DNA of 64,000 bases from Flavobacterium panacagri (lineage in GTDB: Bacteria; Bacteroidota; Bacteroidia; Flavobacteriales; Flavobacteriaceae). Below the pieces are notes generated by a model that worked only from the letters and a program-made list of their open reading frames with translations, made no database searches and had not been told where the DNA came from. Of the stretch, positions 1-64,000 are shown piece by piece. The translations under genes and the position numbers were made by a program. Numbering within the stretch: position 1 is the stretch's first letter; every line of letters starts with the position of its first letter. The stretch spans positions 4,588,001-4,652,000 of the forward strand of contig NZ_CP119766.1 of the NCBI RefSeq assembly GCF_030378165.1. Direction: 5' to 3'.

Positions 1-874
1 ATTCATTTGGCGCGCTCCCTACTTCTTTTTTAAAAAGGCGTGAAAAATAAGTCGTATTTTCGAAACCAAGCAGATGAGAAATTTCAGTTATATTCAGTTC
101 GCCTTCGGTCAGTAAGTTTTTTGCCTCGCCGATTAGAAAAAGATGAATAAGCTCCAGGGCAGTCTTTCCTGTTTCCTGTTTGAGCAAATCAGTTAAATAA
201 CGGGAAGATATATTCAACTTTTCTGCCATGAGAGATACCGTTGGTAATCCAATATTTTTTGTTTTTCTTTCTTCAAAATTAGCAGCAAGCAAAGCGTTAA
301 ACTTCGTAACTGTAGAACCGGTGAGCTCTGTACGGTTTATAAACTGCCTTTTATAAAAGCGCTGTGAATATTTAAGCATGGAATCCAGATGACTTACGAT
401 AATAGCTTTGCTGAGTTCATCAGTATTGTTGTTGTACTCTTTTTCAATATTGAAATACAGATTCCAAATGATATCCTCCTCGGCAGGTGAAAGATGTAAA
501 GCCTCATTAACCTCGTAATCAAAATAACTATATTTCCTGATTTCGTTGTAAAGGACTGTTCCCGGTAAAAAGTCTTCATGAATCATAATTAGAAATCCCT
601 TTTCCTCTAGTTCCACATTTTTAAAGACTACTTTCTGCTGGGGCTTTGTAAAGGACATGGAGCCGCGGTCATGGTCATATTTTGTTTTGCCATACTGCAT
701 GCTTCCAGATTTCAATTTTTTAAATCCTATAATATAAAATTCAGATGAAAACTCTAGAATACTATTACCGCTGCAACTGTCCCGTTCACCATATACGGCA
801 CTAAAGAGCGGGTGCTGGGGAGGTTTGATATCGAGCGCTTCATGCAGATCGCTGATTTTTTTGAAATGTATCAT
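1..874 (-). CDS. AraC-family transcriptional regulator, C-terminus cut by window edge
   Basis: An open frame starts at an ATG at 872-874 on the minus strand and runs off the left edge after 291 codons. The last third is a typical AraC/XylS double helix-turn-helix: a first helix pair around S-S-R-Y-L-T-D-L-L-K, then the family signature ending T-T-Y-F-S-R-L-F-K-K. Only the final few residues are missing. The N-terminal part is a cupin-like sensing region whose ligand cannot be read. It lies 58 bp downstream of the SDR gene in the same direction, so the two could be co-transcribed or the regulator could control its neighbour. Family assignment is firm; the target is inference. Confidence 0.88.
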   Translation of the reverse strand, partial: MIHFKKISDLHEALDIKPPQHPLFSAVYGERDSCSGNSILEFSSEFYIIGFKKLKSGSMQYGKTKYDHDRGSMSFTKPQQKVVFKNVELEEKGFLIMIHEDFLPGTVLYNEIRKYSYFDYEVNEALHLSPAEEDIIWNLYFNIEKEYNNNTDELSKAIIVSHLDSMLKYSQRFYKRQFINRTELTGSTVTKFNALLAANFEERKTKNIGLPTVSLMAEKLNISSRYLTDLLKQETGKTALELIHLFLIGEAKNLLTEGELNITEISHLLGFENTTYFSRLFKKEVGSAPNE

Positions 875-932
875 TGTTCTTAATTGTAAAAACAGATCCG
901 GTAAATTTAGATTCTGCTAATTTAAACTTCCA

Positions 933-1751
933 TTAACCATGTGCCGCCACCGACACATCCTGCCATGATTCCCATGTTTTCAGTCTTTCTGAGTAAGTGT
1001 GCTGCACCCAGGGAAAAGCAGTTTTTCCCAGCAGTAATCTGAGTGGCGGATTTTCAGAATAAACAAGCTTGACAAGAGCTTTGGCAGTGGCTGCAGGGTT
1101 ACCTGAATCCTGCTCGCCAGCATGCTGATAAAAATCTTTTCGTACACCGTCGTAAACTGGTATTGATTCGCTGAGTGCAAGAGAAGTGGTCCCGAAGAAA
1201 TCTGTAGAAAAACCACCTGGTTCTACTATGGTAACTTTAATGCCAAATCCGCTTACTTCACCCGCGAGTGTTTCAGTAAGGCCTTCAACAGCGAATTTTG
1301 TTGCACTATACAGCCCCATTAATGATACCGTATTCAAACCCAGCGCACTTGAAAGCTGAATGATATGTCCTGATTTTTGCTGGCGCATGATAGGCAGAAC
1401 TGCCTGAATAGTCCATAATGATCCCAGTACATTAGTTTCAAACTGAGTTCTTACGTCCTGCTCTTTTAATTCCTCTACTGCCCCTATGTGTCCAAAACCG
1501 GCATTGTTTATTAACACGTCGATACTGCCAAAGTGCTTTTTTGCAGTTTCAATTGCCTCAAAACTTTCGTTTCGATCAGTAACATCAAGTTTTAGCACTA
1601 AAAGAGATGATGAAAATTCTTTATTAAGCTTGGTTAGTGTTTCAGGATTGCGAACAGCCGCAACTACATTATCGCCGCGTTTTAAAAATGCCTCTGCCCA
1701 AATTCTTCCGAATCCACGGGAGGCACCTGTTATAAAAATTGTTTTTGCCAT
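933..1751 (-). CDS. SDR-family NAD(P)-dependent oxidoreductase
   Basis: 272 residues, a classical short-chain dehydrogenase. Visible motifs are the dinucleotide-binding T-G-A-S-R-G-F-G (residues 8-15), N-N-A-G (82-85), the catalytic serine region around 134, and Y148-x-x-x-K152. The C-terminal extension makes it slightly longer than the 250-residue norm, as in the Flavobacterium SDRs often annotated as acting on small carbonyl compounds. The substrate cannot be deduced. The neighbouring AraC gene on the same strand suggests an inducible oxidoreductase. It starts at the ATG directly before the beta-alpha-beta fold, with no room for a signal peptide, so it is cytosolic. Confidence 0.9.
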   Translation of the reverse strand: MAKTIFITGASRGFGRIWAEAFLKRGDNVVAAVRNPETLTKLNKEFSSSLLVLKLDVTDRNESFEAIETAKKHFGSIDVLINNAGFGHIGAVEELKEQDVRTQFETNVLGSLWTIQAVLPIMRQQKSGHIIQLSSALGLNTVSLMGLYSATKFAVEGLTETLAGEVSGFGIKVTIVEPGGFSTDFFGTTSLALSESIPVYDGVRKDFYQHAGEQDSGNPAATAKALVKLVYSENPPLRLLLGKTAFPWVQHTYSERLKTWESWQDVSVAAHG

Positions 1752-1886
1752 GATATTAATTCTTAATATTTTGATATGGACAAAGTTCGCACAGATAGTA
1801 CAGACGGTTATGATACAAAAGTAGGCAATAATGAAACATTTTAACGGAATTGTAATGGCTCTGGTTCACTGTTTCAAAGATGAATC

Positions 1887-1929
1887 TAAAAAAAAACAAA
1901 ATCCCATCTCATTTAGTGAGAGGGATTTT
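1887..1929 (-). terminator. Rho-independent terminator of the 1949-2704 gene
   Basis: Read on the minus strand, a hairpin with arms AATCCC(tC)TCTCA / TGAGA(T)GGGATT is followed by a T-rich tail. It begins about 20 bp after the stop of the reductase gene. Seen directly; the function is inferred from shape. Confidence 0.7.
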
Positions 1930-1948
1930 GCAGTTCAGTAATTATAAT

Positions 1949-2704
1949 TTATTTTAACTTAGGATTTTTTTGAAACAATCCTCTATTGTATTGTACTACA
2001 TCTGGATGTGATGGATAGTAAGGCAGGGCAGAAAGATCAGCTATGGCCTTATCTCTTAATGACGGTGCTGCTTCTTTTACACCATCAGATAATGCCTGTT
2101 TTAATTCTTCTTCATTAAGTTCAGTGCAGTAAGCAGGAGTTCCAGGCTGATGTCTCCAAGATTCAGAAAGTCTGCCCGAGTCAACTGCATCGTAACCGGC
2201 ATCATTAACTAATGCGGCAATTACTTTTTTAGCCTGCGGATCATCACCCGCTACAGCCATTGCTATTCTGTCTTCAGCACCGCTGTTTTTTCCGCCGTTT
2301 GCCAGCGTCTCTGCCAGCAAATTATTGAAAGCTTTTACAACAGGCCTTCCCAATTGCTCGGATACCCAGATACTTTCTACTTTTCCGTTTTTAATGTCTT
2401 CAATATCGGCATCACGGAACGGATAATAATTGGATGTGTCTACCACAATTACATTTTCCGGAACGCCTGCCAGCAAATCTTTAGGCAAAGTTGGTATTGC
2501 TATAGTAGGCAGTGATAAAATAATGACATCTACATCTTTTACAACATTCTTTAGTGTTGCAGCTTCAACACCTAACTCCTCAGCACGGGTCTGTAATTTA
2601 TCAGCCTGATCTGTATTATTCACTTTCACTTCATGACCGGCTTGTGCCATTTTTTTTGCGATCGTACCGCCTATTGCTCCGGTACCTATTATTCCTATTT
2701 TCAT
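1949..2704 (-). CDS. NADP-binding oxidoreductase, F420-reductase-like
   Basis: 251 residues beginning M-K-I-G-I-I-G-T-G-A-I-G-G: a Rossmann G-x-G-x-x-G at residues 7-12 right at the N-terminus. This is the pattern of the family named NADP oxidoreductase, coenzyme F420-dependent. In Bacteroidota, which generally lack F420, these proteins are presumed NAD(P)H-linked reductases of unknown substrate. The gene lies 33 bp downstream of the luciferase-like monooxygenase and on the same strand, so the two probably form an operon. A supply or processing role for that monooxygenase is possible but unproven. A terminator follows the stop. Confidence 0.85.
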   Translation of the reverse strand: MKIGIIGTGAIGGTIAKKMAQAGHEVKVNNTDQADKLQTRAEELGVEAATLKNVVKDVDVIILSLPTIAIPTLPKDLLAGVPENVIVVDTSNYYPFRDADIEDIKNGKVESIWVSEQLGRPVVKAFNNLLAETLANGGKNSGAEDRIAMAVAGDDPQAKKVIAALVNDAGYDAVDSGRLSESWRHQPGTPAYCTELNEEELKQALSDGVKEAAPSLRDKAIADLSALPYYPSHPDVVQYNRGLFQKNPKLK

Positions 2705-2737
2705 ATTATATAAGTTTCATTTGTTATAATTTTCAAT

Positions 2738-4063
2738 TTAAACCCTTGGATCAATTCCATACTGATCCGGAACTCCAAGGTGTCCGCGCAAAGTTTTGCT
2801 TTCATACTCTTTGTGGAAAAGCCCTCGCTCCTGCAGCAGCGGAACAACCTGATCAACAAAGGCATCAATTCCATCCGAATTAACATCAGGTGAAATCCAA
2901 AACCCATCCGCAGCACCGGCTTCATACCAAGCCTGCATATGATCTGCCGCTTCTACGCCCGGCCCTGCAATTACAGGATGGTAATCTATCACGCCGTGAG
3001 CAAGAATATCAAGAACGGACCAGCCTTGCCTAGCAATTTTCAATGCATTGGAAGAACGAGGATCATAAGGAGATGGACGGGCATTTTCCAGCTGTGATTC
3101 TGAAATTGGTTCATTTATCAAGGAAAGATCAAGTGGAATACCTAGCATTTTTTGCAGGTACTCAAATTTTTGTATAAGTGAACTGCCTCCTAATTGTATT
3201 CGGCGATCGAGCGCCGTGCGTCTGTCCTTCGCAATGGTGGTCATCAGTCCGGCAATGTATTTGATTTCATCCGGATCACGACCGTAACTTTTTGCTGCCG
3301 CTCTAAATGCATTACGTTGCGCTCTTGCATCTTCAATTGTAAATGCTGCACCTATTACCACATTAGCAAAGCGTCCTGCCAACTGATGTGCATTGGGGCT
3401 GCCGCCTGCGTGAAAGATAATTGGCTGTCCCTGCTCTGACGGCGGAATGTATAAAGGTCCTCTTGAACCGACGTATTTACCTTGTAAATTGATTGGAAGA
3501 ATCTGATCTTTCTTTGCAAACTGCCCACTGTTTTGGTTGTGTATCCAGGCATCTTTTCCCCAGCTCCCCCAAAGTGATTGAATGAGTTGGACAGCCTCAT
3601 GGGCACGTCCATAACGATCTTGGCTCGACGGAATTCTTTTTCCGTAATTGGCTGCAACATCTTCCCCGCTTGATGTAATTGCATTCCATCCGGCCCTGCC
3701 ATGACTCATAATGTCCAAGGCCTTAAATTGTCTGGCTAGATTAAAGGGTTCATTAAAAGTGGTTGATCCGGTAGCGACCAATCCAATATATTGAGTTTCT
3801 CTGGCAACAGCGGCGAGGGTCATCATCACATCAAGATTGAAAACGGGAGATTCAGTTTCAATATCTGTCATAACTGCACCGGGACCATCCGGCAAAAATA
3901 TAAATTGAAATTTTCCACGCTCTGCAGCCTGAGCCTGCTTTACACGGATATCAAAACTCGTGTAGCTTTCGGGATCAACTCCCGGCATACGCCAAGCCCC
4001 TGATTGAGATCCGTATCCATTTCCAAGATGAAGTCCAATAAGCATTTTTCCTACAGCATTCAT
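2738..4063 (-). CDS. Luciferase-like (LLM) flavin-dependent monooxygenase, NtaA/SnaA/DszA type
   Basis: 441 residues, the usual length of the NtaA/SnaA/SoxA(DszA) group of two-component FMNH2-dependent monooxygenases. The sequence shows G-L-H-L-G-N near the start, the conserved Q-F-K-A-L-D-I-M-S-H-G-R-A-G-W-N block and N-Y-G-K-R in the first third. Substrates of the family include nitrilotriacetate, dibenzothiophene sulfone and streptogramin; which applies here cannot be read. The gene is divergent from an HxlR regulator with a palindrome between them, and it is followed by an NADP-binding reductase on the same strand. The layout suggests an inducible catabolic or detoxification operon. Confidence 0.9.
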   Translation of the reverse strand: MNAVGKMLIGLHLGNGYGSQSGAWRMPGVDPESYTSFDIRVKQAQAAERGKFQFIFLPDGPGAVMTDIETESPVFNLDVMMTLAAVARETQYIGLVATGSTTFNEPFNLARQFKALDIMSHGRAGWNAITSSGEDVAANYGKRIPSSQDRYGRAHEAVQLIQSLWGSWGKDAWIHNQNSGQFAKKDQILPINLQGKYVGSRGPLYIPPSEQGQPIIFHAGGSPNAHQLAGRFANVVIGAAFTIEDARAQRNAFRAAAKSYGRDPDEIKYIAGLMTTIAKDRRTALDRRIQLGGSSLIQKFEYLQKMLGIPLDLSLINEPISESQLENARPSPYDPRSSNALKIARQGWSVLDILAHGVIDYHPVIAGPGVEAADHMQAWYEAGAADGFWISPDVNSDGIDAFVDQVVPLLQERGLFHKEYESKTLRGHLGVPDQYGIDPRV

Positions 4064-4109
4064 AAATTGAATATTTTGATTAATTATATTGCAAAATTAA
4101 ACAAAATCA

Positions 4110-4142
4110 CTTTCCTTTGTATAGCTATTTCCTAAAGGAAAG
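4110..4142. promoter_or_regulatory. Candidate HxlR operator between divergent genes
   Basis: Perfect 9-bp inverted arms CTTTCCTTT (4110-4118) and AAAGGAAAG (4134-4142) lie in the 97-bp gap between the monooxygenase and the HxlR regulator. Position and symmetry fit a regulator-binding site controlling both directions. The assignment to HxlR is inference. Confidence 0.5.
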
Positions 4143-4160
4143 CGAAATAAATAATTTATC

Positions 4161-4511
4161 ATGCCGAAAAAGAAACCTTATTGTGAGTGCCTAAATACCG
4201 TTAAGCCAGTACGGGACACACTTGAAGTAATTAATGGAAAATGGAAATTATCCATCATTATTTCTGTAGGTGTAGGAAACAGCCGATTTACTGAAATTCA
4301 AGAGAGCATTCCAGGATTAACTCCCAAAGTACTTTCAAAAGAACTTAAGGAACTTGAACAGCACCAGCTGATCAAACGGATTATAACGAACGATTATCCT
4401 GTCAAAATATCATATTGCTTAGAACCCTATGCAGATACCTTGACCCCTATTATCTACGCTATGAAAGATTGGGGATTAAACCATAAGAAGAAAATTTTTC
4501 AAGAAAGATAA
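4161..4511 (+). CDS. HxlR-family winged-helix transcriptional regulator
   Basis: 116 residues with the HxlR core: G-K-W-K-L-S-I-I-I near residue 27, then R-F-T-E-I-Q and the V-L-S-K-E-L-K-E-L-E recognition stretch. Cysteines 8 and 10 occupy the N-terminal position where redox-sensing members of this family have their reactive cysteine. It is divergent from the monooxygenase-reductase pair with a 33-bp palindrome between, so it is the likely local regulator. It responds to an unknown electrophile, oxidant or ligand. Confidence 0.9.
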   Translation: MPKKKPYCECLNTVKPVRDTLEVINGKWKLSIIISVGVGNSRFTEIQESIPGLTPKVLSKELKELEQHQLIKRIITNDYPVKISYCLEPYADTLTPIIYAMKDWGLNHKKKIFQER

Positions 4512-4986
4512 TATTGCAGAAATTTAATTACTTAGCTAATGCTTATGTTTACAAAATGTAGCTACATTTATTTTTGGCCTTTAGGTGAATATAAAATTAT
4601 CTGAATAAATTTTATGCTAAAATCATGTATAAGCTGCGTAAACTCTACTTCAATCCCCAAAAGGACATCTAAACCAAATTACCAAAGCCACTGGAAGACA
4701 GATAACTACATATAATAAGCCACTTTTTCAAATCCTCCAAAAAAGATGTTGTAATTTGTCCCGTTCTTCACTTAAGGAGATAACTATTAAATAGTTGTCT
4801 CTTTTTTTATATACAAACATATAGATTTTTCAAGCCTTTACGACCTAATATTTTATGGTTCGAATTTTTCACAAGGAATCCTTAGTCTGTTCTAAATAAA
4901 CAGTCTAAAGTGGCTTTATCTGAGATTTAATCGGAGCTGAACTATGGTTAGAAGTCCCGATAGGGATAAATTGAATAAGATATCTT
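4512..4986. other. Gene-free stretch holding a dispersed repeat
   Basis: 475 bp without a convincing gene. It contains one copy of the 116-bp dispersed repeat (4655-4770). At 4777-4804 an imperfect hairpin with AAGGAGATAACTA / TAGTTGTCTCTTT arms and a T-run could terminate rightward transcription. Nothing else is recognisable. Confidence 0.6.
4655..4770 (+). repeat. Dispersed 116-bp repeat, copy A
   Basis: This copy begins CCCCAAAAGGACATC and ends GATGTTGTAATTTGTCC. Its interior (the C-C-A-A-A-G-C-C-A-C-T-G-G-A-A-G-A-C-A-G block and the C-A-T-A-T-A-A-T-A-A-G-C-C block) is nearly identical to copy B at 6769. The outer inverted ends have decayed compared with copies B and D. It carries no coding frame. 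Confidence 0.75.
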
Positions 4987-6404
4987 TTATTGTTTTTTTA
5001 CTGCTGGCACATTCCACTTTCCATTTATCATTTCTTCCTTTGGCCAATAAACGCGAAGCATAAAATTAAAAGGTGCTTTTGGTGCGGGCAGCCAATTATT
5101 CATTTTTTCTTTTTCAGGTGTTTCATTTTGAATATAAATATCTACAGAACCATCTTTATTTATCTTTAATGGATTTCTATCTCCAATTGAATAACGATTC
5201 AATGCATTATCATAGAAAAACCCCTTGGAATCATAAAGTGTTAAACTCCAGAACGCATTAGAAGGTGGAGTTTGCCCTTTATCAAAATGCAGAACATATT
5301 TGTGTTTTGACCCATCGTACGGGTCGCCATCTGCGTCTATTGAAGAAGAAGGATACATAGCATCCTTGTCAAGATTTGCTCCCCAGCCGGTGTATGCAAT
5401 ACCTGCACGAAACTTATACTTAGTACCATAATCGCCTAGCCCATGTTCCAATGACCATCCATTTATGAGCTTGCTGGAATTAAATCCATTTTTTCCCATT
5501 TCAACTTTAGCCCAATTAGGAATTACTGCTATTGAATCTTGTACAGCTTTTGAAAATTTAGAAATATCAAATTTTAATCCAGGCGCGATTCCGATTGAAG
5601 CTAATTTTTTCATTATAATAGAATCTTTACTTTGAGCAGGATTAATAACCAATAGCTTATTAAAAGTATTAAAGAAATCTACTGTTGACATTTCTATAAC
5701 AACATCTCCGGGAGCCTTGCGAGGAACAGAAGGATCAACCTTTCCTTTTGGAGCTAAATACGATTTTCCGTATGAACTTAAAGGGATTATTTTATAGCCC
5801 TCTTGAATTTTTCGCACTGTAGTTGCACCATCTTCCTTACTGTTAACTTGCGTACGGCCAAGAAGTACGATCATATTAGTAGGTGCTTTTACTTGTTTAA
5901 TACCTGAAGGAACATTTCCTTTCCATTCTGGTCCTGTAAGCAAATAAGTTTGTTCTTGAGGCCTGTATTTCTTTTACCTGGACAAAAAAACACGTTAGAC
6001 CACGCGTCCAGCAATGGCATAAGATAGTATCTGCCATTAGTATTTGGAATTTGAAATACAAGCGGTTCTTTTTCTAAATTCATCCAACACGATGTATAAT
6101 ACGTGTCGACATTCATTCTGATAACAGTATGATCTTTAGCGTCAGGAAAATGACTCGCACTTACTATTTGATTAATGGGAGCCATCATTGGTCCATTATT
6201 ACGAACAATTGTTTCTGTATTAACCATTAACTGCTGAGTCGAATTAAAAAGGATCATAGGATAAGCAAATTCATACGCCTCTTTAAAAGTTTGAATAATT
6301 TCCTTATCACTTAAAGTTCCTTGATTATTTTGTAAAGAACCTTTCTTATTGTTACAAGAAAAGATTACGGCAGTAAAAACAACGAAAATGACTTTTCTAT
6401 TCAT
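4987..6404 (-). pseudogene. DUF1254/DUF1214 lipoprotein, broken by a single-base frameshift
   Basis: Two overlapping minus-strand frames together give one family-length protein of about 470 residues. The upstream frame (6404 down to about 5955) starts with a lipoprotein signal ending V-I-F-S-C. It encodes the DUF1254 half through P-G-K-R-N-T-G. The downstream frame resumes as E-Q-T-Y-L-L-T-G-P-E-W-K-G and carries DUF1214 to the stop at 4987. The join lies near 5955-5962, where one base is missing (CTCAAGAACAA where CTCAAAGAACAA would restore the frame). Family function is unknown; members are exported. Either real decay or a sequencing error. Confidence 0.82.
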
Positions 6405-6768
6405 AAAAACATTTTTTAAATTAGTGAACTTAGCAAATCATATTATCCCTTTCAACAAATGCACGCTATTTTTGTTTATTAAAAATAACACAACACTATG
6501 ATCGCTTTCCTTTTCATAATTTGGATTTACAATATAAATACTAAAATATATAGGAACGAAAATTGAAACCAATTAAAGGTAGAAAATTGTAATAATTTTA
6601 CCGATAAATTATAACATTAGTATGTTGCAAATTATAATTTGCAACAAGAAAGAATTGATTTCTTATTCAACCTGTATATAAAAAGAATAAAGAGAATTAT
6701 ATATTATCCAATAGTATTGAAATCGAAGAGCTTTCAAAAATTAAAAATTAGAAAAATTTTACATTAAT

Positions 6769-6884
6769 CCCCAACAGGACATCCAAACCAAATTACCAAA
6801 GCCACTGGAAGACAGATAACTACATATAATAAGCCAATTTCTTCAAATCATCCAAAAAAAATGTTGAAATTTGTCCTGTCGGGG
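6769..6884 (+). repeat. Dispersed 116-bp repeat, copy B (intact inverted ends)
   Basis: Ends are CCCCAACAGGACA (6769-6781) and TGTCCTGTCGGGG (6872-6884), inverted repeats of each other at 12 of 13 positions. The interior closely matches copies A and D. Size, terminal inverted repeats and lack of coding capacity resemble a miniature inverted-repeat element. A structured RNA is an alternative, because a terminator-like hairpin begins 11 bp beyond. Confidence 0.8.
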
Positions 6885-6895
6885 TCACAAAGCCA

Positions 6896-6932
6896 AATGG
6901 CGCCAATTAAAGACAATTGGCGCCATTTTTTT
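6896..6932 (+). terminator. Terminator-like hairpin of the GGCGCC family, copy 1
   Basis: Perfect 13-bp arms AATGGCGCCAATT and AATTGGCGCCATT (6896-6908, 6915-6927) with a six-base loop, followed by seven Ts. The same hairpin follows the repeat copy at 22482 and occurs alone at 15664 and 34519. Confidence 0.75.
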
Positions 6933-7000
6933 ATTAAACATAATTGCTGATGGACTACAGCTGAAAATTGATTTATTCCTATAGCCTTTAGCATTTTTTT

Positions 7001-7084
7001 TAGCCCCGATAGCAGTGGAAATCCTTCTGCGCCGGGGTTCGGCGCTAAAGATTGAAACGCATAGCGGGAACAGCTCCCAAAAAA
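7001..7084 (+). repeat. AGCCCCGAT...AGCGGGAA element, copy 1
   Basis: An 84-bp segment starts TAGCCCCGATAGCAGTGG and ends GCATAGCGGGAACAGCTCCC. An internal hairpin GCGCCggggttcGGCGC sits in the middle. A second copy lies at 8416-8484 with the same ends and a different middle. I recognise this layout as common in Flavobacterium intergenic DNA. It may be a structured RNA or a REP-like repeat; its role is unknown. Confidence 0.6.
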
Positions 7085-7110
7085 TAATATTATATACAAT
7101 CTAAAAAGCC

Positions 7111-7178
<68 letters not shown>

Positions 7179-7608
7179 GTGAATAGAACAATAAAAAACC
7201 TTACAGGCTATCTGGCAGAAAACCCAAAAAAACTTTTCCTTATTGACTCTGCAGGAGCGGCCCTGACGGCATTTTTAATGTTTATAATACTGCGGCACTT
7301 TGACGCATATTTTGGAATGCCCAAAACCGTACTGGCCTGCCTCTTGGCCACGGCAGTCTGTTTTTGTATTTATTCGGCCGCGTGCTTTTTATTTTTAAAA
7401 AAGACCCCGGATACTGTTCATAAGGATTATAGGCCTTGCAAACCTGCTTTACTGCGCGGCTGTAATCGGACTTGTGATTCAATACCGCCATGTACTGACC
7501 ATAATCGGGATGGGATATTTTCTGGCTGAAGCAGCAGTTATCTGCACGCTGGGCTGTATCGAGCTCAGTACGGCAAAGGAAATAAAAAAAAGAGCGGCCC
7601 GCAGCTAA
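7179..7608 (+). pseudogene. Small integral membrane protein gene, frameshifted
   Basis: The first frame (GTG at 7179, no upstream ATG available) encodes N-P-K-K-L-F-L-I-D followed by two hydrophobic helices, including F-L-M-F-I-I-L-R and A-V-C-F-C-I-Y-S. It then leaves frame at the A6 run near 7397-7402. The +1 frame continues as I-L-F-I-R-I-I-G-L-A-N-L-L-Y-C with two more hydrophobic helices and stops at 7606-7608. Joined, it is a four-helix protein of about 142 residues resembling a conserved flavobacterial membrane protein of unknown function. One extra A would explain the break. It may be phase-variable, decayed or missequenced. Confidence 0.7.
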
Positions 7609-8023
7609 ACGACCAGCAGAAAAACACTGTAAATATATTGCCAGGGATAATGACGGCGGGAAATCTGTATAACATCCCCTGAAAAACACCGCAGTTATTT
7701 AAATTCTGGATGAGCCATACGGTTCGCTTTAAATTACAGGACAAGACAATAATATCCTTATTCTGCAGTTTAATACCTATGCCGTGCAGATGCGGCCAAT
7801 AAACCGATAAGAAGATTCATAAAACAGCTAATCTGCTGTATTTCACAATACCGGCAGTGCCCTGCTGATAATTTAAATAAACATTTTTTGGAAGATTATG
7901 TTTATGGACAGGCCCGTCTTTATAGATCTATACTGACGGGTTTTATTTTTGCGTCCCGCAGGCCGGCCGGGGCGATATGCCCCCGCCCTTGACAGGACAG
8001 GGATTTTTATTTATTTTTGCCCT
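7609..8023. other. Gene-free stretch ending in a terminator
   Basis: 415 bp between the broken membrane-protein gene and the GTG-started gene. The only recognisable item is the hairpin with T-rich tail at 7911-7950. No promoter motif of the TAnnTTTG form was noticed. Confidence 0.5.
7911..7950 (+). terminator. Rho-independent terminator
   Basis: Arms CCCGTC (7913-7918) and GACGGG (7935-7940) are followed by TTTTATTTTT. It lies about 300 bp after the membrane-protein remnant and before the next gene. Confidence 0.6.
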
Positions 8024-8275
8024 GTGAATCCTGAAGAAATCAAACGCTATTTTGAGCATAATCCACCGCCCAAGGAAGTAAGACTGGCTCCGTGGGCCAA
8101 TATCACCGATACGCAGGTTTTTCTGAGTAGCTGCTACAGCACCATCAAAAACTTTAACGGTCCCGTGGACAGATGTCCGGCATGGTGGCATCTGAGGGAT
8201 TTCTACCTGCTGGTAAAGAAAACCCAGAAGCCAGACGCGTCAGATCCGCAGCCTGAAGAGCTGGCTGCGGACTAA
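8024..8275 (+). CDS. Small protein, probably DUF6965 family
   Basis: The GTG at 8024 begins V-N-P-E-E-I-K-R-Y-F and gives 83 residues. The same frame is open further upstream, but that part is GC-rich filler overlapping the terminator, so the later start is preferred. Recognisable conserved blocks are N-P-P-P-K-E-V, P-W-A-N-I-T-D-T and C-P-A-W-W-H-L-R-D-F-Y. I associate these with a short Bacteroidota family labelled DUF6965; that name is from memory. No function is known. The gene stands alone in the GC-rich stretch. Confidence 0.7.
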   Translation: MNPEEIKRYFEHNPPPKEVRLAPWANITDTQVFLSSCYSTIKNFNGPVDRCPAWWHLRDFYLLVKKTQKPDASDPQPEELAAD

Positions 8276-8615
8276 AGCCGAATGAAACAGCCCCGCACTT
8301 TTCTGCAGGGTTCTTTTATATATTAAAAGACTAGTTAAGAATGGAATAGATTTTATTTTTAGGCTATCTAATAAAATTATAAGTTATAGAATGTAACATT
8401 GTGCGATACTCCCTCAGCCCCGATTGCTCCGCCATTTCGCTTCGCTTGTGTGCATCGGATAGCGGGAAAAGCTCCTGAAAAAATTAAACTTAAAAAATTA
8501 TACCCCACATACCTGCAATAATCCTCTACTTTTGCAGTTCAAAACTTATTACTCACAAACGGCGCAAAACATCAATTCTGCCAGACTAAACACAGCTGTA
8601 GGGAGATCACGAAAA
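8276..8615. other. Gap with structured element copy 2
   Basis: 340 bp. It contains the AGCCCCGAT element copy 2 at 8416-8484 and a weak GC hairpin just after the preceding gene (8291-8315). The rest, up to the ATG at 8616, is unassigned. Confidence 0.5.
8416..8484 (+). repeat. AGCCCCGAT...AGCGGGAA element, copy 2
   Basis: It starts AGCCCCGATTGC and ends GGATAGCGGGAAAAGCTCCT, matching the ends of the copy at 7001-7084. The roughly 40-base middle is different and contains CGCTTCGCTTG. Conserved ends with a variable middle suggest a stem whose two sides are the conserved parts. Confidence 0.55.
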
Positions 8616-8834
8616 ATGAAGAAGTTTACAATTAAGAAACAACAAGGCGATAACTGGCTGGTATCCCACAACGAGTTCCCGAAATTCAACTGTCTCTTTG
8701 AAGATAAAAAATTCAACTACCAGAGAACCATCACAGGATTGTCTGACCCCACGGGAAATCCAGAGGAAATCCAGCTGCTTGAGAAAATGGAAAAATGGCT
8801 CTCGCTGCACCACAGCGAAAAAATAAACGGCTGA
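8616..8834 (+). CDS. Conserved small hypothetical protein
   Basis: 72 residues starting M-K-K-F-T-I-K-K-Q-Q-G-D-N-W-L-V. An upstream in-frame ATG-like start would add 28 poorly compositional residues, so the M-K-K start is chosen. It is rich in aromatic and charged residues (N-E-F-P-K-F-N-C-L-F-E-D-K-K-F-N-Y-Q-R) and ends in a helix E-K-M-E-K-W-L-S-L-H-H. It has no signal peptide or membrane segment. I do not recognise a named domain. It converges on the receiver gene 8850-9386. Confidence 0.65.
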   Translation: MKKFTIKKQQGDNWLVSHNEFPKFNCLFEDKKFNYQRTITGLSDPTGNPEEIQLLEKMEKWLSLHHSEKING

Positions 8835-8849
8835 CACTTCTAAACCCCC

Positions 8850-9386
8850 TTAGGAGTCCCCTTGTGATATGTTCTTTTCTGAAACAAAAAATAATTTTCT
8901 GACCGGCCCCAATAAAGTTTTGGCCCAGTGAAGAAAAAAAACTTTCTTGAGCACCAGCACAAAGCCGGCAAAAGAACTCGGTTTCTGCACATAAAGGTCC
9001 GCCCCCTTCCCAAAGGCATCTTCAATATCCAAGGGATGGTCCCAGGTGGAGAGCATAACGGCCGGGATGTCCCGAAGCTCATCGTCTTTCTTTATTTCTT
9101 CCAGCGCCTGTTTCCCCTCCTTAACGGGCATATTGACATCAATAAAAATAATATCCGGATTGGGCTGGGAATCATCTCTCAAGCTATCCAGGAGCTGCTG
9201 CCCGTTCTCAACTGTAGTAACCTCAGAAGGGACATCGGTTTCCCCAATGGCATCAATAAACAATTCCTGGTCCTCGGTGTCATCCTCGGCCAGCAGGATC
9301 TTTACAGGCTCTTTTTCATTTTGCCCCTCAGGGGCCGTGCTGGAATTATCGGAACTTATCATATTGGAGCGGTTTTTACCTGTCAA
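8850..9386 (-). CDS. Stand-alone response-regulator receiver protein
   Basis: 178 residues with one receiver domain (about residues 27-150) and no output domain. Visible are the acidic pocket A-E-D-D, the phospho-acceptor aspartate in I-I-F-I-D-V-N-M-P, the switch serine in M-L-S-T-W and the lysine in V-Q-K-P-S-S. This is the Rcp1-like type used as a relay by sensor kinases. The C-terminal 25 residues are basic and hydrophobic and not part of the domain. The start may be the second methionine (9362). It lies about 560 bp downstream of the PAS kinase, with an unknown gene between. Confidence 0.88.
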   Translation of the reverse strand: MTGKNRSNMISSDNSSTAPEGQNEKEPVKILLAEDDTEDQELFIDAIGETDVPSEVTTVENGQQLLDSLRDDSQPNPDIIFIDVNMPVKEGKQALEEIKKDDELRDIPAVMLSTWDHPLDIEDAFGKGADLYVQKPSSFAGFVLVLKKVFFLHWAKTLLGPVRKLFFVSEKNISQGDS

Positions 9387-9531
9387 ATGTAGCGCAAAAA
9401 TGCTTAAAAGATTCCCATTGGCCGATAATATTGAAAGCGGCGGGATATCCGGCGCATAAGGGCTCCTCAGATCATCATTCCCTGTTGTGCATTATAAGGA
9501 AAAACGGTTTTCGGTTCTTTGGCGCCAAAAC

Positions 9532-9566
9532 AAAAAAATGCCCGCCTGGGTACAGCAGGCGGGCAT
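9532..9566 (-). terminator. Strong Rho-independent terminator
   Basis: On the minus strand, GCCCGCCTG...CAGGCGGGC with an intervening TGTACC loop is followed by ATTTTTTTG. It closes the 9601-9846 gene and isolates the receiver gene downstream. Confidence 0.8.
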
Positions 9567-9600
9567 GGGTAATAATCCTGGTCAAATTGAGTTAAGCCGG

Positions 9601-9846
9601 TTAATCTATTGTTATGGTCTCAGAGAGGTTCTCACTGCTGATAAAGGCCGCTATATATTGCCGCACTTCATTTTGTTTATCTGGCGGGGTCTCAAAAGTG
9701 TTGAGATGATACTGCTGGTCCTGGTCCATGATGTGGATAATCTCGGTATAGCCTTTTGAAATGAGGCTTCCTTTTAATTTAATTACCCTGAGCTGCTGGC
9801 GGGGTTCCAGATCCTTTTTCACCCTGAATCGTACTTGTTTGTGCAT
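9601..9846 (-). CDS. Unknown small protein in the sensor-kinase cluster
   Basis: 81 residues, mixed charge. It begins M-H-K-Q-V-R-F-R-V-K-K-D-L-E-P-R-Q-Q-L and has a middle D-Q-D-Q-Q-Y-H-L-N-T-F. No signal, membrane segment or known motif was seen. It is transcribed in the same direction as the histidine kinase 100 bp upstream and ends at a strong terminator, so it is plausibly the last gene of that transcript. The function cannot be inferred. Confidence 0.6.
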   Translation of the reverse strand: MHKQVRFRVKKDLEPRQQLRVIKLKGSLISKGYTEIIHIMDQDQQYHLNTFETPPDKQNEVRQYIAAFISSENLSETITID

Positions 9847-9948
9847 TGTAAAAAATTCCGTTTATAAACCGCTGTGATTATAAATCAAATATAGTGATTA
9901 AAAAGGCTGCCCGGTCATGCCTGAATGTTAAAAAATATCCCGCACGGC

Positions 9949-11457
9949 CTAAAGCGCAGTGCTTTGCTGCTTTAAGGGCAGGCGGACCGTAAAGACGGCC
10001 CCCTTGTCCTTTTCCCCTGATGCTGTGATGGTCCCCCCGTGGCGCTCCACAATCTTTCTGCAGAGTGACAGCCCAAGACCGCTGCCTTCGTACTGGTCCT
10101 TGGAATGAAGGCGCTCAAAGGCCGTGAAGATCCGCTCGCTGTATGCCTTATCAATGCCGATTCCGTTGTCCTCAATGCAGACCTGCACCAGATCCCCGCC
10201 GCTGCCCTGAACCAGACTGCTGCTGATAATGACCTTTGGAGGAATTTCCGCCCTTGAAAACTTAAGGGCATTGTGCACCAGGTTGTAGAAAAGCTGCTGG
10301 ATCAGGATCCTTGCCCCTTGAATCTCAGGGAGCTCAGAGCTGATAAGGACCGCATTTTTCTCCTGTATGACCAGCTCAAGGTCGGTCTTGATCCCTTCCA
10401 GGATCCTGTTAAGGTCAATGCGCTCAACGGGCTGTTTTTTCTTGTCTGCGGCGGAATACGCCAGTATGCCTTCAATGACATTCTGCATCCTGTGGACGGA
10501 ATGTTCGATCTTTCCCATATACCATTCCAGCCTCTGGCTAAACTCAGACTGCATTTCATCGCGCATCCGGCTGATAAAGGTTTTGACCTTGCGCACCGGC
10601 TCCCTGAGGTCATGGCTGACCAGATTGGCAAAATGCTGCAGATCGTCATTGGAACGCTGAAGCTCCTGGGTAGTTTCGCGGGCCTCTTTTCGAAGCTGCT
10701 CCTCCAGGGTCTTCCGGCGGTCTATATCCTCGATAATGCCGGTGATTTTAACCGGCTTCCCGTTCTCATCTCTGATTATTTTACCGGTGATATTGGTCCA
10801 TCGCAGCGATTTGTCCTCATTTATGATCCTGGCCTGATAGGAAATCACCCCGCTCTGCTGGGCATCAAGGTGGGCTTTCTCACGCACTGCTATATCATCG
10901 GGATGAAGCTTTGATATGATCTTTTCATTTGTAATGGTATCTTTTATATCCCAGATAGAACTGAAGTTGCCCGAAGTCGCTATGGACTGGGACAGCAGGT
11001 CTATTTCGTAGGTGCCCATCCCCGATGCCTCAACGGCCATGCGAAGCTGCTCTTCGGAACTCTGCACTTTTTCCTTTGCCAGATGAAGATCGGTGATATC
11101 CATCCCAGTGTTCATCACCCCATAGACAAGTTCCTGCTGATCGAAAAGGGGCATAAAGCAGTAATTGAAATAAAAAGTCTTCTGCTGCCCGTCAATTACA
11201 ATATCCACCCTTTTATCCTTGGCATGAAATGCGCTGCCGGTTCTATAAACCTCAAGGGCCTGTTCAAAAATGCGCTGCTTCCCAAGCTCGGGAAGCACCT
11301 CAATATAGCTTCGTCCAAGCACCTTATCGCCTTTGCCCCAGGTTTTTATCATCGCCAGATTGGCCAGTTCTATCTTTAATTCACTGCCGGTATACACCCC
11401 TATGGGCAGCGGGGCATTATCCACTATATCTCTTAAAAGCTGTAAAGTTCTTTCCAT
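9949..11457 (-). CDS. PAS-domain sensor histidine kinase
   Basis: 502 residues, soluble, no membrane segment. Order: a first PAS domain (about 5-125); a second PAS/PAC domain (about 135-250, ending G-I-I-E-D-I-D-R-R-K); a short coiled coil; a dimerisation helix with phospho-acceptor His282 in L-V-S-H-D-L-R-E-P-V-R-K; and a HATPase domain with N-L-V-H-N-A-L-K-F-S (N box), E-D-N-G-I-G-I (G1) and G-S-G-L-G-L-S-L-C (G2). All catalytic motifs are intact. The signal is unknown. It is flanked by two stand-alone receivers in the same direction, its likely phosphorelay partners. Third-position GC is much higher than in genes beyond 15 kb. Confidence 0.93.
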   Translation of the reverse strand: MERTLQLLRDIVDNAPLPIGVYTGSELKIELANLAMIKTWGKGDKVLGRSYIEVLPELGKQRIFEQALEVYRTGSAFHAKDKRVDIVIDGQQKTFYFNYCFMPLFDQQELVYGVMNTGMDITDLHLAKEKVQSSEEQLRMAVEASGMGTYEIDLLSQSIATSGNFSSIWDIKDTITNEKIISKLHPDDIAVREKAHLDAQQSGVISYQARIINEDKSLRWTNITGKIIRDENGKPVKITGIIEDIDRRKTLEEQLRKEARETTQELQRSNDDLQHFANLVSHDLREPVRKVKTFISRMRDEMQSEFSQRLEWYMGKIEHSVHRMQNVIEGILAYSAADKKKQPVERIDLNRILEGIKTDLELVIQEKNAVLISSELPEIQGARILIQQLFYNLVHNALKFSRAEIPPKVIISSSLVQGSGGDLVQVCIEDNGIGIDKAYSERIFTAFERLHSKDQYEGSGLGLSLCRKIVERHGGTITASGEKDKGAVFTVRLPLKQQSTAL

Positions 11458-11744
11458 GGCTGCAGTCTATTTTTAAAACGAATATACAGGTTTTTAATGC
11501 CCAGGATGTTACATGCAGCTTTAATATTATTCCACAATTTCCACCGCAGAGGCCTGCCTTTGTCTTTACTGCAGGCTTTAGGGGGAAGAAAACAGATAAA
11601 AAAAAACAGCCCAGGAAAAATGCACGGCGGCAAAATGCGGCACGGCGGCCTAAAAACGTAATCTTCCATTTTACACTTCCATCTGTTTTTTTTAAATGCA
11701 GTGCGGGCTGCTTTAAACCGCCGCCCGGATCAATTCAGGCCGCA

Positions 11745-12170
11745 TCAGCGCAAAAGCAGACCTCGGTCCGCCTGGGGATCTTCCCAGTCCATTTCCATTA
11801 TCCTGCGTATCAGGGATTTCAAATCCCCGTACAAGACGGGCTTGACGGCATAAGAATCTGCCCCCATACCAAGGGCACGCTCCACCTGGCGGGGATTTGC
11901 CGAGGTGGAAAAAATGATAACCCTGATGTCTTTTATATCTTCTCTGCCGCCGCGTATTTCTTTAAGGCATTCAAAACCATCTTTTAAAGGCATCTGCAGA
12001 TCAATAAGGATAAGGTCCGGGAGCGAGCCGGCCGGCGCAGAGAGGGCATCGGTCAGCGCTTTGCCGCTTTCAAAAAGCCTCAGGCCCTCCACAGGGAACA
12101 TCTCATAGAAAAGCTCGGCAAAAATTTCCCTGTCATCGGGATCATCATCGGCAAAATAGATATTTTTCAT
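11745..12170 (-). CDS. Stand-alone response-regulator receiver protein
   Basis: 141 residues from the start M-K-N-I-Y-F-A-D-D-D (ATG at 12168-12170). An earlier in-frame start adds 16 residues before the first beta strand and is less likely. Receiver features are A-D-D-D-P-D-D, phospho-acceptor Asp in L-I-L-I-D-L-Q-M-P, F-S-T-S and A-V-K-P. No output domain. It lies 287 bp upstream of the PAS kinase in the same direction; that gap holds nothing recognisable. With the receiver at 8850 it makes a three-part signalling cassette. Confidence 0.88.
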   Translation of the reverse strand: MKNIYFADDDPDDREIFAELFYEMFPVEGLRLFESGKALTDALSAPAGSLPDLILIDLQMPLKDGFECLKEIRGGREDIKDIRVIIFSTSANPRQVERALGMGADSYAVKPVLYGDLKSLIRRIMEMDWEDPQADRGLLLR

Positions 12171-12421
12171 AGTTTCTGGCACAATACGCCCCATTTTATC
12201 GGTAGGGCAGTTAAGCAATGTTCGAATTTAAAAAGTCATATCTAAAATCTATATTGACTTAAAACTTTAAAAATATCTGATTATGCAAAAGATTATTAAC
12301 AGCTCAATATACGCAATTTTCCCGGCCTGTGAAGAAAAACAGGCCCCTAACTGCAGCCAATACTGTTTCCCGCAGGGTTTTTAAGCCCCTGCTGCCTGCT
12401 GCCAGCCTGCGAAGAACCGTA

Positions 12422-12784
12422 TTAGAGGCCCCCGAATTTATTTTTATAGACATTGAGCTCCCTGTCGGTTTTTTCCAGCAGTTTCTCCAGAAGGGCAATT
12501 TTGTCCGTGTAGAGCGTGTTTAAAGCGCTGTGCTGCCCTGCAGCTGCCCTGCTTTTAAATCTGGGGTCCAGGTACCCGCTGATGTCAAAGCTTATGATGT
12601 TTCTCACATCCATTTCAAAGACTGCCGCAATTTCTTCCAGCTTTTCAAAACTCACACTGCTTGCGCCTTTTTCAATTTTGCTGTAGCCCGCCTGGGTCAT
12701 ATCAAGCCTTAAGGCCATATACTGCTGGGTGTAATTTTTAAGCTCTCTCAGCGTTTTTATATTCTCATTTATTCTGCTGTACAT
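12422..12784 (-). CDS. XRE-family helix-turn-helix regulator
   Basis: 120 residues from M-Y-S-R-I-N-E-N-I-K-T-L-R-E (ATG 12782-12784). The HTH spans about residues 8-62: Y-T-Q-Q-Y-M-A-L-R-L, then Q-A-G-Y-S-K-I-E-K-G and a third helix before M-D-V-R-N-I-I. The C-terminal third is a short amphipathic coiled coil (A-L-L-E-K-L-L-E-K-T-D-R-E-L) probably for dimerisation. Such single HTH proteins are common on mobile DNA as repressors. There is no obvious target beside it. Confidence 0.85.
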   Translation of the reverse strand: MYSRINENIKTLRELKNYTQQYMALRLDMTQAGYSKIEKGASSVSFEKLEEIAAVFEMDVRNIISFDISGYLDPRFKSRAAAGQHSALNTLYTDKIALLEKLLEKTDRELNVYKNKFGGL

Positions 12785-13359
12785 AAATTTGGATTTTACT
12801 GTGTTAGATTCACACCTCCGGTCGGGCATGCCGGATCAGAGATGACTGCAGAAAAATAATTCACGAATCTCTCCTGCAATAACAAATGTCGACCCTTTGG
12901 GCTGTTTTGCCATGTACATGCCCCAAAGGGTTTTAGCTGTCCCGAAAACAGACCCGCAGGCTCCAGAGCCAAAAACACTGCACCGGCGGCAGTGCGCTAA
13001 AAACAGCTATACGGGCCGGCTGCCAAAAACAGCTGTCTTTTTTTATTGAAAAATAAACAAAAAAATAGAATTTTCAGGATTATGAGCAGTCCATTATTTA
13101 TAATCGATGCTCTGCTGTTGGAAAAATTACGAAAATTATTAAAGGCAATTGATAGAAAAGCTGCACTATTTTATGCGTTCAGCGGGCAGAAAACAAATGT
13201 ATAGTAAAAATATTATATTTAATTAAATGCAATATGGGCCGCAGAAGACCAATTATGCCTTTAAACCTGCTTGCAAAAGTTAATAAAAGCATAATTTATT
13301 TATTTTTTCCCCTTTACCGCGTTTCAATAGACTACATTTGGATAAATTAAACAATTAAG
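12785..13359. other. Gene-free stretch with hairpin and cold-shock promoter
   Basis: 575 bp. At 12892-12934 there is a 10-bp perfect inverted repeat ACCCTTTGGG / CCCAAAGGGT with a short T tail, a possible terminator or attenuator on the plus strand. The sequence then falls from GC-rich to AT-rich. The last 30 bp carry the TACATTTG promoter element of the cold-shock gene. No gene is supported. Confidence 0.5.
13333..13340 (+). promoter_or_regulatory. Bacteroidota -7 element (TACATTTG) of the cold-shock gene
   Basis: TACATTTG matches the Bacteroidota TAnnTTTG -7 consensus exactly. It ends 19 bp before the ATG of the cold-shock gene. Confidence 0.65.
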
Positions 13360-13551
13360 ATGCAGGAAGGTACAGTAAAATTCTTCAATGAAGAAAAAGG
13401 TTTCGGATTTATAACGCCAAATAACGGAGGAAACGAAATTTTTGTCCATGTTTCAGGCCTATCGGAAAATATCCGTGAGAATGACCCGGTGAGGTACGAG
13501 GTAAAAGAAGGCCAAAAAGGGCCGAACGCAGTAAATGTAGTGAAAGCCTAA
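13360..13551 (+). CDS. Cold-shock domain protein (CspA family)
   Basis: 63 residues, the whole length being one OB-fold cold-shock domain. The RNA-binding motifs RNP1 (K-G-F-G-F-I, 13-18) and RNP2 (I-F-V-H-V-S, 27-32) are intact. The first aromatic patch G-T-V-K-F-F-N is also present. It probably binds single-stranded RNA or DNA as a chaperone. It is monocistronic, with its own -7 element and terminator. The leader is too short here to hold a long thermoregulator. Confidence 0.95.
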   Translation: MQEGTVKFFNEEKGFGFITPNNGGNEIFVHVSGLSENIRENDPVRYEVKEGQKGPNAVNVVKA

Positions 13552-13573
13552 TATACTATAAAAACCACTTTGA

Positions 13574-13606
13574 AAAAGCATCTGTACATCACAGGTGCTT
13601 TTTTTT
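13574..13606 (+). terminator. Terminator of the cold-shock gene
   Basis: Arms AAAGCATCTGT and ACAGGTGCTTT flank ACATC and are followed by a run of Ts (to 13606). Confidence 0.8.
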
Positions 13607-13639
13607 ATAAACCAATGCAGCAGCCATTTTCGATACTTG

Positions 13640-13996
13640 CTAGATTAATTTTTTAAGCATTCCCCCGAATATAAAACCATGAAAGGGAAGCACGCAATAC
13701 CAGTAGAGCCTGCCTATGAGCCCTCTGGGCTTAAAGGTTGCAGCCTGATATAAATCATTATTGACGATCTTAAATTCCAGCCAGGCCTCACCGGGCAGTT
13801 TCATTTCGGCGTATAAAATAAGTTTTCCCTCCGCTTTGTCCGCATACACCACACGCCAGAAATCCAGCGCATCCCCGGGATGAAGCTCATTTTTATGGGT
13901 CCTTCCCCTTCTAAGGCCCACACCTCCAAAAACCTTGTCGATAAATCCCCGCAGATCCCAGTGAACCAGGTACATCATTCCCTCCACTAATACCAT
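13640..13996 (-). pseudogene. DUF2867-domain gene fragment, N-terminal part missing
   Basis: 118 residues covering the C-terminal part of a DUF2867 domain: L-R-G-F-I-D-K-V-F-G-G-V-G-L-R-R-G-R, then G-D-A-L-D-F-W-R-V and A-E-M-K-L-P-G-E-A-W-L-E-F-K-I. Full members either have about 40 more residues of this domain or are fused to an N-terminal NAD(P)-binding domain of some 300 residues. Here an in-frame stop lies just upstream of the ATG at 13996, and no NAD-binding part is encoded beyond it. A 5'-truncated remnant is the simplest reading; a functional short form cannot be excluded. Confidence 0.6.
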
Positions 13997-14218
13997 TGAA
14001 AGGGATTACCTTTCTATGCAAAACGCAAACAAGTTTTTTCTAATAATTTAACGCGGCTATTGAGATTAAATTTGCCCTAATAATCCTCTACTTTAAAATA
14101 GATCTTTATCCTCCAGAAAAAAAGCCATATTTTGATTAACTTTTAGGCAAAATTTACTTTCAACTAGTTTTTTAAAACTGATTACCGGCAGATTACGTAT
14201 ATATCTTAAAAGTAAAAC

Positions 14219-14482
14219 ATGACTGCAAATTCATATCGTCTGCCATCGATCATATATAAATATCTTTTTATCAATGATGACCGCCCCATACCTTTTCAGG
14301 AGTTGTGCCTCTTTCTTTATAACCTGGGAAGCGACGCAGCTTTTTCCTTCGAAGCATTTTCTTCCGAAAAAGCCTACCAGACCCGCGTAATGGAAATTTT
14401 AATATTTCTTTCTGATATCAACCTGATTACTCTGGAACCGGAAACAGACGAAAGTTTTATTAACAAGATTTGCATGAACTAA
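14219..14482 (+). CDS. Unknown small protein
   Basis: 87 residues, starting M-T-A-N-S-Y-R-L-P-S-I-I-Y-K-Y-L-F. It is hydrophobic and aromatic but without a continuous membrane helix, and has an acidic C-terminal third. No motif recognised. The base composition is AT-rich, unlike the island to its left. It lies between the truncated DUF2867 gene and the IS6 element, ending 212 bp before the element. Confidence 0.5.
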   Translation: MTANSYRLPSIIYKYLFINDDRPIPFQELCLFLYNLGSDAAFSFEAFSSEKAYQTRVMEILIFLSDINLITLEPETDESFINKICMN

Positions 14483-14694
14483 TTTTCCCCATATAAAAAT
14501 GTAGTTAATCTCTTTACGACAGATAGCTTTAGGCATCTATTTCGAATATTAAAATCACCATTTAACAAATATTAAATCTGTATACTTCAGTTTGACATTC
14601 TCATTATCTGCTAAAGCTCACTGTTTTTATTTAATTTTACTTTCAACTGGTCCTACATTAAACATTATTCAATATGATGAAGAAAAAGTATAAA

Positions 14695-15467
14695 GGTTCT
14701 GTCGCATTTGGGACTAACTTTATCTTTATAATTTTAAACCGATCGAAAAATGAATACTAAAGGTCATTGTTATCCAAAGTCTATTATTCTGCAGGCAGTA
14801 TATTTTAAGCTTAGGTTTACTTTAAGTTATCGGGATGTTGAAGAGATCATGAAAATGCGAGGAGTTTCTGTTGATCATGCTACTATTCAGCGCTGGGTTT
14901 ATAAGTTTGCACCTTTGCTTGAGTCGGAGATGAAGAATAGAAAAGGAAGAGTGGGGACAAGCTGGAGATTAGATGAAACCTATATAAAAGTAAAAGGTAT
15001 TTGGTGTTATTTATATAGAGCAGTAGATAAATTGGGCAATACAGTAGACTTTCTTTTGACAAGAAAAAGACAGAGAATGAGCGCTCAGTCTTTTCTCATT
15101 AAAGCAATTAGTAATAACTGCCGGCCAAAAGTTATAAACATTGATAAAAGCGGTTCTAATACTGCAGCTGTCAAAGTCTATAACAAACGTTCGTTCTCAA
15201 AGATAAAAATCCGGCAGTGTAAATATCTCAACAATATTGTAGAACAGGATCATCGTTTTATCAAGTGGCGCATAAAAAACGGATTAGGCTTTAAAAGTTT
15301 TGAATCGGCTCGACGAACATTGAGCGGAATTGAAGTTGTGCATATGTTGAGAAAGAATCAGATGGTTAGTCCAGGGACAACTATGTTTAAATCATTCTGT
15401 AAATTGGCAGTTTAATTTTAAAATTGGTTAAATTTTTATATTTGATTCTGGCAGATGCGACAGAACC
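14695..15467 (+). mobile_element. IS6-family insertion sequence
   Basis: 773 bp bounded by inverted ends GGTTCTGTCGCATTTGGGAC (14695-14714) and, on the other strand, GGTTCTGTCGCATCTGCCAG. The first 13 bases are identical. The flanks are AGTATAAA (14687-14694) and GGTATAAA (15468-15475), matching at 7 of 8 positions. That fits the 8-bp target duplication of the family with one later change. One transposase gene fills it. The GGTTCTGT end is typical of IS6 relatives. Confidence 0.92.
14750..15415 (+). CDS. IS6-family transposase
   Basis: 221 residues, close to the usual 225-235 of the family, with no visible break. An N-terminal helix-turn-helix precedes a DDE catalytic core. The first Asp is in W-R-L-D-E-T-Y-I-K-V-K-G, the second in V-I-N-I-D-K-S-G and the Glu in N-I-V-E-Q-D-H-R-F-I-K-W-R. 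Followed by the conserved G-F-K-S-F-E-S-A-R-R-T-L-S-G-I-E. The enzyme appears intact and the element potentially active. Confidence 0.93.
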   Translation: MNTKGHCYPKSIILQAVYFKLRFTLSYRDVEEIMKMRGVSVDHATIQRWVYKFAPLLESEMKNRKGRVGTSWRLDETYIKVKGIWCYLYRAVDKLGNTVDFLLTRKRQRMSAQSFLIKAISNNCRPKVINIDKSGSNTAAVKVYNKRSFSKIKIRQCKYLNNIVEQDHRFIKWRIKNGLGFKSFESARRTLSGIEVVHMLRKNQMVSPGTTMFKSFCKLAV

Positions 15468-15972
15468 GGTATAAAACTACGTCAAAAATATTTGAATTAT
15501 AAAAAGTATTTAAGTTGGTTAAGATTTAAAATTTGAATGATTTTATTTGTGTGGCAGAATCGTAACACATGGCTATTGGAGTTACCTTCTTGTTTGCCGC
15601 AAAACTTAGGCGGTCTTATTAAAAGAGATATAATGACTTTCTTGGAGCTATACATTCAGCAAGATGGCGCCAAGTATCTTCAATTGGTGCCATTTTTTTA
15701 TTTATACGAACTAACTACGCTGAATTTTAATCATTTTTGCAATTATTTAATTTCTTTAAAATAATACTCAAATTAAGTAGCAACTGCAGCGGAGTACTAC
15801 TCAACTGCAGCCAAAAATTGATATATTCCTCAAAGTTTAATATCTACATTAAGGTCCTATTGAGATAAATAAATAAGACATTATTGAATTAACTTTTCAG
15901 AAGTACACAATTATCTTTTTTCTGAACTAAGTAAATCGAGGATATGCTAAGCGAAATTAGTATCACTTAGAA
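15468..15972. other. Gene-free stretch after the insertion sequence
   Basis: 505 bp. It holds the target-site copy (15468-15475) and one GGCGCC-type terminator-like hairpin (15664-15699). A 75-codon plus-strand frame across the hairpin has no credible start or family and is not annotated. The remainder is AT-rich and unassigned. Confidence 0.5.
15664..15699 (+). terminator. Terminator-like hairpin of the GGCGCC family, copy 2
   Basis: Arms ATGGCGCCAA and TTGGTGCCAT, one mismatch, followed by seven Ts. It is the same design as the hairpins at 6896 and 22551 but without the 116-bp repeat before it. Confidence 0.55.
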
Positions 15973-16884
15973 TTAAGATATTTTTAAGCTGGACCTCCTG
16001 AAATCCAAAGGTGAGATACTGGTGTGTTTTTTAAAATATTTTACAAAATAAGAATCATCACCAAAACCCAGACAATGTCCAATCTTACTGATAGTCCAAT
16101 TAGTATCAAGGAGCATTCTTTTTGCTTCTGTTATAATCCTTTCGCAGATAATCTCAGAAGGACTTTTATCTAATAATTGATTGGTAAGACCGGATAATGT
16201 TCTAGATGATATTTGCATAAATTCTGCATAATGGGAGACTTTAAGTTCTTTTTTATAATTTTCTTCTACTAGATTGATAAATTTTATTAATTGCAGCTGC
16301 TTTTTATCCTTAGGAGAAATCTGGTGCCCATTAAATGTACTTGCATTTTGCCATCTGTACTGAAGCTGAATAAGAAATGCTTTGAAGTAAGACCTTAAAA
16401 GCTCTTCATGGCTGGTTTGATTTTTATCTTCTAATTCATTTTTGATCAGCTGTAAATATTCTTCTAAAATAAAGGCATCATCTCCGGTAAGTGAACAAGC
16501 AGGCTGACTGTGACTATCCGGCAGGACGTGTTTCGAAAAAAAAGCAATATCCTTATTGTCCTGAATTAGAAATTCTTCATTAAACTGAATTAAAACTCCG
16601 CTGTAATTGGTATTTCTATCGAAATAATGAACATCATCATTAGTCAGAAAGAAAAGAGTATTCTGGTCAATATCCCAGGCTTTAAAATTAACAAAATAGC
16701 AGCCATTTCCCTTTTTAAACCAAATGATCTGATAGTGATTCGCGGCATGAGCTTTCCTTCTTTTTTTATCATATTTTTTTAAATAATTATCAATTTCGTA
16801 CACAGAAAACCTTGGCACATTATGCTGATATTGATTTAGATGATATTCAGCAGTATTATTGTCACTGTCGCTAATTCTTTGCAT
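15973..16884 (-). CDS. AraC-family transcriptional regulator
   Basis: 303 residues: an N-terminal cupin sensing domain (about 20-170) and a C-terminal AraC HTH (about 195-300) with Y-A-E-F-M-Q-I-S-S-R-T-L-S and the signature G-H-C-L-G-F-G-D-D-S-Y-F-V-K-Y-F-K-K. The signature reads I-S-P-L-D-F-R at the end, as expected. It lies 77 bp downstream of the alcohol-dehydrogenase-like gene on the same strand, at the end of the oxidoreductase operon. It could regulate that operon together with the TetR regulator upstream. The inducer is unknown. Confidence 0.9.
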   Translation of the reverse strand: MQRISDSDNNTAEYHLNQYQHNVPRFSVYEIDNYLKKYDKKRRKAHAANHYQIIWFKKGNGCYFVNFKAWDIDQNTLFFLTNDDVHYFDRNTNYSGVLIQFNEEFLIQDNKDIAFFSKHVLPDSHSQPACSLTGDDAFILEEYLQLIKNELEDKNQTSHEELLRSYFKAFLIQLQYRWQNASTFNGHQISPKDKKQLQLIKFINLVEENYKKELKVSHYAEFMQISSRTLSGLTNQLLDKSPSEIICERIITEAKRMLLDTNWTISKIGHCLGFGDDSYFVKYFKKHTSISPLDFRRSSLKIS

Positions 16885-16961
16885 TCGGATTGATTAAAAA
16901 ATTTATGATTGCCTGAGAGTAAAACCTGCATTAATCAATGAGATTTTACTCTCTGCATTTA

Positions 16962-17969
16962 CTATTTTATACTCTTTATTTGTATTACAACTTTACCTTT
17001 CGCGCGGCCGCTTGCTACATATTGCAAGGCCTCATTAGTCTGCTCAAAAGCAAATACTTTATCTACTACTGGCTTAATAATTTCATTTTCAATAAGTTTT
17101 GTAATTTCCTGCAGCTGGCTTCCTTCGGCTCTCATAAATAGGAAACTAAAGTTCACATGCTTCTTTTTAGCCTTATTTCTTACACCAAAACTGAGCAGAG
17201 ACATAATTATTTTGAAATACCACGGCAATCCTATTTCTTTTGCAAATTCAGGTGTTGGCGGTCCTGAAATAGAGATTATCTTTCCGTGAGGTTTTAAAAC
17301 GTTTAATGATTTTTCAAGTGTTTTTTGATCCTGGCTGTTTATCACCACATCACAATCTTTAAGTATGTGCTCAAAATCATTCGTTTTGTAATCGATAAGT
17401 ATATCAGCTCCAAGGTTTTTCAGCAGTTCAAAACTTTTTGTACTGGCTGTAGTGGCAACAACTGCGCCTAAGTATTTTGCCAGTTGTATCGCTATAGTTC
17501 CAACACCTCCTGAACCTGCCTGTATAAATACTTTCTGACCCTTTTTCAAACCCGAAAGCTCTACCAATGCCTGCCATGCTGTTAATGCAACCAATGGAAT
17601 AGAAGCTGCCTGGTTCATAGAAATGTTTTTGGGTTTAAATGCCACATCTTTTTCATTTACGGCAATATACTCAGCAAAGGTTCCTATATGGTAATCCGCA
17701 GGGCGGGAATATACCTGGTCTCCCACTTTAAATTTCCTGACGTTTTTACCTACTTGGGTAATAATTCCTGCCACATCATGCCCCAGAATCATAGGCAGTT
17801 TATAAGGAAGCATCAATTTAAACTCTCCTGTTTTAATTTTCGAATCCAAAAGATTAACACCTGCCGCATAGACTTCAATTAAAACATCATTATTACCCAC
17901 AACTGGATTTGCAACATCTGCAAGCTGAAGACCTCCTTTAGTATATTTATTTATGATAAATGCTTTCAT
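16962..17969 (-). CDS. Zinc-independent medium-chain dehydrogenase/quinone oxidoreductase
   Basis: 335 residues. G-H-D-V-A-G (63-68) closes the catalytic GroES-like domain, and A-G-S-G-G-V-G (151-157) is the NADP-binding loop. The structural zinc cysteine cluster of true alcohol dehydrogenases is absent, pointing to the quinone-oxidoreductase/enoyl-reductase branch that reduces electrophilic enones or quinones with NADPH. It is one base downstream of the SDR stop, so translationally coupled. Third gene of an operon 19437 to 16962. Confidence 0.92.
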   Translation of the reverse strand: MKAFIINKYTKGGLQLADVANPVVGNNDVLIEVYAAGVNLLDSKIKTGEFKLMLPYKLPMILGHDVAGIITQVGKNVRKFKVGDQVYSRPADYHIGTFAEYIAVNEKDVAFKPKNISMNQAASIPLVALTAWQALVELSGLKKGQKVFIQAGSGGVGTIAIQLAKYLGAVVATTASTKSFELLKNLGADILIDYKTNDFEHILKDCDVVINSQDQKTLEKSLNVLKPHGKIISISGPPTPEFAKEIGLPWYFKIIMSLLSFGVRNKAKKKHVNFSFLFMRAEGSQLQEITKLIENEIIKPVVDKVFAFEQTNEALQYVASGRAKGKVVIQIKSIK

Positions 17970-17970
17970 A

Positions 17971-18738
17971 TTAATTTTTTAAAAGTTGATAGCTCTTTTT
18001 CGGGTTAATTAATTTATAGGCAGTTTTTGGGAAAAATCTGTTAATTAGATTAAACAGTTTCGCATCCCCTACGCGTATGGTATAATTTTCCTTTTGCAGT
18101 CCGTCTACAAGTCCTTTTACCATTTCTTGAACCGATATTTTTTTATCTTTCCGATCTGCGGTCATTTCTGTAGCAACAAGCGGCGGGATCAGTTCAAATA
18201 TTTTTACATTACTTCCAATTATCTTCAAGTGCTCACGAAGTGACACCGTATAGAAAGCCAGTGCTGTTTTAGAAGAAGAATATGTAGCTTCAATTAATGA
18301 CGGAGCCTGACTCAATATTGATGTTGTGTTTATTATCGCTGAATCTTTTCTTGATTGCAGCATGTCCATAAACAGGTTGTTAAGTCTTATAACCCCAATA
18401 TAATTAACTTCCATTTCGTAAGCTGCACCATCAATATGTTTGTCATTTGGGATACCTAAATTAGATGGCGGTACAAGTACGGCGGCATTATTATATAGAA
18501 TATCAATACCGCCCAATTCTTTTACTTTATTAAAAAGAAATTTTGCATCTTCTTTATTTGCCGCATCGCTTTGTATTGCTGTGATCGCAGGATATGCTTT
18601 TTTAGCGGCATCCAATTTGGCTTGATTTCTTCCCGTAATGATTACTTTAGCACCAATTGCCAAAAACTGTTTTGCCGCTTCAAACCCAATACCAGAAGCT
18701 CCTCCGGTAATCAATATCGTTTTGCCTTTTATGTTCAT
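17971..18738 (-). CDS. SDR-family oxidoreductase
   Basis: 255 residues with T-G-G-A-S-G-I-G (11-18), Y-N-N-A and catalytic Y-S-S-S-K. The C-terminus R-F-F-P-K-T-A-Y-K-L-I-N-P is shared with the SDR at 44235, and the two proteins look like close paralogues throughout. This suggests a DltE-like SDR subgroup; the substrate is unknown. It lies 6 bp from the upstream SDR and one base from the downstream dehydrogenase, so all three are one transcription unit. Confidence 0.92.
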   Translation of the reverse strand: MNIKGKTILITGGASGIGFEAAKQFLAIGAKVIITGRNQAKLDAAKKAYPAITAIQSDAANKEDAKFLFNKVKELGGIDILYNNAAVLVPPSNLGIPNDKHIDGAAYEMEVNYIGVIRLNNLFMDMLQSRKDSAIINTTSILSQAPSLIEATYSSSKTALAFYTVSLREHLKIIGSNVKIFELIPPLVATEMTADRKDKKISVQEMVKGLVDGLQKENYTIRVGDAKLFNLINRFFPKTAYKLINPKKSYQLLKN

Positions 18739-18744
18739 AATGCT

Positions 18745-19437
18745 TTATTTAAAGAATTGTTTAGAATCACCTACCAGAACATCAATCTGATTTTTTTCAA
18801 GAGCTAAAAACAATTCATCTGCAACTTCATCTGGCGAAATACCGTTTGCTCCTCCTATCTCAGCTGAAAATTCAGTATTTACTAATGGCGGATAGACTTC
18901 ATAGATTTGAAGATTTTTCTCTTCTTCATAAGTAGATCGCAGTGCGACAGTATAACTGTGCAATGCCGCTTTGGTTGCTCCATAAGTTGGAAGTAATTTA
19001 TGGCTTCCAAATACGGCAATAGAAGAAATGTTAACAACCGCAGATTCTGTTTTTTGCAATAAGTGCGGTAATAAAAGCTCAGTGAAATGAATTACACTAA
19101 AATAATTGGTATTCATTTCTATAGCAGCTTTTTCGTGAGCATTTAAAGTTTCATTCAAAAGATAACTAAACGCTGCCCCAGCATTGTTAATGATTAAATT
19201 TAATTCTGGGTAATCTTCTTTTAATTGTTTTGCAATTCGAATTCTATCGGCTTCTAGAGATAAATCGCCTTGTATAGCCGCTGCATTATCCAATTGTTTT
19301 AAAGCATTTTGCAGACGTTCTTCACTGCGTCCATTAATTATTATTTTATTGCCTGACTTGCTTAATTTTTTGGCAATTGCCAATCCTATTCCGGCACTTC
19401 CGCCGCTTATGAATATTGTATTCCCTGTTGTTTTCAT
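18745..19437 (-). CDS. SDR-family oxidoreductase, first gene of operon
   Basis: 230 residues, slightly short for the family. The cofactor loop reads S-G-G-S-A-G-I-G (11-18) with serine in place of the usual threonine, then N-N-A-G-A-A and the catalytic Y-G-A-T-K. The C-terminus is cut close after the fold. Two copies of ACTTTTT(A/G)GTATATT sit 60-100 bp upstream and match a repeat in front of the TetR gene, so repression by that regulator is likely. It is followed after 6 bp by a second SDR. Confidence 0.9.
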   Translation of the reverse strand: MKTTGNTIFISGGSAGIGLAIAKKLSKSGNKIIINGRSEERLQNALKQLDNAAAIQGDLSLEADRIRIAKQLKEDYPELNLIINNAGAAFSYLLNETLNAHEKAAIEMNTNYFSVIHFTELLLPHLLQKTESAVVNISSIAVFGSHKLLPTYGATKAALHSYTVALRSTYEEEKNLQIYEVYPPLVNTEFSAEIGGANGISPDEVADELFLALEKNQIDVLVGDSKQFFK

Positions 19438-19500
19438 TTTTATTTCTATTTAAATTATTTTTTATTCTTTAGTTATCAAATTAATAAATTCTATTTTTAG

Positions 19501-19540
19501 ACTTTTTAGTATATTTTAAAATAAACTTTTTGGTATATTT
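19501..19540. promoter_or_regulatory. Two tandem TetR-operator-like sites
   Basis: ACTTTTTAGTATATTTT (19501-19517) and ACTTTTTGGTATATTT (19525-19540) are direct repeats 24 bp apart upstream of the SDR operon. The same 15-base core is present inverted at 20167-20181 in front of the TetR gene. Shared only between these two promoters on my reading. Confidence 0.6.
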
Positions 19541-19555
19541 TTAATCAAAAAAAAA

Positions 19556-20146
19556 TTATAAGACGTATTGTTCTAATTCAGATTTTAGGCTTTTCACAAG
19601 TCCCTGCATTGGTTTTGCTGTCCCCATAACTCTGCACATTACAATACCGCCTTCAACTGAAGCCGTGAATTTAAATGCAAAGACCGCAGGATCAAGTTTA
19701 CTTGAAAATTCACCCGTATTGATTCCTTCCTGCAGCAGAGCCGTTAATTCCTGCTGGCCGCTCTTAAATACTTTGGCTACTTTTTCTTTTATAAGAGGAT
19801 AATTGTCATCTGCTTCTACTGCTGTATTAAATATAGGGCAACCTCCAGAAATATAAGTATCAATTGGGTTCTTGTAGAAATCTAAAAATGCAAACACTTT
19901 ACCTTTTATTGTTTTGGCTTGATAGACTGCCGCTCTGATTCTGTCCGAAACCATTTTTAAAGATAAATCTATAACCTGCTCAGATAAATCTTCTTTATTT
20001 TCAAAATGACCGTAAAGACATCCTTTTGTTAGTTTTGTAGCTTCGAGAACATCATCAATATTCACTCCCGATATCCCCTTTTCATTATAAAGCGGTACCG
20101 CAGTTTCAAGTATAAATTGTTTAGTTCTTTCAGCTTTACTAAGCAT
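19556..20146 (-). CDS. TetR/AcrR-family transcriptional repressor
   Basis: 196 residues. The N-terminal HTH covers about residues 10-55: F-I-L-E-T-A-V-P-L-Y-N-E-K-G, then V-N-I-D-D-V-L-E-A-T-K-L-T-K-G-C-L-Y-G-H-F. The rest is the helical ligand/dimer domain of the TetR_C group, ending in K-S-E-L-E-Q-Y-V-L. It lies directly upstream of the SDR-SDR-dehydrogenase operon, same strand, separated by 118 bp holding two operator-like repeats. The natural reading is a repressor of itself and of that operon, relieved by a small electrophile or xenobiotic. Confidence 0.92.
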   Translation of the reverse strand: MLSKAERTKQFILETAVPLYNEKGISGVNIDDVLEATKLTKGCLYGHFENKEDLSEQVIDLSLKMVSDRIRAAVYQAKTIKGKVFAFLDFYKNPIDTYISGGCPIFNTAVEADDNYPLIKEKVAKVFKSGQQELTALLQEGINTGEFSSKLDPAVFAFKFTASVEGGIVMCRVMGTAKPMQGLVKSLKSELEQYVL

Positions 20147-20166
20147 TGTAAATTAATTAGGGTACA

Positions 20167-20186
20167 AATATACTAAAAAGTATATT
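20167..20186. promoter_or_regulatory. Operator-like palindrome at the TetR promoter
   Basis: AATATAC (20167-20173) and GTATATT (20180-20186) are perfect inverted arms round TAAAAA, 21 bp upstream of the TetR start. Reverse-complemented, it contains the ACTTTTTAGTATATT core found twice before the SDR operon. Confidence 0.6.
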
Positions 20187-20448
20187 TTAAAAATTAAAAT
20201 TAACACTAATTTAATTTTTATAAAATGTCAGCATAAGAAAATAAACGATTCAATTATGGGGAAATTAATTCAGCCGTTTCCAACTGTCAGAAAATAATAA
20301 TTTTTCAGCCAGTATGGTTTCTCTTCTTTGATTGACCATTTTTATCCGCTATTTTAGCAATGTATTAGCTGATGAATATTCCAGCTATATACCAATTTTT
20401 AAAATAATTAATGACATTAAGACAATGCTCTATAGCATGGATAAGAAA

Positions 20449-21684
20449 ATGGATACTAAAAAAGGATTTACTACCACAATATTACACTCAGACCGGCTAT
20501 TAAAACCGGAATTTGGCGCATTACACCAACCTGTACATACTGCTGTGACCTGGGGTTATGAAGATGTGAATGGACTAATTGATGTTTTTCAGAATAAAAC
20601 AAAAGGATATGCTTATTCAAGACAGGGCAATCCAACAGTAGCTGCTTTAGAGCACAAATTAACACAAATGGAAAATGGAATGTCTACTGTAGCCTTCTCT
20701 ACTGGTATGGCTGCCATCACAGCCACAATTGTATCACTTTTAAAAAAGGATGATCATATCATTGCAAGTTCTTACTTATTTGGGAATTCACGAAGTATTA
20801 TGCAGACTCTTAGTGAAATTGGCGTTCAAATATCTTATGTAGATGCTACCAGTGTAGAGAACATCCAAAAAGAGCATACATCAAATACAAAAATGGTATT
20901 TGTGGAAACGATTGCAAATCCTGCTACCCAGATAGCCCAGCTCGATGAAATTGGTAATTTCTGTTCCGAAAATAAAATCATTTACGTTGTAGATAACACG
21001 ATGACTTCGCCTTATCTTTTTAAACCCATTAATGTTAAAGCGAGTCTTGTTATTAACTCTTTAACTAAATACATAGGCGGTCATGGCAATGCACTCGGCG
21101 GCAGTGTTACAGATACAGGTTTGTATGATTGGGCTGGTTTCCCAAACATTGCAGCAATTTTACGCGGCCAGATTAAACCTGAGATGCTTGGTATTACCCA
21201 GATCAGAAAAAGAGGATTACGTGATGGCGGAGGTACTTTATCTCCTGAAGCAGCACACAGCATTTCAGTAGGAGCCGAAACTTTAGCTTTAAGGCTGGAA
21301 AGAACTAGCAGCAATGCCTTACTGCTGGCAAATTTTCTTAATGAACATTTACTGGTAAAAAAAGTTAATTATCCTGGTTTAGCTGATCATCCGCAGCATA
21401 AAATCGCTTCGGAGCTTTTTAATGGATATGGCGGATTAATGAGTTTTGAATTAGATGATAAAATTGATGCCGTTACATTTCTAAATCGATTAAAAGTTGT
21501 TATTAAATCAAGTAACTTAGGCGATACCAGAAGTCTTGCCATTCCTGTAGCCAAGACTATTTTTCATGAACTTGGTGCTGATCGCAGAAAAGAAATGGGT
21601 ATTGAAGATTCGTTAATTCGATTGTCGGTTGGAATTGAAGACATCAACGATCTATTAGAAGACTTTACTCATGCATTTAACTGA
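20449..21684 (+). CDS. Cystathionine gamma-synthase family PLP enzyme
   Basis: 411 residues from M-D-T-K-K-G-F-T-T-T; in-frame ATGs at 20437 and further up are possible starts but add no family sequence. Typical Cys/Met-metabolism PLP enzyme: Y-S-R-Q-G-N-P-T near residue 57, S-T-G-M-A-A-I, V-D-N-T-M-T-S-P-Y and the PLP lysine at about 207 in S-L-T-K-Y-I-G-G-H-G. The family includes cystathionine gamma-synthase, O-acetylhomoserine sulfhydrylase and methionine gamma-lyase; the precise reaction cannot be fixed by eye. It is alone between convergent regulators and has its own terminator. Confidence 0.9.
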   Translation: MDTKKGFTTTILHSDRLLKPEFGALHQPVHTAVTWGYEDVNGLIDVFQNKTKGYAYSRQGNPTVAALEHKLTQMENGMSTVAFSTGMAAITATIVSLLKKDDHIIASSYLFGNSRSIMQTLSEIGVQISYVDATSVENIQKEHTSNTKMVFVETIANPATQIAQLDEIGNFCSENKIIYVVDNTMTSPYLFKPINVKASLVINSLTKYIGGHGNALGGSVTDTGLYDWAGFPNIAAILRGQIKPEMLGITQIRKRGLRDGGGTLSPEAAHSISVGAETLALRLERTSSNALLLANFLNEHLLVKKVNYPGLADHPQHKIASELFNGYGGLMSFELDDKIDAVTFLNRLKVVIKSSNLGDTRSLAIPVAKTIFHELGADRRKEMGIEDSLIRLSVGIEDINDLLEDFTHAFN

Positions 21685-21780
21685 TAATAAACCTTATAAT
21701 ATTTTAAATTTGATCAGTAAAAAATCATAAGCCCTCTCTAAGATTGAAAAGCTTAATTAATTTTATTCATTAAAAACTTC

Positions 21781-21820
21781 AAAGGGAAAGAGCGTTCAAT
21801 TGAATTCTCGTTCCCTTTTT
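21781..21820 (+). terminator. Terminator after the trans-sulfuration gene
   Basis: Outer arms AAAGGGAA and TTCCCTTT enclose further pairing round TTCAATTGAA, with a run of five Ts. It lies between two convergent genes and may serve both. Confidence 0.65.
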
Positions 21821-21828
21821 CATTGCAT

Positions 21829-22226
21829 CTATTTGGATTTACTTTCATTTCGTATTTTTTCTCTATGCTGTATCCCCCATTTTGTCATGGCTCCTACAAC
21901 TTCTTCTAAAGTCTGGCTGTAAGGAAGAAGTTCATATTCGATACTTACAGGATACCCCACTGCTACTTTTTTAAGCAGGAAACCGTTTTGCTCTAATTCT
22001 TTAAGCTCACTCGAAAGAACCCTTGCAGAAATACCTGTAACCTGTCTTTGAATTTCTGTAAATCTTTTATTTCCTCTGGCCATTGCAATAATAATCATCA
22101 ATTTCCATTTTCCTCCAATTGCATACAATGCATCAGAAACTGCCATAAGTACAGTATGGAAATAAATCAATTTTTAGCTTCTGTGGAAGAACAATTATTA
22201 AGAGGAAGATATATTTTTATTTTCAT
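21829..22226 (-). pseudogene. HxlR-family regulator with a frameshift near its N-terminus
   Basis: The main frame starts only at a TTG (22168-22170) and encodes the winged-helix domain: A-V-S-D-A-L-Y-A-I-G-G-K-W-K-L-M-I-I-I, R-F-T-E-I-Q and V-L-S-S-E-L-K-E-L-E. In the next frame upstream, ATG 22224-22226 reads M-K-I-K-I-Y-L-P-L-N-N-C-S-S-T-E-A-K-N and then hits TGA. This supplies exactly the missing N-terminus with the conserved cysteine. Adding one base at AAAAATTGA (about 22171) would join the two. It is either inactivated, missequenced, or translated from TTG without the cysteine. Confidence 0.75.
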
Positions 22227-22481
22227 CAAAATCAGCAGAAATAAGTATCAAATTTTGACATTAATAATCTCAAAACTATTATTTAATTTTGCTAAAAACT
22301 TACTTAAATTATCCATTTAAATACTAAGTTATGTAGTCTCATTTACAATTATATTAGTAGCTTCATTTATTGAATTAACGAAATCACATTTTTTAACGTT
22401 TTTTAACATTAAACCTTTACGATACATACAAACCTCTTCAAAATAAAAAACTAAACCAATTATCTTACAAATCAATCGAAA

Positions 22482-22536
22482 AATAAGCCAATTTCTTCAA
22501 ATCATCCAAAAATGATGTTGTAATTTGTCCTGTCCC
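22482..22536 (+). repeat. Dispersed repeat, copy C (right half only)
   Basis: It matches the right half of copies B and D: AATAAGCCAATTTCTTCAAA, then CATCCAAAAATGATGTTG and TAATTTGTCCTGTC. The left half is absent or unrecognisably changed. The hairpin module follows 15 bp on, as in copy B. Confidence 0.7.
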
Positions 22537-22550
22537 CGTCACTCAGCCAG

Positions 22551-22586
22551 ATGGCGCCAATTGAAGACAATTGGCGCCATTTTTTA
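22551..22586 (+). terminator. Terminator-like hairpin of the GGCGCC family, copy 3
   Basis: Perfect 13-bp arms ATGGCGCCAATTG and CAATTGGCGCCAT with loop AAGA, then seven Ts. Confidence 0.75.
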
Positions 22587-23049
22587 TTTAAGCTCAATAA
22601 ATACGCTGTCTTGGAATCATTTATGCATTTATTTTTATTCTTTAAAATAATAGTAAATTGCATCAGCGTATATATTTATATAAAAAATTGCGCAAATAGT
22701 TGATTTACCCTTCGATAACTTAACAGGATTCGAACATCAAAAAATATAGTAGAAATTAAGTATTCGTTAAATAGAAAATTAGCAAAATATTCAACATACG
22801 AATTTTAGACTCAAAGCTTTATTAATCAAAAAAATGCTATGTGGGTAACTAAAGATACCATCGTCTTCGTACTCAACTATTGTAAACTTGTTCATAAAAA
22901 TCTAAAAAAGAGAATGTTCTTGATTGTTGACAGAGGATTGGAATGATGAAATTTTCAGTCACGTAATATGCAGGAGAGATTTAATTAAAGTTACGCGATG
23001 AAACCCTCATTCAAATTCGACATCTTTACGCTGTCAAATGAGCAAGGTT

Positions 23050-23337
23050 TCATATTAGTCCCTGGTAATACTTCCTGTAGATTTCCTCTGCAGCCGGCGT
23101 GATATAATGCATAAAATCTTGATACTGCTTTTCGCTTCGAAGGACTAGCTCATGTACGGTTATAATTTCATTAAGCCGCCTGTTTGCCAGTATAACAAAT
23201 TCATCTATCTCAATCAGATGCTTATAAGTAGCCTGTTGCTTTTCAAAACCAGTTAGTCTGTCGAGTTTTATTCTCTTTTCATTGATTAGGTTTTCAAGTT
23301 CTTGGGTATATTCTTTTTTTATCAGCTCTTCTTTCAT
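23050..23337 (-). CDS. Unknown helical protein
   Basis: 95 residues, largely alpha-helical and charged: M-K-E-E-L-I-K-K-E-Y-T-Q-E-L-E-N-L-I-N-E-K-R, ending A-E-E-I-Y-R-K-Y-Y-Q-G-L-I. No signal, membrane helix or recognised domain. It lies 12 bp downstream of another small gene on the same strand, so the two are probably one operon. Partner or function unknown. Confidence 0.6.
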   Translation of the reverse strand: MKEELIKKEYTQELENLINEKRIKLDRLTGFEKQQATYKHLIEIDEFVILANRRLNEIITVHELVLRSEKQYQDFMHYITPAAEEIYRKYYQGLI

Positions 23338-23349
23338 GAATGCAATTTT

Positions 23350-23652
23350 TTAAAACTTCACATTTATATCATTACTGTCTGTGCTTATTTCTGGATTTTC
23401 CTTTTTGAGAAGCTCCGACAGCAGGTGGTTAATTTCAGATTCCTGCATGCTGTAATCCAGTTCCTGTTCTGTATTAAAATGGAATACCAGAAGCGAAGCT
23501 TGTTCAGCATTTTTATTATCCACAGCGGCCGCAGCACCTATATAGTTGAGTTCTAGCTGGCCAATGTGAAGCAGATCCATAACAAAATGGAGGTCTGTTT
23601 TCTCGGGAAGTATTAACTGCCCTGTTTTGAATATAATGGTGTGTTTATACAT
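23350..23652 (-). CDS. Unknown small protein, paired with 23050-23337
   Basis: 100 residues starting M-Y-K-H-T-I-I-F-K-T-G-Q-L-I-L-P-E-K-T-D. The pattern of short beta strands followed by an acidic C-terminal half (E-S-E-I-N-H-L-L-S-E-L-L-K-K-E-N) suggests a small soluble fold. No motif recognised. It is the first of a two-gene unit with the helical protein 12 bp downstream; the overlap-free tight spacing argues both are real. Confidence 0.6.
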   Translation of the reverse strand: MYKHTIIFKTGQLILPEKTDLHFVMDLLHIGQLELNYIGAAAAVDNKNAEQASLLVFHFNTEQELDYSMQESEINHLLSELLKKENPEISTDSNDINVKF

Positions 23653-23758
23653 TATTTCTTATTTAAATTTCAGTATTCTTCTGAATACTCTCTTACTAAT
23701 TTAAGACAATTAATCCATTAAAAATCTCCCAGCCTTAATTCTTTAATTCAAACTGTGA

Positions 23759-23997
23759 AAATTTGTAATTTGTGACGTGCCAGGAGAACTGATTCTATTT
23801 GGATCTGTTGGCGCTTTACATTATCATCTTACTTAAATAAAAACGGGCATTCGAAGGCAGGTTCTATATTGGAAAGTTTAGCCGTCACTATTATTGGCAT
23901 TGGACTTGCTAAATATAAGGACGTTATAAAATCTCAAATCGAAAGCGCCGCAGGGACTGAACAAGAACCAGTCGTATCTCAGTCCGACACATACTAA
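23759..23997 (+). pseudogene. Possible remnant of a small coding sequence
   Basis: One frame (23759-23836) reads C-D-V-P-G-E-L-I-L-F-G-S-V-G-A-L-H-Y-H-L before a stop. An adjacent frame then continues K-N-G-H-S-K-A-G-S-I-L-E-S-L-A-V-T-I-I-G-I-G-L-A and on to a stop at 23995-23997, with protein-like composition. There is no start codon for the first part. It looks like a frameshifted and 5'-truncated gene with hydrophobic segments; the family is not recognised. Low certainty. Confidence 0.25.
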
Positions 23998-24093
23998 CTA
24001 CATTGATGAAGCAGCCAAGCTGGTTATTAAAAGTATTGCGAGCTTATAAAAAACAAATTATCCCTTGATACTCGAGGGAAAAAAATGAGCAAG

Positions 24094-25815
24094 TTAATTT
24101 TGCAAAATATCTTTTACTATTCGCAGAGAAGCTGCTTCACAAAAATCCAGTCCGGAATAATCCGGATTTAAACCACCAATATAAGGCACGGCCATGATGT
24201 ATACATTTTTATTATAAGCGCCGTATTGGTCTATAATTTGAAAATTATCATTTATGGCTATTCCTGATACTTTAAGAAAAAAGTCTCCGTATTCATCTTG
24301 ATCTACCTTATCTGGATCTGCTGTAAATGCGGTATGACCTGCCTCAGATGATTTAAATTTTAAACGTGCTGGACTAATAGCTTTCTGCTCCAGCAGAGTA
24401 TTGAACGGAAAATCTTCATAGGATAAATGCGGCTGTCCGACACAATCTATAAATGTTTTGTAAAATACTGAACGATCATTACTGCCACTATCTTTAAAAT
24501 TGTAAAATACTCCTCCTCCATTCTGCGGTTCAACTGTGCTGTCATCTCCGACAGAAACCAGATCTAATATTCCAGCTTGATGAAGAGCCAATAATTCTTC
24601 ACATGATTTTTGGGGAACAAATGCAATTACTATGGAAATAAGAGGCATCAGCACTTTTTGAAGCCGCAGCATATCTTCTGCCGAAAAATATTTGGCAGGA
24701 TGATTCATTGCAAAACTCAAAACAGCCAGCATTTCTTTCCAATAAATAGATTCCTGCCTTTTAATAGATTTCTCAGCCTGCACATATTCGGCTTTTAGAA
24801 GCTGAAAAGGATCAAGACGTTCCCGCAGTTCCATCATATCAGCTACAAAATCTTCAATTGAAAAATCCTTGATCCGCTGATAAAATTCAGGATCTTTTGC
24901 GCGGAATATATCTTTGAAATCCTTTTCAAAAATAAAATCAAGCGATAAAAAACCATTATTACCTTTTCTGTGCTGCTCTATTTCTTCCTTAGTTAACAAA
25001 GAGTCATTCGAAAGATGTGAATCTTCTAAATGAAAACGAACCGCAGGAAGCATACCACTTCTGGAGTGCATCATTATTCTAAAATCAGCACTTTCAGGAT
25101 TTAATTTGAAATAAAGAGCATCGTCAGATCCTTTTTCAAATGAACCGTTATTTCTTGCCAGAGTTCTTATGGCATCAATAGCAGTTAAAGAAGAACCTTT
25201 TATTGCAATAGGATGATTAAAATGCTTTGCCAGTTTTACAGGTGGATATGGAGCATCATAATAGCCTGCAACTTTACCTTCATACCGAATTGGCCACTTG
25301 TGTCCAGTGCAGATAACAGCGTAGTCAAATTCATAAATACTTTCATTACTAGTTTCAACTTTTACCACTTCATTTTTTACGTCATAATTCACGTCAGTAA
25401 CTGTACTTTCAAAATGTACGGTAGTGCTAATCCCAGCTTCCGTTCCAGCTTTGCATAAAATGTCGAACTGTGCAGAAAGATAGCTCCCAAATAGCAGTCT
25501 CGGCACGACTTTGTATTCGTTAAATTGATCTGGTTTAATATTAAATGTTTTCAGTAAGTCCGCAGGTGCGTTATAGATCCACTCCGACATGGTAGATACA
25601 ATGTGCGGTACTTCATTATCGGATACATTAGTGATATGCTCCATACTGGAACCTTCGGTACTGTAAGGCATCCCTGAACCAAGCTCTTTTTTTCGCTCAA
25701 AAATTGTAATCTCAAAATCATTAGAGCCAGATTCTACCAATCGCTTATAAATAAAAAGCCCGCTCGGACCTCCTCCCAAAATTGCTATGCGTTTTTTAGT
25801 ATTTTTAATATCCAT
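24094..25815 (-). CDS. FAD/NAD(P)-binding oxidoreductase (NAD_binding_9 type)
   Basis: 573 residues. The N-terminal nucleotide-binding motif is I-A-I-L-G-G-G-P-S-G-L (10-20), followed by E-R-K-K-E-L-G-S-G-M-P-Y-S at the end of the second strand. The long middle region and the late A-V-P-Y-I-G-G-L-N-P-D-Y-S-G-L-D-F are typical of large single-chain FAD proteins of unknown substrate. No signal peptide. It stands alone with more than 500 bp upstream. I recognise the family but not the reaction. Confidence 0.85.
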   Translation of the reverse strand: MDIKNTKKRIAILGGGPSGLFIYKRLVESGSNDFEITIFERKKELGSGMPYSTEGSSMEHITNVSDNEVPHIVSTMSEWIYNAPADLLKTFNIKPDQFNEYKVVPRLLFGSYLSAQFDILCKAGTEAGISTTVHFESTVTDVNYDVKNEVVKVETSNESIYEFDYAVICTGHKWPIRYEGKVAGYYDAPYPPVKLAKHFNHPIAIKGSSLTAIDAIRTLARNNGSFEKGSDDALYFKLNPESADFRIMMHSRSGMLPAVRFHLEDSHLSNDSLLTKEEIEQHRKGNNGFLSLDFIFEKDFKDIFRAKDPEFYQRIKDFSIEDFVADMMELRERLDPFQLLKAEYVQAEKSIKRQESIYWKEMLAVLSFAMNHPAKYFSAEDMLRLQKVLMPLISIVIAFVPQKSCEELLALHQAGILDLVSVGDDSTVEPQNGGGVFYNFKDSGSNDRSVFYKTFIDCVGQPHLSYEDFPFNTLLEQKAISPARLKFKSSEAGHTAFTADPDKVDQDEYGDFFLKVSGIAINDNFQIIDQYGAYNKNVYIMAVPYIGGLNPDYSGLDFCEAASLRIVKDILQN

Positions 25816-26365
25816 TTCATTTTTGATTTTATATTTACTCTTAGGAATTCTGAAACATCCAAACTATTACCGAATAAAATGTTGTGAGAATGATAACTGC
25901 TATTAATTACAAATATCAATAACGATTTGTCTTGTAGCTTATATGATTCAAATAGTAAATTATATAATTAAGGTTATGACTGCAATAAAATGACAAACAT
26001 CATAGAGTTAAATTCTTATTTATGAGAGCTTTTTAACCTTAAACCCTAACGATAAATACAAACCGTTGCGAAATGAATATTAATATAATTATCTTACAAT
26101 TAACTTCATGGGAATTATGAAAGTCGTTTTTGTAATTATACAAAATTAAACCAGTAAACTGCTCTATTTTTACAGCTAATGAAATTGAATTATTTTATTA
26201 TTAAGCTTTTACTTTCTTATAGTAATGCCTTAATCGCCTGATAAATTAGTCCAGAGTGTGTATTACAGCAAACTATAACAGCAGTTAGATTAAATACAAT
26301 AAAGTAAAGAGATTTAAAGTCTACTTAAATTGATAAAATAGACTTTAAATTAAAATAATTATACT
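25816..26365. other. Gene-free stretch
   Basis: 550 bp of AT-rich sequence between a leftward enzyme gene and a leftward small exported protein. The only notable item is 26031-26064, which matches 22401-22434 at 30 of 34 positions. It lies upstream of the FAD gene just as the other lies upstream of the HxlR gene. No terminator is evident. Confidence 0.5.
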
Positions 26366-26632
26366 TTAGGATCTTTTGCCAGTAATTGAATCTTTACTTT
26401 GCGGAGTCGAATTTCCTTTCGGCTTTACCGTTTTCCCTTTTTTTTGCTCAGAACGCTGTTTGTAAACTGTGTCGCCTTTTCTTGTATTAGAGCTTTTTTG
26501 AGTAGATGTATGTTTACTTTTCTTGGCTTGAATAGTATCAGTACTCTGTTTTTTCTTAGCAGGAGTTTCCTGCGCTGATGCAAATCCAAAAAAGAAGATC
26601 ATACAAAAGCTGATAATTAAATTTCTCATCAT
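26366..26632 (-). CDS. Small exported, highly basic low-complexity protein
   Basis: 88 residues. The N-terminal 20 residues form a signal peptide (M-M-R-N-L-I-I-S-F-C-M-I-F-F-F-G-F-A-S-A before Q-E-T). The mature part is almost wholly Lys, Ser, Thr, Gln and Arg, with repeats such as K-K-K-Q-S-T and K-K-G-K-T-V-K-P-K-G, and is predicted disordered. It is probably periplasmic. Function unknown. It is divergent from the CheB-CheR fusion, 134 bp apart. Confidence 0.7.
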   Translation of the reverse strand: MMRNLIISFCMIFFFGFASAQETPAKKKQSTDTIQAKKSKHTSTQKSSNTRKGDTVYKQRSEQKKGKTVKPKGNSTPQSKDSITGKRS

Positions 26633-26766
26633 TTTCTATTTTTAATTAATAATTTGATTTTCAAAACAATACAATTTGTTTCATTGCAAATTTTACTATT
26701 TTGTTTATCTGTTATTTACACTAACAAACATTTAAATTATAGGATTACCATAAACCCTCATAAAAA

Positions 26767-29700
26767 ATGAATACAAATGAATCAATACTAAAAACAGCTT
26801 TAAATTATCAATTTCCCGTCGTAGCAATTGGAACTGCTGCAAAAGAAATTGATTTATTAAAAAATATAATTTCTGATTTTCCAGCAGATAGAGGAATGGC
26901 TTATATTATTTTTGAAGATTTGTCTTCCTCACAATCCAGTAATCTTGCAGAAATACTTTTGTCAAATGCAAAAATACCCGTGATTGAAATTGTTCACGAC
27001 ATCAATATAAAGCCCAACAATATTTATATTGTTCCTGAAAATAATCTTTTGGTCTTAGAAAACGGATTACTGCAGCTAAAACCCACCATTAGAAGCAGTA
27101 AAGTAAATAATTGTCTGGATACGTTTTTTGAGTCTATCGGTCATGCCTATCAAAGTTATTCTGTAGGTTTAATGCTTACTTGGACACCTTCTGATGGATC
27201 TACAGGACTTAAAAAACTTAAAGAAGCAGGCGGTTCGACAATTGCTGTGCTTACCAAAGGAGGTTTTACACAAAATGCAGTTACATCAGAATACATCGAT
27301 TATTTTGTATCTGCGTCTGATGTTAGTGAAAAGTTACTTCAAATCCACGAAAGTAAATTAGTTACTCATTCTTACGAGGACAAAGAAAACACTTCAGATG
27401 AACAGGAATTATTTGAAGAAATTATTTCGATATTACTGCAAAAAACAGGTACCGGTTTTCAGCATTATAAACATACAACCCTGCGAAGAAGAATTGCCAA
27501 AAGAATGGTGGTAACCAAACAAGAAACCACTGAAAAATATTTGAGTTTATTGAAAACCAATAGTAATGAACAGGATTTTTTATTTAATGATATACTCATA
27601 CCTGTAACTTACTTTTTTAGAGATCAGCAGGCTTTTGATAATTTATGCGAAAATACATTTCCTTCGCTGATTGAAAACTTAACAATTCCTGTGCTTAGAA
27701 TCTGGTCTGCGGGATGCTCAACTGGCGAAGAAGTCTATTCAATCGCTATCTGCATTCACGATTATTTGGAGAAAATAAACAGACTAGAAATAAAAGTGCA
27801 GATCATTGCCTCCGATTTATCTGAAAAATGCATTTCTAAAGCGCGTGCAGGAATTTATACACAGCAAGACGTAAAAAATATCAGCGAAAACAGATTAGAA
27901 AAATACTTTATAAAAAGAAACAACAGTTTTCATGTCAATAAAGTAATTCGGGATATGTGCGTTTTTGCGGTTCATGATTTAACAAAAGATGCTCCTTTTG
28001 CAAAAATTGATTTTATTTCCTGCCGAAATGTACTGATCTACTTCGATAACGATTTGCAAAATCAGGTTTTAGGAACATTTCATTACGCACTTCGCGATAA
28101 AGGAATTTTATTTCTGGGTAAATCAGAATGGGCGCATCACGTGCCGCACTTATTTACTGCGATTGATAAAGCCGAAAAAATATATACCCGTAAAACAGTT
28201 TTGCAACTTGACCATAATCAAGTCTTCCGTTCTGATTTCATTACAAATCCCTTTACAAAAGAGATTCAGGAAAATGTTCCTAACGAAAAAGACTACAGAA
28301 AAATTGCTTCAGATATTCTACTAGAACAATTTTCTCCTGCTGCAGTAATAATTAATGAAGAGCTTGAAATTGTCCATTTTCATGGCGATACAAGCCCGTT
28401 CTTGCAGCCCGCATCAGGAAAACCGAGTTTTAACATTCTCAATATGGTACGAAATGAGGTCGAATTTGAACTTCGAAATTATATTCTAAAAGCCCGTAAT
28501 GAGAAAAAGAATTTTTCAGGAGAATTTACCGAAGTTAAAAAACAGCCTTCTTTAGCTTCATTTGAAGTAATTTATCTTCCAAACCACACTGAACTGCTGC
28601 TGATTATATTCTGCAAAAGAACTAATAATCATAAGAATGAACAAACTGGAAAATTAAATCCAGAACATACGTCACAGCTCGAAAAAGAATTGACACAGCT
28701 TAGAGGCGATTTTAAAAAAGTAACCGAAGAACAGCAGATTTATTTTGAAGAACTCCAGACTTCCAACGAAGAACTATTGAGCAGCACCGAGGAATTACAA
28801 ATCATGAATTATCAGCTTGAAAGCTCGACTATTGAACTTCAATCTAATAATCAGGAATTATCTTGTATTAATGATGAATTGAAAGACCGCAGAGAAGAAC
28901 TCGCCACTATGCGCAACTTTTATGAATCGATTGTAAAAACGATTAGAGAACCTTTAATCATTATTGATAAAAATTTTACCATCAAAAGTGCCAATCCTTC
29001 TTTTTATGCCTATTTCAAAACTACAGAAGAACAAATCGAAGGTTTATCTATTTTGGAGATTGGAAATTCGCATTGGAATATTCCTGCCTTTAAAGAATCT
29101 GTATTAAAAAAAACAAGTCAAAAGGATATGGTAGAAAATTTCAAAATACAATTTGATTTTGATGGTATTGGAAAAAAAACAATATTGATCAACGCCTCTC
29201 CGATCGTCAATTCAAATCCAGACGGAATGATCTTATTAGCGCTTGAAGATATTACGGATTTAGAACAAAGCCATGAATCTTTAAAAATGAAAAATTCTGA
29301 ACTTCAAGCCTATAATAAACAATTAGAATCGTTTACTGCCGCAGCAAGCGAAAGTTTACTGGAACCGATTCGTAAAATGTATATGTTTGGCAAAAAAGTA
29401 CTGGACGGCGAAAAAGCGTTAACCGAAAACGGCAGACATAATTTAAGTCGCTTACTAAGTTCAGCTGTAAATATGAATAAGCTTATTGAAGATGTAATTG
29501 ATTATTCTAAAATAAATTTTGTGCAGAAAGAATTCAAAAAAACAGATTTAAATCTGCTTTTAAAAAAAACAATTAATGATATAAAGACCCTAAAAAGCGA
29601 ACAGAAAGCTGTAATCAACATAACAACTTTGCCAACTCTACGCATTATTCCTTTACAATTGCAGCAACTTTTTACTCATTTGATATCCAACTCTATCAAA

Positions 29701-30015
29701 TACTCCAAACAAACCAGTGTGCCAGAAATTACAATTGGAGTCGAAAATGTTTCTGCCGAAGAAATAATTGATTTTGGGGCAAATCCTGATATCAATTACA
29801 TAAAACTCTTTATTAGTGATAACGGAATTGGTTTTAGCAAGAATTTTGAAACACTCATTTTTGATCCATTTTACAAACTTCAGAATGATGATCAATATGG
29901 AAGCGGACTTGGATTAACGCTTGTTCAGAAAATTGTTTATAATCATAAAGGATTTATCAAAATTTCAAGCGAGCCCAACAAAGGAACTATTGTATATATT
30001 TATCTTCCCTCGTAA
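26767..30015 (+). CDS. CheB-CheR-PAS-histidine-kinase-like fusion with degenerate catalytic sites
   Basis: 1082 residues. A CheB methylesterase-like domain (about 15-195), a CheR methyltransferase domain (about 215-475), a PAS-like region, a long coiled coil (635-715), a PAS domain (720-835), a DHp-like helix (845-905) and a HATPase domain (940-1082). CheR keeps its SAM loop W-S-A-G-C-S-T-G-E-E (313-322). In CheB the serine position is Ala24 and the histidine position is Asp51; only Asp143 (P-S-D-G) remains. In the DHp helix the phospho-histidine is replaced by Glu862 (A-S-E-S-L-L-E-P). HATPase N box and G-S-G-L-G-L are intact. It may act as a scaffold or non-canonical sensor. Confidence 0.88.
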   Translation: MNTNESILKTALNYQFPVVAIGTAAKEIDLLKNIISDFPADRGMAYIIFEDLSSSQSSNLAEILLSNAKIPVIEIVHDINIKPNNIYIVPENNLLVLENGLLQLKPTIRSSKVNNCLDTFFESIGHAYQSYSVGLMLTWTPSDGSTGLKKLKEAGGSTIAVLTKGGFTQNAVTSEYIDYFVSASDVSEKLLQIHESKLVTHSYEDKENTSDEQELFEEIISILLQKTGTGFQHYKHTTLRRRIAKRMVVTKQETTEKYLSLLKTNSNEQDFLFNDILIPVTYFFRDQQAFDNLCENTFPSLIENLTIPVLRIWSAGCSTGEEVYSIAICIHDYLEKINRLEIKVQIIASDLSEKCISKARAGIYTQQDVKNISENRLEKYFIKRNNSFHVNKVIRDMCVFAVHDLTKDAPFAKIDFISCRNVLIYFDNDLQNQVLGTFHYALRDKGILFLGKSEWAHHVPHLFTAIDKAEKIYTRKTVLQLDHNQVFRSDFITNPFTKEIQENVPNEKDYRKIASDILLEQFSPAAVIINEELEIVHFHGDTSPFLQPASGKPSFNILNMVRNEVEFELRNYILKARNEKKNFSGEFTEVKKQPSLASFEVIYLPNHTELLLIIFCKRTNNHKNEQTGKLNPEHTSQLEKELTQLRGDFKKVTEEQQIYFEELQTSNEELLSSTEELQIMNYQLESSTIELQSNNQELSCINDELKDRREELATMRNFYESIVKTIREPLIIIDKNFTIKSANPSFYAYFKTTEEQIEGLSILEIGNSHWNIPAFKESVLKKTSQKDMVENFKIQFDFDGIGKKTILINASPIVNSNPDGMILLALEDITDLEQSHESLKMKNSELQAYNKQLESFTAAASESLLEPIRKMYMFGKKVLDGEKALTENGRHNLSRLLSSAVNMNKLIEDVIDYSKINFVQKEFKKTDLNLLLKKTINDIKTLKSEQKAVINITTLPTLRIIPLQLQQLFTHLISNSIKYSKQTSVPEITIGVENVSAEEIIDFGANPDINYIKLFISDNGIGFSKNFETLIFDPFYKLQNDDQYGSGLGLTLVQKIVYNHKGFIKISSEPNKGTIVYIYLPS

Positions 30016-30039
30016 AAAAAATCAAAGTTCAAAATATCA

Positions 30040-30067
30040 AATCTCCAGAAATGGAGATTTTTTTTGA
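30040..30067 (+). terminator. Terminator of the CheB-CheR fusion gene
   Basis: Arms AATCTCCA and TGGAGATT with a GAAA loop, followed by a run of Ts, 25 bp after the stop. Confidence 0.85.
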
Positions 30068-30132
30068 GGCATTTTGTGGCAATTGTAGAATAATGAGAGA
30101 TAATCTTATAAAAAACGCATCTGTTAAAAATT

Positions 30133-30140
30133 TAAATTTG
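30133..30140 (+). promoter_or_regulatory. Candidate -7 element (TAAATTTG) of katE
   Basis: TAAATTTG matches TAnnTTTG exactly and lies 91 bp upstream of the catalase ATG. That is a plausible leader length. No convincing -33 TTG is seen. Confidence 0.45.
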
Positions 30141-30231
30141 GATCACTTGATAAATTACGGTCAGCAACTACTTATAAATCTGAAAGATAGACTGTAATTA
30201 TTTTTAAGTTTTAACTAATTTAAGAAACACC

Positions 30232-32376
30232 ATGAAAAATTTTCAAGACGAAAAACAACGCGATTTATCCATCAACACCTCCGATGGAACAAACAAATTT
30301 TTAACAACAGATCAGGGCGTTCGAATTAATGACGATAACAATTCACTTAAAGCCGGTGATCGCGGTCCCTCATTATTAGAAGATTTTATTTTAAGGGAAA
30401 AAATTACGCATTTTGATCACGAAAGAATTCCAGAAAGAATTGTTCACGCACGTGGTTCTGGCGCACATGGTTTCTTTGAAGTTACGAACCCAATTCCTGA
30501 ATTAACCAAAGCTGGTTTCTTACAGGAAAAAGGATTAATTACACCTGTATTTACCAGGTTTTCTACCGTTGCCGGATCAAGAGGTTCTACAGACCTTGCA
30601 AGAGATGCCAGAGGATTTGCCGTAAAATTTTATACGCAGGAAGGAATTTATGATTTAGTAGCGAATAACATTCCCGTATTTTTTATTCAGGATGCTTCAA
30701 AATTTCCGGATCTTATTCATGCTGTAAAACCAGAACCGCATAACGAAATGCCTCAGGCAGCATCGGCTCACGATACTTTTTGGGATTTTATTTCGTTGAT
30801 GCCAGAATCTATGCACATGATAATGTGGGTAATGTCTGATCGTGCAATTCCGAGAAGTTATAGAATGATGGAAGGTTTTGGCGTTCATACTTTCAGACTG
30901 GTAAATGCTCAAGAAGAATCAGTATTTGTAAAATTTCACTTTAAACCCAAATTAGGAACACATGCCGTTGCTTGGGATGAAGCACAGAAAATTTCAGGAA
31001 AAAATCCTGATTTTCACAGACAAGATTTATGGGAAGCTATTGAATCAGGAAATTTTCCAGAATGGGAATTAGGCGTTCAAATAATTCCAGCTGAAGACGA
31101 ACATAAATATGATTTTGATCTTTTGGACCCAACGAAAATTGTTCCCGAAGAATTAGTTCCTGTAACCATTGTGGGAAGAATGGTTTTGAACAAAAACCCT
31201 GAAAATTTCTTTGCAGAGACAGAACAAATTGCTTTTCATCCAGGTCATGTGGTTCCAGGAATTGATTTTTCTAATGATCCGCTTTTACAAGGAAGATTAT
31301 TCTCTTATACCGATACACAATTATCAAGATTAGGTAGTCCGAATTTTCATGAAATTCCAATTAACAGAAGCGTTGCTCCCGTTCACAACAATCAGCGCGA
31401 CGGACATATGCGTCAGGAAATTAATAAAGGTCGCGTAAGTTATTCTCCAAACTCACTTGGCGGCGGATGTCCTTATCAAGCAAAAATTGCTGAAGGCGGA
31501 TTTTCAAGTTTTAACGAACGTGTTGATTCTCATAAAGTAAGAGCCAGAAGCGAAAGTTTTAATGATCATTTCGGCCAGGCAAAACTATTTTTTAACAGCC
31601 AGACACCCGAAGAAAAAAGTCATATCGTAAAAGCATTACGATTTGAACTCGGGAAAGTAGAAACCACCGCTATTAGAGTTAGAATGATCGGCTTATTATC
31701 TCAGGTGGATACAGAACTTGCCCAAAAAGTAGCACAAGGTCTTGGTGCAACTGTACCATCCACTTTAGAAACTCCTATTAATAAAGGCGTATCACCAGAA
31801 ACGGAAGAAGCAGGAACACAGGAACCACAAACCGTTCCGTCTTCGGTACAATCTTCTCAAGCTCTAAGTATGGTGAATAATCCAACCAATTCGCCAACTA
31901 TCGAATCTAGAAAAGTGGCGATTCTAGTTTCTGACGGTGTTTCTGAAGCTTCGGTGATGAACATCAAAAATGCATTGAAAAAAGCGGGCGCCAAAGGCTG
32001 TGTTATTGCACCACATTTAGGTACTGTTGCTACAGATACTGAAGGAGCGATTTCGGCTGAATTTAGTTTCCTTACCGCTTCATCTGTATTGTTTGATGCT
32101 GTTTATATTCCTCATGGTTTAGGATTGAATGCTTTGGCAGAAAATGATGATGCTCTTGAATACTTAAACGATGCTTATAAGCATTGTAAAGTGATAGGTG
32201 CCGACGGCGAGGCTTCAGAAATAATAAGCGCCGCCCCATTTGCTGGAAAAATTACAAATGACGATGAAGGCGTTATTGTAACCCGCGAAATTGCCAGAGA
32301 ATCATTTGCTCAGGAATTTATTACTGCAATGACTAAACACCGTTTTTGGCAGCGCGAACCAAACTTATACAATTAA
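30232..32376 (+). CDS. katE: Large-subunit catalase, HPII type
   Basis: 714 residues, the size of large-subunit monofunctional haem catalases. The distal His72 lies in R-I-V-H-A-R-G-S-G-A-H-G, Asn145/146 in D-L-V-A-N-N-I-P-V-F-F, and the proximal haem ligand Tyr359 in G-R-L-F-S-Y-T-D-T-Q. A flexible Ser/Gln/Pro linker (about 525-570) leads to the C-terminal class I glutamine-amidotransferase/DJ-1-like domain (about 571-714, R-K-V-A-I-L-V-S-D-G-V-S). It removes H2O2 in the cytoplasm, typically under stationary-phase or general stress. It heads a run of stress-type genes ending near 33.7 kb. Confidence 0.96.
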   Translation: MKNFQDEKQRDLSINTSDGTNKFLTTDQGVRINDDNNSLKAGDRGPSLLEDFILREKITHFDHERIPERIVHARGSGAHGFFEVTNPIPELTKAGFLQEKGLITPVFTRFSTVAGSRGSTDLARDARGFAVKFYTQEGIYDLVANNIPVFFIQDASKFPDLIHAVKPEPHNEMPQAASAHDTFWDFISLMPESMHMIMWVMSDRAIPRSYRMMEGFGVHTFRLVNAQEESVFVKFHFKPKLGTHAVAWDEAQKISGKNPDFHRQDLWEAIESGNFPEWELGVQIIPAEDEHKYDFDLLDPTKIVPEELVPVTIVGRMVLNKNPENFFAETEQIAFHPGHVVPGIDFSNDPLLQGRLFSYTDTQLSRLGSPNFHEIPINRSVAPVHNNQRDGHMRQEINKGRVSYSPNSLGGGCPYQAKIAEGGFSSFNERVDSHKVRARSESFNDHFGQAKLFFNSQTPEEKSHIVKALRFELGKVETTAIRVRMIGLLSQVDTELAQKVAQGLGATVPSTLETPINKGVSPETEEAGTQEPQTVPSSVQSSQALSMVNNPTNSPTIESRKVAILVSDGVSEASVMNIKNALKKAGAKGCVIAPHLGTVATDTEGAISAEFSFLTASSVLFDAVYIPHGLGLNALAENDDALEYLNDAYKHCKVIGADGEASEIISAAPFAGKITNDDEGVIVTREIARESFAQEFITAMTKHRFWQREPNLYN

Positions 32377-32393
32377 TTTCAAAAAAATAAAAA

Positions 32394-32990
32394 ATGAAAA
32401 ATTCAGAAAAACAAGGTCAGACTAACGCTGCACAACCAAAAGAGAGTCAGTCTAAAGATATAAAAAACAATTCAAAAAATATTGTAGCACCGGCACCAGA
32501 TGCTGCTACAGATTTGAAAGGTTTATTTATTGACAGTTTAAAAGATATTTACTGGGCAGAAAATGCTTTGGTGAGTGCTTTACCAAAAATGGCTGATAAT
32601 GCTTCAGCTGCGGGGCTTTCGGGAGCTATTTTAGAACATCTTTCTATAACTAAAAACCAAGTAGCAAGACTGGAACAGGTTTTTGATTTATTAGGAGAAA
32701 AAGCAGAAGGCAAAAAATGCGAAGCTATGGCAGGATTATTAAAAGAAGGAGACAGTATTCTTTTAGAAACAACTCCTGGAGCTGTTAGAGATGCCGGAAT
32801 TATAGCCGCTTCTCAAAAAATCGAACATTATGAAATTGCTACTTACGGAACTTTGGTGGCTTTTGCAAAAGCAATTGGCGAAAATGATGCTGCAAAATTA
32901 TTAACACAGACTCTTGCGGAGGAGAAAGAAGCTGATTGTCTGCTAAATGACGTTGCACTCAATTTAGTAAACATTGTTGCAGCAGAATAA
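32394..32990 (+). CDS. YciE/YciF ferroxidase-like protein (DUF892)
   Basis: 198 residues. An N-terminal Lys/Gln/Asn-rich disordered extension (about 1-40) is followed by the DUF892 four-helix ferritin-like fold: D-L-K-G-L-F-I-D-S-L-K-D-I-Y-W-A-E-N-A-L, then a second helix pair with K-I-E-H-Y-E-I-A-T-Y-G and E-E-K-E-A-D. Glu and His residues at E-H-Y and E-E-K-E positions would form a di-iron site. It starts 17 bp after the catalase stop, so it shares its transcript. Role: oxidative or osmotic stress, possibly iron binding. Confidence 0.9.
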   Translation: MKNSEKQGQTNAAQPKESQSKDIKNNSKNIVAPAPDAATDLKGLFIDSLKDIYWAENALVSALPKMADNASAAGLSGAILEHLSITKNQVARLEQVFDLLGEKAEGKKCEAMAGLLKEGDSILLETTPGAVRDAGIIAASQKIEHYEIATYGTLVAFAKAIGENDAAKLLTQTLAEEKEADCLLNDVALNLVNIVAAE

Positions 32991-33026
32991 AAAATATACT
33001 ATTTCTCGTTTATTATTTTTTACTTG

Positions 33027-33058
33027 AAAACACCTGTATAAATACAGGTGTTTTTTTT
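33027..33058 (+). terminator. Terminator after katE-yciF
   Basis: Arms AAACACCTGTA and TACAGGTGTTT with loop TAAA, then a T-run. It separates the catalase operon from the small genes that follow. Confidence 0.85.
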
Positions 33059-33134
33059 ATTTAAAAAAGTAATCAGCTGTTAATTATACAATTAGAAGTA
33101 CCATTATATGTAAAATTATGAATTGTAGTCCATG

Positions 33135-33142
33135 TACATTTG
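33135..33142 (+). promoter_or_regulatory. -7 element (TACATTTG) of the small basic gene
   Basis: TACATTTG, an exact TAnnTTTG match, ends 27 bp before the ATG at 33170. It follows the katE-yciF terminator. Confidence 0.6.
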
Positions 33143-33169
33143 GCTTATTAACAAATTAAAAAATATATC

Positions 33170-33310
33170 ATGGCAACTTCAAACACTAAAAAAAGCACTG
33201 ATAGTGCTAAGACATCAGATAAACAAACTGATAAAAAAGAAACTCCTTCAAAAGGCGGTTCAAAATCTGCTTCGGATTCGAAAAAGGAATCAGGTTCAAC
33301 TAAAAAATAA
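33170..33310 (+). CDS. Tiny Lys/Ser/Thr-rich disordered protein
   Basis: 46 residues from the ATG at 33170: M-A-T-S-N-T-K-K-S-T-D-S-A-K onward, ending S-G-S-T-K-K. Only Lys, Ser, Thr, Asp, Gly, Gln, Glu, Ala and Pro occur after the start; there is no hydrophobic residue, so it cannot fold conventionally. It has its own promoter element and is 17 bp before an equally unusual acidic protein. Such stress-associated hydrophilic proteins occur in Bacteroidota; function unknown. Confidence 0.6.
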   Translation: MATSNTKKSTDSAKTSDKQTDKKETPSKGGSKSASDSKKESGSTKK

Positions 33311-33327
33311 CTTTTAAAAATTGTATT

Positions 33328-33678
33328 ATGAATTTAGAAGAAACAGAAAATTACAATCTGGAAGATCAGAATTTTCAAAATAACGAACGATATCAAGATC
33401 CAGATATTGATACACCACCAGATCATACTATATCAGATAATGCTGAACCAGATTATGGCAACGATTTGGAGAGTCAGGAATTTGGAAAAGAAAATTTCGA
33501 TAATGAAAACCTGGGAAATGAACAAACAGACTCGGACGAGTTTAGCAAAGAAGATTCAGAAACTGATGAGCTAGACGACGAATTTGATAATGAAGACCTT
33601 GGAGAGGAAGAATTAGATAATGAAGATCTAGGAAATTTAGATGATGAAGAAGGTATAATACCTGATCGTAATCTTTAA
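33328..33678 (+). CDS. Small acidic repeat-rich protein
   Basis: 116 residues, extremely acidic, largely Asp, Glu, Asn and Gln. The last half repeats a unit of the type (F/L)-D-N-E-(D/N)-L-G and E-E-E-L-D-N-E-D-L-G. No signal or membrane segment. Predicted disordered. It lies 17 bp after the tiny basic protein, so the two oppositely charged products are co-expressed. The terminator at 33692 ends the unit. It could bind cations or the basic partner; this is inference. Confidence 0.7.
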   Translation: MNLEETENYNLEDQNFQNNERYQDPDIDTPPDHTISDNAEPDYGNDLESQEFGKENFDNENLGNEQTDSDEFSKEDSETDELDDEFDNEDLGEEELDNEDLGNLDDEEGIIPDRNL

Positions 33679-33689
33679 ATAAAGTAAAA

Positions 33690-33720
33690 TAAAACCCGTC
33701 TGTAAATAGACGGGTTTGTA
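33690..33720 (+). terminator. Terminator of the basic/acidic gene pair
   Basis: Arms AAACCCGTCT and AGACGGGTTT with loop GTAAAT, 13 bp after the stop. Confidence 0.8.
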
Positions 33721-33729
33721 TTATAAGTT

Positions 33730-33831
33730 TTATTTCTGCTTCATTTCTTTTCCTACTATTGATTTCTGTGTTTTCTTTTCAGTCCAAAATTCTATTACGG
33801 AACTTAGAACGGAGAATCCTATTAATATCAT
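33730..33831 (-). CDS. Possible 33-residue membrane peptide
   Basis: The ATG at 33829-33831 (minus) reads M-I-L-I-G-F-S-V-L-S-S-V-I-E-F-W-T-E-K-K and ends in a Lys-rich tail before the stop at 33730. A single hydrophobic helix followed by positive charges fits a small inner-membrane protein with its tail in the cytoplasm. The hydrophobic frame extends a little further upstream to a stop. It could also be a gene remnant. Weak evidence. Confidence 0.3.
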   Translation of the reverse strand: MILIGFSVLSSVIEFWTEKKTQKSIVGKEMKQK

Positions 33832-34154
33832 AAGAATAAAATTTTCAATTTACATAACTTCAAGCCAAATGTTTTATAATTACCATGTTTGATTTTAAGA
33901 TGTAATAGAAAATAGGTTTTTAAAAAGAAAGTTACATTATTTCAATAGATAAAATGCTTGCGCTTATGGGAATTATATAAATCCAAACTAAAATTATATA
34001 AACGAATGCTTAATGCTGTTTTAACTTTGTGCTCTTTACAATTCTCATAAACTAAACAAAACCAACATGTTAAAACCTTACTTATCAATTAAAATCTAAA
34101 ACCAATTATTCTTCGGAATTAAAATCTGAAGAATTAATTCTAAAAATTAGTATA
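33832..34154. other. Gene-free stretch
   Basis: 323 bp of AT-rich sequence upstream of the 34155 gene. It includes direct repeats of the type TCTGAAGAATTAA / TTCGGAATTAAAATCTGAAG near 34110-34140. No gene or clear promoter seen. Confidence 0.4.
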
Positions 34155-34355
34155 ATGGAAAATTCAAAAAAAGATTATGGCAAAAGCTATTGCCGTATTT
34201 CGAATACGATAATTTACTCAGATGATAATAATGACTTAGTATGTGTTAAAATGTACAAAGGAGACTGGGGTGATTGGGATGAAAAACCTGAAATGACAGA
34301 ATCGAATTCAAAGGATTGTGAAGAGCGTATACTTAAAAATTCGAGTCATATGTAA
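34155..34355 (+). CDS. Unknown small protein
   Basis: 66 residues: M-E-N-S-K-K-D-Y-G-K-S-Y-C-R-I-S-N-T-I-I-Y-S-D-D-N-N-D, then K-G-D-W-G-D-W-D-E-K-P. It is hydrophilic, with two Cys in the first half and one later. No signal peptide. The start context is AT-rich as usual. No family recognised. It lies between the stress cluster and the recombinase region. Confidence 0.45.
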   Translation: MENSKKDYGKSYCRISNTIIYSDDNNDLVCVKMYKGDWGDWDEKPEMTESNSKDCEERILKNSSHM

Positions 34356-34518
34356 TTGAAAATTAAATTTTTTGAACATAAACATATAGTTTTCTCTCAT
34401 AATGCAAATAAACCGTTTTTGAATAAAAATTAAAAATAACGATCTAGCAAATTAACTCTAAATATCTCATTTTTTTTTAATCTAACAGTAAAATTTGTAT
34501 TGTATAAGTTACACAACA

Positions 34519-34550
34519 AATGGCGTCAATTGAATTCAATTGGCGTTATT
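34519..34550. terminator. Hairpin related to the GGCGCC family, copy 4
   Basis: Arms AATGGCGTCAATTGA and TTCAATTGGCGTTATT pair with a few mismatches round GAATTC. It lies 80 bp beyond the 3' end of the serine recombinase gene, so it could terminate that leftward transcript. It is the most diverged copy. Confidence 0.4.
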
Positions 34551-34627
34551 TGTTTGATTAAATTTTGAGTTCGATACTTAACATTATTAGACACCAATAA
34601 TAGAATAGATACAAAAGTTCTACATTC

Positions 34628-36196
34628 TTAAATTGTTTTCAACTCCTGTTCAAAAGCTATTAATGCAATCTCACTAAAAAAATGGTTTATCAACTCATCA
34701 TCAGTTAAATCTTTCTCATTTTTTGAGTTATTTTTAATTAATTTCATCCCAAATATTTCTTTTATATATTCTGGTAGCATATTCAGAATATTTTCATGCA
34801 CTATTACTTTCTCAGTAAAAAACAATCTAGCAATTCTTTGTTTCATTAATACATCTGACAGTTCATAAACCTCTGCTAAACGACAGAATATATTATCCTC
34901 TGCATTCTTTAAATAAATCCCTGCCCCTGCTTTTAAAGCCAGCTCGCGTAATTCCGAAGCATATTTTTTCAAATAAGCTTTACAGTTTTCCTTGATCAGA
35001 AAATAATCATCATAATCAATTTTTCCTTCTGAAAAAAGCTTATGTGCATTTAAGCTTCTGTCAATTGATTTGTCCATTGCTTTTCCAATCTCATGCTTTT
35101 TAATTTGATAGTCCTGCTGTCTTCCCTTATCAATCTTTTTCATTAAATCATTGGCTCTTTTAGAGAAAGAGACATCAATCTTGATATCTTTAAGAAACAG
35201 CTGGAAACCTGCATTAATATAGTCAGCTCTGATTCTATATTTACATTTTCCGGTACAATGATAGTAATAGTATTTCCTGCTCCTTCCCTGTGAAGAACTT
35301 CCTGTTAGTGTTTTTCCGCAATCAGGGCACAGCAGAATTCCCCTTAATAAATAGTTTTCATTAAGAACTCTTTTCTTTTTAACAAGTCTTGAGTTTCTCA
35401 TATTTCCCAAATTTTTTTGTACTTGTTCAAAAAGTGCCACAGATACAATTCCTGTATGCAGTCCGTCAATAATCCTGCTCTTTTCATTTCCGGTTTCAGG
35501 GATTTTGATCTGACCGCAATAAATAGGATTTCGCACTAAAATGTAAAAGGCACTTCTGCTGCATTTTAAGCCTTTAGCCAAAGCTTCTTTATATATTTCT
35601 GACAGTGTAACTCTTTTTGCCTTAATTATTTCTTCAAATACTTCCCTAATTATAAAAGCTTCAGGAGCATATGCAGCAATATACTTTTTACCATCTGCTG
35701 TTATTTTATTCCTATATCCTAAAGGAGCCTTATTAATCCAGCGGCCTTCCAGCCTAGCTTTCTGAAGACCTAAACTTACGTTCCGGCTTTTTTTATCATT
35801 TTCAACTTCAGATGTTGCCAGATATACGGCAAGTATTATCTTGCTTTCAGGTATGGAAAAATCAATCGGCTGATCTATGGCTTGGAGCGATACTCCTAAT
35901 TTTTGAAGTTTCTCAAGCATTATGTAGGCATCTGTGATATTACGGCTAAATCTGTCCCAGTATGTAAAAAGAATAGTTGCAGGAGAATTTTTAAGATATT
36001 TGATCTTAGTCATTAATTTATTCCAAGCCGGACGGTTAAATGTTTTAGCCGAAAAATCCTCAAGAATCGTTTCAGTAATAACGAGACTGTTATATTTACA
36101 GTAATGCACAAGCCGTTCTAACTGGCTGCGCTGGGAATATCCTTTTACAGCCTGCTCATCGGTACTAACTCGTATGTACAGATAAACTACAGGCAT
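34628..36196 (-). CDS. Large serine recombinase
   Basis: 522 residues. The catalytic resolvase domain (about 1-150) has Ser11 in Y-I-R-V-S-T-D-E-Q and the later conserved W-D-R-F-S-R. The recombinase domain (about 165-280) contains A-P-L-G-Y-R, and the zinc ribbon has C-P-D-C-G-K-T-L and C-T-G-K-C. A C-terminal coiled-coil region follows. This is the architecture of phage and transposon integrases that insert or excise DNA. No directionality factor is obvious beside it. It ends near a diverged hairpin and starts 390 bp from dispersed repeat copy D. Confidence 0.93.
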   Translation of the reverse strand: MPVVYLYIRVSTDEQAVKGYSQRSQLERLVHYCKYNSLVITETILEDFSAKTFNRPAWNKLMTKIKYLKNSPATILFTYWDRFSRNITDAYIMLEKLQKLGVSLQAIDQPIDFSIPESKIILAVYLATSEVENDKKSRNVSLGLQKARLEGRWINKAPLGYRNKITADGKKYIAAYAPEAFIIREVFEEIIKAKRVTLSEIYKEALAKGLKCSRSAFYILVRNPIYCGQIKIPETGNEKSRIIDGLHTGIVSVALFEQVQKNLGNMRNSRLVKKKRVLNENYLLRGILLCPDCGKTLTGSSSQGRSRKYYYYHCTGKCKYRIRADYINAGFQLFLKDIKIDVSFSKRANDLMKKIDKGRQQDYQIKKHEIGKAMDKSIDRSLNAHKLFSEGKIDYDDYFLIKENCKAYLKKYASELRELALKAGAGIYLKNAEDNIFCRLAEVYELSDVLMKQRIARLFFTEKVIVHENILNMLPEYIKEIFGMKLIKNNSKNEKDLTDDELINHFFSEIALIAFEQELKTI

Positions 36197-36794
36197 AAGC
36201 AGGTAGATTTTACGGGGAAATCATTATTATTTAAAACGTAAAATTTAGGAAATTATTAGATACGCAACATGCTAAATGTAAACTACATATACTTACAAGT
36301 TTATCAGTAAATTGTATTTTAAACAATAAAAATCTACCAGCCAGCATTAAAATAATCTTATATTTTAATCTGTGATTCTTGAAAAACTGCTAAATATACT
36401 ACGTAGCATTGAGAAATAAACCAATTTTTAACTCCAATAGAACAACAAATCAATTAATTCATAGAGCCAAAGAAAGACAATTCCGTCTTAACTTAAAACA
36501 TTCTTTTCAAATCCTCGATGATAGTTGTAGAATTGTATATTAGTTTATTGCTATAAGCCACTTTAGTTTTTATAATTTTTGCATCAATCCCCAACAGGAC
36601 ATCTAAACCAAATTTACAAAGCCAATGGAAGACAGACCATTACATATAGAAAGCCAATCTCTTCAAATCATCTAAAAATGATGTTGTAATTTGTCCTGTC
36701 GAGGTCCCCCAACAGGACAAAATAAACCACTCCCTTAAATCACATAAACAATTGATTATATTTACATTAACTATAAAATATAAAAAAGTAAAAA
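36197..36794. other. Gap with dispersed repeat copy D
   Basis: 598 bp. The left half is AT-rich and unassigned. The right half holds repeat copy D (36589-36704), immediately followed by a second left end CCCCAACAGGACA at 36707-36719. If the serine recombinase marks a mobile element edge, its attachment site may lie here, but no core could be identified. Confidence 0.5.
36589..36704 (+). repeat. Dispersed 116-bp repeat, copy D, plus an extra left end
   Basis: It starts CCCCAACAGGACATC and ends GATGTTGTAATTTGTCCTGT followed by CGAGG. Its interior matches copy B closely. The repeated left end CCCCAACAGGACAAAATAAA begins two bases later (36707). This could be a truncated tandem copy or a footprint of recombination between ends. 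Confidence 0.75.
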
Positions 36795-37022
36795 ATGGAA
36801 TTTAATCAAAATCATACTGGAAAAATCACACCTGAAAAAGCACTAAAAATGTTAACTGACGAAGGAATGGATGTTACTCTAGCACAAGCAACCGAAATAT
36901 TGTCATTTCTTAGGTTAATAGCTGGAATTAGCGTTAAAAAAATCTTAGAAAATCCGAAAACTAATAAAATTACAAAAGAAGAAGCTTTAATGGAAATCTC
37001 GAAATTAAAAACAAGAAAATAA
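36795..37022 (+). CDS. Unknown small protein
   Basis: 75 residues: M-E-F-N-Q-N-H-T-G-K-I-T-P-E-K-A-L-K-M-L, then G-M-D-V-T-L-A-Q-A-T-E-I-L-S-F-L-R-L-I-A and a Lys-rich end. The helical pattern with T-P-E-K-A and T-L-A-Q-A recalls small DNA-binding or recombination-associated proteins often found next to integrases in Bacteroidota. No firm family. It converges on the tyrosine integrase. Confidence 0.55.
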   Translation: MEFNQNHTGKITPEKALKMLTDEGMDVTLAQATEILSFLRLIAGISVKKILENPKTNKITKEEALMEISKLKTRK

Positions 37023-37117
37023 AGCCAAAGAGTCCAACTAAAAATATAACCTATTGTAAAACCTGCAATTTTTTGAATAATAATTTCTAAAAAATCTAAA
37101 AATCATTTAATATATAA

Positions 37118-37152
37118 AAAAAACGCCTTACCTCTATTTGGGTAAAGCGTTA
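37118..37152 (-). terminator. Terminator of the integrase operon
   Basis: On the minus strand, AACGCTTTACC and GGTAAGGCGTT (one mismatch) form a stem, followed by eight Ts. 24 bp after the integrase stop. Confidence 0.75.
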
Positions 37153-37175
37153 AAAAAATTGCTAAAGAAAAAACT

Positions 37176-38342
37176 TTATTCTAAAGAAATTCTGCCTGCT
37201 GCGTCCCTTTTCTTCTGATCGATTACCTTTGCATATATCTGCGTTGTCTTAACACTCTTATGACCAAGCATTTTAGATATGGTAAAAATATCAGTTCCAG
37301 CCGTCAGCTGTAATGTAGCATAAGTATGCCTGAAACAGTGAAAGGTAATATGCTTATTGATACCTGACAATGCCACCCAAACAGGAAGCGTACGGTCAAC
37401 ATCCCACTTATTTAAATCTTTAAATACCTTCTCGTTTTCTCCCCGTCTCTTGCCAAGCAGTTCGAAAGCTTCATCGGAGATCGGTATGGATGCCGTACCT
37501 TCTGTTTTCTTCTGCCTGAAAATGATATAGTGGCCATCCCCGTTAATATAGTGCAGTTCTGACCAGGTCAGCTTGGCAATATCGGAATACCTTACGCCCG
37601 TAAGTACCGAAAACATCGAAATCCTTCGGACAATCAGCTTCGGGCACGGTGTTGCAAACAGCCTACGGGTTTCTTCCATAGTCATAAAATTCCGCTGTGA
37701 TTCCATTTCCTTTATCGATCCTATCTTTGCATTAATATCTGTTTTCAGCTTATCATCTTTATAGGCTGCTTTTAAAGTAGTTTTAATCTTATTATAATAA
37801 GACAACGCAGTATTGCGTGAGAGCTGCTTCTTATTCTTTCTTAAACTTTTGGCTTTTAAAAGATAATCCCTGTAATCTTCAATTAAAGAAACCGTCACCT
37901 CTTTAAATGTTAAATCCCTGCCCTTTAAAAAGGCCTCAAAATGGATAATAGCACAAGACCAAATTGATAAATTGTTGCCTATCTTTTTCTCTCCCAAATT
38001 TTTATAGTATTGGAGAAAAGATTCTCTTCCCACTGCAAGAACCTTCAACTGCTCTTTTTCAAATGAAGAATAAATTTCAGTCTTATTGATTTCATTCTGC
38101 CTTCTTGCACGTATTAGTTCTGCAGTATGCAGATTTTCGGTATTGGCCATTTTTTGGAACTGATCGACTGGTTTTTGATATACGTAGATTTTTAAAAACT
38201 CGCGTCTGGTATAATCGTTAGTTACCAAATTCCATACAGGAGGATAAAAATCTAAATAAAGAGACATCCTACCTTGAGAAATAGTTTTTTTTCTAAGTGT
38301 TACGATACTTTTACTCATGGCGCTCAATGTTAAATAATTCAT
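37176..38342 (-). CDS. Tyrosine recombinase / site-specific integrase
   Basis: 388 residues. An N-terminal arm-binding part (1-85), SAM-like core-binding domain (about 105-205) and catalytic domain (220-385). Catalytic residues are visible: Arg251 in L-T-G-V-R-Y-S-D, Lys278/279, His335 and Arg338 in H-C-F-R-H-T-Y, His361 in L-G-H-K-S, and nucleophile Tyr370 in Q-I-Y-A-K. The likely start is the second methionine (38318). It overlaps the HTH gene upstream by a few bases, so the two are coupled. It is the kind of integrase used by Bacteroidota integrative elements. Confidence 0.93.
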   Translation of the reverse strand: MNYLTLSAMSKSIVTLRKKTISQGRMSLYLDFYPPVWNLVTNDYTRREFLKIYVYQKPVDQFQKMANTENLHTAELIRARRQNEINKTEIYSSFEKEQLKVLAVGRESFLQYYKNLGEKKIGNNLSIWSCAIIHFEAFLKGRDLTFKEVTVSLIEDYRDYLLKAKSLRKNKKQLSRNTALSYYNKIKTTLKAAYKDDKLKTDINAKIGSIKEMESQRNFMTMEETRRLFATPCPKLIVRRISMFSVLTGVRYSDIAKLTWSELHYINGDGHYIIFRQKKTEGTASIPISDEAFELLGKRRGENEKVFKDLNKWDVDRTLPVWVALSGINKHITFHCFRHTYATLQLTAGTDIFTISKMLGHKSVKTTQIYAKVIDQKKRDAAGRISLE

Positions 38343-38880
38343 CTAAATCTCTCTTGGCAGCATACACAAACTTGCCTTCATTGTATTTCAAGATTCCTTT
38401 TCTCTTCAGTATGCCATACAAAGCCGAAGGGGAAACCTTAAATTTTATCTGCGCTTCGTACATGCTATAGCAGTTTTCAATTCCAGGAAATATCCTTTCG
38501 GATCCTTCGGATGTGCAGGTTTGATGCATATTTTCTACAAACTGACCGATATCTGACCGCTCGATAAAAGTTCTTGAACCAAACTTACCTGCTTTAAGTT
38601 CTTTTCTAGATATGGCTCTGTAAAGGGTTCTTCTGCTTATTCCTATAAAAATACTGGCTTCATCAATGCTGAGAAAGTCAAGTTCTCCAATCCTTTGAAT
38701 CTCAGCATTATTAATCGATTCCCTTTGCAGTCTTGCTGCCTCTTTTTTATTTTCCCTGCTCCTTTTTTTGTAGCTCCTACTCCCGCAGGCGAGGGAGCAG
38801 AATTTTGTTTTGATTGTTTTTGCCGTAAATTCACTATTACAGAACTGGCAGATTTTGGTAATCCTAATGTTTGAACTCAT
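38311..38880 (-). CDS. Zinc-ribbon plus excisionase-like HTH protein
   Basis: 189 residues from M-S-S-N-I-R-I-T-K-I-C (ATG 38878-38880); a start at 38934 adds 18 unlikely residues. The first 30 residues hold C-Q-F-C-N-S-E-F and F-C-S-L-A-C, a C2C2 zinc-ribbon. Then two MerR/excisionase-like HTHs follow: L-S-I-D-E-A-S-I-F-I-G-I-S-R-R-T-L-Y-R, and K-V-S-P-S-A-L-Y-G-I-L-K-R-K-G near the C-terminus. Its 3' end overlaps the integrase start. Probably the directionality factor or regulator of the integrase. Confidence 0.85.
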   Translation of the reverse strand: MSSNIRITKICQFCNSEFTAKTIKTKFCSLACGSRSYKKRSRENKKEAARLQRESINNAEIQRIGELDFLSIDEASIFIGISRRTLYRAISRKELKAGKFGSRTFIERSDIGQFVENMHQTCTSEGSERIFPGIENCYSMYEAQIKFKVSPSALYGILKRKGILKYNEGKFVYAAKRDLDELFNIERHE

Positions 38881-39109
38881 AATTTTAAAATTTAGGTTTC
38901 CTACATTACCTAAAAGCTCTTTCAACTGCCGCAATCATCTCCAAAATATTTTTTTTCTCTAATATATACAATAGAAATATCTGTGGACACATAACAAACG
39001 ATGTGGTTGCTTTAAATGTTTTTGCTAACTTCTTTAACAGAAATCCGTATTTCGCCAATCCCACATAATTGCAGGTCTGTGTCATAATTCATCCCTTTTT
39101 GTCACAAAG

Positions 39110-39147
39110 TTTGTACCTCGAAACCCGAGGTACAAATGAGGTACAAA
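39110..39147. promoter_or_regulatory. 11-5-11 inverted repeat with a third tandem half-site
   Basis: TTTGTACCTCG (39110-39120) and CGAGGTACAAA (39126-39136) are perfect inverted 11-mers round five bases, followed directly by TGAGGTACAAA (39137-39147), a near-identical third copy. The geometry is that of a tyrosine-recombinase core site with one extra arm, or of an operator for the HTH protein. It lies 230 bp upstream of the HTH-integrase pair and 120 bp from mnmE. Confidence 0.6.
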
Positions 39148-39192
39148 TTTTAGCAAAACAAAACCTAAATATTCCAAAAAACATTTTAATAA

Positions 39193-39236
39193 AAAAAGAG
39201 CCAAGATGTTAATTACCAACATTTTAGCTCTTTTTC
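39193..39236. terminator. Bidirectional terminator between mnmE and the mobile region
   Basis: Outer arms AAAAAGAGC and GCTCTTTTT, with inner ATGTT/AACAT pairing. T-runs occur on both strands. It is placed about 30 bp after the mnmE stop. Confidence 0.7.
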
Positions 39237-39266
39237 TTGTTTTTACTTTGTGTTTCTTTGCGCCCT

Positions 39267-40667
39267 CTATTTGCCGATGCAGAAATTAGCAAAAATATTC
39301 CCCAGCAATTCGTCGTTTGAGACCTGACCAGTAATAAGTCCAAATTGATATAAAGCTTCGCGAATATCTAACGCCATAAGATCACTTGAAAGACCTGATT
39401 CTAAACCGAATTTTACTTTCTGAATTTCATCTAAAGCTTTTAATAAAGAATCATAATGTCTTGTATTAGTTACAATTGTTTCATTGTTTCTAAGTGCTCC
39501 AGTATTGACAAAAGATAACAATTCATTCTTTAAATCCTCCACTCCTACTTTTTCTTTTGCAGAAATCAATAATAGTTTTGCATTTAAATTTTCCAGTTTA
39601 CTTGTGATATTCTGTACTTCATCAGGAGATAAAATATCTTTTTTATTGACTACAATCAAAAGAGGTTTTAATGGATATTTATTCTTGATTTGTTCAATTT
39701 CTGAAACAAAATCAGAACTTGATGTCTGGAATTTCAATCCGTCGAATAAATAAATCACAACCTGCGCTTGGTCTATTTTTTCGAAAGTTTTTTTGATTCC
39801 TATGCTTTCTACAACATCTTTTGTATCTCGTATTCCGGCAGTATCAATAAATCTAAAACCGATGCCGCCAATGACCAACTCATCTTCGATGGTGTCACGA
39901 GTTGTTCCTGCAATATCCGAAACAATGGCTCTTTCTTCATTTAATAAGGCATTCAGCAAAGTCGACTTTCCAACATTAGGTTCTCCAACAATGGCAACTG
40001 GAATTCCGTTTTTAATCACATTTCCAACGGCGAACGAATCAATCAAGCGTTTTAAAACGAATTCAATTCTATTCAATAATTCATGAAACTGAGTTCGATC
40101 AGCAAATTCTACATCTTCTTCTGCAAAATCCAATTCTAATTCGATTAAAGAAGCAAAATTCAAGAGTTCTTCACGAAGTTTAGCAATTTCATTACTAAAT
40201 CCGCCTCGCATTTGCTGCATTGCAATTTGGTGGGAAGCTTCATTATCAGACGAAATCAAATCGGCAACAGCTTCTGCCTGCGATAGATCTAACTTTCCAT
40301 TTAAGAAAGCACGAAGTGTAAATTCTCCTGCATCAGCCATTCTACAGCCTTTTCTCAATAACAACTGAATAATCTGCTGCTGAATGTAAGTTGATCCGTG
40401 ACAAGAGATCTCAATAGTATCTTCTCCTGTATAGGAGTTTGGCCCTTTAAATACCGAAACCAAAACCTCATCAAGCGTTTTCTTTCCGTCAATAATATGT
40501 CCCAGATGAAGTGTATGTGTTTTCTGTTTCGTTAAATCTTTGTTTTTAATAGATTTAAAAACCGAATTTCCAATGGAAATGGCCTCGGCTCCAGAAATTC
40601 GAATTATGGCAATAGCTCCAGCTCCAGAAGGCGTAGCTAAAGCAACTATAGAATCTTGATTTATCAT
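39267..40667 (-). CDS. mnmE: tRNA uridine-5-carboxymethylaminomethyl modification GTPase MnmE
   Basis: 466 residues from M-I-N-Q-D-S-I-V-A-L-A-T-P; a start five codons earlier is possible. The N-terminal tetrahydrofolate-binding domain has A-L-A-T-P-S-G-A-G-A-I-A. The G domain inserted in a helical domain has G-E-P-N-V-G-K-S-T (G1), D-I-A-G-T-T-R-D (G2) and D-T-A-G-I-R (G3). The C-terminus F-C-I-G-K carries the catalytic cysteine. It works with MnmG on wobble uridine 34. A chromosomal housekeeping gene marking the right border of the mobile region. Confidence 0.97.
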   Translation of the reverse strand: MINQDSIVALATPSGAGAIAIIRISGAEAISIGNSVFKSIKNKDLTKQKTHTLHLGHIIDGKKTLDEVLVSVFKGPNSYTGEDTIEISCHGSTYIQQQIIQLLLRKGCRMADAGEFTLRAFLNGKLDLSQAEAVADLISSDNEASHQIAMQQMRGGFSNEIAKLREELLNFASLIELELDFAEEDVEFADRTQFHELLNRIEFVLKRLIDSFAVGNVIKNGIPVAIVGEPNVGKSTLLNALLNEERAIVSDIAGTTRDTIEDELVIGGIGFRFIDTAGIRDTKDVVESIGIKKTFEKIDQAQVVIYLFDGLKFQTSSSDFVSEIEQIKNKYPLKPLLIVVNKKDILSPDEVQNITSKLENLNAKLLLISAKEKVGVEDLKNELLSFVNTGALRNNETIVTNTRHYDSLLKALDEIQKVKFGLESGLSSDLMALDIREALYQFGLITGQVSNDELLGNIFANFCIGK

Positions 40668-40671
40668 GCTG

Positions 40672-40679
40672 CAAAAATA
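40672..40679 (-). promoter_or_regulatory. Candidate -7 element (TATTTTTG) of mnmE
   Basis: On the minus strand TATTTTTG matches TAnnTTTG and ends only 4 bases before the ATG at 40667. If real, transcription would start at or next to the ATG, a nearly leaderless message. It would also exclude the earlier start at 40682. Confidence 0.35.
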
Positions 40680-40849
40680 CAAAAAAATGCCCTAATTTCT
40701 TAAGAACAAACTTTCCTTCAAATTAGTTTCAAAAACCTTTAAATTAAAGAATATTAACAAATTATTAAGTGTTAAAATACTGATAATTATCAGGTTGTTT
40801 TATTGCGAGAATGAGTAAATTTGAGAGACAAACCTTAATCCTCAATAAA

Positions 40850-41683
40850 ATGAAAAAGATATTATTCCCTACCGATTTCTCTGATGCTGCTACAAATGCA
40901 TTTGTTCATGCTTTAGAATTTGCTAAAGTTGTAAAAGCCGAATTGATCTTGCTTCATACATTTGAGATTCCTGTTTACGACAGCCAGTTCTTTCCAGAGA
41001 ATTATGCTTCTATATACAGTTCAATTGAATTAGCAAAATTTGAAATGTTCAAAGATGAAATTCCAAAATTGCGTGCTATTGCCACTGAGCGAAAATTAGA
41101 CGATATTGTAATTAAACACCGTTTGATGGATGGTGATCTGATCTATAATCTTAAAAATGCAGTCGAAGAAGATCAAGTCGATTTTGTAATCATGGGAACC
41201 ACTGGTGTTTCTGACTGGACAAAATTCTTCACAGGCTCTAATACCAGTTCTGTAATTTCTGGTGTTGAAGTTCCGGTTCTATGCGTACCAGTTGACGCTA
41301 AATACAAAAAAGTAAAAACAATTGGCTTTACTACCCGTTACCGCGAAAAAGACAAAAAAGAACTGAAAAAAATCTTGAAAATCGCTAAAAAAACAGATGC
41401 TAAAGTCAAAAGTTTATATGTAAAAACATCTAATTCTGATGTTTCTGATACCACCATTAAAGAATGGGAAAAAGAATTTGCCAACGAAAATGTCGAGTTT
41501 TTAGTTTTGCCAAGTGATGATGTAAAAGAGACCATTACCGATTTTATTCTTTACAAAGACATTGACATCCTAACTACAATTACTCATAAAAGATCATTCT
41601 TTGAGAGTCTTTTCGATTCAAGTTTCAGTAAAAAAATATCTAAGGAAGTTTCCATTCCTGTATTGATTATGCATGAAGATTAA
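40850..41683 (+). CDS. Universal stress protein, two UspA domains
   Basis: 277 residues from M-K-K-I-L-F-P-T-D-F-S-D-A-A; the frame is open 13 codons further up but the UspA fold begins here. Domain 1 (1-145) has the opening K-K-I-L-F-P-T-D-F-S and closes with I-M-G-T-T-G and G-S-N-T-S-S-V-I, a nucleotide-loop-like sequence. Domain 2 (150-277) is a diverged copy ending S-I-P-V-L-I-M-H-E-D. A cytosolic stress-survival protein of a type very common in Bacteroidota. Divergent from mnmE. Confidence 0.9.
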   Translation: MKKILFPTDFSDAATNAFVHALEFAKVVKAELILLHTFEIPVYDSQFFPENYASIYSSIELAKFEMFKDEIPKLRAIATERKLDDIVIKHRLMDGDLIYNLKNAVEEDQVDFVIMGTTGVSDWTKFFTGSNTSSVISGVEVPVLCVPVDAKYKKVKTIGFTTRYREKDKKELKKILKIAKKTDAKVKSLYVKTSNSDVSDTTIKEWEKEFANENVEFLVLPSDDVKETITDFILYKDIDILTTITHKRSFFESLFDSSFSKKISKEVSIPVLIMHED

Positions 41684-41717
41684 ACAAGAATAGCTGCCGA
41701 TTTTCTCTCTTAAAAGT

Positions 41718-41725
41718 TATATTTG
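41718..41725 (+). promoter_or_regulatory. -7 element (TATATTTG) of the MutS-like gene
   Basis: Exact TAnnTTTG match, 20 bp upstream of the ATG at 41746. Confidence 0.55.
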
Positions 41726-41745
41726 TATTTCAGTAAAATAATACA

Positions 41746-43518
41746 ATGAAAGCATATCAGGACAAAATCGAAATTTATTCAGAACTATATCATAAAACCA
41801 ACAAAAAATATAACAGCATAAGCCTTTTGAGGCTGTTAAGTATTTTTCTTTTATTGTTTTTTATGTTCCATTACATTAAAACAGACGAAATACTTTATGT
41901 TATTCTAGCTGTTTTATCTTTTGCTGGTTTTATTTTTTTAATGAAAATACATTCGCGATTATCATTTCAGAAACTGTTTGCCGATACGCTTCTAAAAATT
42001 AATCAAAACGAAATTACTTTCTTAAAAAGAGAAAAAACGCCTTTTGAAAATGGAGTGGAATTTATCGATTTTCATCATCCTTACGCTTATGATTTAGATA
42101 TTTTTGGAGAACATTCTTTATTTCAAAATCTAAATAGAACATCGACATTTATTGGAAAAAAAACACTTGCCAATCTCTTGTTGCATACACTTTCTGAAAC
42201 TGAAATTTTAGAAAATCAAGAAGCTGTAAAGGAATTAAAAGATAAACTGGACTGGCGACAAGAATTTCAAGCTTTAGGTATCATCAGTCAAGATTCTAAA
42301 ACATCTTATGAAGCTATAAACTATTGGGCTTCTTTTAAAAACAATTCTTTACCTAAAGTATTAAATGCACTTTCATTTATTCTGCCAGCCTTGTTTTTTG
42401 GAACTTTGGCTGCTTATTTTATTACTTCAAAAGCTATTATTCTTTCGTATTTAACCTATATTTTTATCGCCAATCTAATTGTTTTAGGAAGAGCAGTAAA
42501 AAGAATCCAATCGGAAATTGCAAAAGCAGATAATGTCGATAAAATTATAAAACAATACAGTTTACTGATTGAAAAAATTGAAAATGAATCTTTCCAATCT
42601 AAAAAGTTAATTGATCTACAAAAAAAACTTGTTTTTAAGAATACCAAAGCAAGCCAGCATTTGAAACAGCTTTCAGAGTTATTTTCCAGAATGGATACCA
42701 TCAATAATTTTGTAACCGCAACTTTATTCAACGGAACGTTTTTATTTAACCTACATGTTTTAAAAGCGCTTTTAAAATGGAAAGAAAATTATTCTTCTGA
42801 AATTAAACATTGGATTTCTATTATTGGCGAAGTTGAAGCTTTAAACAGTCTTGCCAATTTAGCTTACAATAATACTGATTTTGTTTTCCCGGAAATCAAT
42901 TCTGAATATAAAATTGAATTCAAAAACCTAAGTCATCCATTATTAAATCCTGCGACGAGAATTGGAAATGATACTAATTTTCATCCGCTTTCTTTCGTAA
43001 TTCTGACGGGTTCTAATATGTCGGGGAAAAGTACCTTTTTAAGAAGTTTAGGAATCAATATGGTGCTTGGTGGAATTGGCTCAGTTGTTTGTGCTTCAGA
43101 AGCTAAAATACATCCACTTCCAGTATTAGTTTCAATGCGATTATCTGATTCTCTTTCTGATAGTGAGTCTTACTTTTTTGCTGAAATTAAACGTTTAAAA
43201 CAGATCATGGATGCACTTGAAAATCAGCCTGCTTTTGTTTTATTAGATGAGATTTTGAGAGGAACAAATTCTGACGATAAAAGAAACGGAACGATTGAAG
43301 TTGTCAAAAAGATAATTTCTAAAAAAGCCATCGGAGCAATCGCCACACATGATATTGAAGTATGCTTGACAACAAACGAATATCCTGATATTTTAACCAA
43401 TCAATGTTTTGAAGTTGAAATTCAAAACAACGATTTACACTTTGATTACAAACTAAGAAATGGTATTTGTAAAAATAAAAGTGCTACATTTTTGATGCAG
43501 AAAATGGGCGTTATTTAA
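41746..43518 (+). CDS. MutS-family ATPase with N-terminal membrane segments
   Basis: 590 residues. Near the N-terminus there are two hydrophobic segments (about 28-65) and a further hydrophobic pair about 205-250. The C-terminal MutS ATPase domain is intact: Walker A in L-T-G-S-N-M-S-G-K-S-T-F-L-R-S, the signature near L-S-D-S-E-S-Y-F-F-A-E-I, and Walker B in A-F-V-L-L-D-E-I-L-R-G-T-N-S. The mismatch-recognition domain of MutS is missing. This is a Bacteroidota MutS-like branch of unknown role, probably membrane-attached, and not the mismatch repair protein itself. Confidence 0.9.
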   Translation: MKAYQDKIEIYSELYHKTNKKYNSISLLRLLSIFLLLFFMFHYIKTDEILYVILAVLSFAGFIFLMKIHSRLSFQKLFADTLLKINQNEITFLKREKTPFENGVEFIDFHHPYAYDLDIFGEHSLFQNLNRTSTFIGKKTLANLLLHTLSETEILENQEAVKELKDKLDWRQEFQALGIISQDSKTSYEAINYWASFKNNSLPKVLNALSFILPALFFGTLAAYFITSKAIILSYLTYIFIANLIVLGRAVKRIQSEIAKADNVDKIIKQYSLLIEKIENESFQSKKLIDLQKKLVFKNTKASQHLKQLSELFSRMDTINNFVTATLFNGTFLFNLHVLKALLKWKENYSSEIKHWISIIGEVEALNSLANLAYNNTDFVFPEINSEYKIEFKNLSHPLLNPATRIGNDTNFHPLSFVILTGSNMSGKSTFLRSLGINMVLGGIGSVVCASEAKIHPLPVLVSMRLSDSLSDSESYFFAEIKRLKQIMDALENQPAFVLLDEILRGTNSDDKRNGTIEVVKKIISKKAIGAIATHDIEVCLTTNEYPDILTNQCFEVEIQNNDLHFDYKLRNGICKNKSATFLMQKMGVI

Positions 43519-43560
43519 GGGGAAAAAGTTATGAGTTATAGTTATGCTCAAAAGATTTTA

Positions 43561-43647
43561 TTTCACGCAGATTACGCAGATTTTAGCAGATTAATTTCGA
43601 TTAAAAATCTGCGGAATCTGCTTAAATCATTTTAAATCTGCGTGAAA
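43561..43647. repeat. Inverted repeat of the CACGCAGATT type
   Basis: Perfect 13-bp ends TTTCACGCAGATT and AATCTGCGTGAAA enclose further copies of GCAGATT and AATCTGC in opposite orientation, giving a long imperfect hairpin. A decayed relative (AAAATCTGCTCAAATCTG) lies at 49756-49773. I recognise this as a frequent flavobacterial intergenic repeat. Located between two convergent genes. Confidence 0.65.
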
Positions 43648-43693
43648 CCCAACTTTAAGCCATGCTAGATTAAAATAAATCTATTGACAACTT

Positions 43694-44110
43694 TTAATTC
43701 AAGCCTTCCTTCATTTTCTGTATTCCCTTTGCTATAAACTCAGTCTTATTGTTTTTGGCTTTAGCAATAATACTTTCTCTTTCTTTAGGAATATCGTAAT
43801 ATTTCTCTGCCCACAAACTGATTTCTACCAAAATAGGAAACAGCTCAATTCCTTTTTCTGTTAATTGATACAGCACCTTTGCTTTGCTTTCTGGATGTTC
43901 CAGTTTAACGATTATATTGTTTTCTTCTAAGACCAAAAGTCTGCTGGCCAGAATATTGGTTGCTATTTTCTCTTCCGATTTTAAAAAATCTCCGTAGGTA
44001 CATTGCTGTTTAAACATCAAATCTCTGATAATCAACAGCGACCATTTATCTCCCCATATCTCTAAAGACGTGCTTATTGGGCATTCTGATCTTTTTTTTG
44101 AACTCGCCAT
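43694..44110 (-). CDS. HxlR-family transcriptional regulator
   Basis: 138 residues from M-A-S-S-K-K-R-S-E-C-P-I-S (ATG 44108-44110). Earlier in-frame ATGs would place the start inside the operator region. The family cysteine is C10 in E-C-P. The winged helix follows: E-I-W-G-D-K-W-S-L-L-I-I-R-D-L-M-F, then T-Y-G-D-F-L and I-L-A-S-R-L-L-V-L-E. Divergent from the SDR-thioesterase pair, with two palindromes and a promoter between. Likely an autoregulated repressor of both directions. Confidence 0.92.
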   Translation of the reverse strand: MASSKKRSECPISTSLEIWGDKWSLLIIRDLMFKQQCTYGDFLKSEEKIATNILASRLLVLEENNIIVKLEHPESKAKVLYQLTEKGIELFPILVEISLWAEKYYDIPKERESIIAKAKNNKTEFIAKGIQKMKEGLN

Positions 44111-44129
44111 AAAAATAATTTTAAAAACT

Positions 44130-44178
44130 ACTTGCATTTTGCAAGTAATTAATATCTTTGTACTTGCAAAATGCAAGC
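44130..44178. promoter_or_regulatory. Paired HxlR operators flanking a promoter
   Basis: ACTTGCATTTTGCAAGT (44130-44146) and ACTTGCAAAATGCAAGC (44162-44178) are two 17-bp palindromes 32 bp apart, about three helical turns, so on the same DNA face. Between them TATCTTTG (44153-44160) is a TAnnTTTG -7 element reading toward the SDR gene. The second palindrome covers the expected start of transcription. Confidence 0.75.
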
Positions 44179-44234
44179 AAATTTATTTAATATTATCAAA
44201 CGAACCAAATTATACAATTCTAAAATCAGAAAAA

Positions 44235-45002
44235 ATGAACTTAAAAGGAAAAACAATCTTAATCACTGGCGGTGCTTCAGGAATAGGTTTAGAATCTGCT
44301 AAGCAATTTTTAGCTCTTGGCGCTAATGTCATCATTACGGGAAGAAATAAAGAAAAATTAGATCAAGCTAAAAAACTTTACCCTCAATTAACAGCCATTC
44401 AAAATGATGTTTCAAATCCAGACGATGCATTAAAACTTTACCATATAGCAGAATCTCTAGGCGGAATCGACATTCTTTACAATAATGCTGGAGTTTCGAA
44501 TCCGACAAATAATTTGGCTAAAGCCAATGATAAAATAACAGAAATGGCCGCTTATGAAATGGATATTAATTACATCTCGGTTGTAAGACTAAACAATTTG
44601 TTTTTAAAAATGCTTCAAAACCGACCAGAAGCAGCAATTATTAATACCACTTCCATCTTAAGTTATGTCCCTTCCAATCTTGCTCCAACTTATTCAGCAA
44701 CAAAAGCGGCACTTCGTTTTTATACCGCTTCATTACGAAATCATTTGGAAGTAGCGAAAAGCAATATAAAGGTTTTTGAACTTTTGCCCCCATTAGTAGC
44801 GACGGAAATGGCCAAAGGAATAGATGCTAAAACTATTACACCCGAAACTCTTGTAAAAGCTCTACTAGATGGAATACAAAAAAACAAGTTTACTATTCGT
44901 GTAGGCGATACCAAAGTGGTCTATTTCTTAAGCCGCTTTTTTCCAAAAACTGCTTATAAACTAATTAATCCAGTAAAAAACAGCATCAAATTATCAGCTT
45001 AA
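44235..45002 (+). CDS. SDR-family oxidoreductase, paralogue of 17971-18738
   Basis: 255 residues starting M-N-L-K-G-K-T-I-L-I-T-G-G-A-S-G-I-G (cofactor loop 11-18). N-N-A-G and catalytic Y-S-A-T-K are intact. Identical in length to the SDR at 17971 and shares its ending R-F-F-P-K-T-A-Y-K-L-I-N-P. A longer frame upstream covers the operators and is not used. A thioesterase gene follows after 12 bp, so the HxlR regulator controls a two-gene operon. Substrate unknown. Confidence 0.93.
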   Translation: MNLKGKTILITGGASGIGLESAKQFLALGANVIITGRNKEKLDQAKKLYPQLTAIQNDVSNPDDALKLYHIAESLGGIDILYNNAGVSNPTNNLAKANDKITEMAAYEMDINYISVVRLNNLFLKMLQNRPEAAIINTTSILSYVPSNLAPTYSATKAALRFYTASLRNHLEVAKSNIKVFELLPPLVATEMAKGIDAKTITPETLVKALLDGIQKNKFTIRVGDTKVVYFLSRFFPKTAYKLINPVKNSIKLSA

Positions 45003-45014
45003 ATTAATATTTAA

Positions 45015-45458
45015 ATGGACAATAAAAGACTAGATTTTCTGCAGAGTTATATCGGTAAACATTTTACGGGAAGCCCTTCTCCTTTTGCACATTGGTTAAA
45101 CGGAAAAGTGATTGCCGTTGAAAAAGAAAATGTCGAATTTGAATTTGAAGTCAGAAAAGAAATGACGAATCCAGTTGGTATGCTTCACGGTGGCGTTACA
45201 GCGGGAATGATTGATGATTGCATTGGTGTAAATTTCATGGTTTTAGGCCTCGAAAAGTTTTATCCGACAATCAACTTATACATTGATTATTTTAATCCTG
45301 CATTCGAATTACAAACCGTAATTGTAAAAACTACTTTGGCGAAATTGGGAAAAACGATTATCAATATTAAAGCAGAAGTAATCAATAAAAATACTGCTAA
45401 AATTATGGCTCAAGCAAGTGCAAACTTAGCGTTAAGCGAGGTTAAGATTCCTGTTTAA
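45015..45458 (+). CDS. PaaI-family hot-dog thioesterase
   Basis: 147 residues. The hot-dog fold motif V-G-M-L-H-G-G-V-T-A-G-M-I-D-D contains the H-G-G at the catalytic helix and the Asp. Such enzymes hydrolyse acyl- or aryl-CoA thioesters. It lies 12 bp after the SDR in the same operon, and a hairpin terminator follows. The pair could process a shared aldehyde/acyl substrate; this is inference. Confidence 0.9.
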   Translation: MDNKRLDFLQSYIGKHFTGSPSPFAHWLNGKVIAVEKENVEFEFEVRKEMTNPVGMLHGGVTAGMIDDCIGVNFMVLGLEKFYPTINLYIDYFNPAFELQTVIVKTTLAKLGKTIINIKAEVINKNTAKIMAQASANLALSEVKIPV

Positions 45459-45471
45459 TTAAAAAGAAAAA

Positions 45472-45502
45472 GCTTTGTCAAAGTTTAAAACTTTGACAAA
45501 GC
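45472..45502. terminator. Bidirectional hairpin of the GCTTTGTCAAAG type
   Basis: Perfect 15-bp arms GCTTTGTCAAAGTTT and AAACTTTGACAAAGC with a single unpaired base. It lies between convergent genes. Nearly the same sequence forms the hairpin at 57998-58032. Confidence 0.75.
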
Positions 45503-45546
45503 CCTATTTTGGAATTTGAATTTTAAGATTTGGAATTTCAAAAACT

Positions 45547-47148
45547 TTATTCTTCGTACATTTCCATCCACAAGCGGGTTTCTTCTAAATCCAGTTCTTT
45601 TTCGATTTTTCTAAAAATTTCTTCGTTTACAGAACCTTTTTTATGCATGGTTTCCAGTTTATTTCGCTCCACATTCAAAAGATCAATTTGTACTCTGGTA
45701 AACTCATTAAAAATCTGTCCGCCTAATACTTTTCCATTTCCAAAAAAGTTAGCAGGAAGTTCCGTTTTTTGCAGTCGGTTAAATTTTACTTCATACTTAC
45801 TTTTAATGTTGTGCAATAATTCATCATCCAATAAAGAAAAATTATCTTCGATATGAGTTATCGTTTCAGAAACAATTTTATTTCGAATATCATATTCTTC
45901 TGCTAAAATAGAATAACGTTCAATTTTTAGTTTTTTAATCAGCCAAGGAAGCGTAAGTCCTTGAATAACTAAAGTAGACAATATCACACAAAAAACAAGG
46001 TAAATAATCAGATTACGAAGGGGGAATTCTTCTGTTTTATTCAACATTAGCGGAAGCGCCAAAGCAGCTGCCATAGAAACCACACCACGCATTCCCGACC
46101 AACCAAAAACAATCATGTTTCGGTAATCAAATTCTTCTTTGGCTCGTATTCGTTTGCTGAGCATTCTTGGCAAAATCGTAGCGGGAACAACCCACAAAAA
46201 ACGCACAACAATGACGACAACGCTAATAACAGCTCCCCAAATAAATAATGAAGTTCCAGAATAACTGCTGATTCCTTCCATAATCTGTCTTAACTGCAAT
46301 CCAATTAAAATAAAGATCAAACCGTTTAGAATATTATTTAAAACATCCCATATCGTATTGGTCATAATCCGGCTTTCGTGAGAAAAAATAGTCCCTGATC
46401 TCGCTGCTAGAAAAAGTCCAGTAGTTACGACTGCCAAAACTCCTGATCCATGAAAATGTTCCGCAAGCAAATAAGATGAAAATGGCGTTAGCAGTGTAAG
46501 TGTTACCTCAATAATGTCATCGCAAACAAATCTTTTATGAATATAGTACATTACAAATCCAATCGCTAATCCAATTCCAATACCCAAAATTGACATTAGA
46601 ACAAAGTTTAATCCTGCTTGCCATAAGATAAAATTTCCAGCTGTAATAGCGGTTAAAGCATATTTATAAGCTACAAGCCCGCTGGCATCGTTAACCAGAC
46701 TTTCTCCTTCCAAAATGGCAATTAATCTTGGATTTAATCCTAATCCTTTTGTAATCGCAGTTGCTGAAACTGCATCTGGAGGCGAAACAATAGCACCAAG
46801 TAAAAAGGCTAACGGCCAAGAAATATCATCTATAAGCCAATGCGCCACAACAGCAACTAATCCAGTAGTAAAAAACACCAAACCAACAGCTGCTAAAGTT
46901 ATCGGACGGATAGATTGTTTAAAATCAGACCAGCTGGTATGCCAAGCAGCGTGATACAAAAGTGGCGGCAGAAAAATAATAAAAACAATTTCAGGGCTTA
47001 GCGCAACAACCGGAAGTCCTGGCACGACACTAATAATTACACCGCAAAGCACTAAAACAATAGGTATTGGAAAATTATATCTTTTACTAACTAGACTTAA
47101 AAATGCTACACCAAAAAGCAGCATTATAATAACGGTAATATTCTCCAT
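45547..47148 (-). CDS. Na+/H+ antiporter, CPA1 family
   Basis: 533 residues: about 12 hydrophobic segments (1-410), then a cytoplasmic helical C-terminal tail (about 415-533). Family motifs are the P-P-L-L-Y-H-A-A-W early block, G-A-I-V-S-P-P-D-A-V-S-A-T-A-I and L-E-G-E-S-L-V-N-D-A-S-G-L-V in the transport core. The Asp pair (P-P-D and N-D) is the ion-binding site. It exports sodium in exchange for protons at the inner membrane. Convergent with the thioesterase gene and sharing its terminator. Confidence 0.93.
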   Translation of the reverse strand: MENITVIIMLLFGVAFLSLVSKRYNFPIPIVLVLCGVIISVVPGLPVVALSPEIVFIIFLPPLLYHAAWHTSWSDFKQSIRPITLAAVGLVFFTTGLVAVVAHWLIDDISWPLAFLLGAIVSPPDAVSATAITKGLGLNPRLIAILEGESLVNDASGLVAYKYALTAITAGNFILWQAGLNFVLMSILGIGIGLAIGFVMYYIHKRFVCDDIIEVTLTLLTPFSSYLLAEHFHGSGVLAVVTTGLFLAARSGTIFSHESRIMTNTIWDVLNNILNGLIFILIGLQLRQIMEGISSYSGTSLFIWGAVISVVVIVVRFLWVVPATILPRMLSKRIRAKEEFDYRNMIVFGWSGMRGVVSMAAALALPLMLNKTEEFPLRNLIIYLVFCVILSTLVIQGLTLPWLIKKLKIERYSILAEEYDIRNKIVSETITHIEDNFSLLDDELLHNIKSKYEVKFNRLQKTELPANFFGNGKVLGGQIFNEFTRVQIDLLNVERNKLETMHKKGSVNEEIFRKIEKELDLEETRLWMEMYEE

Positions 47149-47254
47149 TTAAAGGGTGGTGTTTATCGATTTTGGAATTGAAATTTCGAGCACTAAATTA
47201 AGATTTTTGCGAAGTAAATTAAAATATCATTAAAAAAAAGAAAAACTCAATTTA

Positions 47255-47298
47255 TTGACTTACATCAAACTTTTACATGCTGTACAACTGTACATTTG
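47255..47298 (+). promoter_or_regulatory. ribB promoter with FNR/Crp-like box
   Basis: TTGAC-TTAC-ATCAA (47255-47268) is one base from the TTGAT-N4-ATCAA half-site palindrome bound by Fnr-type regulators. It sits 22 bp upstream of the -7 element TACATTTG (47291-47298), which is 34 bp before the ribB start codon. TGTACA occurs twice (47281, 47289) across the promoter. The downstream Crp/Fnr gene is the obvious candidate. Confidence 0.5.
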
Positions 47299-47332
47299 AA
47301 ATCCTTTTTTTTAATAAGTTTCAAAATACATT

Positions 47333-47998
47333 ATGATGATAAGTACAGAAATAAGTCCGTTAATTCAATTTGGGATCACGAGCCAAAAACGTGTTGAAAA
47401 TACTTTAGAACAACTTAAAAGCGGAAAAGGAATTCTGCTGATTGATGACGAAAATCGGGAAAACGAAGGCGATTTGATTTTTTCTGCCGAACATATGAAC
47501 GTTTCCGTTATGGCTCTTATGATACGCGAATGCAGTGGTATTGTCTGTTTGTGTTTAACCAATGAAAAAGCCGATCAACTGGAACTTCCCTATATGGTAA
47601 AAGACAATACCAGCAGTTTTCAAACTCCTTTTACTATTACAATTGAAGCTAAAAATGGCGTAACCACAGGAGTTTCTGCTGCCGACCGAATCACTACAAT
47701 CAAAACTGCAATTGCTTCGAATGCTAAAGCCGACGATTTAGCAAGACCTGGACATATTTTTCCTTTAAGAGCAAAAAATAATGGCGTTTTAGAACGAAAC
47801 GGTCATACCGAAGGAAGTGTCGATTTAATGAAACTCGCTAATCTAAAACCCGAAGCCGTTCTTTGTGAATTAATGAATGAAGATGGAACAATGGCAAAAT
47901 TAAACGAAATTGTTAGTTTTGCTCAACGACACGATTTACTAGTTTTATCAATTGAAGATATTATCTATTACCGTAAATTCGTGCGAGATTATAACTAA
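47333..47998 (+). CDS. ribB: 3,4-dihydroxy-2-butanone 4-phosphate synthase
   Basis: 221 residues, a stand-alone RibB without the GTP cyclohydrolase II half. Key blocks are [11 protein letters not shown] (metal and substrate site), G-V-S-A-A-D-R and G-H-I-F-P-L-R, then N-G-H-T-E-G-S-V-D. It converts ribulose 5-phosphate to the four-carbon precursor of riboflavin. The neighbouring flavin-dependent systems in this window increase flavin demand but are not physically linked. It is followed after one base by a Crp/Fnr regulator. No FMN riboswitch was recognised in the 180-bp upstream region. Confidence 0.95.
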
Positions 47999-47999
47999 A

Positions 48000-48572
48000 A
48001 TGATATACGAACAGCTAAGTAATTACATCAAAAAAAACATTCAAGTTTCTGATGAAGATTTAAATACGATTCTTTCCTATTTTAAACCTCTGAAGAAAAC
48101 AAAAAATGAGTTATTGCTTGCACAGGGACAAATCAGTCAGCAGACTTTTTTTGTTGGAAAAGGCTGTGTTCGTATCTTTTTTATTAATGAAGAAGGAAAA
48201 GATGTTACCCGATATATTGCTTTCGAAAATCAGTTTGCGACTGCTTTGGTCAGTTTTATAACTAAAAATCCTTCGCAGGAAAATATTCAAGTAATTGAGA
48301 AATCTGAATTACTTACTATTACACATGAAGATTTTAATTATTTGATGAAAATTATTCCGCAATGGCGTGAATTTTACAGCAATTATTTAGAAAAAGCGTA
48401 TGTAAATAATGCCAACAGATTAATGTCATTTACAACGATGGATGCTTTGGAAAGATACCATCAGCTTTTGAAAATTAATCCTGCTATTGTAAAAAGGCTT
48501 CCTAATAAAATTGTAGCTTCTTATATAAATATTTCGCAGGAAACTTTGAGTCGATTGAAATCTAGGGTTTGA
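48000..48572 (+). CDS. Crp/Fnr-family transcriptional regulator
   Basis: 190 residues from M-I-Y-E-Q-L-S-N-Y-I, the ATG one base after the ribB stop. An earlier start inside ribB is less likely. The cyclic-nucleotide-binding-like beta roll covers about 25-120 (Q-T-F-F-V-G-K-G-C-V-R-I-F-F). The C-terminal HTH ends I-N-I-S-Q-E-T-L-S-R-L-K-S-R. There is no N-terminal Fe-S cysteine cluster, so it is not a true oxygen-sensing Fnr; the signal is unknown. Co-transcription with ribB and the box at 47255 point to autoregulation. Confidence 0.9.
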   Translation: MIYEQLSNYIKKNIQVSDEDLNTILSYFKPLKKTKNELLLAQGQISQQTFFVGKGCVRIFFINEEGKDVTRYIAFENQFATALVSFITKNPSQENIQVIEKSELLTITHEDFNYLMKIIPQWREFYSNYLEKAYVNNANRLMSFTTMDALERYHQLLKINPAIVKRLPNKIVASYINISQETLSRLKSRV

Positions 48573-48619
48573 TAGTTCTTCCATATCAAATCCTAAATTT
48601 CAAATTGATAATAAATAAT

Positions 48620-48657
48620 AAACCCTGTAAATCTAATTCATTTACAGGGTTTCTCTT
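48620..48657 (+). terminator. Terminator of ribB-crp
   Basis: Arms AAACCCTGTAAA and TTTACAGGGTTT with loop TCTAATTCA, then a T-rich tail. Confidence 0.8.
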
Positions 48658-48859
48658 TTGTAGTTTAGCTCACTATACAGGTTTACTTTTTTAGATAATT
48701 TTATTTATCCGAAAAGAAAAATGAGCAAATGTCTTATTTCTACATTTTTAAAACTTATAGTACCCGCTGTTAGACAAATGGAAATCTAAGTTTGTATTAC
48801 TGCTTAATACCATAAAAATTTTAAGCTAAAAAAATTTAGATGATCTTATTTGAACAAAA

Positions 48860-49714
48860 ATGAAAATTCAAAAACACTTAATAGAAGAAATTTCTATCGA
48901 AAAAAAACTTAGAAAAAATCCTTTGCTAATACCCTTAACCACTTTTTTGTTTGCTTTCATTTTGCTTTCTTTAATTGGGTATTGTATGTACTTATATGAA
49001 GCCGGATTTTATTGGACATTTTTACCAGCTGGTCTTCTCGTACATTCTTTTCTAATACTTACGGTTCATGAGGGATCTCATAAAGCAATAACCAAAACTA
49101 AATTTGACCGTTTTATTTTAAATTTATGTTCAGCTTTAGTCTTTTTGCCTTTTTATGGAGAACACTATAGAAAATACCACTTAATTCATCACGGATATAC
49201 CAACACAGATTTAGATCCACTTGCTTCTCCGATGTCCCAAAAAATATATCAAAAATATAGATATTTATATATTCTGCTGGAATCAATTCCTGCTTTATAT
49301 ACTTTCTATTTAATTTTTGACTTTAATAAAAGAGAAGATTCTAAAAAATTCAACAACATATTAAAAATCAACAGACTCTATTTTACAATTTCAATATGTG
49401 TTAGTGTTGTTTGGTTTTTTATTATAAAACCTCCTATCTATTTTGTGCTGCTTACCCTTTTTGTCTTAAATATTATCTCGGCAATAAGAAGCTGGTGTGA
49501 ACACATGGGCACTTCTTTAGAGCATAAAACAAATACGTACTGGTTTCCTTTAGGATTTGGCATTGGAAATCACGACGTGCATCACGAACATCCTAATCTT
49601 TCGTGGCTTACCTTAACAATTGGCTTATTTAAACGAGAGAAAAATTCTAATCCGATAAAAACTATAAGAGGGATTTTATTTGATAAGTCCTTTACTTTTT
49701 ATAAAGTAAAATAG
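48860..49714 (+). CDS. Fatty-acid-desaturase-family membrane protein
   Basis: 284 residues with four hydrophobic segments (about 24-46, 55-70, 122-145, 175-210). The three His boxes of the membrane di-iron desaturase/hydroxylase superfamily are present: H70-E-G-S-H74, H102-Y-R-K-Y-H-L-I-H-H111 and H238-D-V-H-H-E-H244. It inserts double bonds or hydroxyl groups into lipids or carotenoids at the inner membrane; which one is not clear. Short compared with acyl-CoA desaturases, closer to carotenoid-hydroxylase-like members. Monocistronic. Confidence 0.85.
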   Translation: MKIQKHLIEEISIEKKLRKNPLLIPLTTFLFAFILLSLIGYCMYLYEAGFYWTFLPAGLLVHSFLILTVHEGSHKAITKTKFDRFILNLCSALVFLPFYGEHYRKYHLIHHGYTNTDLDPLASPMSQKIYQKYRYLYILLESIPALYTFYLIFDFNKREDSKKFNNILKINRLYFTISICVSVVWFFIIKPPIYFVLLTLFVLNIISAIRSWCEHMGTSLEHKTNTYWFPLGFGIGNHDVHHEHPNLSWLTLTIGLFKREKNSNPIKTIRGILFDKSFTFYKVK

Positions 49715-49802
49715 AAAAATAAGATGACAAACACTACGCAAACACTTTTGGTTAAAAATCTGCTCAAATCTGTTTAAATCTCCGTAAAACTTTAAACCAA
49801 TA

Positions 49803-49836
49803 AAAAAGCCGAATCTTAAGATTCGGCTTTTGTTTT
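49803..49836. terminator. Bidirectional terminator between desaturase and nrdA
   Basis: Perfect palindrome AAAAGCCGAATCTT / AAGATTCGGCTTTT with T-runs in both directions, immediately after the nrdA stop on its strand. Confidence 0.85.
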
Positions 49837-51531
49837 TTATGATTCACAACTGCTGCAAGAAACGAGACTAGTTACTAATTCTTTAGAAACACTTTGGCTT
49901 CTTTGGTAATACAAACTTTTAACACCTTGTTGCCAAGCTTCTATCATTAAACGGTTTACATCTTTAATCGCTAATTCTGCTGGAATATTAAGATTTAAAC
50001 TTTGTCCTTGATCGACAAATTTCTGGCGAATTCCTGCCTGCTGCACAATTTCTAACTGACTGATTTCTTTAAATGTCTTAAAAACATCTTTTTCTTCTTG
50101 TGTTAGTTCTGACATGTGCTGCACGCTGCCTCCATTCAACATAATTCCTCTCCAAACCTCTTCGTTATCTAAGCCTTTTTCTTCCAGTAATTTTTTAAGG
50201 TATTTATTTTTACGCATAAAATTACCTTTACTCAATCCAGCTTTGTAATAATTACTGCTGAAAGGCTCAATTCCTGGTGAAGTTTGTCCTAAAATTGCAG
50301 AAGATGAAGTTGTTGGTGCAATTGCCATTGTGGTTGTATTACGTCTTCCGTACCCTTTTAACAATTCTGGTTCACCGTAAATTCTAGCCAATTCCTGACT
50401 TGCTTTATCCGCTTTATCACTAATATGTTTGAAAATCTCAGTCGTTTTCATTTTAGCTTCCATTCCTTCAAACGGAATCATATTTTTCTGTAAGTAAGAA
50501 TGCCATCCTAAAACACCTAAACCTAATGCGCGGTGTCTTTTTGCAAATTTATTAGCGGCAGAAAGATAATAGTTCCCTTCTGTTTTTTCGATGAATTCCT
50601 GCAGCACTGCATCTAAGAAAAAGATAGCCAATTTTACGGCTTCAGTATCTTTCCATTCTTCATATAACTCTAAATTCATAGAAGAAAGGCAACAGATAAA
50701 TGATTCGTCATGAGTTGACGGAAGCATAATCTCGCTGCATAAGTTACTAGCGTTGATTCTTAAATTCTGGTCTTTATAAACTTGCGGTTTGTTTTTATTT
50801 ACATTGTCACTAAAAAAGATATAAGGCAATCCTTTTTGCTGACGGCTCTCTAAAACTTTTGCCCAAACTTGTCTTTTTTCTGCATCACCATCAATCATTT
50901 CCTGCATCCAATAATCTGGCACGCAAATTCCTGTAAACAAGTTCTGAATTGGGTTTCCAATACTTTTAATTTTCAAAAACTCTTCAATATCTGGATGATC
51001 GACATCTAAATAAGCTGCGAATGCACCACGACGAACTCCTCCTTGTGAAATCGTATCCATAGCCGTATCAAAAAGTTTCATAAAACTTACTGCACCGCTA
51101 CTCTTTCCGTTGTCTGTTACAGCACTTCCGCGTTCGCGTAATTCACCAAAATAACCAGAAGTTCCACCACCAATTTTAGTCTGCATGATTACTTCACCCA
51201 ATTTATGCGTGATTCCCTCAATTTTATCTGGAACGTGCACGTTAAAGCAAGAAATTGGCAGACCTCTTTCTGTTCCCATATTTGCCCAAACTGGAGAACT
51301 TATACTCATCCACCCTCTTTCGATCATTTCAACAAAAGATTCTTTTAATTCTGGTTTGTATAATCTTTTGGCTGCTGCGGTACAGATTCTGTCAATTGCA
51401 CCTTCAACTGTTTCACCTTTTAAAAGATAACCACGATTTAAAATTTGTTCGCTTTCTGAATTTTTCCACCACATTTTACTACCGTTCTGTGGCTCAAAAT
51501 TATTTACTGGGTTTGTGTCTATTGTATTCAT
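49837..51531 (-). CDS. nrdA: Ribonucleoside-diphosphate reductase alpha subunit, no ATP-cone
   Basis: 564 residues. Shorter than the E. coli enzyme because the N-terminal ATP-cone (overall activity site) is absent; the catalytic barrel begins within 40 residues. Visible are the first redox cysteine in L-P-I-S-C-F-N (C95), the active-site block N-A-S-N-L-C-S-E, M-A-I-A-P-T-T-S-S-S and the C-terminal redox pair in V-S-C-S-S-C-E-S. Reduces NDPs to dNDPs together with NrdB, whose gene ends 18 bp upstream. Without a cone the enzyme would lack dATP feedback through this subunit. Confidence 0.95.
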   Translation of the reverse strand: MNTIDTNPVNNFEPQNGSKMWWKNSESEQILNRGYLLKGETVEGAIDRICTAAAKRLYKPELKESFVEMIERGWMSISSPVWANMGTERGLPISCFNVHVPDKIEGITHKLGEVIMQTKIGGGTSGYFGELRERGSAVTDNGKSSGAVSFMKLFDTAMDTISQGGVRRGAFAAYLDVDHPDIEEFLKIKSIGNPIQNLFTGICVPDYWMQEMIDGDAEKRQVWAKVLESRQQKGLPYIFFSDNVNKNKPQVYKDQNLRINASNLCSEIMLPSTHDESFICCLSSMNLELYEEWKDTEAVKLAIFFLDAVLQEFIEKTEGNYYLSAANKFAKRHRALGLGVLGWHSYLQKNMIPFEGMEAKMKTTEIFKHISDKADKASQELARIYGEPELLKGYGRRNTTTMAIAPTTSSSAILGQTSPGIEPFSSNYYKAGLSKGNFMRKNKYLKKLLEEKGLDNEEVWRGIMLNGGSVQHMSELTQEEKDVFKTFKEISQLEIVQQAGIRQKFVDQGQSLNLNIPAELAIKDVNRLMIEAWQQGVKSLYYQRSQSVSKELVTSLVSCSSCES

Positions 51532-51549
51532 AAGTATTATGGGCTTGTA

Positions 51550-52524
51550 TTAGAAAAGATCGTTTGCTGTAATGCTTTTATCGTGTTTCGTATATTCTAC
51601 TGGACGTTTTGCAAAGAAATCGTCTAAACTGTTTGCAAAAACCTCTTCTTCAAACCAAGCCATCGCTGCGTAATCTTGCGGCGATACATTAAAAATTGTT
51701 TCTATATTGATTTGTCTTAAACTTTCGTCTACTCTAAATTTCATGAAGTTTACCAACTCTTCTTTATTGATGGTTTCGATTGCTCCATCTTCAAAAATCC
51801 AATCCAGAATAGCCGCTTCAACATCAATTGATTCTCTAACCGTTTCACGGATTAACTCTAAAGTTTCTGCATCAAAATATTCTGGGAATTCTTCACGGAT
51901 TTTGTTAATGATATAAATTCCGCCATTTGCATGAATCTGTTCATCGATAGATGTCCATGCAATAATATTGCTCACATTTTTCATGTATCCTTTAAATCTT
52001 GTAAAAGACAATAGAATTGCAAACTGGCTGAACAATGAAACATTTTCGATTAGAATACTGAATAAAATCAGCGAGACCATATATTTTCTGTTGTCCTGAG
52101 ATTTAGTGTCTTTCAATACATTCGAAAGATAATCTACACGTCTGCGAACTACAGGAACATCCAATAACTTTTCGAATTCATCATTATAACCTAAAACTTC
52201 CAGCAAACGAGAATAAGCTTCAGAGTGTCTAAATTCGCATTCTGCAAAAGTTGTTCCTAATCCGTTGAATTCTGGCTTTGGAAAATGCTCATATATATTA
52301 CCCCAAAAACTTTTTACGGCTACCTCAATCTGTGCGATTGCTAATAAACTGTTTTTGATTGCGGTTTTTTCAGCTTCATTTAAATGAGCATGAAAATCTT
52401 GTGTATCGGCTGTAAAGTCTACTTCGGTGTGTACCCAGTAAGCCTTATTAATTGCTTCAGTAAATTGCAGAACCTCAGGATATTCGAAAGGTTTATAGTT
52501 AATTCTTTTATCGAAAATTGACAT
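51550..52524 (-). CDS. nrdB: Ribonucleoside-diphosphate reductase beta subunit, class Id-like
   Basis: 324 residues. The metal ligands lie in helix motifs E97-F-R-H100 and later E-N-V and D-E-Q-I-H. Tyr104 follows (H-S-E-A-Y-S-R), the exact number reported for the tyrosine of the Flavobacterium johnsoniae class Id beta subunit. That enzyme uses a superoxide-activated dimanganese cofactor and leaves this tyrosine unoxidised. No NrdI gene is present here, as expected for Id. First gene of a nrdB-nrdA operon with a -7 element at 52610 and a DnaA-box cluster upstream. Confidence 0.94.
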   Translation of the reverse strand: MSIFDKRINYKPFEYPEVLQFTEAINKAYWVHTEVDFTADTQDFHAHLNEAEKTAIKNSLLAIAQIEVAVKSFWGNIYEHFPKPEFNGLGTTFAECEFRHSEAYSRLLEVLGYNDEFEKLLDVPVVRRRVDYLSNVLKDTKSQDNRKYMVSLILFSILIENVSLFSQFAILLSFTRFKGYMKNVSNIIAWTSIDEQIHANGGIYIINKIREEFPEYFDAETLELIRETVRESIDVEAAILDWIFEDGAIETINKEELVNFMKFRVDESLRQINIETIFNVSPQDYAAMAWFEEEVFANSLDDFFAKRPVEYTKHDKSITANDLF

Positions 52525-52609
52525 ATATATAGAGTTTTAAGTGACAAAATGATGATAGAAAATCGTGCGCTATGATTTGGGGAGTGGTATTAGCGTGCTT
52601 TCTATATTA

Positions 52610-52617
52610 CAAATTTA
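52610..52617 (-). promoter_or_regulatory. -7 element (TAAATTTG) of nrdBA
   Basis: On the minus strand TAAATTTG matches TAnnTTTG exactly; leader to the nrdB ATG about 80 nt. Confidence 0.55.
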
Positions 52618-52666
52618 GCCCACAGTTCTTCTCTTGTCTACTTTTTGATGTTAAAAATCCGATCAA

Positions 52667-52835
52667 TTATCAACAGTTTTGAAACGGCAAAAAATCGTGA
52701 TTTTATAAATTTTATCAACAGGAAAACAATCTTGTGTAATTATCAATGAGCTAGCTGTTTCCCTAAAATCGATGTTAAGTTATCAACATTAAAAAGTCAT
52801 TTTTCGGGGTGTAAAATCAAAAACAGTTATCAACA
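52667..52835 (+). promoter_or_regulatory. Cluster of four DnaA-box-like sequences upstream of nrdBA
   Basis: TTATCAACA occurs exactly at 52667-52675, 52712-52720, 52780-52788 and 52827-52835, all on the plus strand. A near match TTATCAATG lies at 52740. This is one base from the classical TTATCCACA box. The cluster begins 50 bp upstream of the nrdB -7 element. It could serve DnaA control of dNTP synthesis. Confidence 0.6.
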
Positions 52836-53123
52836 GGTTAAATAAAAAAACAGAAAATCGACGAGCTGTTTTGAAATAAAAAAACGCTGTCTATTAATAA
52901 TTATTCTAAATAACAAGGCTATGAAATTTTCTATAACATTTTTTAATACAGCTCATTACGTAATGAGCTTTTTATAAATAGAACTAAAAATTATAATTAA
53001 TAACTTTAAAAGAATCTTTTTTAACTATAAGAAACAGTAAAAGTTATTTTTCGTCTGAAAACGTCTCAAAACAGAAAAATTTGCTGTTGAAATTGTAAGT
53101 AAGAAAATGCAAAATACAAAGCC

Positions 53124-53153
53124 AAAAAAGTCTGCTTTAAAAGCAGACTTTTA
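53124..53153. terminator. Terminator-like hairpin
   Basis: Arms AAAGTCTGCTTT and AAAGCAGACTTT with only one base between, T-rich on both sides. No gene ends directly beside it on the plus strand. On the minus strand it follows the 53331 remnant by 180 bp. Confidence 0.6.
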
Positions 53154-53330
53154 ACATTGGGGGCAGTTAATTAGTTTTGGGAAACTAAAATTTTTAATTG
53201 TTTTATTTTCTTTAAAAATTTTAAGAAAATAAAACACATCTGAAAACAACTTAAAAAAAACTCTATTAAGATTTTCCGGAGCTTTTAGGCTTAGAAAATT
53301 TGTGGCTGGATTGAGGTAAACTACAAATTA

Positions 53331-53593
53331 TTAGTCAATTTCTGGACGATCTATCCCTAAATCGATATTAATAACAAAAGACTGCTGTATGCCTCTATAC
53401 AAACTGCCTGTGTTATTTTGTGCTGTAATGTAGAATATCTCTCCAACAGTAAAACTTACAGATCCAGACGCTCCGGAAGAATTTCCTCCAACTACAACAG
53501 CCGATTGCTAGGCGCTTGCATCGAACAGATTAACAAAAAAACAATTAATAAAAAAAAGGTGCTTTTATACTTTAATGAGTAGTTTTTTATCAT
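53331..53593 (-). pseudogene. Small secreted protein gene with one-base frameshift
   Basis: The ATG at 53591-53593 (minus) reads a signal-like N-terminus: M-I-K-N-Y-S-L-K-Y-K-S, then F-F-L-L-I-V-F-L-L-I-C-S-M-Q-A. It reaches a stop. In the next frame the sequence continues Q-S-A-V-V-V-G-G-N-S-S-G-A-S-G-S-V-S-F-T, then V-G-E-I-F-Y-I-T, and ends R-P-E-I-D. The G-G-N-(A/S)-S-G...S-(Y/F)-T-V-G-(Q/E) pattern is common in secreted flavobacterial proteins exported by the type IX system. One missing base at about 53512-53518 explains the break. Confidence 0.65.
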
Positions 53594-53887
53594 AATTATA
53601 TTTATTTGAGAGAAAAAGTTTCCGATTATTTTTTATGAAAAACTTTTATAGAAATAGGGTATTAATACCTGAAAAACTCCCTGATGAATAATTTAACTTG
53701 CTTGTAAAAAATTTCGAATCAAAATTACAGTTTAACGATCAAAATACACGCTTTAACGAGGGGACAAATCGGGGACATTTTATTAACTAAAGTCAATAAA
53801 ATAAGCACCTTAGCAATCTTACTTCAAAAAAAGTATTGTTTTTTCAGTAATTTTACTGTTATCAAATCATCTGCCAAAACAAATTTA

Positions 53888-55600
53888 ATGTCTGCCAAAA
53901 AAATATATTTTATTGTTTTACTCCTTCAAGCATTACTTATAAATGCTCAAAAACTGCAAATCAATTCCTCTAAAAATTATCTTCGAAATATTGAATCTAT
54001 TCTGCAGCAAGAAAAGAATTTCGAAACTGATACAATTGCTTTAAAAAATTATCTTAAGCCTTTAAATCAAATTCCAAAATACCAGGTTGTTTATCAAGGT
54101 TTATTAGCAAACGGGTTTAGCAACGCTTATAATTCGGTTAATAAAACTTCGGATTCATATTATCTAAATTCTATTCAGAAAGCCAAGGTATCGAAAAATG
54201 TTTCTTTAGAAATCTGGTCAAGACTCAATTACATTAATTACTTATATTATTATAGAGATTATATCAAGCTCACTCCTTTTCTACTAGAATTAATGGAGAA
54301 AATAGAGTCTTTGTCTGCACATCAAATTATAACTGCCGACGAAACTTATAAAAGAATTGGATGGATCTTGTACACTTTTGGGGATTATCATAAATCATTG
54401 CATTATTTAAAACTTGCAGAAAAAACAGCTGTAAAAAACACCTCCGTATATGCTTCGATTATGAACTCGATTGGAATGAACTATTTTAATATTGGAGATT
54501 ATAAAACGGCTAATTTCTATTTAAATGAAACAGCAAAGCTTTCCAAAAAAATTCAAGACGATGTGAGATATGCCAAAGTACTTGGCGATTTAGCTTTGAT
54601 TAATCAGAAAAAAGGTGATTATAAAAAAGCTATTACCTTATTAAAAGAAGATATTCAGATTTCAGAACATTATAAAAGTGATCAAAATACCATGTATGCT
54701 TCTATTTTATTAGCCGAAGTTTTGATAAAAGACAAACAGCTGGAAGAAGCTTTTACATTTTTAAATAAAGCAGAAAATATTGCTGTTTCTAAATCGTATT
54801 TTAAAAAATCTGAATTACAAATTATCAAATTGAAACTACAAATTCTAAAATTACAAGATTCAACAAAAAATGAACTGAATTTAAGAAGAAGAATGATCGT
54901 TATTGAAGATTTACTGCAAAATGAAGATGGTGATATTGCCATAAACAAAGCCAACTGGCTTATTGAAAAAGCAAAATACCAACAGAATATCGATACAGCA
55001 GAAAAAGCAATTAAATACGAAACAACTTTAAGATACTTTTATATCATCATCTTTACAATGCTATTTTCTGCAGTTCTTGTTGTATTTATTTATTTTAGAA
55101 AACAATATACAAGCAGGCATTTAAGTTACGAACAGAAAGTAAAATCTTTAGAATTAGAAAAGCTAAAGACAGAACAAAAATTATCCCAAGTTCATGAAGA
55201 TCTAAAATCTCAAATTAACTATCTAAAAGAGAAAAACATTCAGATCAAAAACCTTAAGCTAGCTATTGAAAATATCAAAAACTCTTCTTCGTCTTATATA
55301 GAAAAAAGAGAAAAAAAACTTAGTGCTTTATTGGAATCACATTTGATGACCGATAATAATTGGAACGCGTTTAGAAGAGAATTTCAGAAAGAATATCCTG
55401 AATTTTATGCACTTCTTCAAAAAGATTTTCCAGAGATAACAGATTCTAATAAACGAATTTTACTGCTTCAAAAACTCGATTTCAGCAATAACGAAATTGC
55501 AGAACTATTGGGTATTACAAACGATGCGGTAAAAAAATCTAAGCAACGTCTGAAGAAAAAACTGGGAGACAAATATGATTCACTTTTTAATCATATTTAG
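53888..55600 (+). CDS. TPR sensor with membrane helix and C-terminal HTH
   Basis: 570 residues. A signal peptide (1-20) is followed by about five tetratricopeptide repeats (150-320), e.g. Y-H-K-S-L-H-Y-L-K-L-A-E-K and Y-K-K-A-I-T-L-L-K-E-D. One membrane helix (about 382-403), a long coiled coil (410-475) and a LuxR-type HTH at the C-terminus follow, with F-S-N-N-E-I-A-E-L-L-G-I-T and V-K-K-S-K-Q-R-L-K-K-K-L-G. The topology puts the TPRs in the periplasm and the HTH inside. This is a common Bacteroidota one-component membrane regulator. It could control the iron/flavin genes 250 bp downstream. Confidence 0.88.
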   Translation: MSAKKIYFIVLLLQALLINAQKLQINSSKNYLRNIESILQQEKNFETDTIALKNYLKPLNQIPKYQVVYQGLLANGFSNAYNSVNKTSDSYYLNSIQKAKVSKNVSLEIWSRLNYINYLYYYRDYIKLTPFLLELMEKIESLSAHQIITADETYKRIGWILYTFGDYHKSLHYLKLAEKTAVKNTSVYASIMNSIGMNYFNIGDYKTANFYLNETAKLSKKIQDDVRYAKVLGDLALINQKKGDYKKAITLLKEDIQISEHYKSDQNTMYASILLAEVLIKDKQLEEAFTFLNKAENIAVSKSYFKKSELQIIKLKLQILKLQDSTKNELNLRRRMIVIEDLLQNEDGDIAINKANWLIEKAKYQQNIDTAEKAIKYETTLRYFYIIIFTMLFSAVLVVFIYFRKQYTSRHLSYEQKVKSLELEKLKTEQKLSQVHEDLKSQINYLKEKNIQIKNLKLAIENIKNSSSSYIEKREKKLSALLESHLMTDNNWNAFRREFQKEYPEFYALLQKDFPEITDSNKRILLLQKLDFSNNEIAELLGITNDAVKKSKQRLKKKLGDKYDSLFNHI

Positions 55601-55847
55601 TTTCAGTTCAATGAATGTAAATTACCCTCATAAAAATTCTAACATTAAAGAAAAATTAAAATCTGCTTAAGTGATTCTTAATTTTTAGAAAATCTGCATC
55701 AAAAAACTCTTTTAGCATCAATTTATTCTTGGTTTAAGAATTTAAATCTATACATTTGCTTTATTTTTAATTATTCTAAATAGATGATTAAAATTTTCAA
55801 AAAGTAAATTAACTTTTGTACAATTCAATAACCATAAATAGCATATT

Positions 55848-57344
55848 ATGAAAAAGAATTTTTTCGTTTCTTTTGCCCTTGCTGTAACTCTTTTTGCGAG
55901 CGCACAGCAAAAAAACAGTCTTTTAGAACAATCTTTTTGGAAGACTTCTCCAAACGTAGAAACAGTTAAAGCTGAAATTGCAAAAGGAAATAATCCTGCT
56001 GAAGCCAATATAAATGCTTTTGATGTTACAACTTTAGCCATCAATAATGATGCTCCTATTGAAACTATCAAATTCTTAGTAGAACAGCCAGGAAATTCAA
56101 TTACAAAACCAACTCATGATAATCGTATTTATTTACACTGGGCCGCTTACAGAGGGAACACCGAATTGGTAGAATACCTAATTAAAAAAGGTTCTGATGT
56201 AAATTTCGAAGACAGCCACGGTACTGCTCCAGCAGATTTCGCAGCTTCAAACGGACAGTCCAATCCAGCAATGTATGATGCTTTCTTCAAAGCCGGTGTA
56301 AATCCAACAAAAAAATATGCAAATGGCGCTAATCTCTTGCTTTTAGCCATTGCATCTGATAAAGATTTAAAAGCTGCAGAATATTTTGCTACTAAAGGAA
56401 TGTCATTAAAAGATGTAGATAGTGAAGGAAATACGGCTTTTACATATGCCGCAAGATCTGGAAATATTCCGCTTTTGAAAAAACTTTTAGAAAAAGGAAT
56501 TAAGCCAACTGATACTGCTCTTTTAATCGCTGCTCAAGGAAGCCGTAGAGAAACTAATCCAATTGAAACATATAAATATTTGGTTGAAGAAGTAAAAATC
56601 AAACCAACTGCTCAAAACAAAGCAGGACAAAATGTATTGCATATTTTAGCTGGGAAACCAAATCAGACGGAAATCATCAATTACTTTTTAGACAAAGGTG
56701 TTGATGTAAATAAAGCAGATAAAGAAGGAAATACGCCAGTTATGGCGGCTGCTTCGGCAAGAGAAACGGCTGTTTTAGAACTTTTTCTTTCAAAAGCTAA
56801 AAACATAAATGCACAAAACTTAAAAGGAGAATCTGCTCTAACTTACGCTGTAAGAAATGGTTCGCCAGAAGCGGTAAGTTTACTTTTAGCTAAAGGCGCA
56901 GATGTAAATGTAAAAGATAAAGACGGAAATAATTTAGGTGTTTATTTAGTGCAGTCTTATCGTCCAGCTGGAAGAGAAAGAGAAACTCCAAAAGAAGATC
57001 CATTTGACGCAAAAGCGAAATTACTTCAGGCTAAAGGATTGAACTTAGCAACTGCTCAAAAAGACGGAAACACTTTATATCATTTAGCAATTACCAAAAA
57101 TGATGTATCTCTTTTGAAAAAAATAACTGATTTAAAAGTAGATGTTAATGCTAAAAACAAAGACGGTTTAACGGCGCTTCATAGAGCAGCCATGACTTCT
57201 AAAGATGATGCTATTTTGAAATACCTTGTTGAAGCTGGTGCAAAAAAAGACATCAGTACAGAGTTTGATGAAACGGCTTATGCTCTAGCAAAAGAAAATG
57301 ATCTGCTTACCAAAAATAATATCTCTATCGAATTTTTAAAATAA
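55848..57344 (+). CDS. Exported ankyrin-repeat protein
   Basis: 498 residues. A signal peptide (about 1-20, ending L-F-A-S-A before Q-Q) is followed by roughly ten ankyrin repeats, for example D-N-R-I-Y-L-H-W-A-A-Y-R-G-N-T-E-L-V-E and G-N-T-A-F-T-Y-A-A-R-S-G-N-I-P. The last pair is N-K-D-G-L-T-A-L-H-R-A-A-M. No catalytic domain. A periplasmic protein-binding scaffold. First of a same-direction set with the DUF2271, reductase and ApbE genes, 100 bp before DUF2271, so probably an accessory of the extracytosolic redox system. Confidence 0.9.
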   Translation: MKKNFFVSFALAVTLFASAQQKNSLLEQSFWKTSPNVETVKAEIAKGNNPAEANINAFDVTTLAINNDAPIETIKFLVEQPGNSITKPTHDNRIYLHWAAYRGNTELVEYLIKKGSDVNFEDSHGTAPADFAASNGQSNPAMYDAFFKAGVNPTKKYANGANLLLLAIASDKDLKAAEYFATKGMSLKDVDSEGNTAFTYAARSGNIPLLKKLLEKGIKPTDTALLIAAQGSRRETNPIETYKYLVEEVKIKPTAQNKAGQNVLHILAGKPNQTEIINYFLDKGVDVNKADKEGNTPVMAAASARETAVLELFLSKAKNINAQNLKGESALTYAVRNGSPEAVSLLLAKGADVNVKDKDGNNLGVYLVQSYRPAGRERETPKEDPFDAKAKLLQAKGLNLATAQKDGNTLYHLAITKNDVSLLKKITDLKVDVNAKNKDGLTALHRAAMTSKDDAILKYLVEAGAKKDISTEFDETAYALAKENDLLTKNNISIEFLK

Positions 57345-57444
57345 TCCTTAAAAGTTAAGAGTTTGGGATTATGAGTTATAAGTTTAACTTTATCCTTAAC
57401 GCATAACTCTTAACCTTTAACATATAACATATAATCCAAATTTC

Positions 57445-57927
57445 ATGAAATCTATATTCAAAATTGCCCTAACAAGTGCTTTTATCCTTTTAGTTTCTTT
57501 TCAATCAAATGCGCAGTCTAGCAAATACAAATGCATGCTGCAGATGAACAACTATATGGGAGAAGGTGCTTATATCGTAGTTTCTTTAGTTAACGCAAAC
57601 GGAGAATACGAAAAAACACTTTATGTAATGGGCGATGACAAAAAATGGTACAAATCATTAAAAGAATGGAATAAATTCCACACTCAGAAAAATGATGATA
57701 TCAGTGCTAAAACAGGTGCTTCGGTTACTGGCGGAGACCGCAGTGTTACGACAATCGAAATCGAAAATTCTAAAATCAATAAAGGATACAAACTGCGTTT
57801 TGAATCGGCTGTAGAAGATCAGAAATACTATGTGAGCGATCTTGAAATTCCACTTACTACAGAAGGTATCGCTGAAAAAACAGACGGTAAAGGATACATT
57901 AAATACGTAAGATTAAACAAAATATAA
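57445..57927 (+). CDS. DUF2271-family exported protein with candidate flavinylation motif
   Basis: 160 residues with a signal peptide (1-23, ending S-N-A before Q-S-S). The DUF2271 fold is a small beta sandwich. D85-I-S-A-K-T90-G-A-S93 matches the [S/T]-G-A-[S/T] sequence preceded by Asp to which ApbE attaches FMN through the last Ser/Thr. The ApbE gene lies 2.4 kb downstream in the same set. Predicted role: periplasmic FMN-carrying electron carrier that takes electrons from the PepSY reductase. Family membership is seen; flavinylation is inferred from motif and context. Confidence 0.85.
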   Translation: MKSIFKIALTSAFILLVSFQSNAQSSKYKCMLQMNNYMGEGAYIVVSLVNANGEYEKTLYVMGDDKKWYKSLKEWNKFHTQKNDDISAKTGASVTGGDRSVTTIEIENSKINKGYKLRFESAVEDQKYYVSDLEIPLTTEGIAEKTDGKGYIKYVRLNKI

Positions 57928-57997
57928 AACTTTAGTATTTTACTTTTAACCTCTTGTTAAAGTATAAAGGCTACTTTTATACTTTAAGTAAAAATCC

Positions 57998-58032
57998 AAG
58001 CTTTGTCAAAGTTTCTAATTTTGACAAAGCTT
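57998..58032. terminator. Hairpin of the GCTTTGTCAAAG type, copy 2
   Basis: Arms AAGCTTTGTCAAA and TTTGACAAAGCTT round GTTTCTAAT. It sits between the DUF2271 stop and the reductase start (58065) and may partly terminate transcription there. Same sequence as the hairpin at 45472. Confidence 0.55.
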
Positions 58033-58064
58033 TAAACATTTAATTACATTCTAGAATACACGCA

Positions 58065-60248
58065 ATGACTCTTTCTTTCTGGCGTTACGCACATTTGGCT
58101 TTAGCCTTATTTTCTTCTATTTTTTTGCTTTTGGCTTCGGTAACAGGTATTATTTTGGCTGTTGATGCAGTACAGGAAAAAACACTTCCGTACAAAGCCG
58201 AAAATTTTAATAAAATAACATTGGAAGAAACGCTTCCAATTCTAAAAAAAGCCTATCCAGAAATTACAGAATTAAGTGTTGATTATAATCAATTTGTAAC
58301 GCTTCAGGCTATTGATGAAAATGGAAACGATGTTAACGCCTATATTGATCCCAAAACAGGTAAAGTTTTAGGAACTCCAGTAAAGAAAAGCGAATTCATT
58401 AAATGGATTACCAGTTTTCACCGTTCGTTGTTTCTTCATGAAGCAGGAAGGTTTTTTGTTGGTGTAATCTCATTTTGCTTACTGATGATTTCCCTTTCAG
58501 GATTTGTATTGGTATTGAAAAGACAACGCGGTATTCGCAACTTCTTTTCTAAAGTAGTTAAAGAATATTTTGCTCAATATTATCATGTTGTTTTAGGACG
58601 TTTGGCTCTAATCCCGATTTTGATTATTGCTTTAACGGGAACTTATTTGTCACTGGAAAGATTCAACTTTTTTATGGGTGAAGAAAAAGCAAAACCCGTT
58701 AAGACTGAACTTTCGGCGAAAGCCAAAACCACTTCGATCTTTAAAACCACTTTATTAGCTGACGTAAAGAAAATCGAATTTCCTTTTACAGATGATCCAG
58801 AAGAATATTATATCATTGAATTAAAAGACCGCGAAGTTGAAGTAAATCAGGTTACAGGTGCTATAATTAGTGAGAAGCTTTCGCCAATGACTGCTCAATA
58901 TGCTGCATTAAGCCTCGATTTACATACTGGAAGAATTAATGGAATTTGGGCTGTAATTTTAGCGATTGCCTGCATCAATATTTTGTTCTTTATTTATTCT
59001 GGTTTTGCGATTACTTTGAAAAGAAGGTCAAGCCGAATTAAAAATAAATTTAAAGCACACGAAAGCACTTTTATTCTTTTAGTTGGATCTGAAAACGGAA
59101 GTTCTTTTAGATTTGCCAATGCCATTTCGAAGCAATTAATTAGTCATGGACATAAAGTTTTTATAACCGAATTAAATCGTTTTGCCGCTTATCCAAAGGC
59201 AGAACATATTATTGTTTTTTCTTCGACTCATGGTTTGGGAGATGCGCCTTCTAACGGAAATAAATTCAAAGCATTACTGGAAAAGCAAAATCAGGAACAG
59301 CAAATCAATTTTTCTGTGGTTGGTTTTGGCTCTAAATCGTATCCAGATTTCTGCGGATTTGCTGTTGAAATTGACCAGCTTTTAGCCAAACAAAACTGGG
59401 CAGAACGTTATTTAGACTTGCAGACTGTAAACGACAAATCGGCTGTGGAGTTTGTAGAATGGGTAAAATTATGGAGCGCTAAAACTGGAATTCCGTTAGC
59501 GACAACTCCATCATTATACAATCATGTTCCAAAAGGATTAGACAAATTAATGGTTTTGGATAAAACACCAATTTCTGATACAGAACATACTTTTATATTG
59601 ACATTGCGTGCCAATTCAAGAACCAAATTTGCTTCTGGGGATTTATTAGCAATTTATCCTGCCAATGATTCTAGAGAACGCCTCTACTCTATTGGAAATC
59701 ATTCCGGCAACATTCAATTGGTTGTGAAATTGCATCCAAACGGGTTCGGTTCTGGATATTTGAATAATCTAGAGCCTGGAAATGTTATAAAAGCTAAAAT
59801 TTTAAAAAACCCTGCATTCCATCTTCCTAAAAAAGCACAAAAAGTAGCTTTAATCTCAAACGGAACTGGAATTGCTCCATTTTTAGGAATGATAGAACAG
59901 AATAAAGCAAAGAAAGAAATTCATTTATACAGTGGCTTCAGAATGATTACTCCTACTTTGATGGCGTATAAAAAATTTGCTGGAATCATGATTCAGAAAG
60001 AGCACTTGGAGCATTTTCATGTTGCTTTATCTCGAGAAGCAGAACATATTTATGTAATGGATTTGATTAAAAATGATGCTGTCTTTTTTATGAATTTATT
60101 AAAAAATGGCGGTGTTATTATGATCTGTGGTTCACTTGCCATGCAGAAAGATGTTGAAGTTATTTTGGATGAATTATGTTTGTCTAATGGAACAAAAACG
60201 CTTTTGGAATACAAAGAAAATGGTCAATTATTAACGGATTGTTATTAA
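58065..60248 (+). CDS. PepSY membrane reductase fused to flavodoxin and FNR domains
   Basis: 727 residues. The PepSY_TM part (1-320) has four membrane helices (about 11-34, 128-150, 178-197, 293-315). Histidines 119, 125, 174 and 287 lie near helix ends, possible haem ligands. Next come a flavodoxin-like domain (335-470, V-G-S-E-N-G-S-S and F-S-S-T-H-G-L-G-D) and an FNR-type module: FAD motif R-L-Y-S-I-G at 539-544, NAD(P) motif I-S-N-G-T-G-I-A-P-F at 597-606 and C-G-S at 688. It would carry electrons from cytosolic NAD(P)H across the inner membrane. Similar to siderophore/iron reductases. Confidence 0.92.
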   Translation: MTLSFWRYAHLALALFSSIFLLLASVTGIILAVDAVQEKTLPYKAENFNKITLEETLPILKKAYPEITELSVDYNQFVTLQAIDENGNDVNAYIDPKTGKVLGTPVKKSEFIKWITSFHRSLFLHEAGRFFVGVISFCLLMISLSGFVLVLKRQRGIRNFFSKVVKEYFAQYYHVVLGRLALIPILIIALTGTYLSLERFNFFMGEEKAKPVKTELSAKAKTTSIFKTTLLADVKKIEFPFTDDPEEYYIIELKDREVEVNQVTGAIISEKLSPMTAQYAALSLDLHTGRINGIWAVILAIACINILFFIYSGFAITLKRRSSRIKNKFKAHESTFILLVGSENGSSFRFANAISKQLISHGHKVFITELNRFAAYPKAEHIIVFSSTHGLGDAPSNGNKFKALLEKQNQEQQINFSVVGFGSKSYPDFCGFAVEIDQLLAKQNWAERYLDLQTVNDKSAVEFVEWVKLWSAKTGIPLATTPSLYNHVPKGLDKLMVLDKTPISDTEHTFILTLRANSRTKFASGDLLAIYPANDSRERLYSIGNHSGNIQLVVKLHPNGFGSGYLNNLEPGNVIKAKILKNPAFHLPKKAQKVALISNGTGIAPFLGMIEQNKAKKEIHLYSGFRMITPTLMAYKKFAGIMIQKEHLEHFHVALSREAEHIYVMDLIKNDAVFFMNLLKNGGVIMICGSLAMQKDVEVILDELCLSNGTKTLLEYKENGQLLTDCY

Positions 60249-60347
60249 GAAATTTTAAATTTCTGATTTTAGATTGCATGATGGAATTTAATTTTAGATT
60301 TAAATATTTTGCTTCATCAGAACGTTATTCAATTAAAAAATGATTTT

Positions 60348-61340
60348 ATGCAAAAATCAATTATATATAAACTTCTAATTTTTTTTGTAACACTTCAAAG
60401 TTTCTCATGCTATTCGCAAGTTTTACGAAAAAGAACAACACTTTTAATGGGCGGACGATTTGATATTAGTATCGTCGCAAAAGACTCGTTATCTGCTGAG
60501 CAAAATATCAATGAAGTCATTGCTGAAATTACTCGAATTGAAAATCTCATTTCAGATTGGAAACCTGATTCTCAAGTTTCCGAAGTGAATCAAAATGCTG
60601 GTGTAAAACCAATAAAAGTAGATCGCGAAGTTTTTGAATTAGCCCAAAGAGCCATAAAACTATCTAAAATTACCAATGGTGGATTTGATGTCAGCTTTGC
60701 CGCAATGGATAGAATCTGGAAATTTGACGGTTCAATGACCGAAATGCCTTCGGCGGAAGCCATAAAAAAGTCAGTGGAAAAAGTGGGTTACAAAAACATC
60801 ATTTTAGACAGTACAGCATCGACTATTTTCTTAAAACTTAAAGGAATGAAAATTGGTTTCGGCGCTTTAGGCGAAGGTTATGCAACTGATAAATGCCGCG
60901 CCATGATGATTCAAAAAGGAATTGAAGCTGGAATTATTAATGGTTCTGGCGATATGAGTACTTGGGGAAAACAGCCCAACGGAAACGATTGGAAAATCGG
61001 AATTACCAATCCGTTTAAACCTGAGAAAATTTTAGCGGCAATTCCATTAAAGGATGGCGCTATTACTACTTCTGGCAGTTATGAAAAGTTTGTTGTTTTT
61101 AATGGCAAACGTTATTCTCATATTATAAATCCCGCGACTGGATATCCTGCAACAGGTTTATGCAGTGTAACTGTTGTAGGCCCAAACGCCGAAACTGCCA
61201 ACGGATTAAGTACTTCGATGATGGTTTTAGGGCAAACCGAAGGATTATTATTACTTCAAAAATTCCCGCAATACAGCTGTGTTATGATTACAGATAAAGG
61301 AAAAGTAGTTAAGTCTAAAAACTTTGCTTATAAGTTGTAA
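60348..61340 (+). CDS. apbE: FAD:protein FMN transferase (ApbE), lipoprotein
   Basis: 330 residues from M-Q-K-S-I-I-Y-K-L-L. The lipobox S-F-S-C gives lipidation at C21, as in known ApbE lipoproteins of the periplasmic side of the inner membrane. Family blocks: G-A-L-G-E-G-Y-A-T-D (172-181), A-I-T-T-S-G-S-Y-E (238-246), H258-I-I-N-P-A-T-G and T-A-N-G-L-S-T-S-M-M-V-L-G at 283-295, where the usual metal-binding Asp of D-A-L is Asn. It transfers FMN from FAD to a Ser/Thr of exported proteins. The likely target is the DUF2271 protein in the same gene set. Confidence 0.94.
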   Translation: MQKSIIYKLLIFFVTLQSFSCYSQVLRKRTTLLMGGRFDISIVAKDSLSAEQNINEVIAEITRIENLISDWKPDSQVSEVNQNAGVKPIKVDREVFELAQRAIKLSKITNGGFDVSFAAMDRIWKFDGSMTEMPSAEAIKKSVEKVGYKNIILDSTASTIFLKLKGMKIGFGALGEGYATDKCRAMMIQKGIEAGIINGSGDMSTWGKQPNGNDWKIGITNPFKPEKILAAIPLKDGAITTSGSYEKFVVFNGKRYSHIINPATGYPATGLCSVTVVGPNAETANGLSTSMMVLGQTEGLLLLQKFPQYSCVMITDKGKVVKSKNFAYKL

Positions 61341-61622
61341 TCTAAACAATATTTTTGCTGTCAAAGGCGTAAAGTTTTAAACCATATAAGTTATATAAGT
61401 AATTTAAGTTTTTCTTAATTGTTTTTATATAATTTGTATGGTTTTATACTTTATCAAATACATATTTCAAACCACTAATAATCAAACACATAATCAATAT
61501 TTCTTCAATATTAAAATAACATTAGAAACATCTTCACAATTCTAATAATCTTCTAATTGCTTTATTTAGATTAAATTTAAATTATCATATAAGTTTGCAG
61601 CACTTTATACGCAATACTCAAT
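61341..61622. other. Gap before the TonB-dependent receptor
   Basis: 282 bp, AT-rich. It carries the TAAGTTTG element at 61590 and no recognised iron-responsive box. The separate promoter suggests the receptor can be transcribed independently of apbE. Confidence 0.5.
61590..61597 (+). promoter_or_regulatory. -7 element (TAAGTTTG) of the receptor gene
   Basis: Exact TAnnTTTG match, 25 bp upstream of the ATG at 61623. Confidence 0.55.
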
Positions 61623-64000
61623 ATGAGAACAACTTTACTACTATTTTTATTTACCATTTCAGCTTGGTCACAAACCGGAAATCTAACAGGAAAAGTGACA
61701 TTTGGAACCAATGAATTAGCTTATGGTTCTTCAGTTATTATAAAAGGAACTCAGAAATATGCTATTGTAAATGATTTTGGTCGTTATGAATTTAAAGACT
61801 TAAAATATGGGGAGTATATCTTGGAGACTTCTTCTATGGAAGGCCAGACAAGAACTACAAAAGTAAACATCAACAAAGCGAATACAGAACTTAATATTTC
61901 TTTGGATCGAAATGGCCCTAAAGATTTAGAGGAAGTTGTAATCAAAAAATCTTCTATTAGAAAAGAAATAATGGAGAAAGGTTTTGCTGTGAATGTAATT
62001 GAAACACAGGAAGCAGCAAAAAGAAATCTTCAGACCAACGATTTATTAGATCGTTCAGGTGGTGTTAGAATCAGACAAAACGGAGGATTAGGTTCTGCTG
62101 TAACTTACAATATTAATGGAATGTCTGGAAATGCGATTAGAATTTTCATTGATGGAATTCCGATTCAAACTTACGGAGCTTCATTCAGTTTAAATAGTAT
62201 TCCGCCAGCTTTAATTGAAAGAATAGAAGTTTATAAGGGCGTTGTTCCAGCTTATCTGGCAGATGATTCATTGGGAGGAGCGATCAATGTGATTCTAAAA
62301 AAGGGATCTAAAAATATGATCGCTGCTTCGGTTTCTTACGGATCTTTTAATACTATTCAGTCTAATTTCAGTACAACTTATAGAGATAAATCTGGTTTTA
62401 CTGTTAAAGCAAACGGATTCCAAAATTATTCTGATAATGATTATGAAGTTTGGGGGCGATTTGTCTATAATATTGCACCAAACGGTCGTTACGAATACAT
62501 CCGAGCAAAAAGATTTGAAAGCATGTACCGTTCTTACGGAGGCAGACTTGAAGCAGGTTTTACTGATGTAAAATGGGCAGATAATTTCTCTATCAGTTAT
62601 AATGGTTCTGAAGACTTCAATCAGATTCAGCACGGTCAGTATATGACAAAACCATATAAAGGACGTTTTAGCGAATCTGCAGCCAATGTGTTTAGCTTAA
62701 ATTATAACAAAAAAGATTTCTTAATAAAGAAACTTGACTTCTCTATAATTTCTGTTTACAGTCATAGAAACGATGTTGTAAACGATACAGTTAAATGGAA
62801 TTACAATTGGAATGGAGAAAGAGCATTAGGCTTGTACGGTCAGCCTATTTTATCGGTAACCGGTGCTCAGCAGGGAGCTCCAACAATCAATCATCAAAAA
62901 TCGGATATTTTTAATACAAGAGCCGGATTTACTTATAACATTACCGAAAACCATAAAATCATTGCGAATGGAATGTTTTATACTGTAGATCGAAATGAAT
63001 TTGACGAAATGCAGCCAGAACTGGTTCGTAATTTTATGGCGACGCGTGATTTAAGTAAAACGGTATCTTCACTTGCTTATGAAATGCAGGCTTTTCAATC
63101 TCGTTTAAAAGGTAACTTTTTCCTTAAAAATTATAATTTAAAAACCGAGCAAATTACGCCAAGATTAGCTAATCAAAATGGTCAAAGCACATTGGTAGTT
63201 GAAACAACATCTAAAAATACCAATTTTACGGGTTATGGTTTTGCTGGTTCTTATGCCATTGTGCCAAAAGTACTACTAATGCTTTCTGCTGAAAAAGCAA
63301 TTCGACTGCCTTCTGAAAATGAAATATTTGGACTTCCAGGTGAAAACATTCTGAGTAATGCTAATTTAGGACCAGAGCAAAGTAACAATATCAATGCTGG
63401 CGTTAGACTTGGGCCTTACTTGATTAACAATCATAAATTCAATCTATATGGAAATGCTTTCTGGAGAAATACAGAAGATAAAATTGTTCGCCAAATAAGT
63501 GACCGTCTGAATGAAGCTGTTCAAGCTTCTCCATTTGTCAATTTAGGAAAAGCACAATCAGTAGGTTTTGAGGCTTCGGTTCAATATTCGTTTAAAGAAA
63601 AATTATTTGCTGGCGTCAACCTTTCTAAATTCAATTCACTTTACAAGGATAAATACGATAAAAACGGAAATATTCTTCCTTTATACAATAAACAATTACC
63701 AAATGAGCCTTATTTCACTGTAAACGGTAATCTGCAGTACAATTTTAAAAATGTAATTCAAAGCAAATCAGAATTGAATCTATATTACTATTGCGGTTAT
63801 GTGGCTCCATTTTATACTTCTTGGCTTGAAATTGACAGAACGACAGCTCAGTTTCCACAGGATTTAGGTCTAAGCTATGCTTTTCCTAATAAACAATTTG
63901 TAGTAAGCTTTGATGCTAAAAATATTTTTGACGAGCAGGTTTACGACAATTTCGCTGCCCAAAAACCAGGAAGAGCATTTTTCATCAAACTGAACTATGC
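61623..64000 (+). CDS. TonB-dependent outer-membrane receptor, 3' end cut by window edge
   Basis: At least 792 codons, open to the right edge. A signal peptide (1-16, ending A-W-S before Q-T-G) precedes a carboxypeptidase-regulatory-like beta domain (about 20-100), then a plug domain with N-D-L-L-D-R-S-G-G-V-R-I-R and the R-I-F-I-D-G-I-P and L-G-G-A-I-N-V-I motifs, then the beta-barrel. No SusD gene adjoins, so it is not a polysaccharide SusC. Its place after the reductase and ApbE genes suggests import of iron, haem or a siderophore. The substrate cannot be read. Confidence 0.93.
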   Translation, partial: MRTTLLLFLFTISAWSQTGNLTGKVTFGTNELAYGSSVIIKGTQKYAIVNDFGRYEFKDLKYGEYILETSSMEGQTRTTKVNINKANTELNISLDRNGPKDLEEVVIKKSSIRKEIMEKGFAVNVIETQEAAKRNLQTNDLLDRSGGVRIRQNGGLGSAVTYNINGMSGNAIRIFIDGIPIQTYGASFSLNSIPPALIERIEVYKGVVPAYLADDSLGGAINVILKKGSKNMIAASVSYGSFNTIQSNFSTTYRDKSGFTVKANGFQNYSDNDYEVWGRFVYNIAPNGRYEYIRAKRFESMYRSYGGRLEAGFTDVKWADNFSISYNGSEDFNQIQHGQYMTKPYKGRFSESAANVFSLNYNKKDFLIKKLDFSIISVYSHRNDVVNDTVKWNYNWNGERALGLYGQPILSVTGAQQGAPTINHQKSDIFNTRAGFTYNITENHKIIANGMFYTVDRNEFDEMQPELVRNFMATRDLSKTVSSLAYEMQAFQSRLKGNFFLKNYNLKTEQITPRLANQNGQSTLVVETTSKNTNFTGYGFAGSYAIVPKVLLMLSAEKAIRLPSENEIFGLPGENILSNANLGPEQSNNINAGVRLGPYLINNHKFNLYGNAFWRNTEDKIVRQISDRLNEAVQASPFVNLGKAQSVGFEASVQYSFKEKLFAGVNLSKFNSLYKDKYDKNGNILPLYNKQLPNEPYFTVNGNLQYNFKNVIQSKSELNLYYYCGYVAPFYTSWLEIDRTTAQFPQDLGLSYAFPNKQFVVSFDAKNIFDEQVYDNFAAQKPGRAFFIKLNY

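Follow-up and report, generated by a model that had tools for sequence, protein, structure and literature searches.

A probable Bacteroidota form of the PepSY/DUF2271 system for reductive iron acquisition in Flavobacterium panacagri

The window, here the whole 64,000-nucleotide stretch of Flavobacterium panacagri DNA analysed, carries a gene for an exported ankyrin-repeat protein followed by genes for a DUF2271 protein, a fused PepSY-flavodoxin-FNR membrane protein, ApbE and a TonB-dependent receptor (Table 1). This arrangement had been recognised in a first-pass annotation, and Pfam matches support it, with all of the genes on the forward strand. The likely start of apbE is the ATG at 60348, which replaces a mechanically called TTG at 60309. 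The receptor gene terminates 16 bases beyond the window, and the gene set continues from there with a gene for an XusB-like lipoprotein. A TPR gene upstream was considered as a component of the system, but is present in 7 of 80 named loci and is unsupported. Four promoter-like patterns were found, against 0.66 in simple shuffles; two of the four are intragenic and they carry no operon claim.

Table 1. Features of the DUF2271 locus and their basis
Feature	Position	Strand	Basis
Ankyrin-repeat protein, exported, 498 aa	55848..57344	+	Pfam Ank_2 E 4.7e-50; signal peptide by eye; ankyrin solenoid model, mean pLDDT 87; 103/109 loci
DUF2271 protein, putative flavin carrier, 160 aa	57445..57927	+	PF10029 E 3.4e-38; sole copy in genome
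Motif site S87-A-K-T-G-A-S93 in DUF2271	57703..57723	+	Ser replaces conserved Asp; putative flavinylation motif
PepSY_TM-flavodoxin-FAD/NAD membrane protein, 727 aa	58065..60248	+	Pfam; four invariant His; FoxB profile match; 106/109 loci
ApbE FAD:protein FMN transferase, 330 aa from ATG	60348..61340	+	PF02424 E 6.9e-79; PDB matches; operon clade
ApbE Asn285 codon AAC, at catalytic-triad Asp position	61200..61202	+	Alignment to FmnB 7esa; 57/57 operon copies
TonB-dependent receptor, cut by window end	61623..64000	+	Pfam Plug E 1e-16
XusB-like lipoprotein, 3' of TonB receptor, outside window	L002:12054-13382		XusB profile match

The ankyrin partner had been singled out as distinctive, and its linkage proved stronger than was then stated. 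An exported ankyrin gene adjoins the DUF2271 gene in 103 of 109 Bacteroidota loci, and the ankyrin and PepSY genes both adjoin it in 102/109, an association that is not due to chance. Among genomes of the family, the ankyrin gene is present in 43/48 of those with DUF2271 and in just 1/101 of those without it. None was found in 11 non-Bacteroidota plasmid loci with DUF2271, which come from among the 45 matches listed, the records that matched numbering 268 and 97 (one locus, L322, is unannotated and was used solely for this search), and the ankyrin protein is therefore dispensable for the general mechanism. No published report of the link was found, and the word 'ankyrin' is absent from the main texts checked for it. 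In the Bacteroidota the protein would be a dedicated envelope partner whose most likely role is that of a docking scaffold for the carrier, and it is probably a missing component of a widespread iron-reduction system.

The sequence T90-G-A-S93, an instance of [S/T]-G-A-[S/T], is present in the DUF2271 protein as first described. However, the aspartate of the motif, earlier placed at D85, belongs to the column of residue 87, which is Asp in 47/49 Flavobacteriaceae loci and Ser here. Relatives have D-A-I-T-G-A-T and the Flavobacterium branch has S-A-K-T-G-A-S, and the motif Asp is missing in 57/109 loci. In a review, the seven-residue ApbE motif is given as D-x-x-[S/T]-G-A-[S/T] and its first-position Asp is termed strictly conserved (PMC12052999), yet this Asp is absent throughout the Flavobacterium loci examined. 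The remainder of the motif is conserved, with G-A-S retained in all 60 Ser-type loci. The first-pass annotation named a lack of T-G-A-S conservation in apbE-linked homologues as grounds for refutation. In the 57 of these loci with apbE nearby G-A-S is invariant, although the first Thr is Ser in some, and the proposed route, with FMN probably attached to Ser93, is not refuted by this comparison. A Ser acceptor is not in itself a novelty, as six of eight proteobacterial plasmid homologues have D-x-x-[TS]-G-A-S; one has N-x-x-T-G-A-S and that of Methylobacterium has D-S-V-S-G-A-T. When a model of the DUF2271 protein was used in a fold search, no PDB match at E < 0.001 was returned; the motif loop in this model is predicted with low confidence.

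The ApbE of the operon shares its fold family and the Ser and His of the catalytic triad with classical enzymes (Vibrio cholerae ApbE and Listeria FmnB, 7esa), and differs from them at the third triad position, where D301 of FmnB corresponds to Asn285. Asn is found in 57/57 operon copies and Asp in 46/48 other ApbEs, while Ser255 and His271 are retained in all 57. The description of this enzyme as a lipoprotein was not upheld, as a loose lipobox pattern fits only 2/57 operon ApbEs and that of the window is not one of them. Neither the Asn-for-Asp ApbE nor the Asp-less motif was found reported in the literature covered by searches on related subjects. The natural Asp to Asn change, which could weaken or abolish transfer, renders the role of the triad Asp directly testable.

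As the motif Asp and the triad Asp are both missing branch-wide, and two of three ApbE-DUF2271 fusions examined (L228 and L076) have also lost the motif Gly, flavinylation may have been lost, leaving the PepSY protein to reduce ferric siderophores directly, as proposed for FoxB, and DUF2271 with a binding role. We consider this distinctly unlikely, given the retention of G-A-S and of Ser255 and His271 described above. In addition, dN/dS values for apbE of 0.03-0.10 in nine pairs indicate purifying selection, and replacement of the motif Asp by Ala reportedly had only a minor effect in one target (PMC12052999).

The distribution of apbE differs between the two motif types. No apbE lies near any of the 49 Thr-type loci, and all 28 Thr-type genomes tested encode ApbE elsewhere together with NQR. 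In 12 of the 28 there is a single ApbE, which falls in a clade that holds nqr-adjacent enzymes, and relatives without a local ApbE would probably use that of the NQR complex. The operon apbE genes of the Flavobacterium branch form their own clade, and their product may be a lineage-specific enzyme for the DUF2271 carrier. A stricter proposal, that ApbE(Asn) and the Asp-less Ser motif are a private pair which the NQR-type enzyme refuses, and which feeds a relay where the ankyrin solenoid docks the carrier to the membrane reductase, is tentative and in our view rather doubtful. If true, it would mean that a second flavin-tagging pair occurs in nature, and would give exported ankyrin proteins a new role; an enzyme and target that fit each other alone could be used directly as a second flavin tag.

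Somewhat better placed, at slightly above even, is the view that the Asp-less motif, the ApbE Asn and the local apbE are marks of a clade inherited together without specificity, and that either ApbE modifies either motif. On the PepSY tree the Ser-type loci form a single clade, with two changes overall, and a test of independent pairs (n = 2 pairs) was not significant. As this is essentially one evolutionary switch, with exceptions, coupling between motif and apbE is unproven. The exceptions include two loci (L091 and L137) where the motif Asp is kept alongside an Asn enzyme, Rhizobium L316 (motif Asn) and Deinococcus L319 and L320 (motif Ser), which have an Asp enzyme, and two Ser-type genomes (G153 and G173) that also encode NqrC. 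On the other side, the Ser-type clade covers families f1, f3 and f4 and a Spirosoma plasmid, each of which joins an Asn enzyme to an Asp-less motif. The genome of locus L101, where a local apbE is missing on a sufficiently long contig, encodes a same-clade Asn enzyme elsewhere. In the fusions L228 and L229 both Asp residues are likewise gone, that of the enzyme being replaced by Gly. Two simple rules were rejected. That a local apbE goes with Ser fails outside the Bacteroidota, as Methylobacterium combines a Thr motif with a local apbE, and the A. ursilacus protein, with Thr and its own ApbE (PMC8238504), also counts against it. That a local apbE excludes NQR is contradicted, as a strict rule, by G153 and G173, which carry both, and by G110, which has NQR and an ApbE-DUF2271 fusion.

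The PepSY part of the membrane protein had been described as tyrosine-free, but there are 13 Tyr within its first 330 residues. The set of histidines noted with it is robust, as H10, H119, H174 and H287 are invariant in 16/16 aligned relatives and in 45/45 members of the family set, and these four residues may hold haems. A profile match (E 7.5e-4) relates the transmembrane part to that of FoxB (7abw), the Pseudomonas aeruginosa ferrioxamine reductase. H119 and H174 align with histidines of FoxB, while H10 and H287 lie outside the match, and the 382 aa FoxB chain is without the fused flavodoxin-FNR.

The XusB-like lipoprotein has no Pfam match, but matches the profile of Bacteroides fragilis XusB (9hqe) with E 2.4e-6 over less than half of the profile. 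A TonB receptor followed by such a lipoprotein hints at xenosiderophore iron. However, an XusB-like gene is found in 24/110 loci, and as a minority of loci have it and the receptor close by, the acceptor may differ. Reduction of another target, for example an oxidised protein of the envelope or a different metal, is nonetheless unlikely. In other phyla, the corresponding Caulobacter locus is a Fur target whose mutants are EDTA-sensitive (PMC11870441), Alteromonas DUF2271 genes are induced under iron limitation (PMC7190382), a survey ties PepSY-like flavinylation clusters to iron (PMC8238504), and a siderophore-type receptor also adjoins a Spirosoma locus.

We therefore favour, with reasonable though incomplete confidence, a Bacteroidota form of the PepSY/DUF2271 system that serves reductive iron acquisition through a relay, with an ankyrin partner and a lineage-specific ApbE. 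The iron would probably come from a siderophore that the neighbouring TonB receptor and XusB-like lipoprotein bring in. Electrons from NAD(P)H would pass via FAD and FMN in the 727-residue protein, traverse the inner membrane through haems on the four histidines and reach FMN on Ser93 of DUF2271, which would then reduce Fe(III).

The core of this idea is already in print, and the operon is a variant of a described transmembrane electron-transfer system, which probably moves electrons over the inner membrane and delivers them to a protein with attached flavin for the reduction of imported iron. Flavinylation of DUF2271 by ApbE was shown by Meheust et al. 2021 (PMC8238504), where 3220 PepSY-like clusters were counted, 2833 with DUF2271 and 231 with TonB. 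The route suggested in the first-pass annotation, from NAD(P)H through the membrane protein and FMN-DUF2271 with a metal or siderophore as acceptor, had already been published there as the model for such clusters, and agrees with the gene anatomy here. With those clusters (in Caulobacter, CCNA_03155-03159) the locus shares a DUF2271 substrate, ApbE and a PepSY_TM protein carrying flavin and NAD domains, all encoded together, as well as a probable connection to iron, and with some of them a TonB receptor. It differs, as far as the clusters are described in that text, in the ankyrin protein, the motif without Asp and the ApbE Asn in place of the triad Asp; it also differs in DUF4198, for which Pfam reported no domain among the six window proteins scanned. 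The ankyrin companion, the altered ApbE with its altered attachment site and the XusB-like follower look new against the literature searched. With XusABC of Bacteroides (PMC13142918), the operon has in common that genes for a TonB receptor, an XusB-like lipoprotein and an inner-membrane PepSY protein lie close together, the receptor being alike by type rather than by sequence comparison with XusA and the lipoprotein match being partial. Unlike the Xus reductase as described there, that of F. panacagri is fused to flavodoxin-FNR and is accompanied by DUF2271, ApbE and the ankyrin protein.

The operon at the 3′ end of the window contains the only DUF2271 gene in the 5.98 Mb genome of F. panacagri, which encodes three ApbE and six PepSY_TM proteins. 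The extracts available of Meheust et al. (PMC8238504) describe flavinylation of DUF2271 by ApbE in one species, abolished by a Thr to Ala change, an [S/T]GA[S/T] motif in 282 proteins, and 3220 PepSY-like clusters, including 2833 with DUF2271 and 231 with TonB. They also list 1077 PepSY-like genes that encode an NAD-binding domain and propose iron reduction as the role of the clusters. Similar extracts report a Caulobacter locus under Fur control, whose mutants are EDTA-sensitive (PMC11870441, PMC3751524), and the iron response of Alteromonas DUF2271 genes (PMC7190382). The first-pass annotation, which proposed that NAD(P)H electrons pass through the PepSY protein to FMN on the DUF2271 protein and reduce an imported metal or siderophore, is as worded mostly a rediscovery of this system. 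We consider such a relay, and its iron role, probable here.

Features of the operon, of further loci (L numbers) and of the surrounding sequence
Feature	Location	Strand	Remarks
Ankyrin protein	window	+	first gene
DUF2271 protein	window	+	second gene
PepSY-flavodoxin-FNR protein	window	+	third gene
ApbE	window	+	fourth gene
TonB receptor	window	+	fifth gene
Lipoprotein, 442 residues	outside window, past TonB receptor		
ApbE-DUF2271 fusion	L228:5781-7292		
ApbE-DUF2271 fusion	L229:6874-8391		
ApbE-DUF2271 fusion	L076:8458-9981		
Small cluster	L211:5525-9459		in the window's own genome, at about position 3.90 Mb; ApbE-like, RnfC-like, RnfD-like and nitroreductase proteins
Second ApbE	L210:7755-10556		in the window's own genome, at about position 4.53 Mb; flanked by thioredoxin-like (by eye) and DUF3570 proteins
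Flavo-1 RNA	window 6998-7075	+	68.8 bits; sole above-threshold Rfam match in window
TPR protein	window 53888-55600	+	C-terminus weakly sigma-70 region 4-like

PF10029 was used to search 149 Flavobacteriaceae genomes (48 above the cut-off, 50 matches), 150 genomes of the genus (50 above) and 296 of the phylum (22 above). From these searches 110 loci were read, excluding two weak above-cut-off genus matches (G174 and G253) and everything below the cut-off. With the fusion locus L076 left out of the counts, 109 loci remained, 56 from the genus and 53 others.

The flavinylation motif is S87-A-K-T-G-A-S93 in the window and D-A-I-T-G-A-T in relatives. Residue 87 is Asp, and residue 93 Thr, in 47 of the 49 Flavobacteriaceae loci, the exceptions being the two Flavobacterium loci, and all of the best 120 matches to the DUF2271 profile have both. 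Across the 109 loci, Ser93 was found in 57 with apbE in the stretch read and three without, and Thr93 in 49 without and none with; apbE lies 2.2–4.3 kb from the DUF2271 gene. The three Ser loci without apbE are a 3.6 kb contig (L095), a contig edge where the motif Asp is retained (L150), and L101, a genuine case of absence, whose contig carries an operon-clade ApbE (L214) at a distance of approximately 1.15 Mb. Ser is combined with a retained Asp in L091 and L137. Separately, six Thr-type genes (L054, L059, L071, L073, L074 and L077) have G-E-T, with Glu for the motif Ala, and three also lack the preceding Ser/Thr (A-G-E-T in L059, V-G-E-T in L071 and L077); flavinylation may be altered in these six.

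The operon ApbEs (20 of 57 in the tree) form one clade that includes L214, with SH-aLRT 100 in a quick tree that has long branches elsewhere. Residue 285, numbered from the ATG start (298 if translation is taken from the TTG), aligns with FmnB D301 (7esa alignment, counted by hand), the Asp of the Asp-Ser-His triad as assigned in the available extract of PMC12052999. This residue is Asn in 57/57 operon ApbEs, in 78/78 named loci and in L214. It is Asp in 46 of 48 other ApbEs, Gly in the two fusions tested, and Asp in 8/8 ApbEs from outside Bacteroidota. For apbE, dN/dS was 0.03–0.10 in nine pairs, with synonymous sites partly saturated, and similar to that of neighbouring genes.

In Spirosoma, an Asn enzyme accompanies the motif S-A-I-T-G-A-S. 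The motif Asp is gone from all three fusions, and the Gly from two; L228 (domains checked by Pfam) and L229 come from genomes G440 and G479. Evidence against coupling between enzyme and motif comes from Rhizobium, where a motif Asn occurs with an Asp enzyme, and from two Deinococcus, where the motif has Ser for Asp and has lost its Gly, and the enzymes have Asp.

NqrC was present in 28/28 Thr-type genomes tested, in 0/20 Ser-type genomes, and in G541 (motif D-G-I-S-G-A-S). It is missing from only four of the 149 family genomes, two of them Flavobacterium, and present in 16 of the 150 genus-set genomes (15 above the cut-off). Of the 48 genus genomes that match DUF2271 strongly, two (G153 and G173) encode NqrC and the other 46 do not. 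All 28 Thr-type genomes encode ApbE. Of seven ApbE contexts read in Thr-type genomes, five have nqrC within the stretch (L220, L222, L224, L225 and L226); in L221 ApbE adjoins DUF3570, and L223 has no nqrC in the stretch. Twelve of the 28 have a single ApbE, of the same clade as the five nqrC-linked ones. We hypothesize that a shared enzyme constrains the motif to Asp and Thr, and put it no more strongly because the PepSY tree (69 rows) requires only two changes. The two non-operon ApbEs of the host genome adjoin, respectively, a DUF3570 protein, in which a pattern search found no [ST]GA[ST] (L210), and RnfC- and RnfD-like proteins; the latter ApbE (L211) is strongly divergent in the ApbE tree.

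DUF2271 is adjoined by the ankyrin gene in 103/109 loci (56/56 within the genus, 47/53 outside), by the PepSY gene in 106/109, and by both in 102/109. At E ≤ 1e-30 the ankyrin protein was found in 44 of 149 family genomes, 43 of them among the 48 with DUF2271; the remaining one, from G015, is a partial sequence where its contig ends. It also occurs in 80/80 named Flavobacterium loci (a set overlapping the genus set). The closest named homologues of the window's ankyrin protein are from F. quisquiliarum (97%) and F. phragmitis (96%). The TPR gene adjoins the operon in only 7 of the 80 named loci. A Spirosoma plasmid encodes a homologue with 54% identity, and there was no ankyrin match in 11 proteobacterial and Deinococcus plasmid loci. 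The predicted structure forms an ankyrin solenoid, its C-terminal stretch being modelled with low confidence, and any role for the protein is one that we infer. That a private enzyme–target pair operates together with ankyrin docking seems doubtful.

The lipoprotein has no Pfam match, and its profile (14 sequences) matches B. fragilis XusB (9hqe; E 2.4e-6, profile positions 259–437 of 447), for which the extract of PMC13142918 reports ferrichrome binding. Relatives, some cut by locus ends, lie near the ankyrin, DUF2271 and PepSY genes in 24/110 loci. This hints at a ferric siderophore in a minority of loci.

The enzyme and target change is open to immediate testing. We conclude that the operon is a well-anchored variant of the published system, set apart by one new conserved partner and one unexpected change in both the enzyme and its target.
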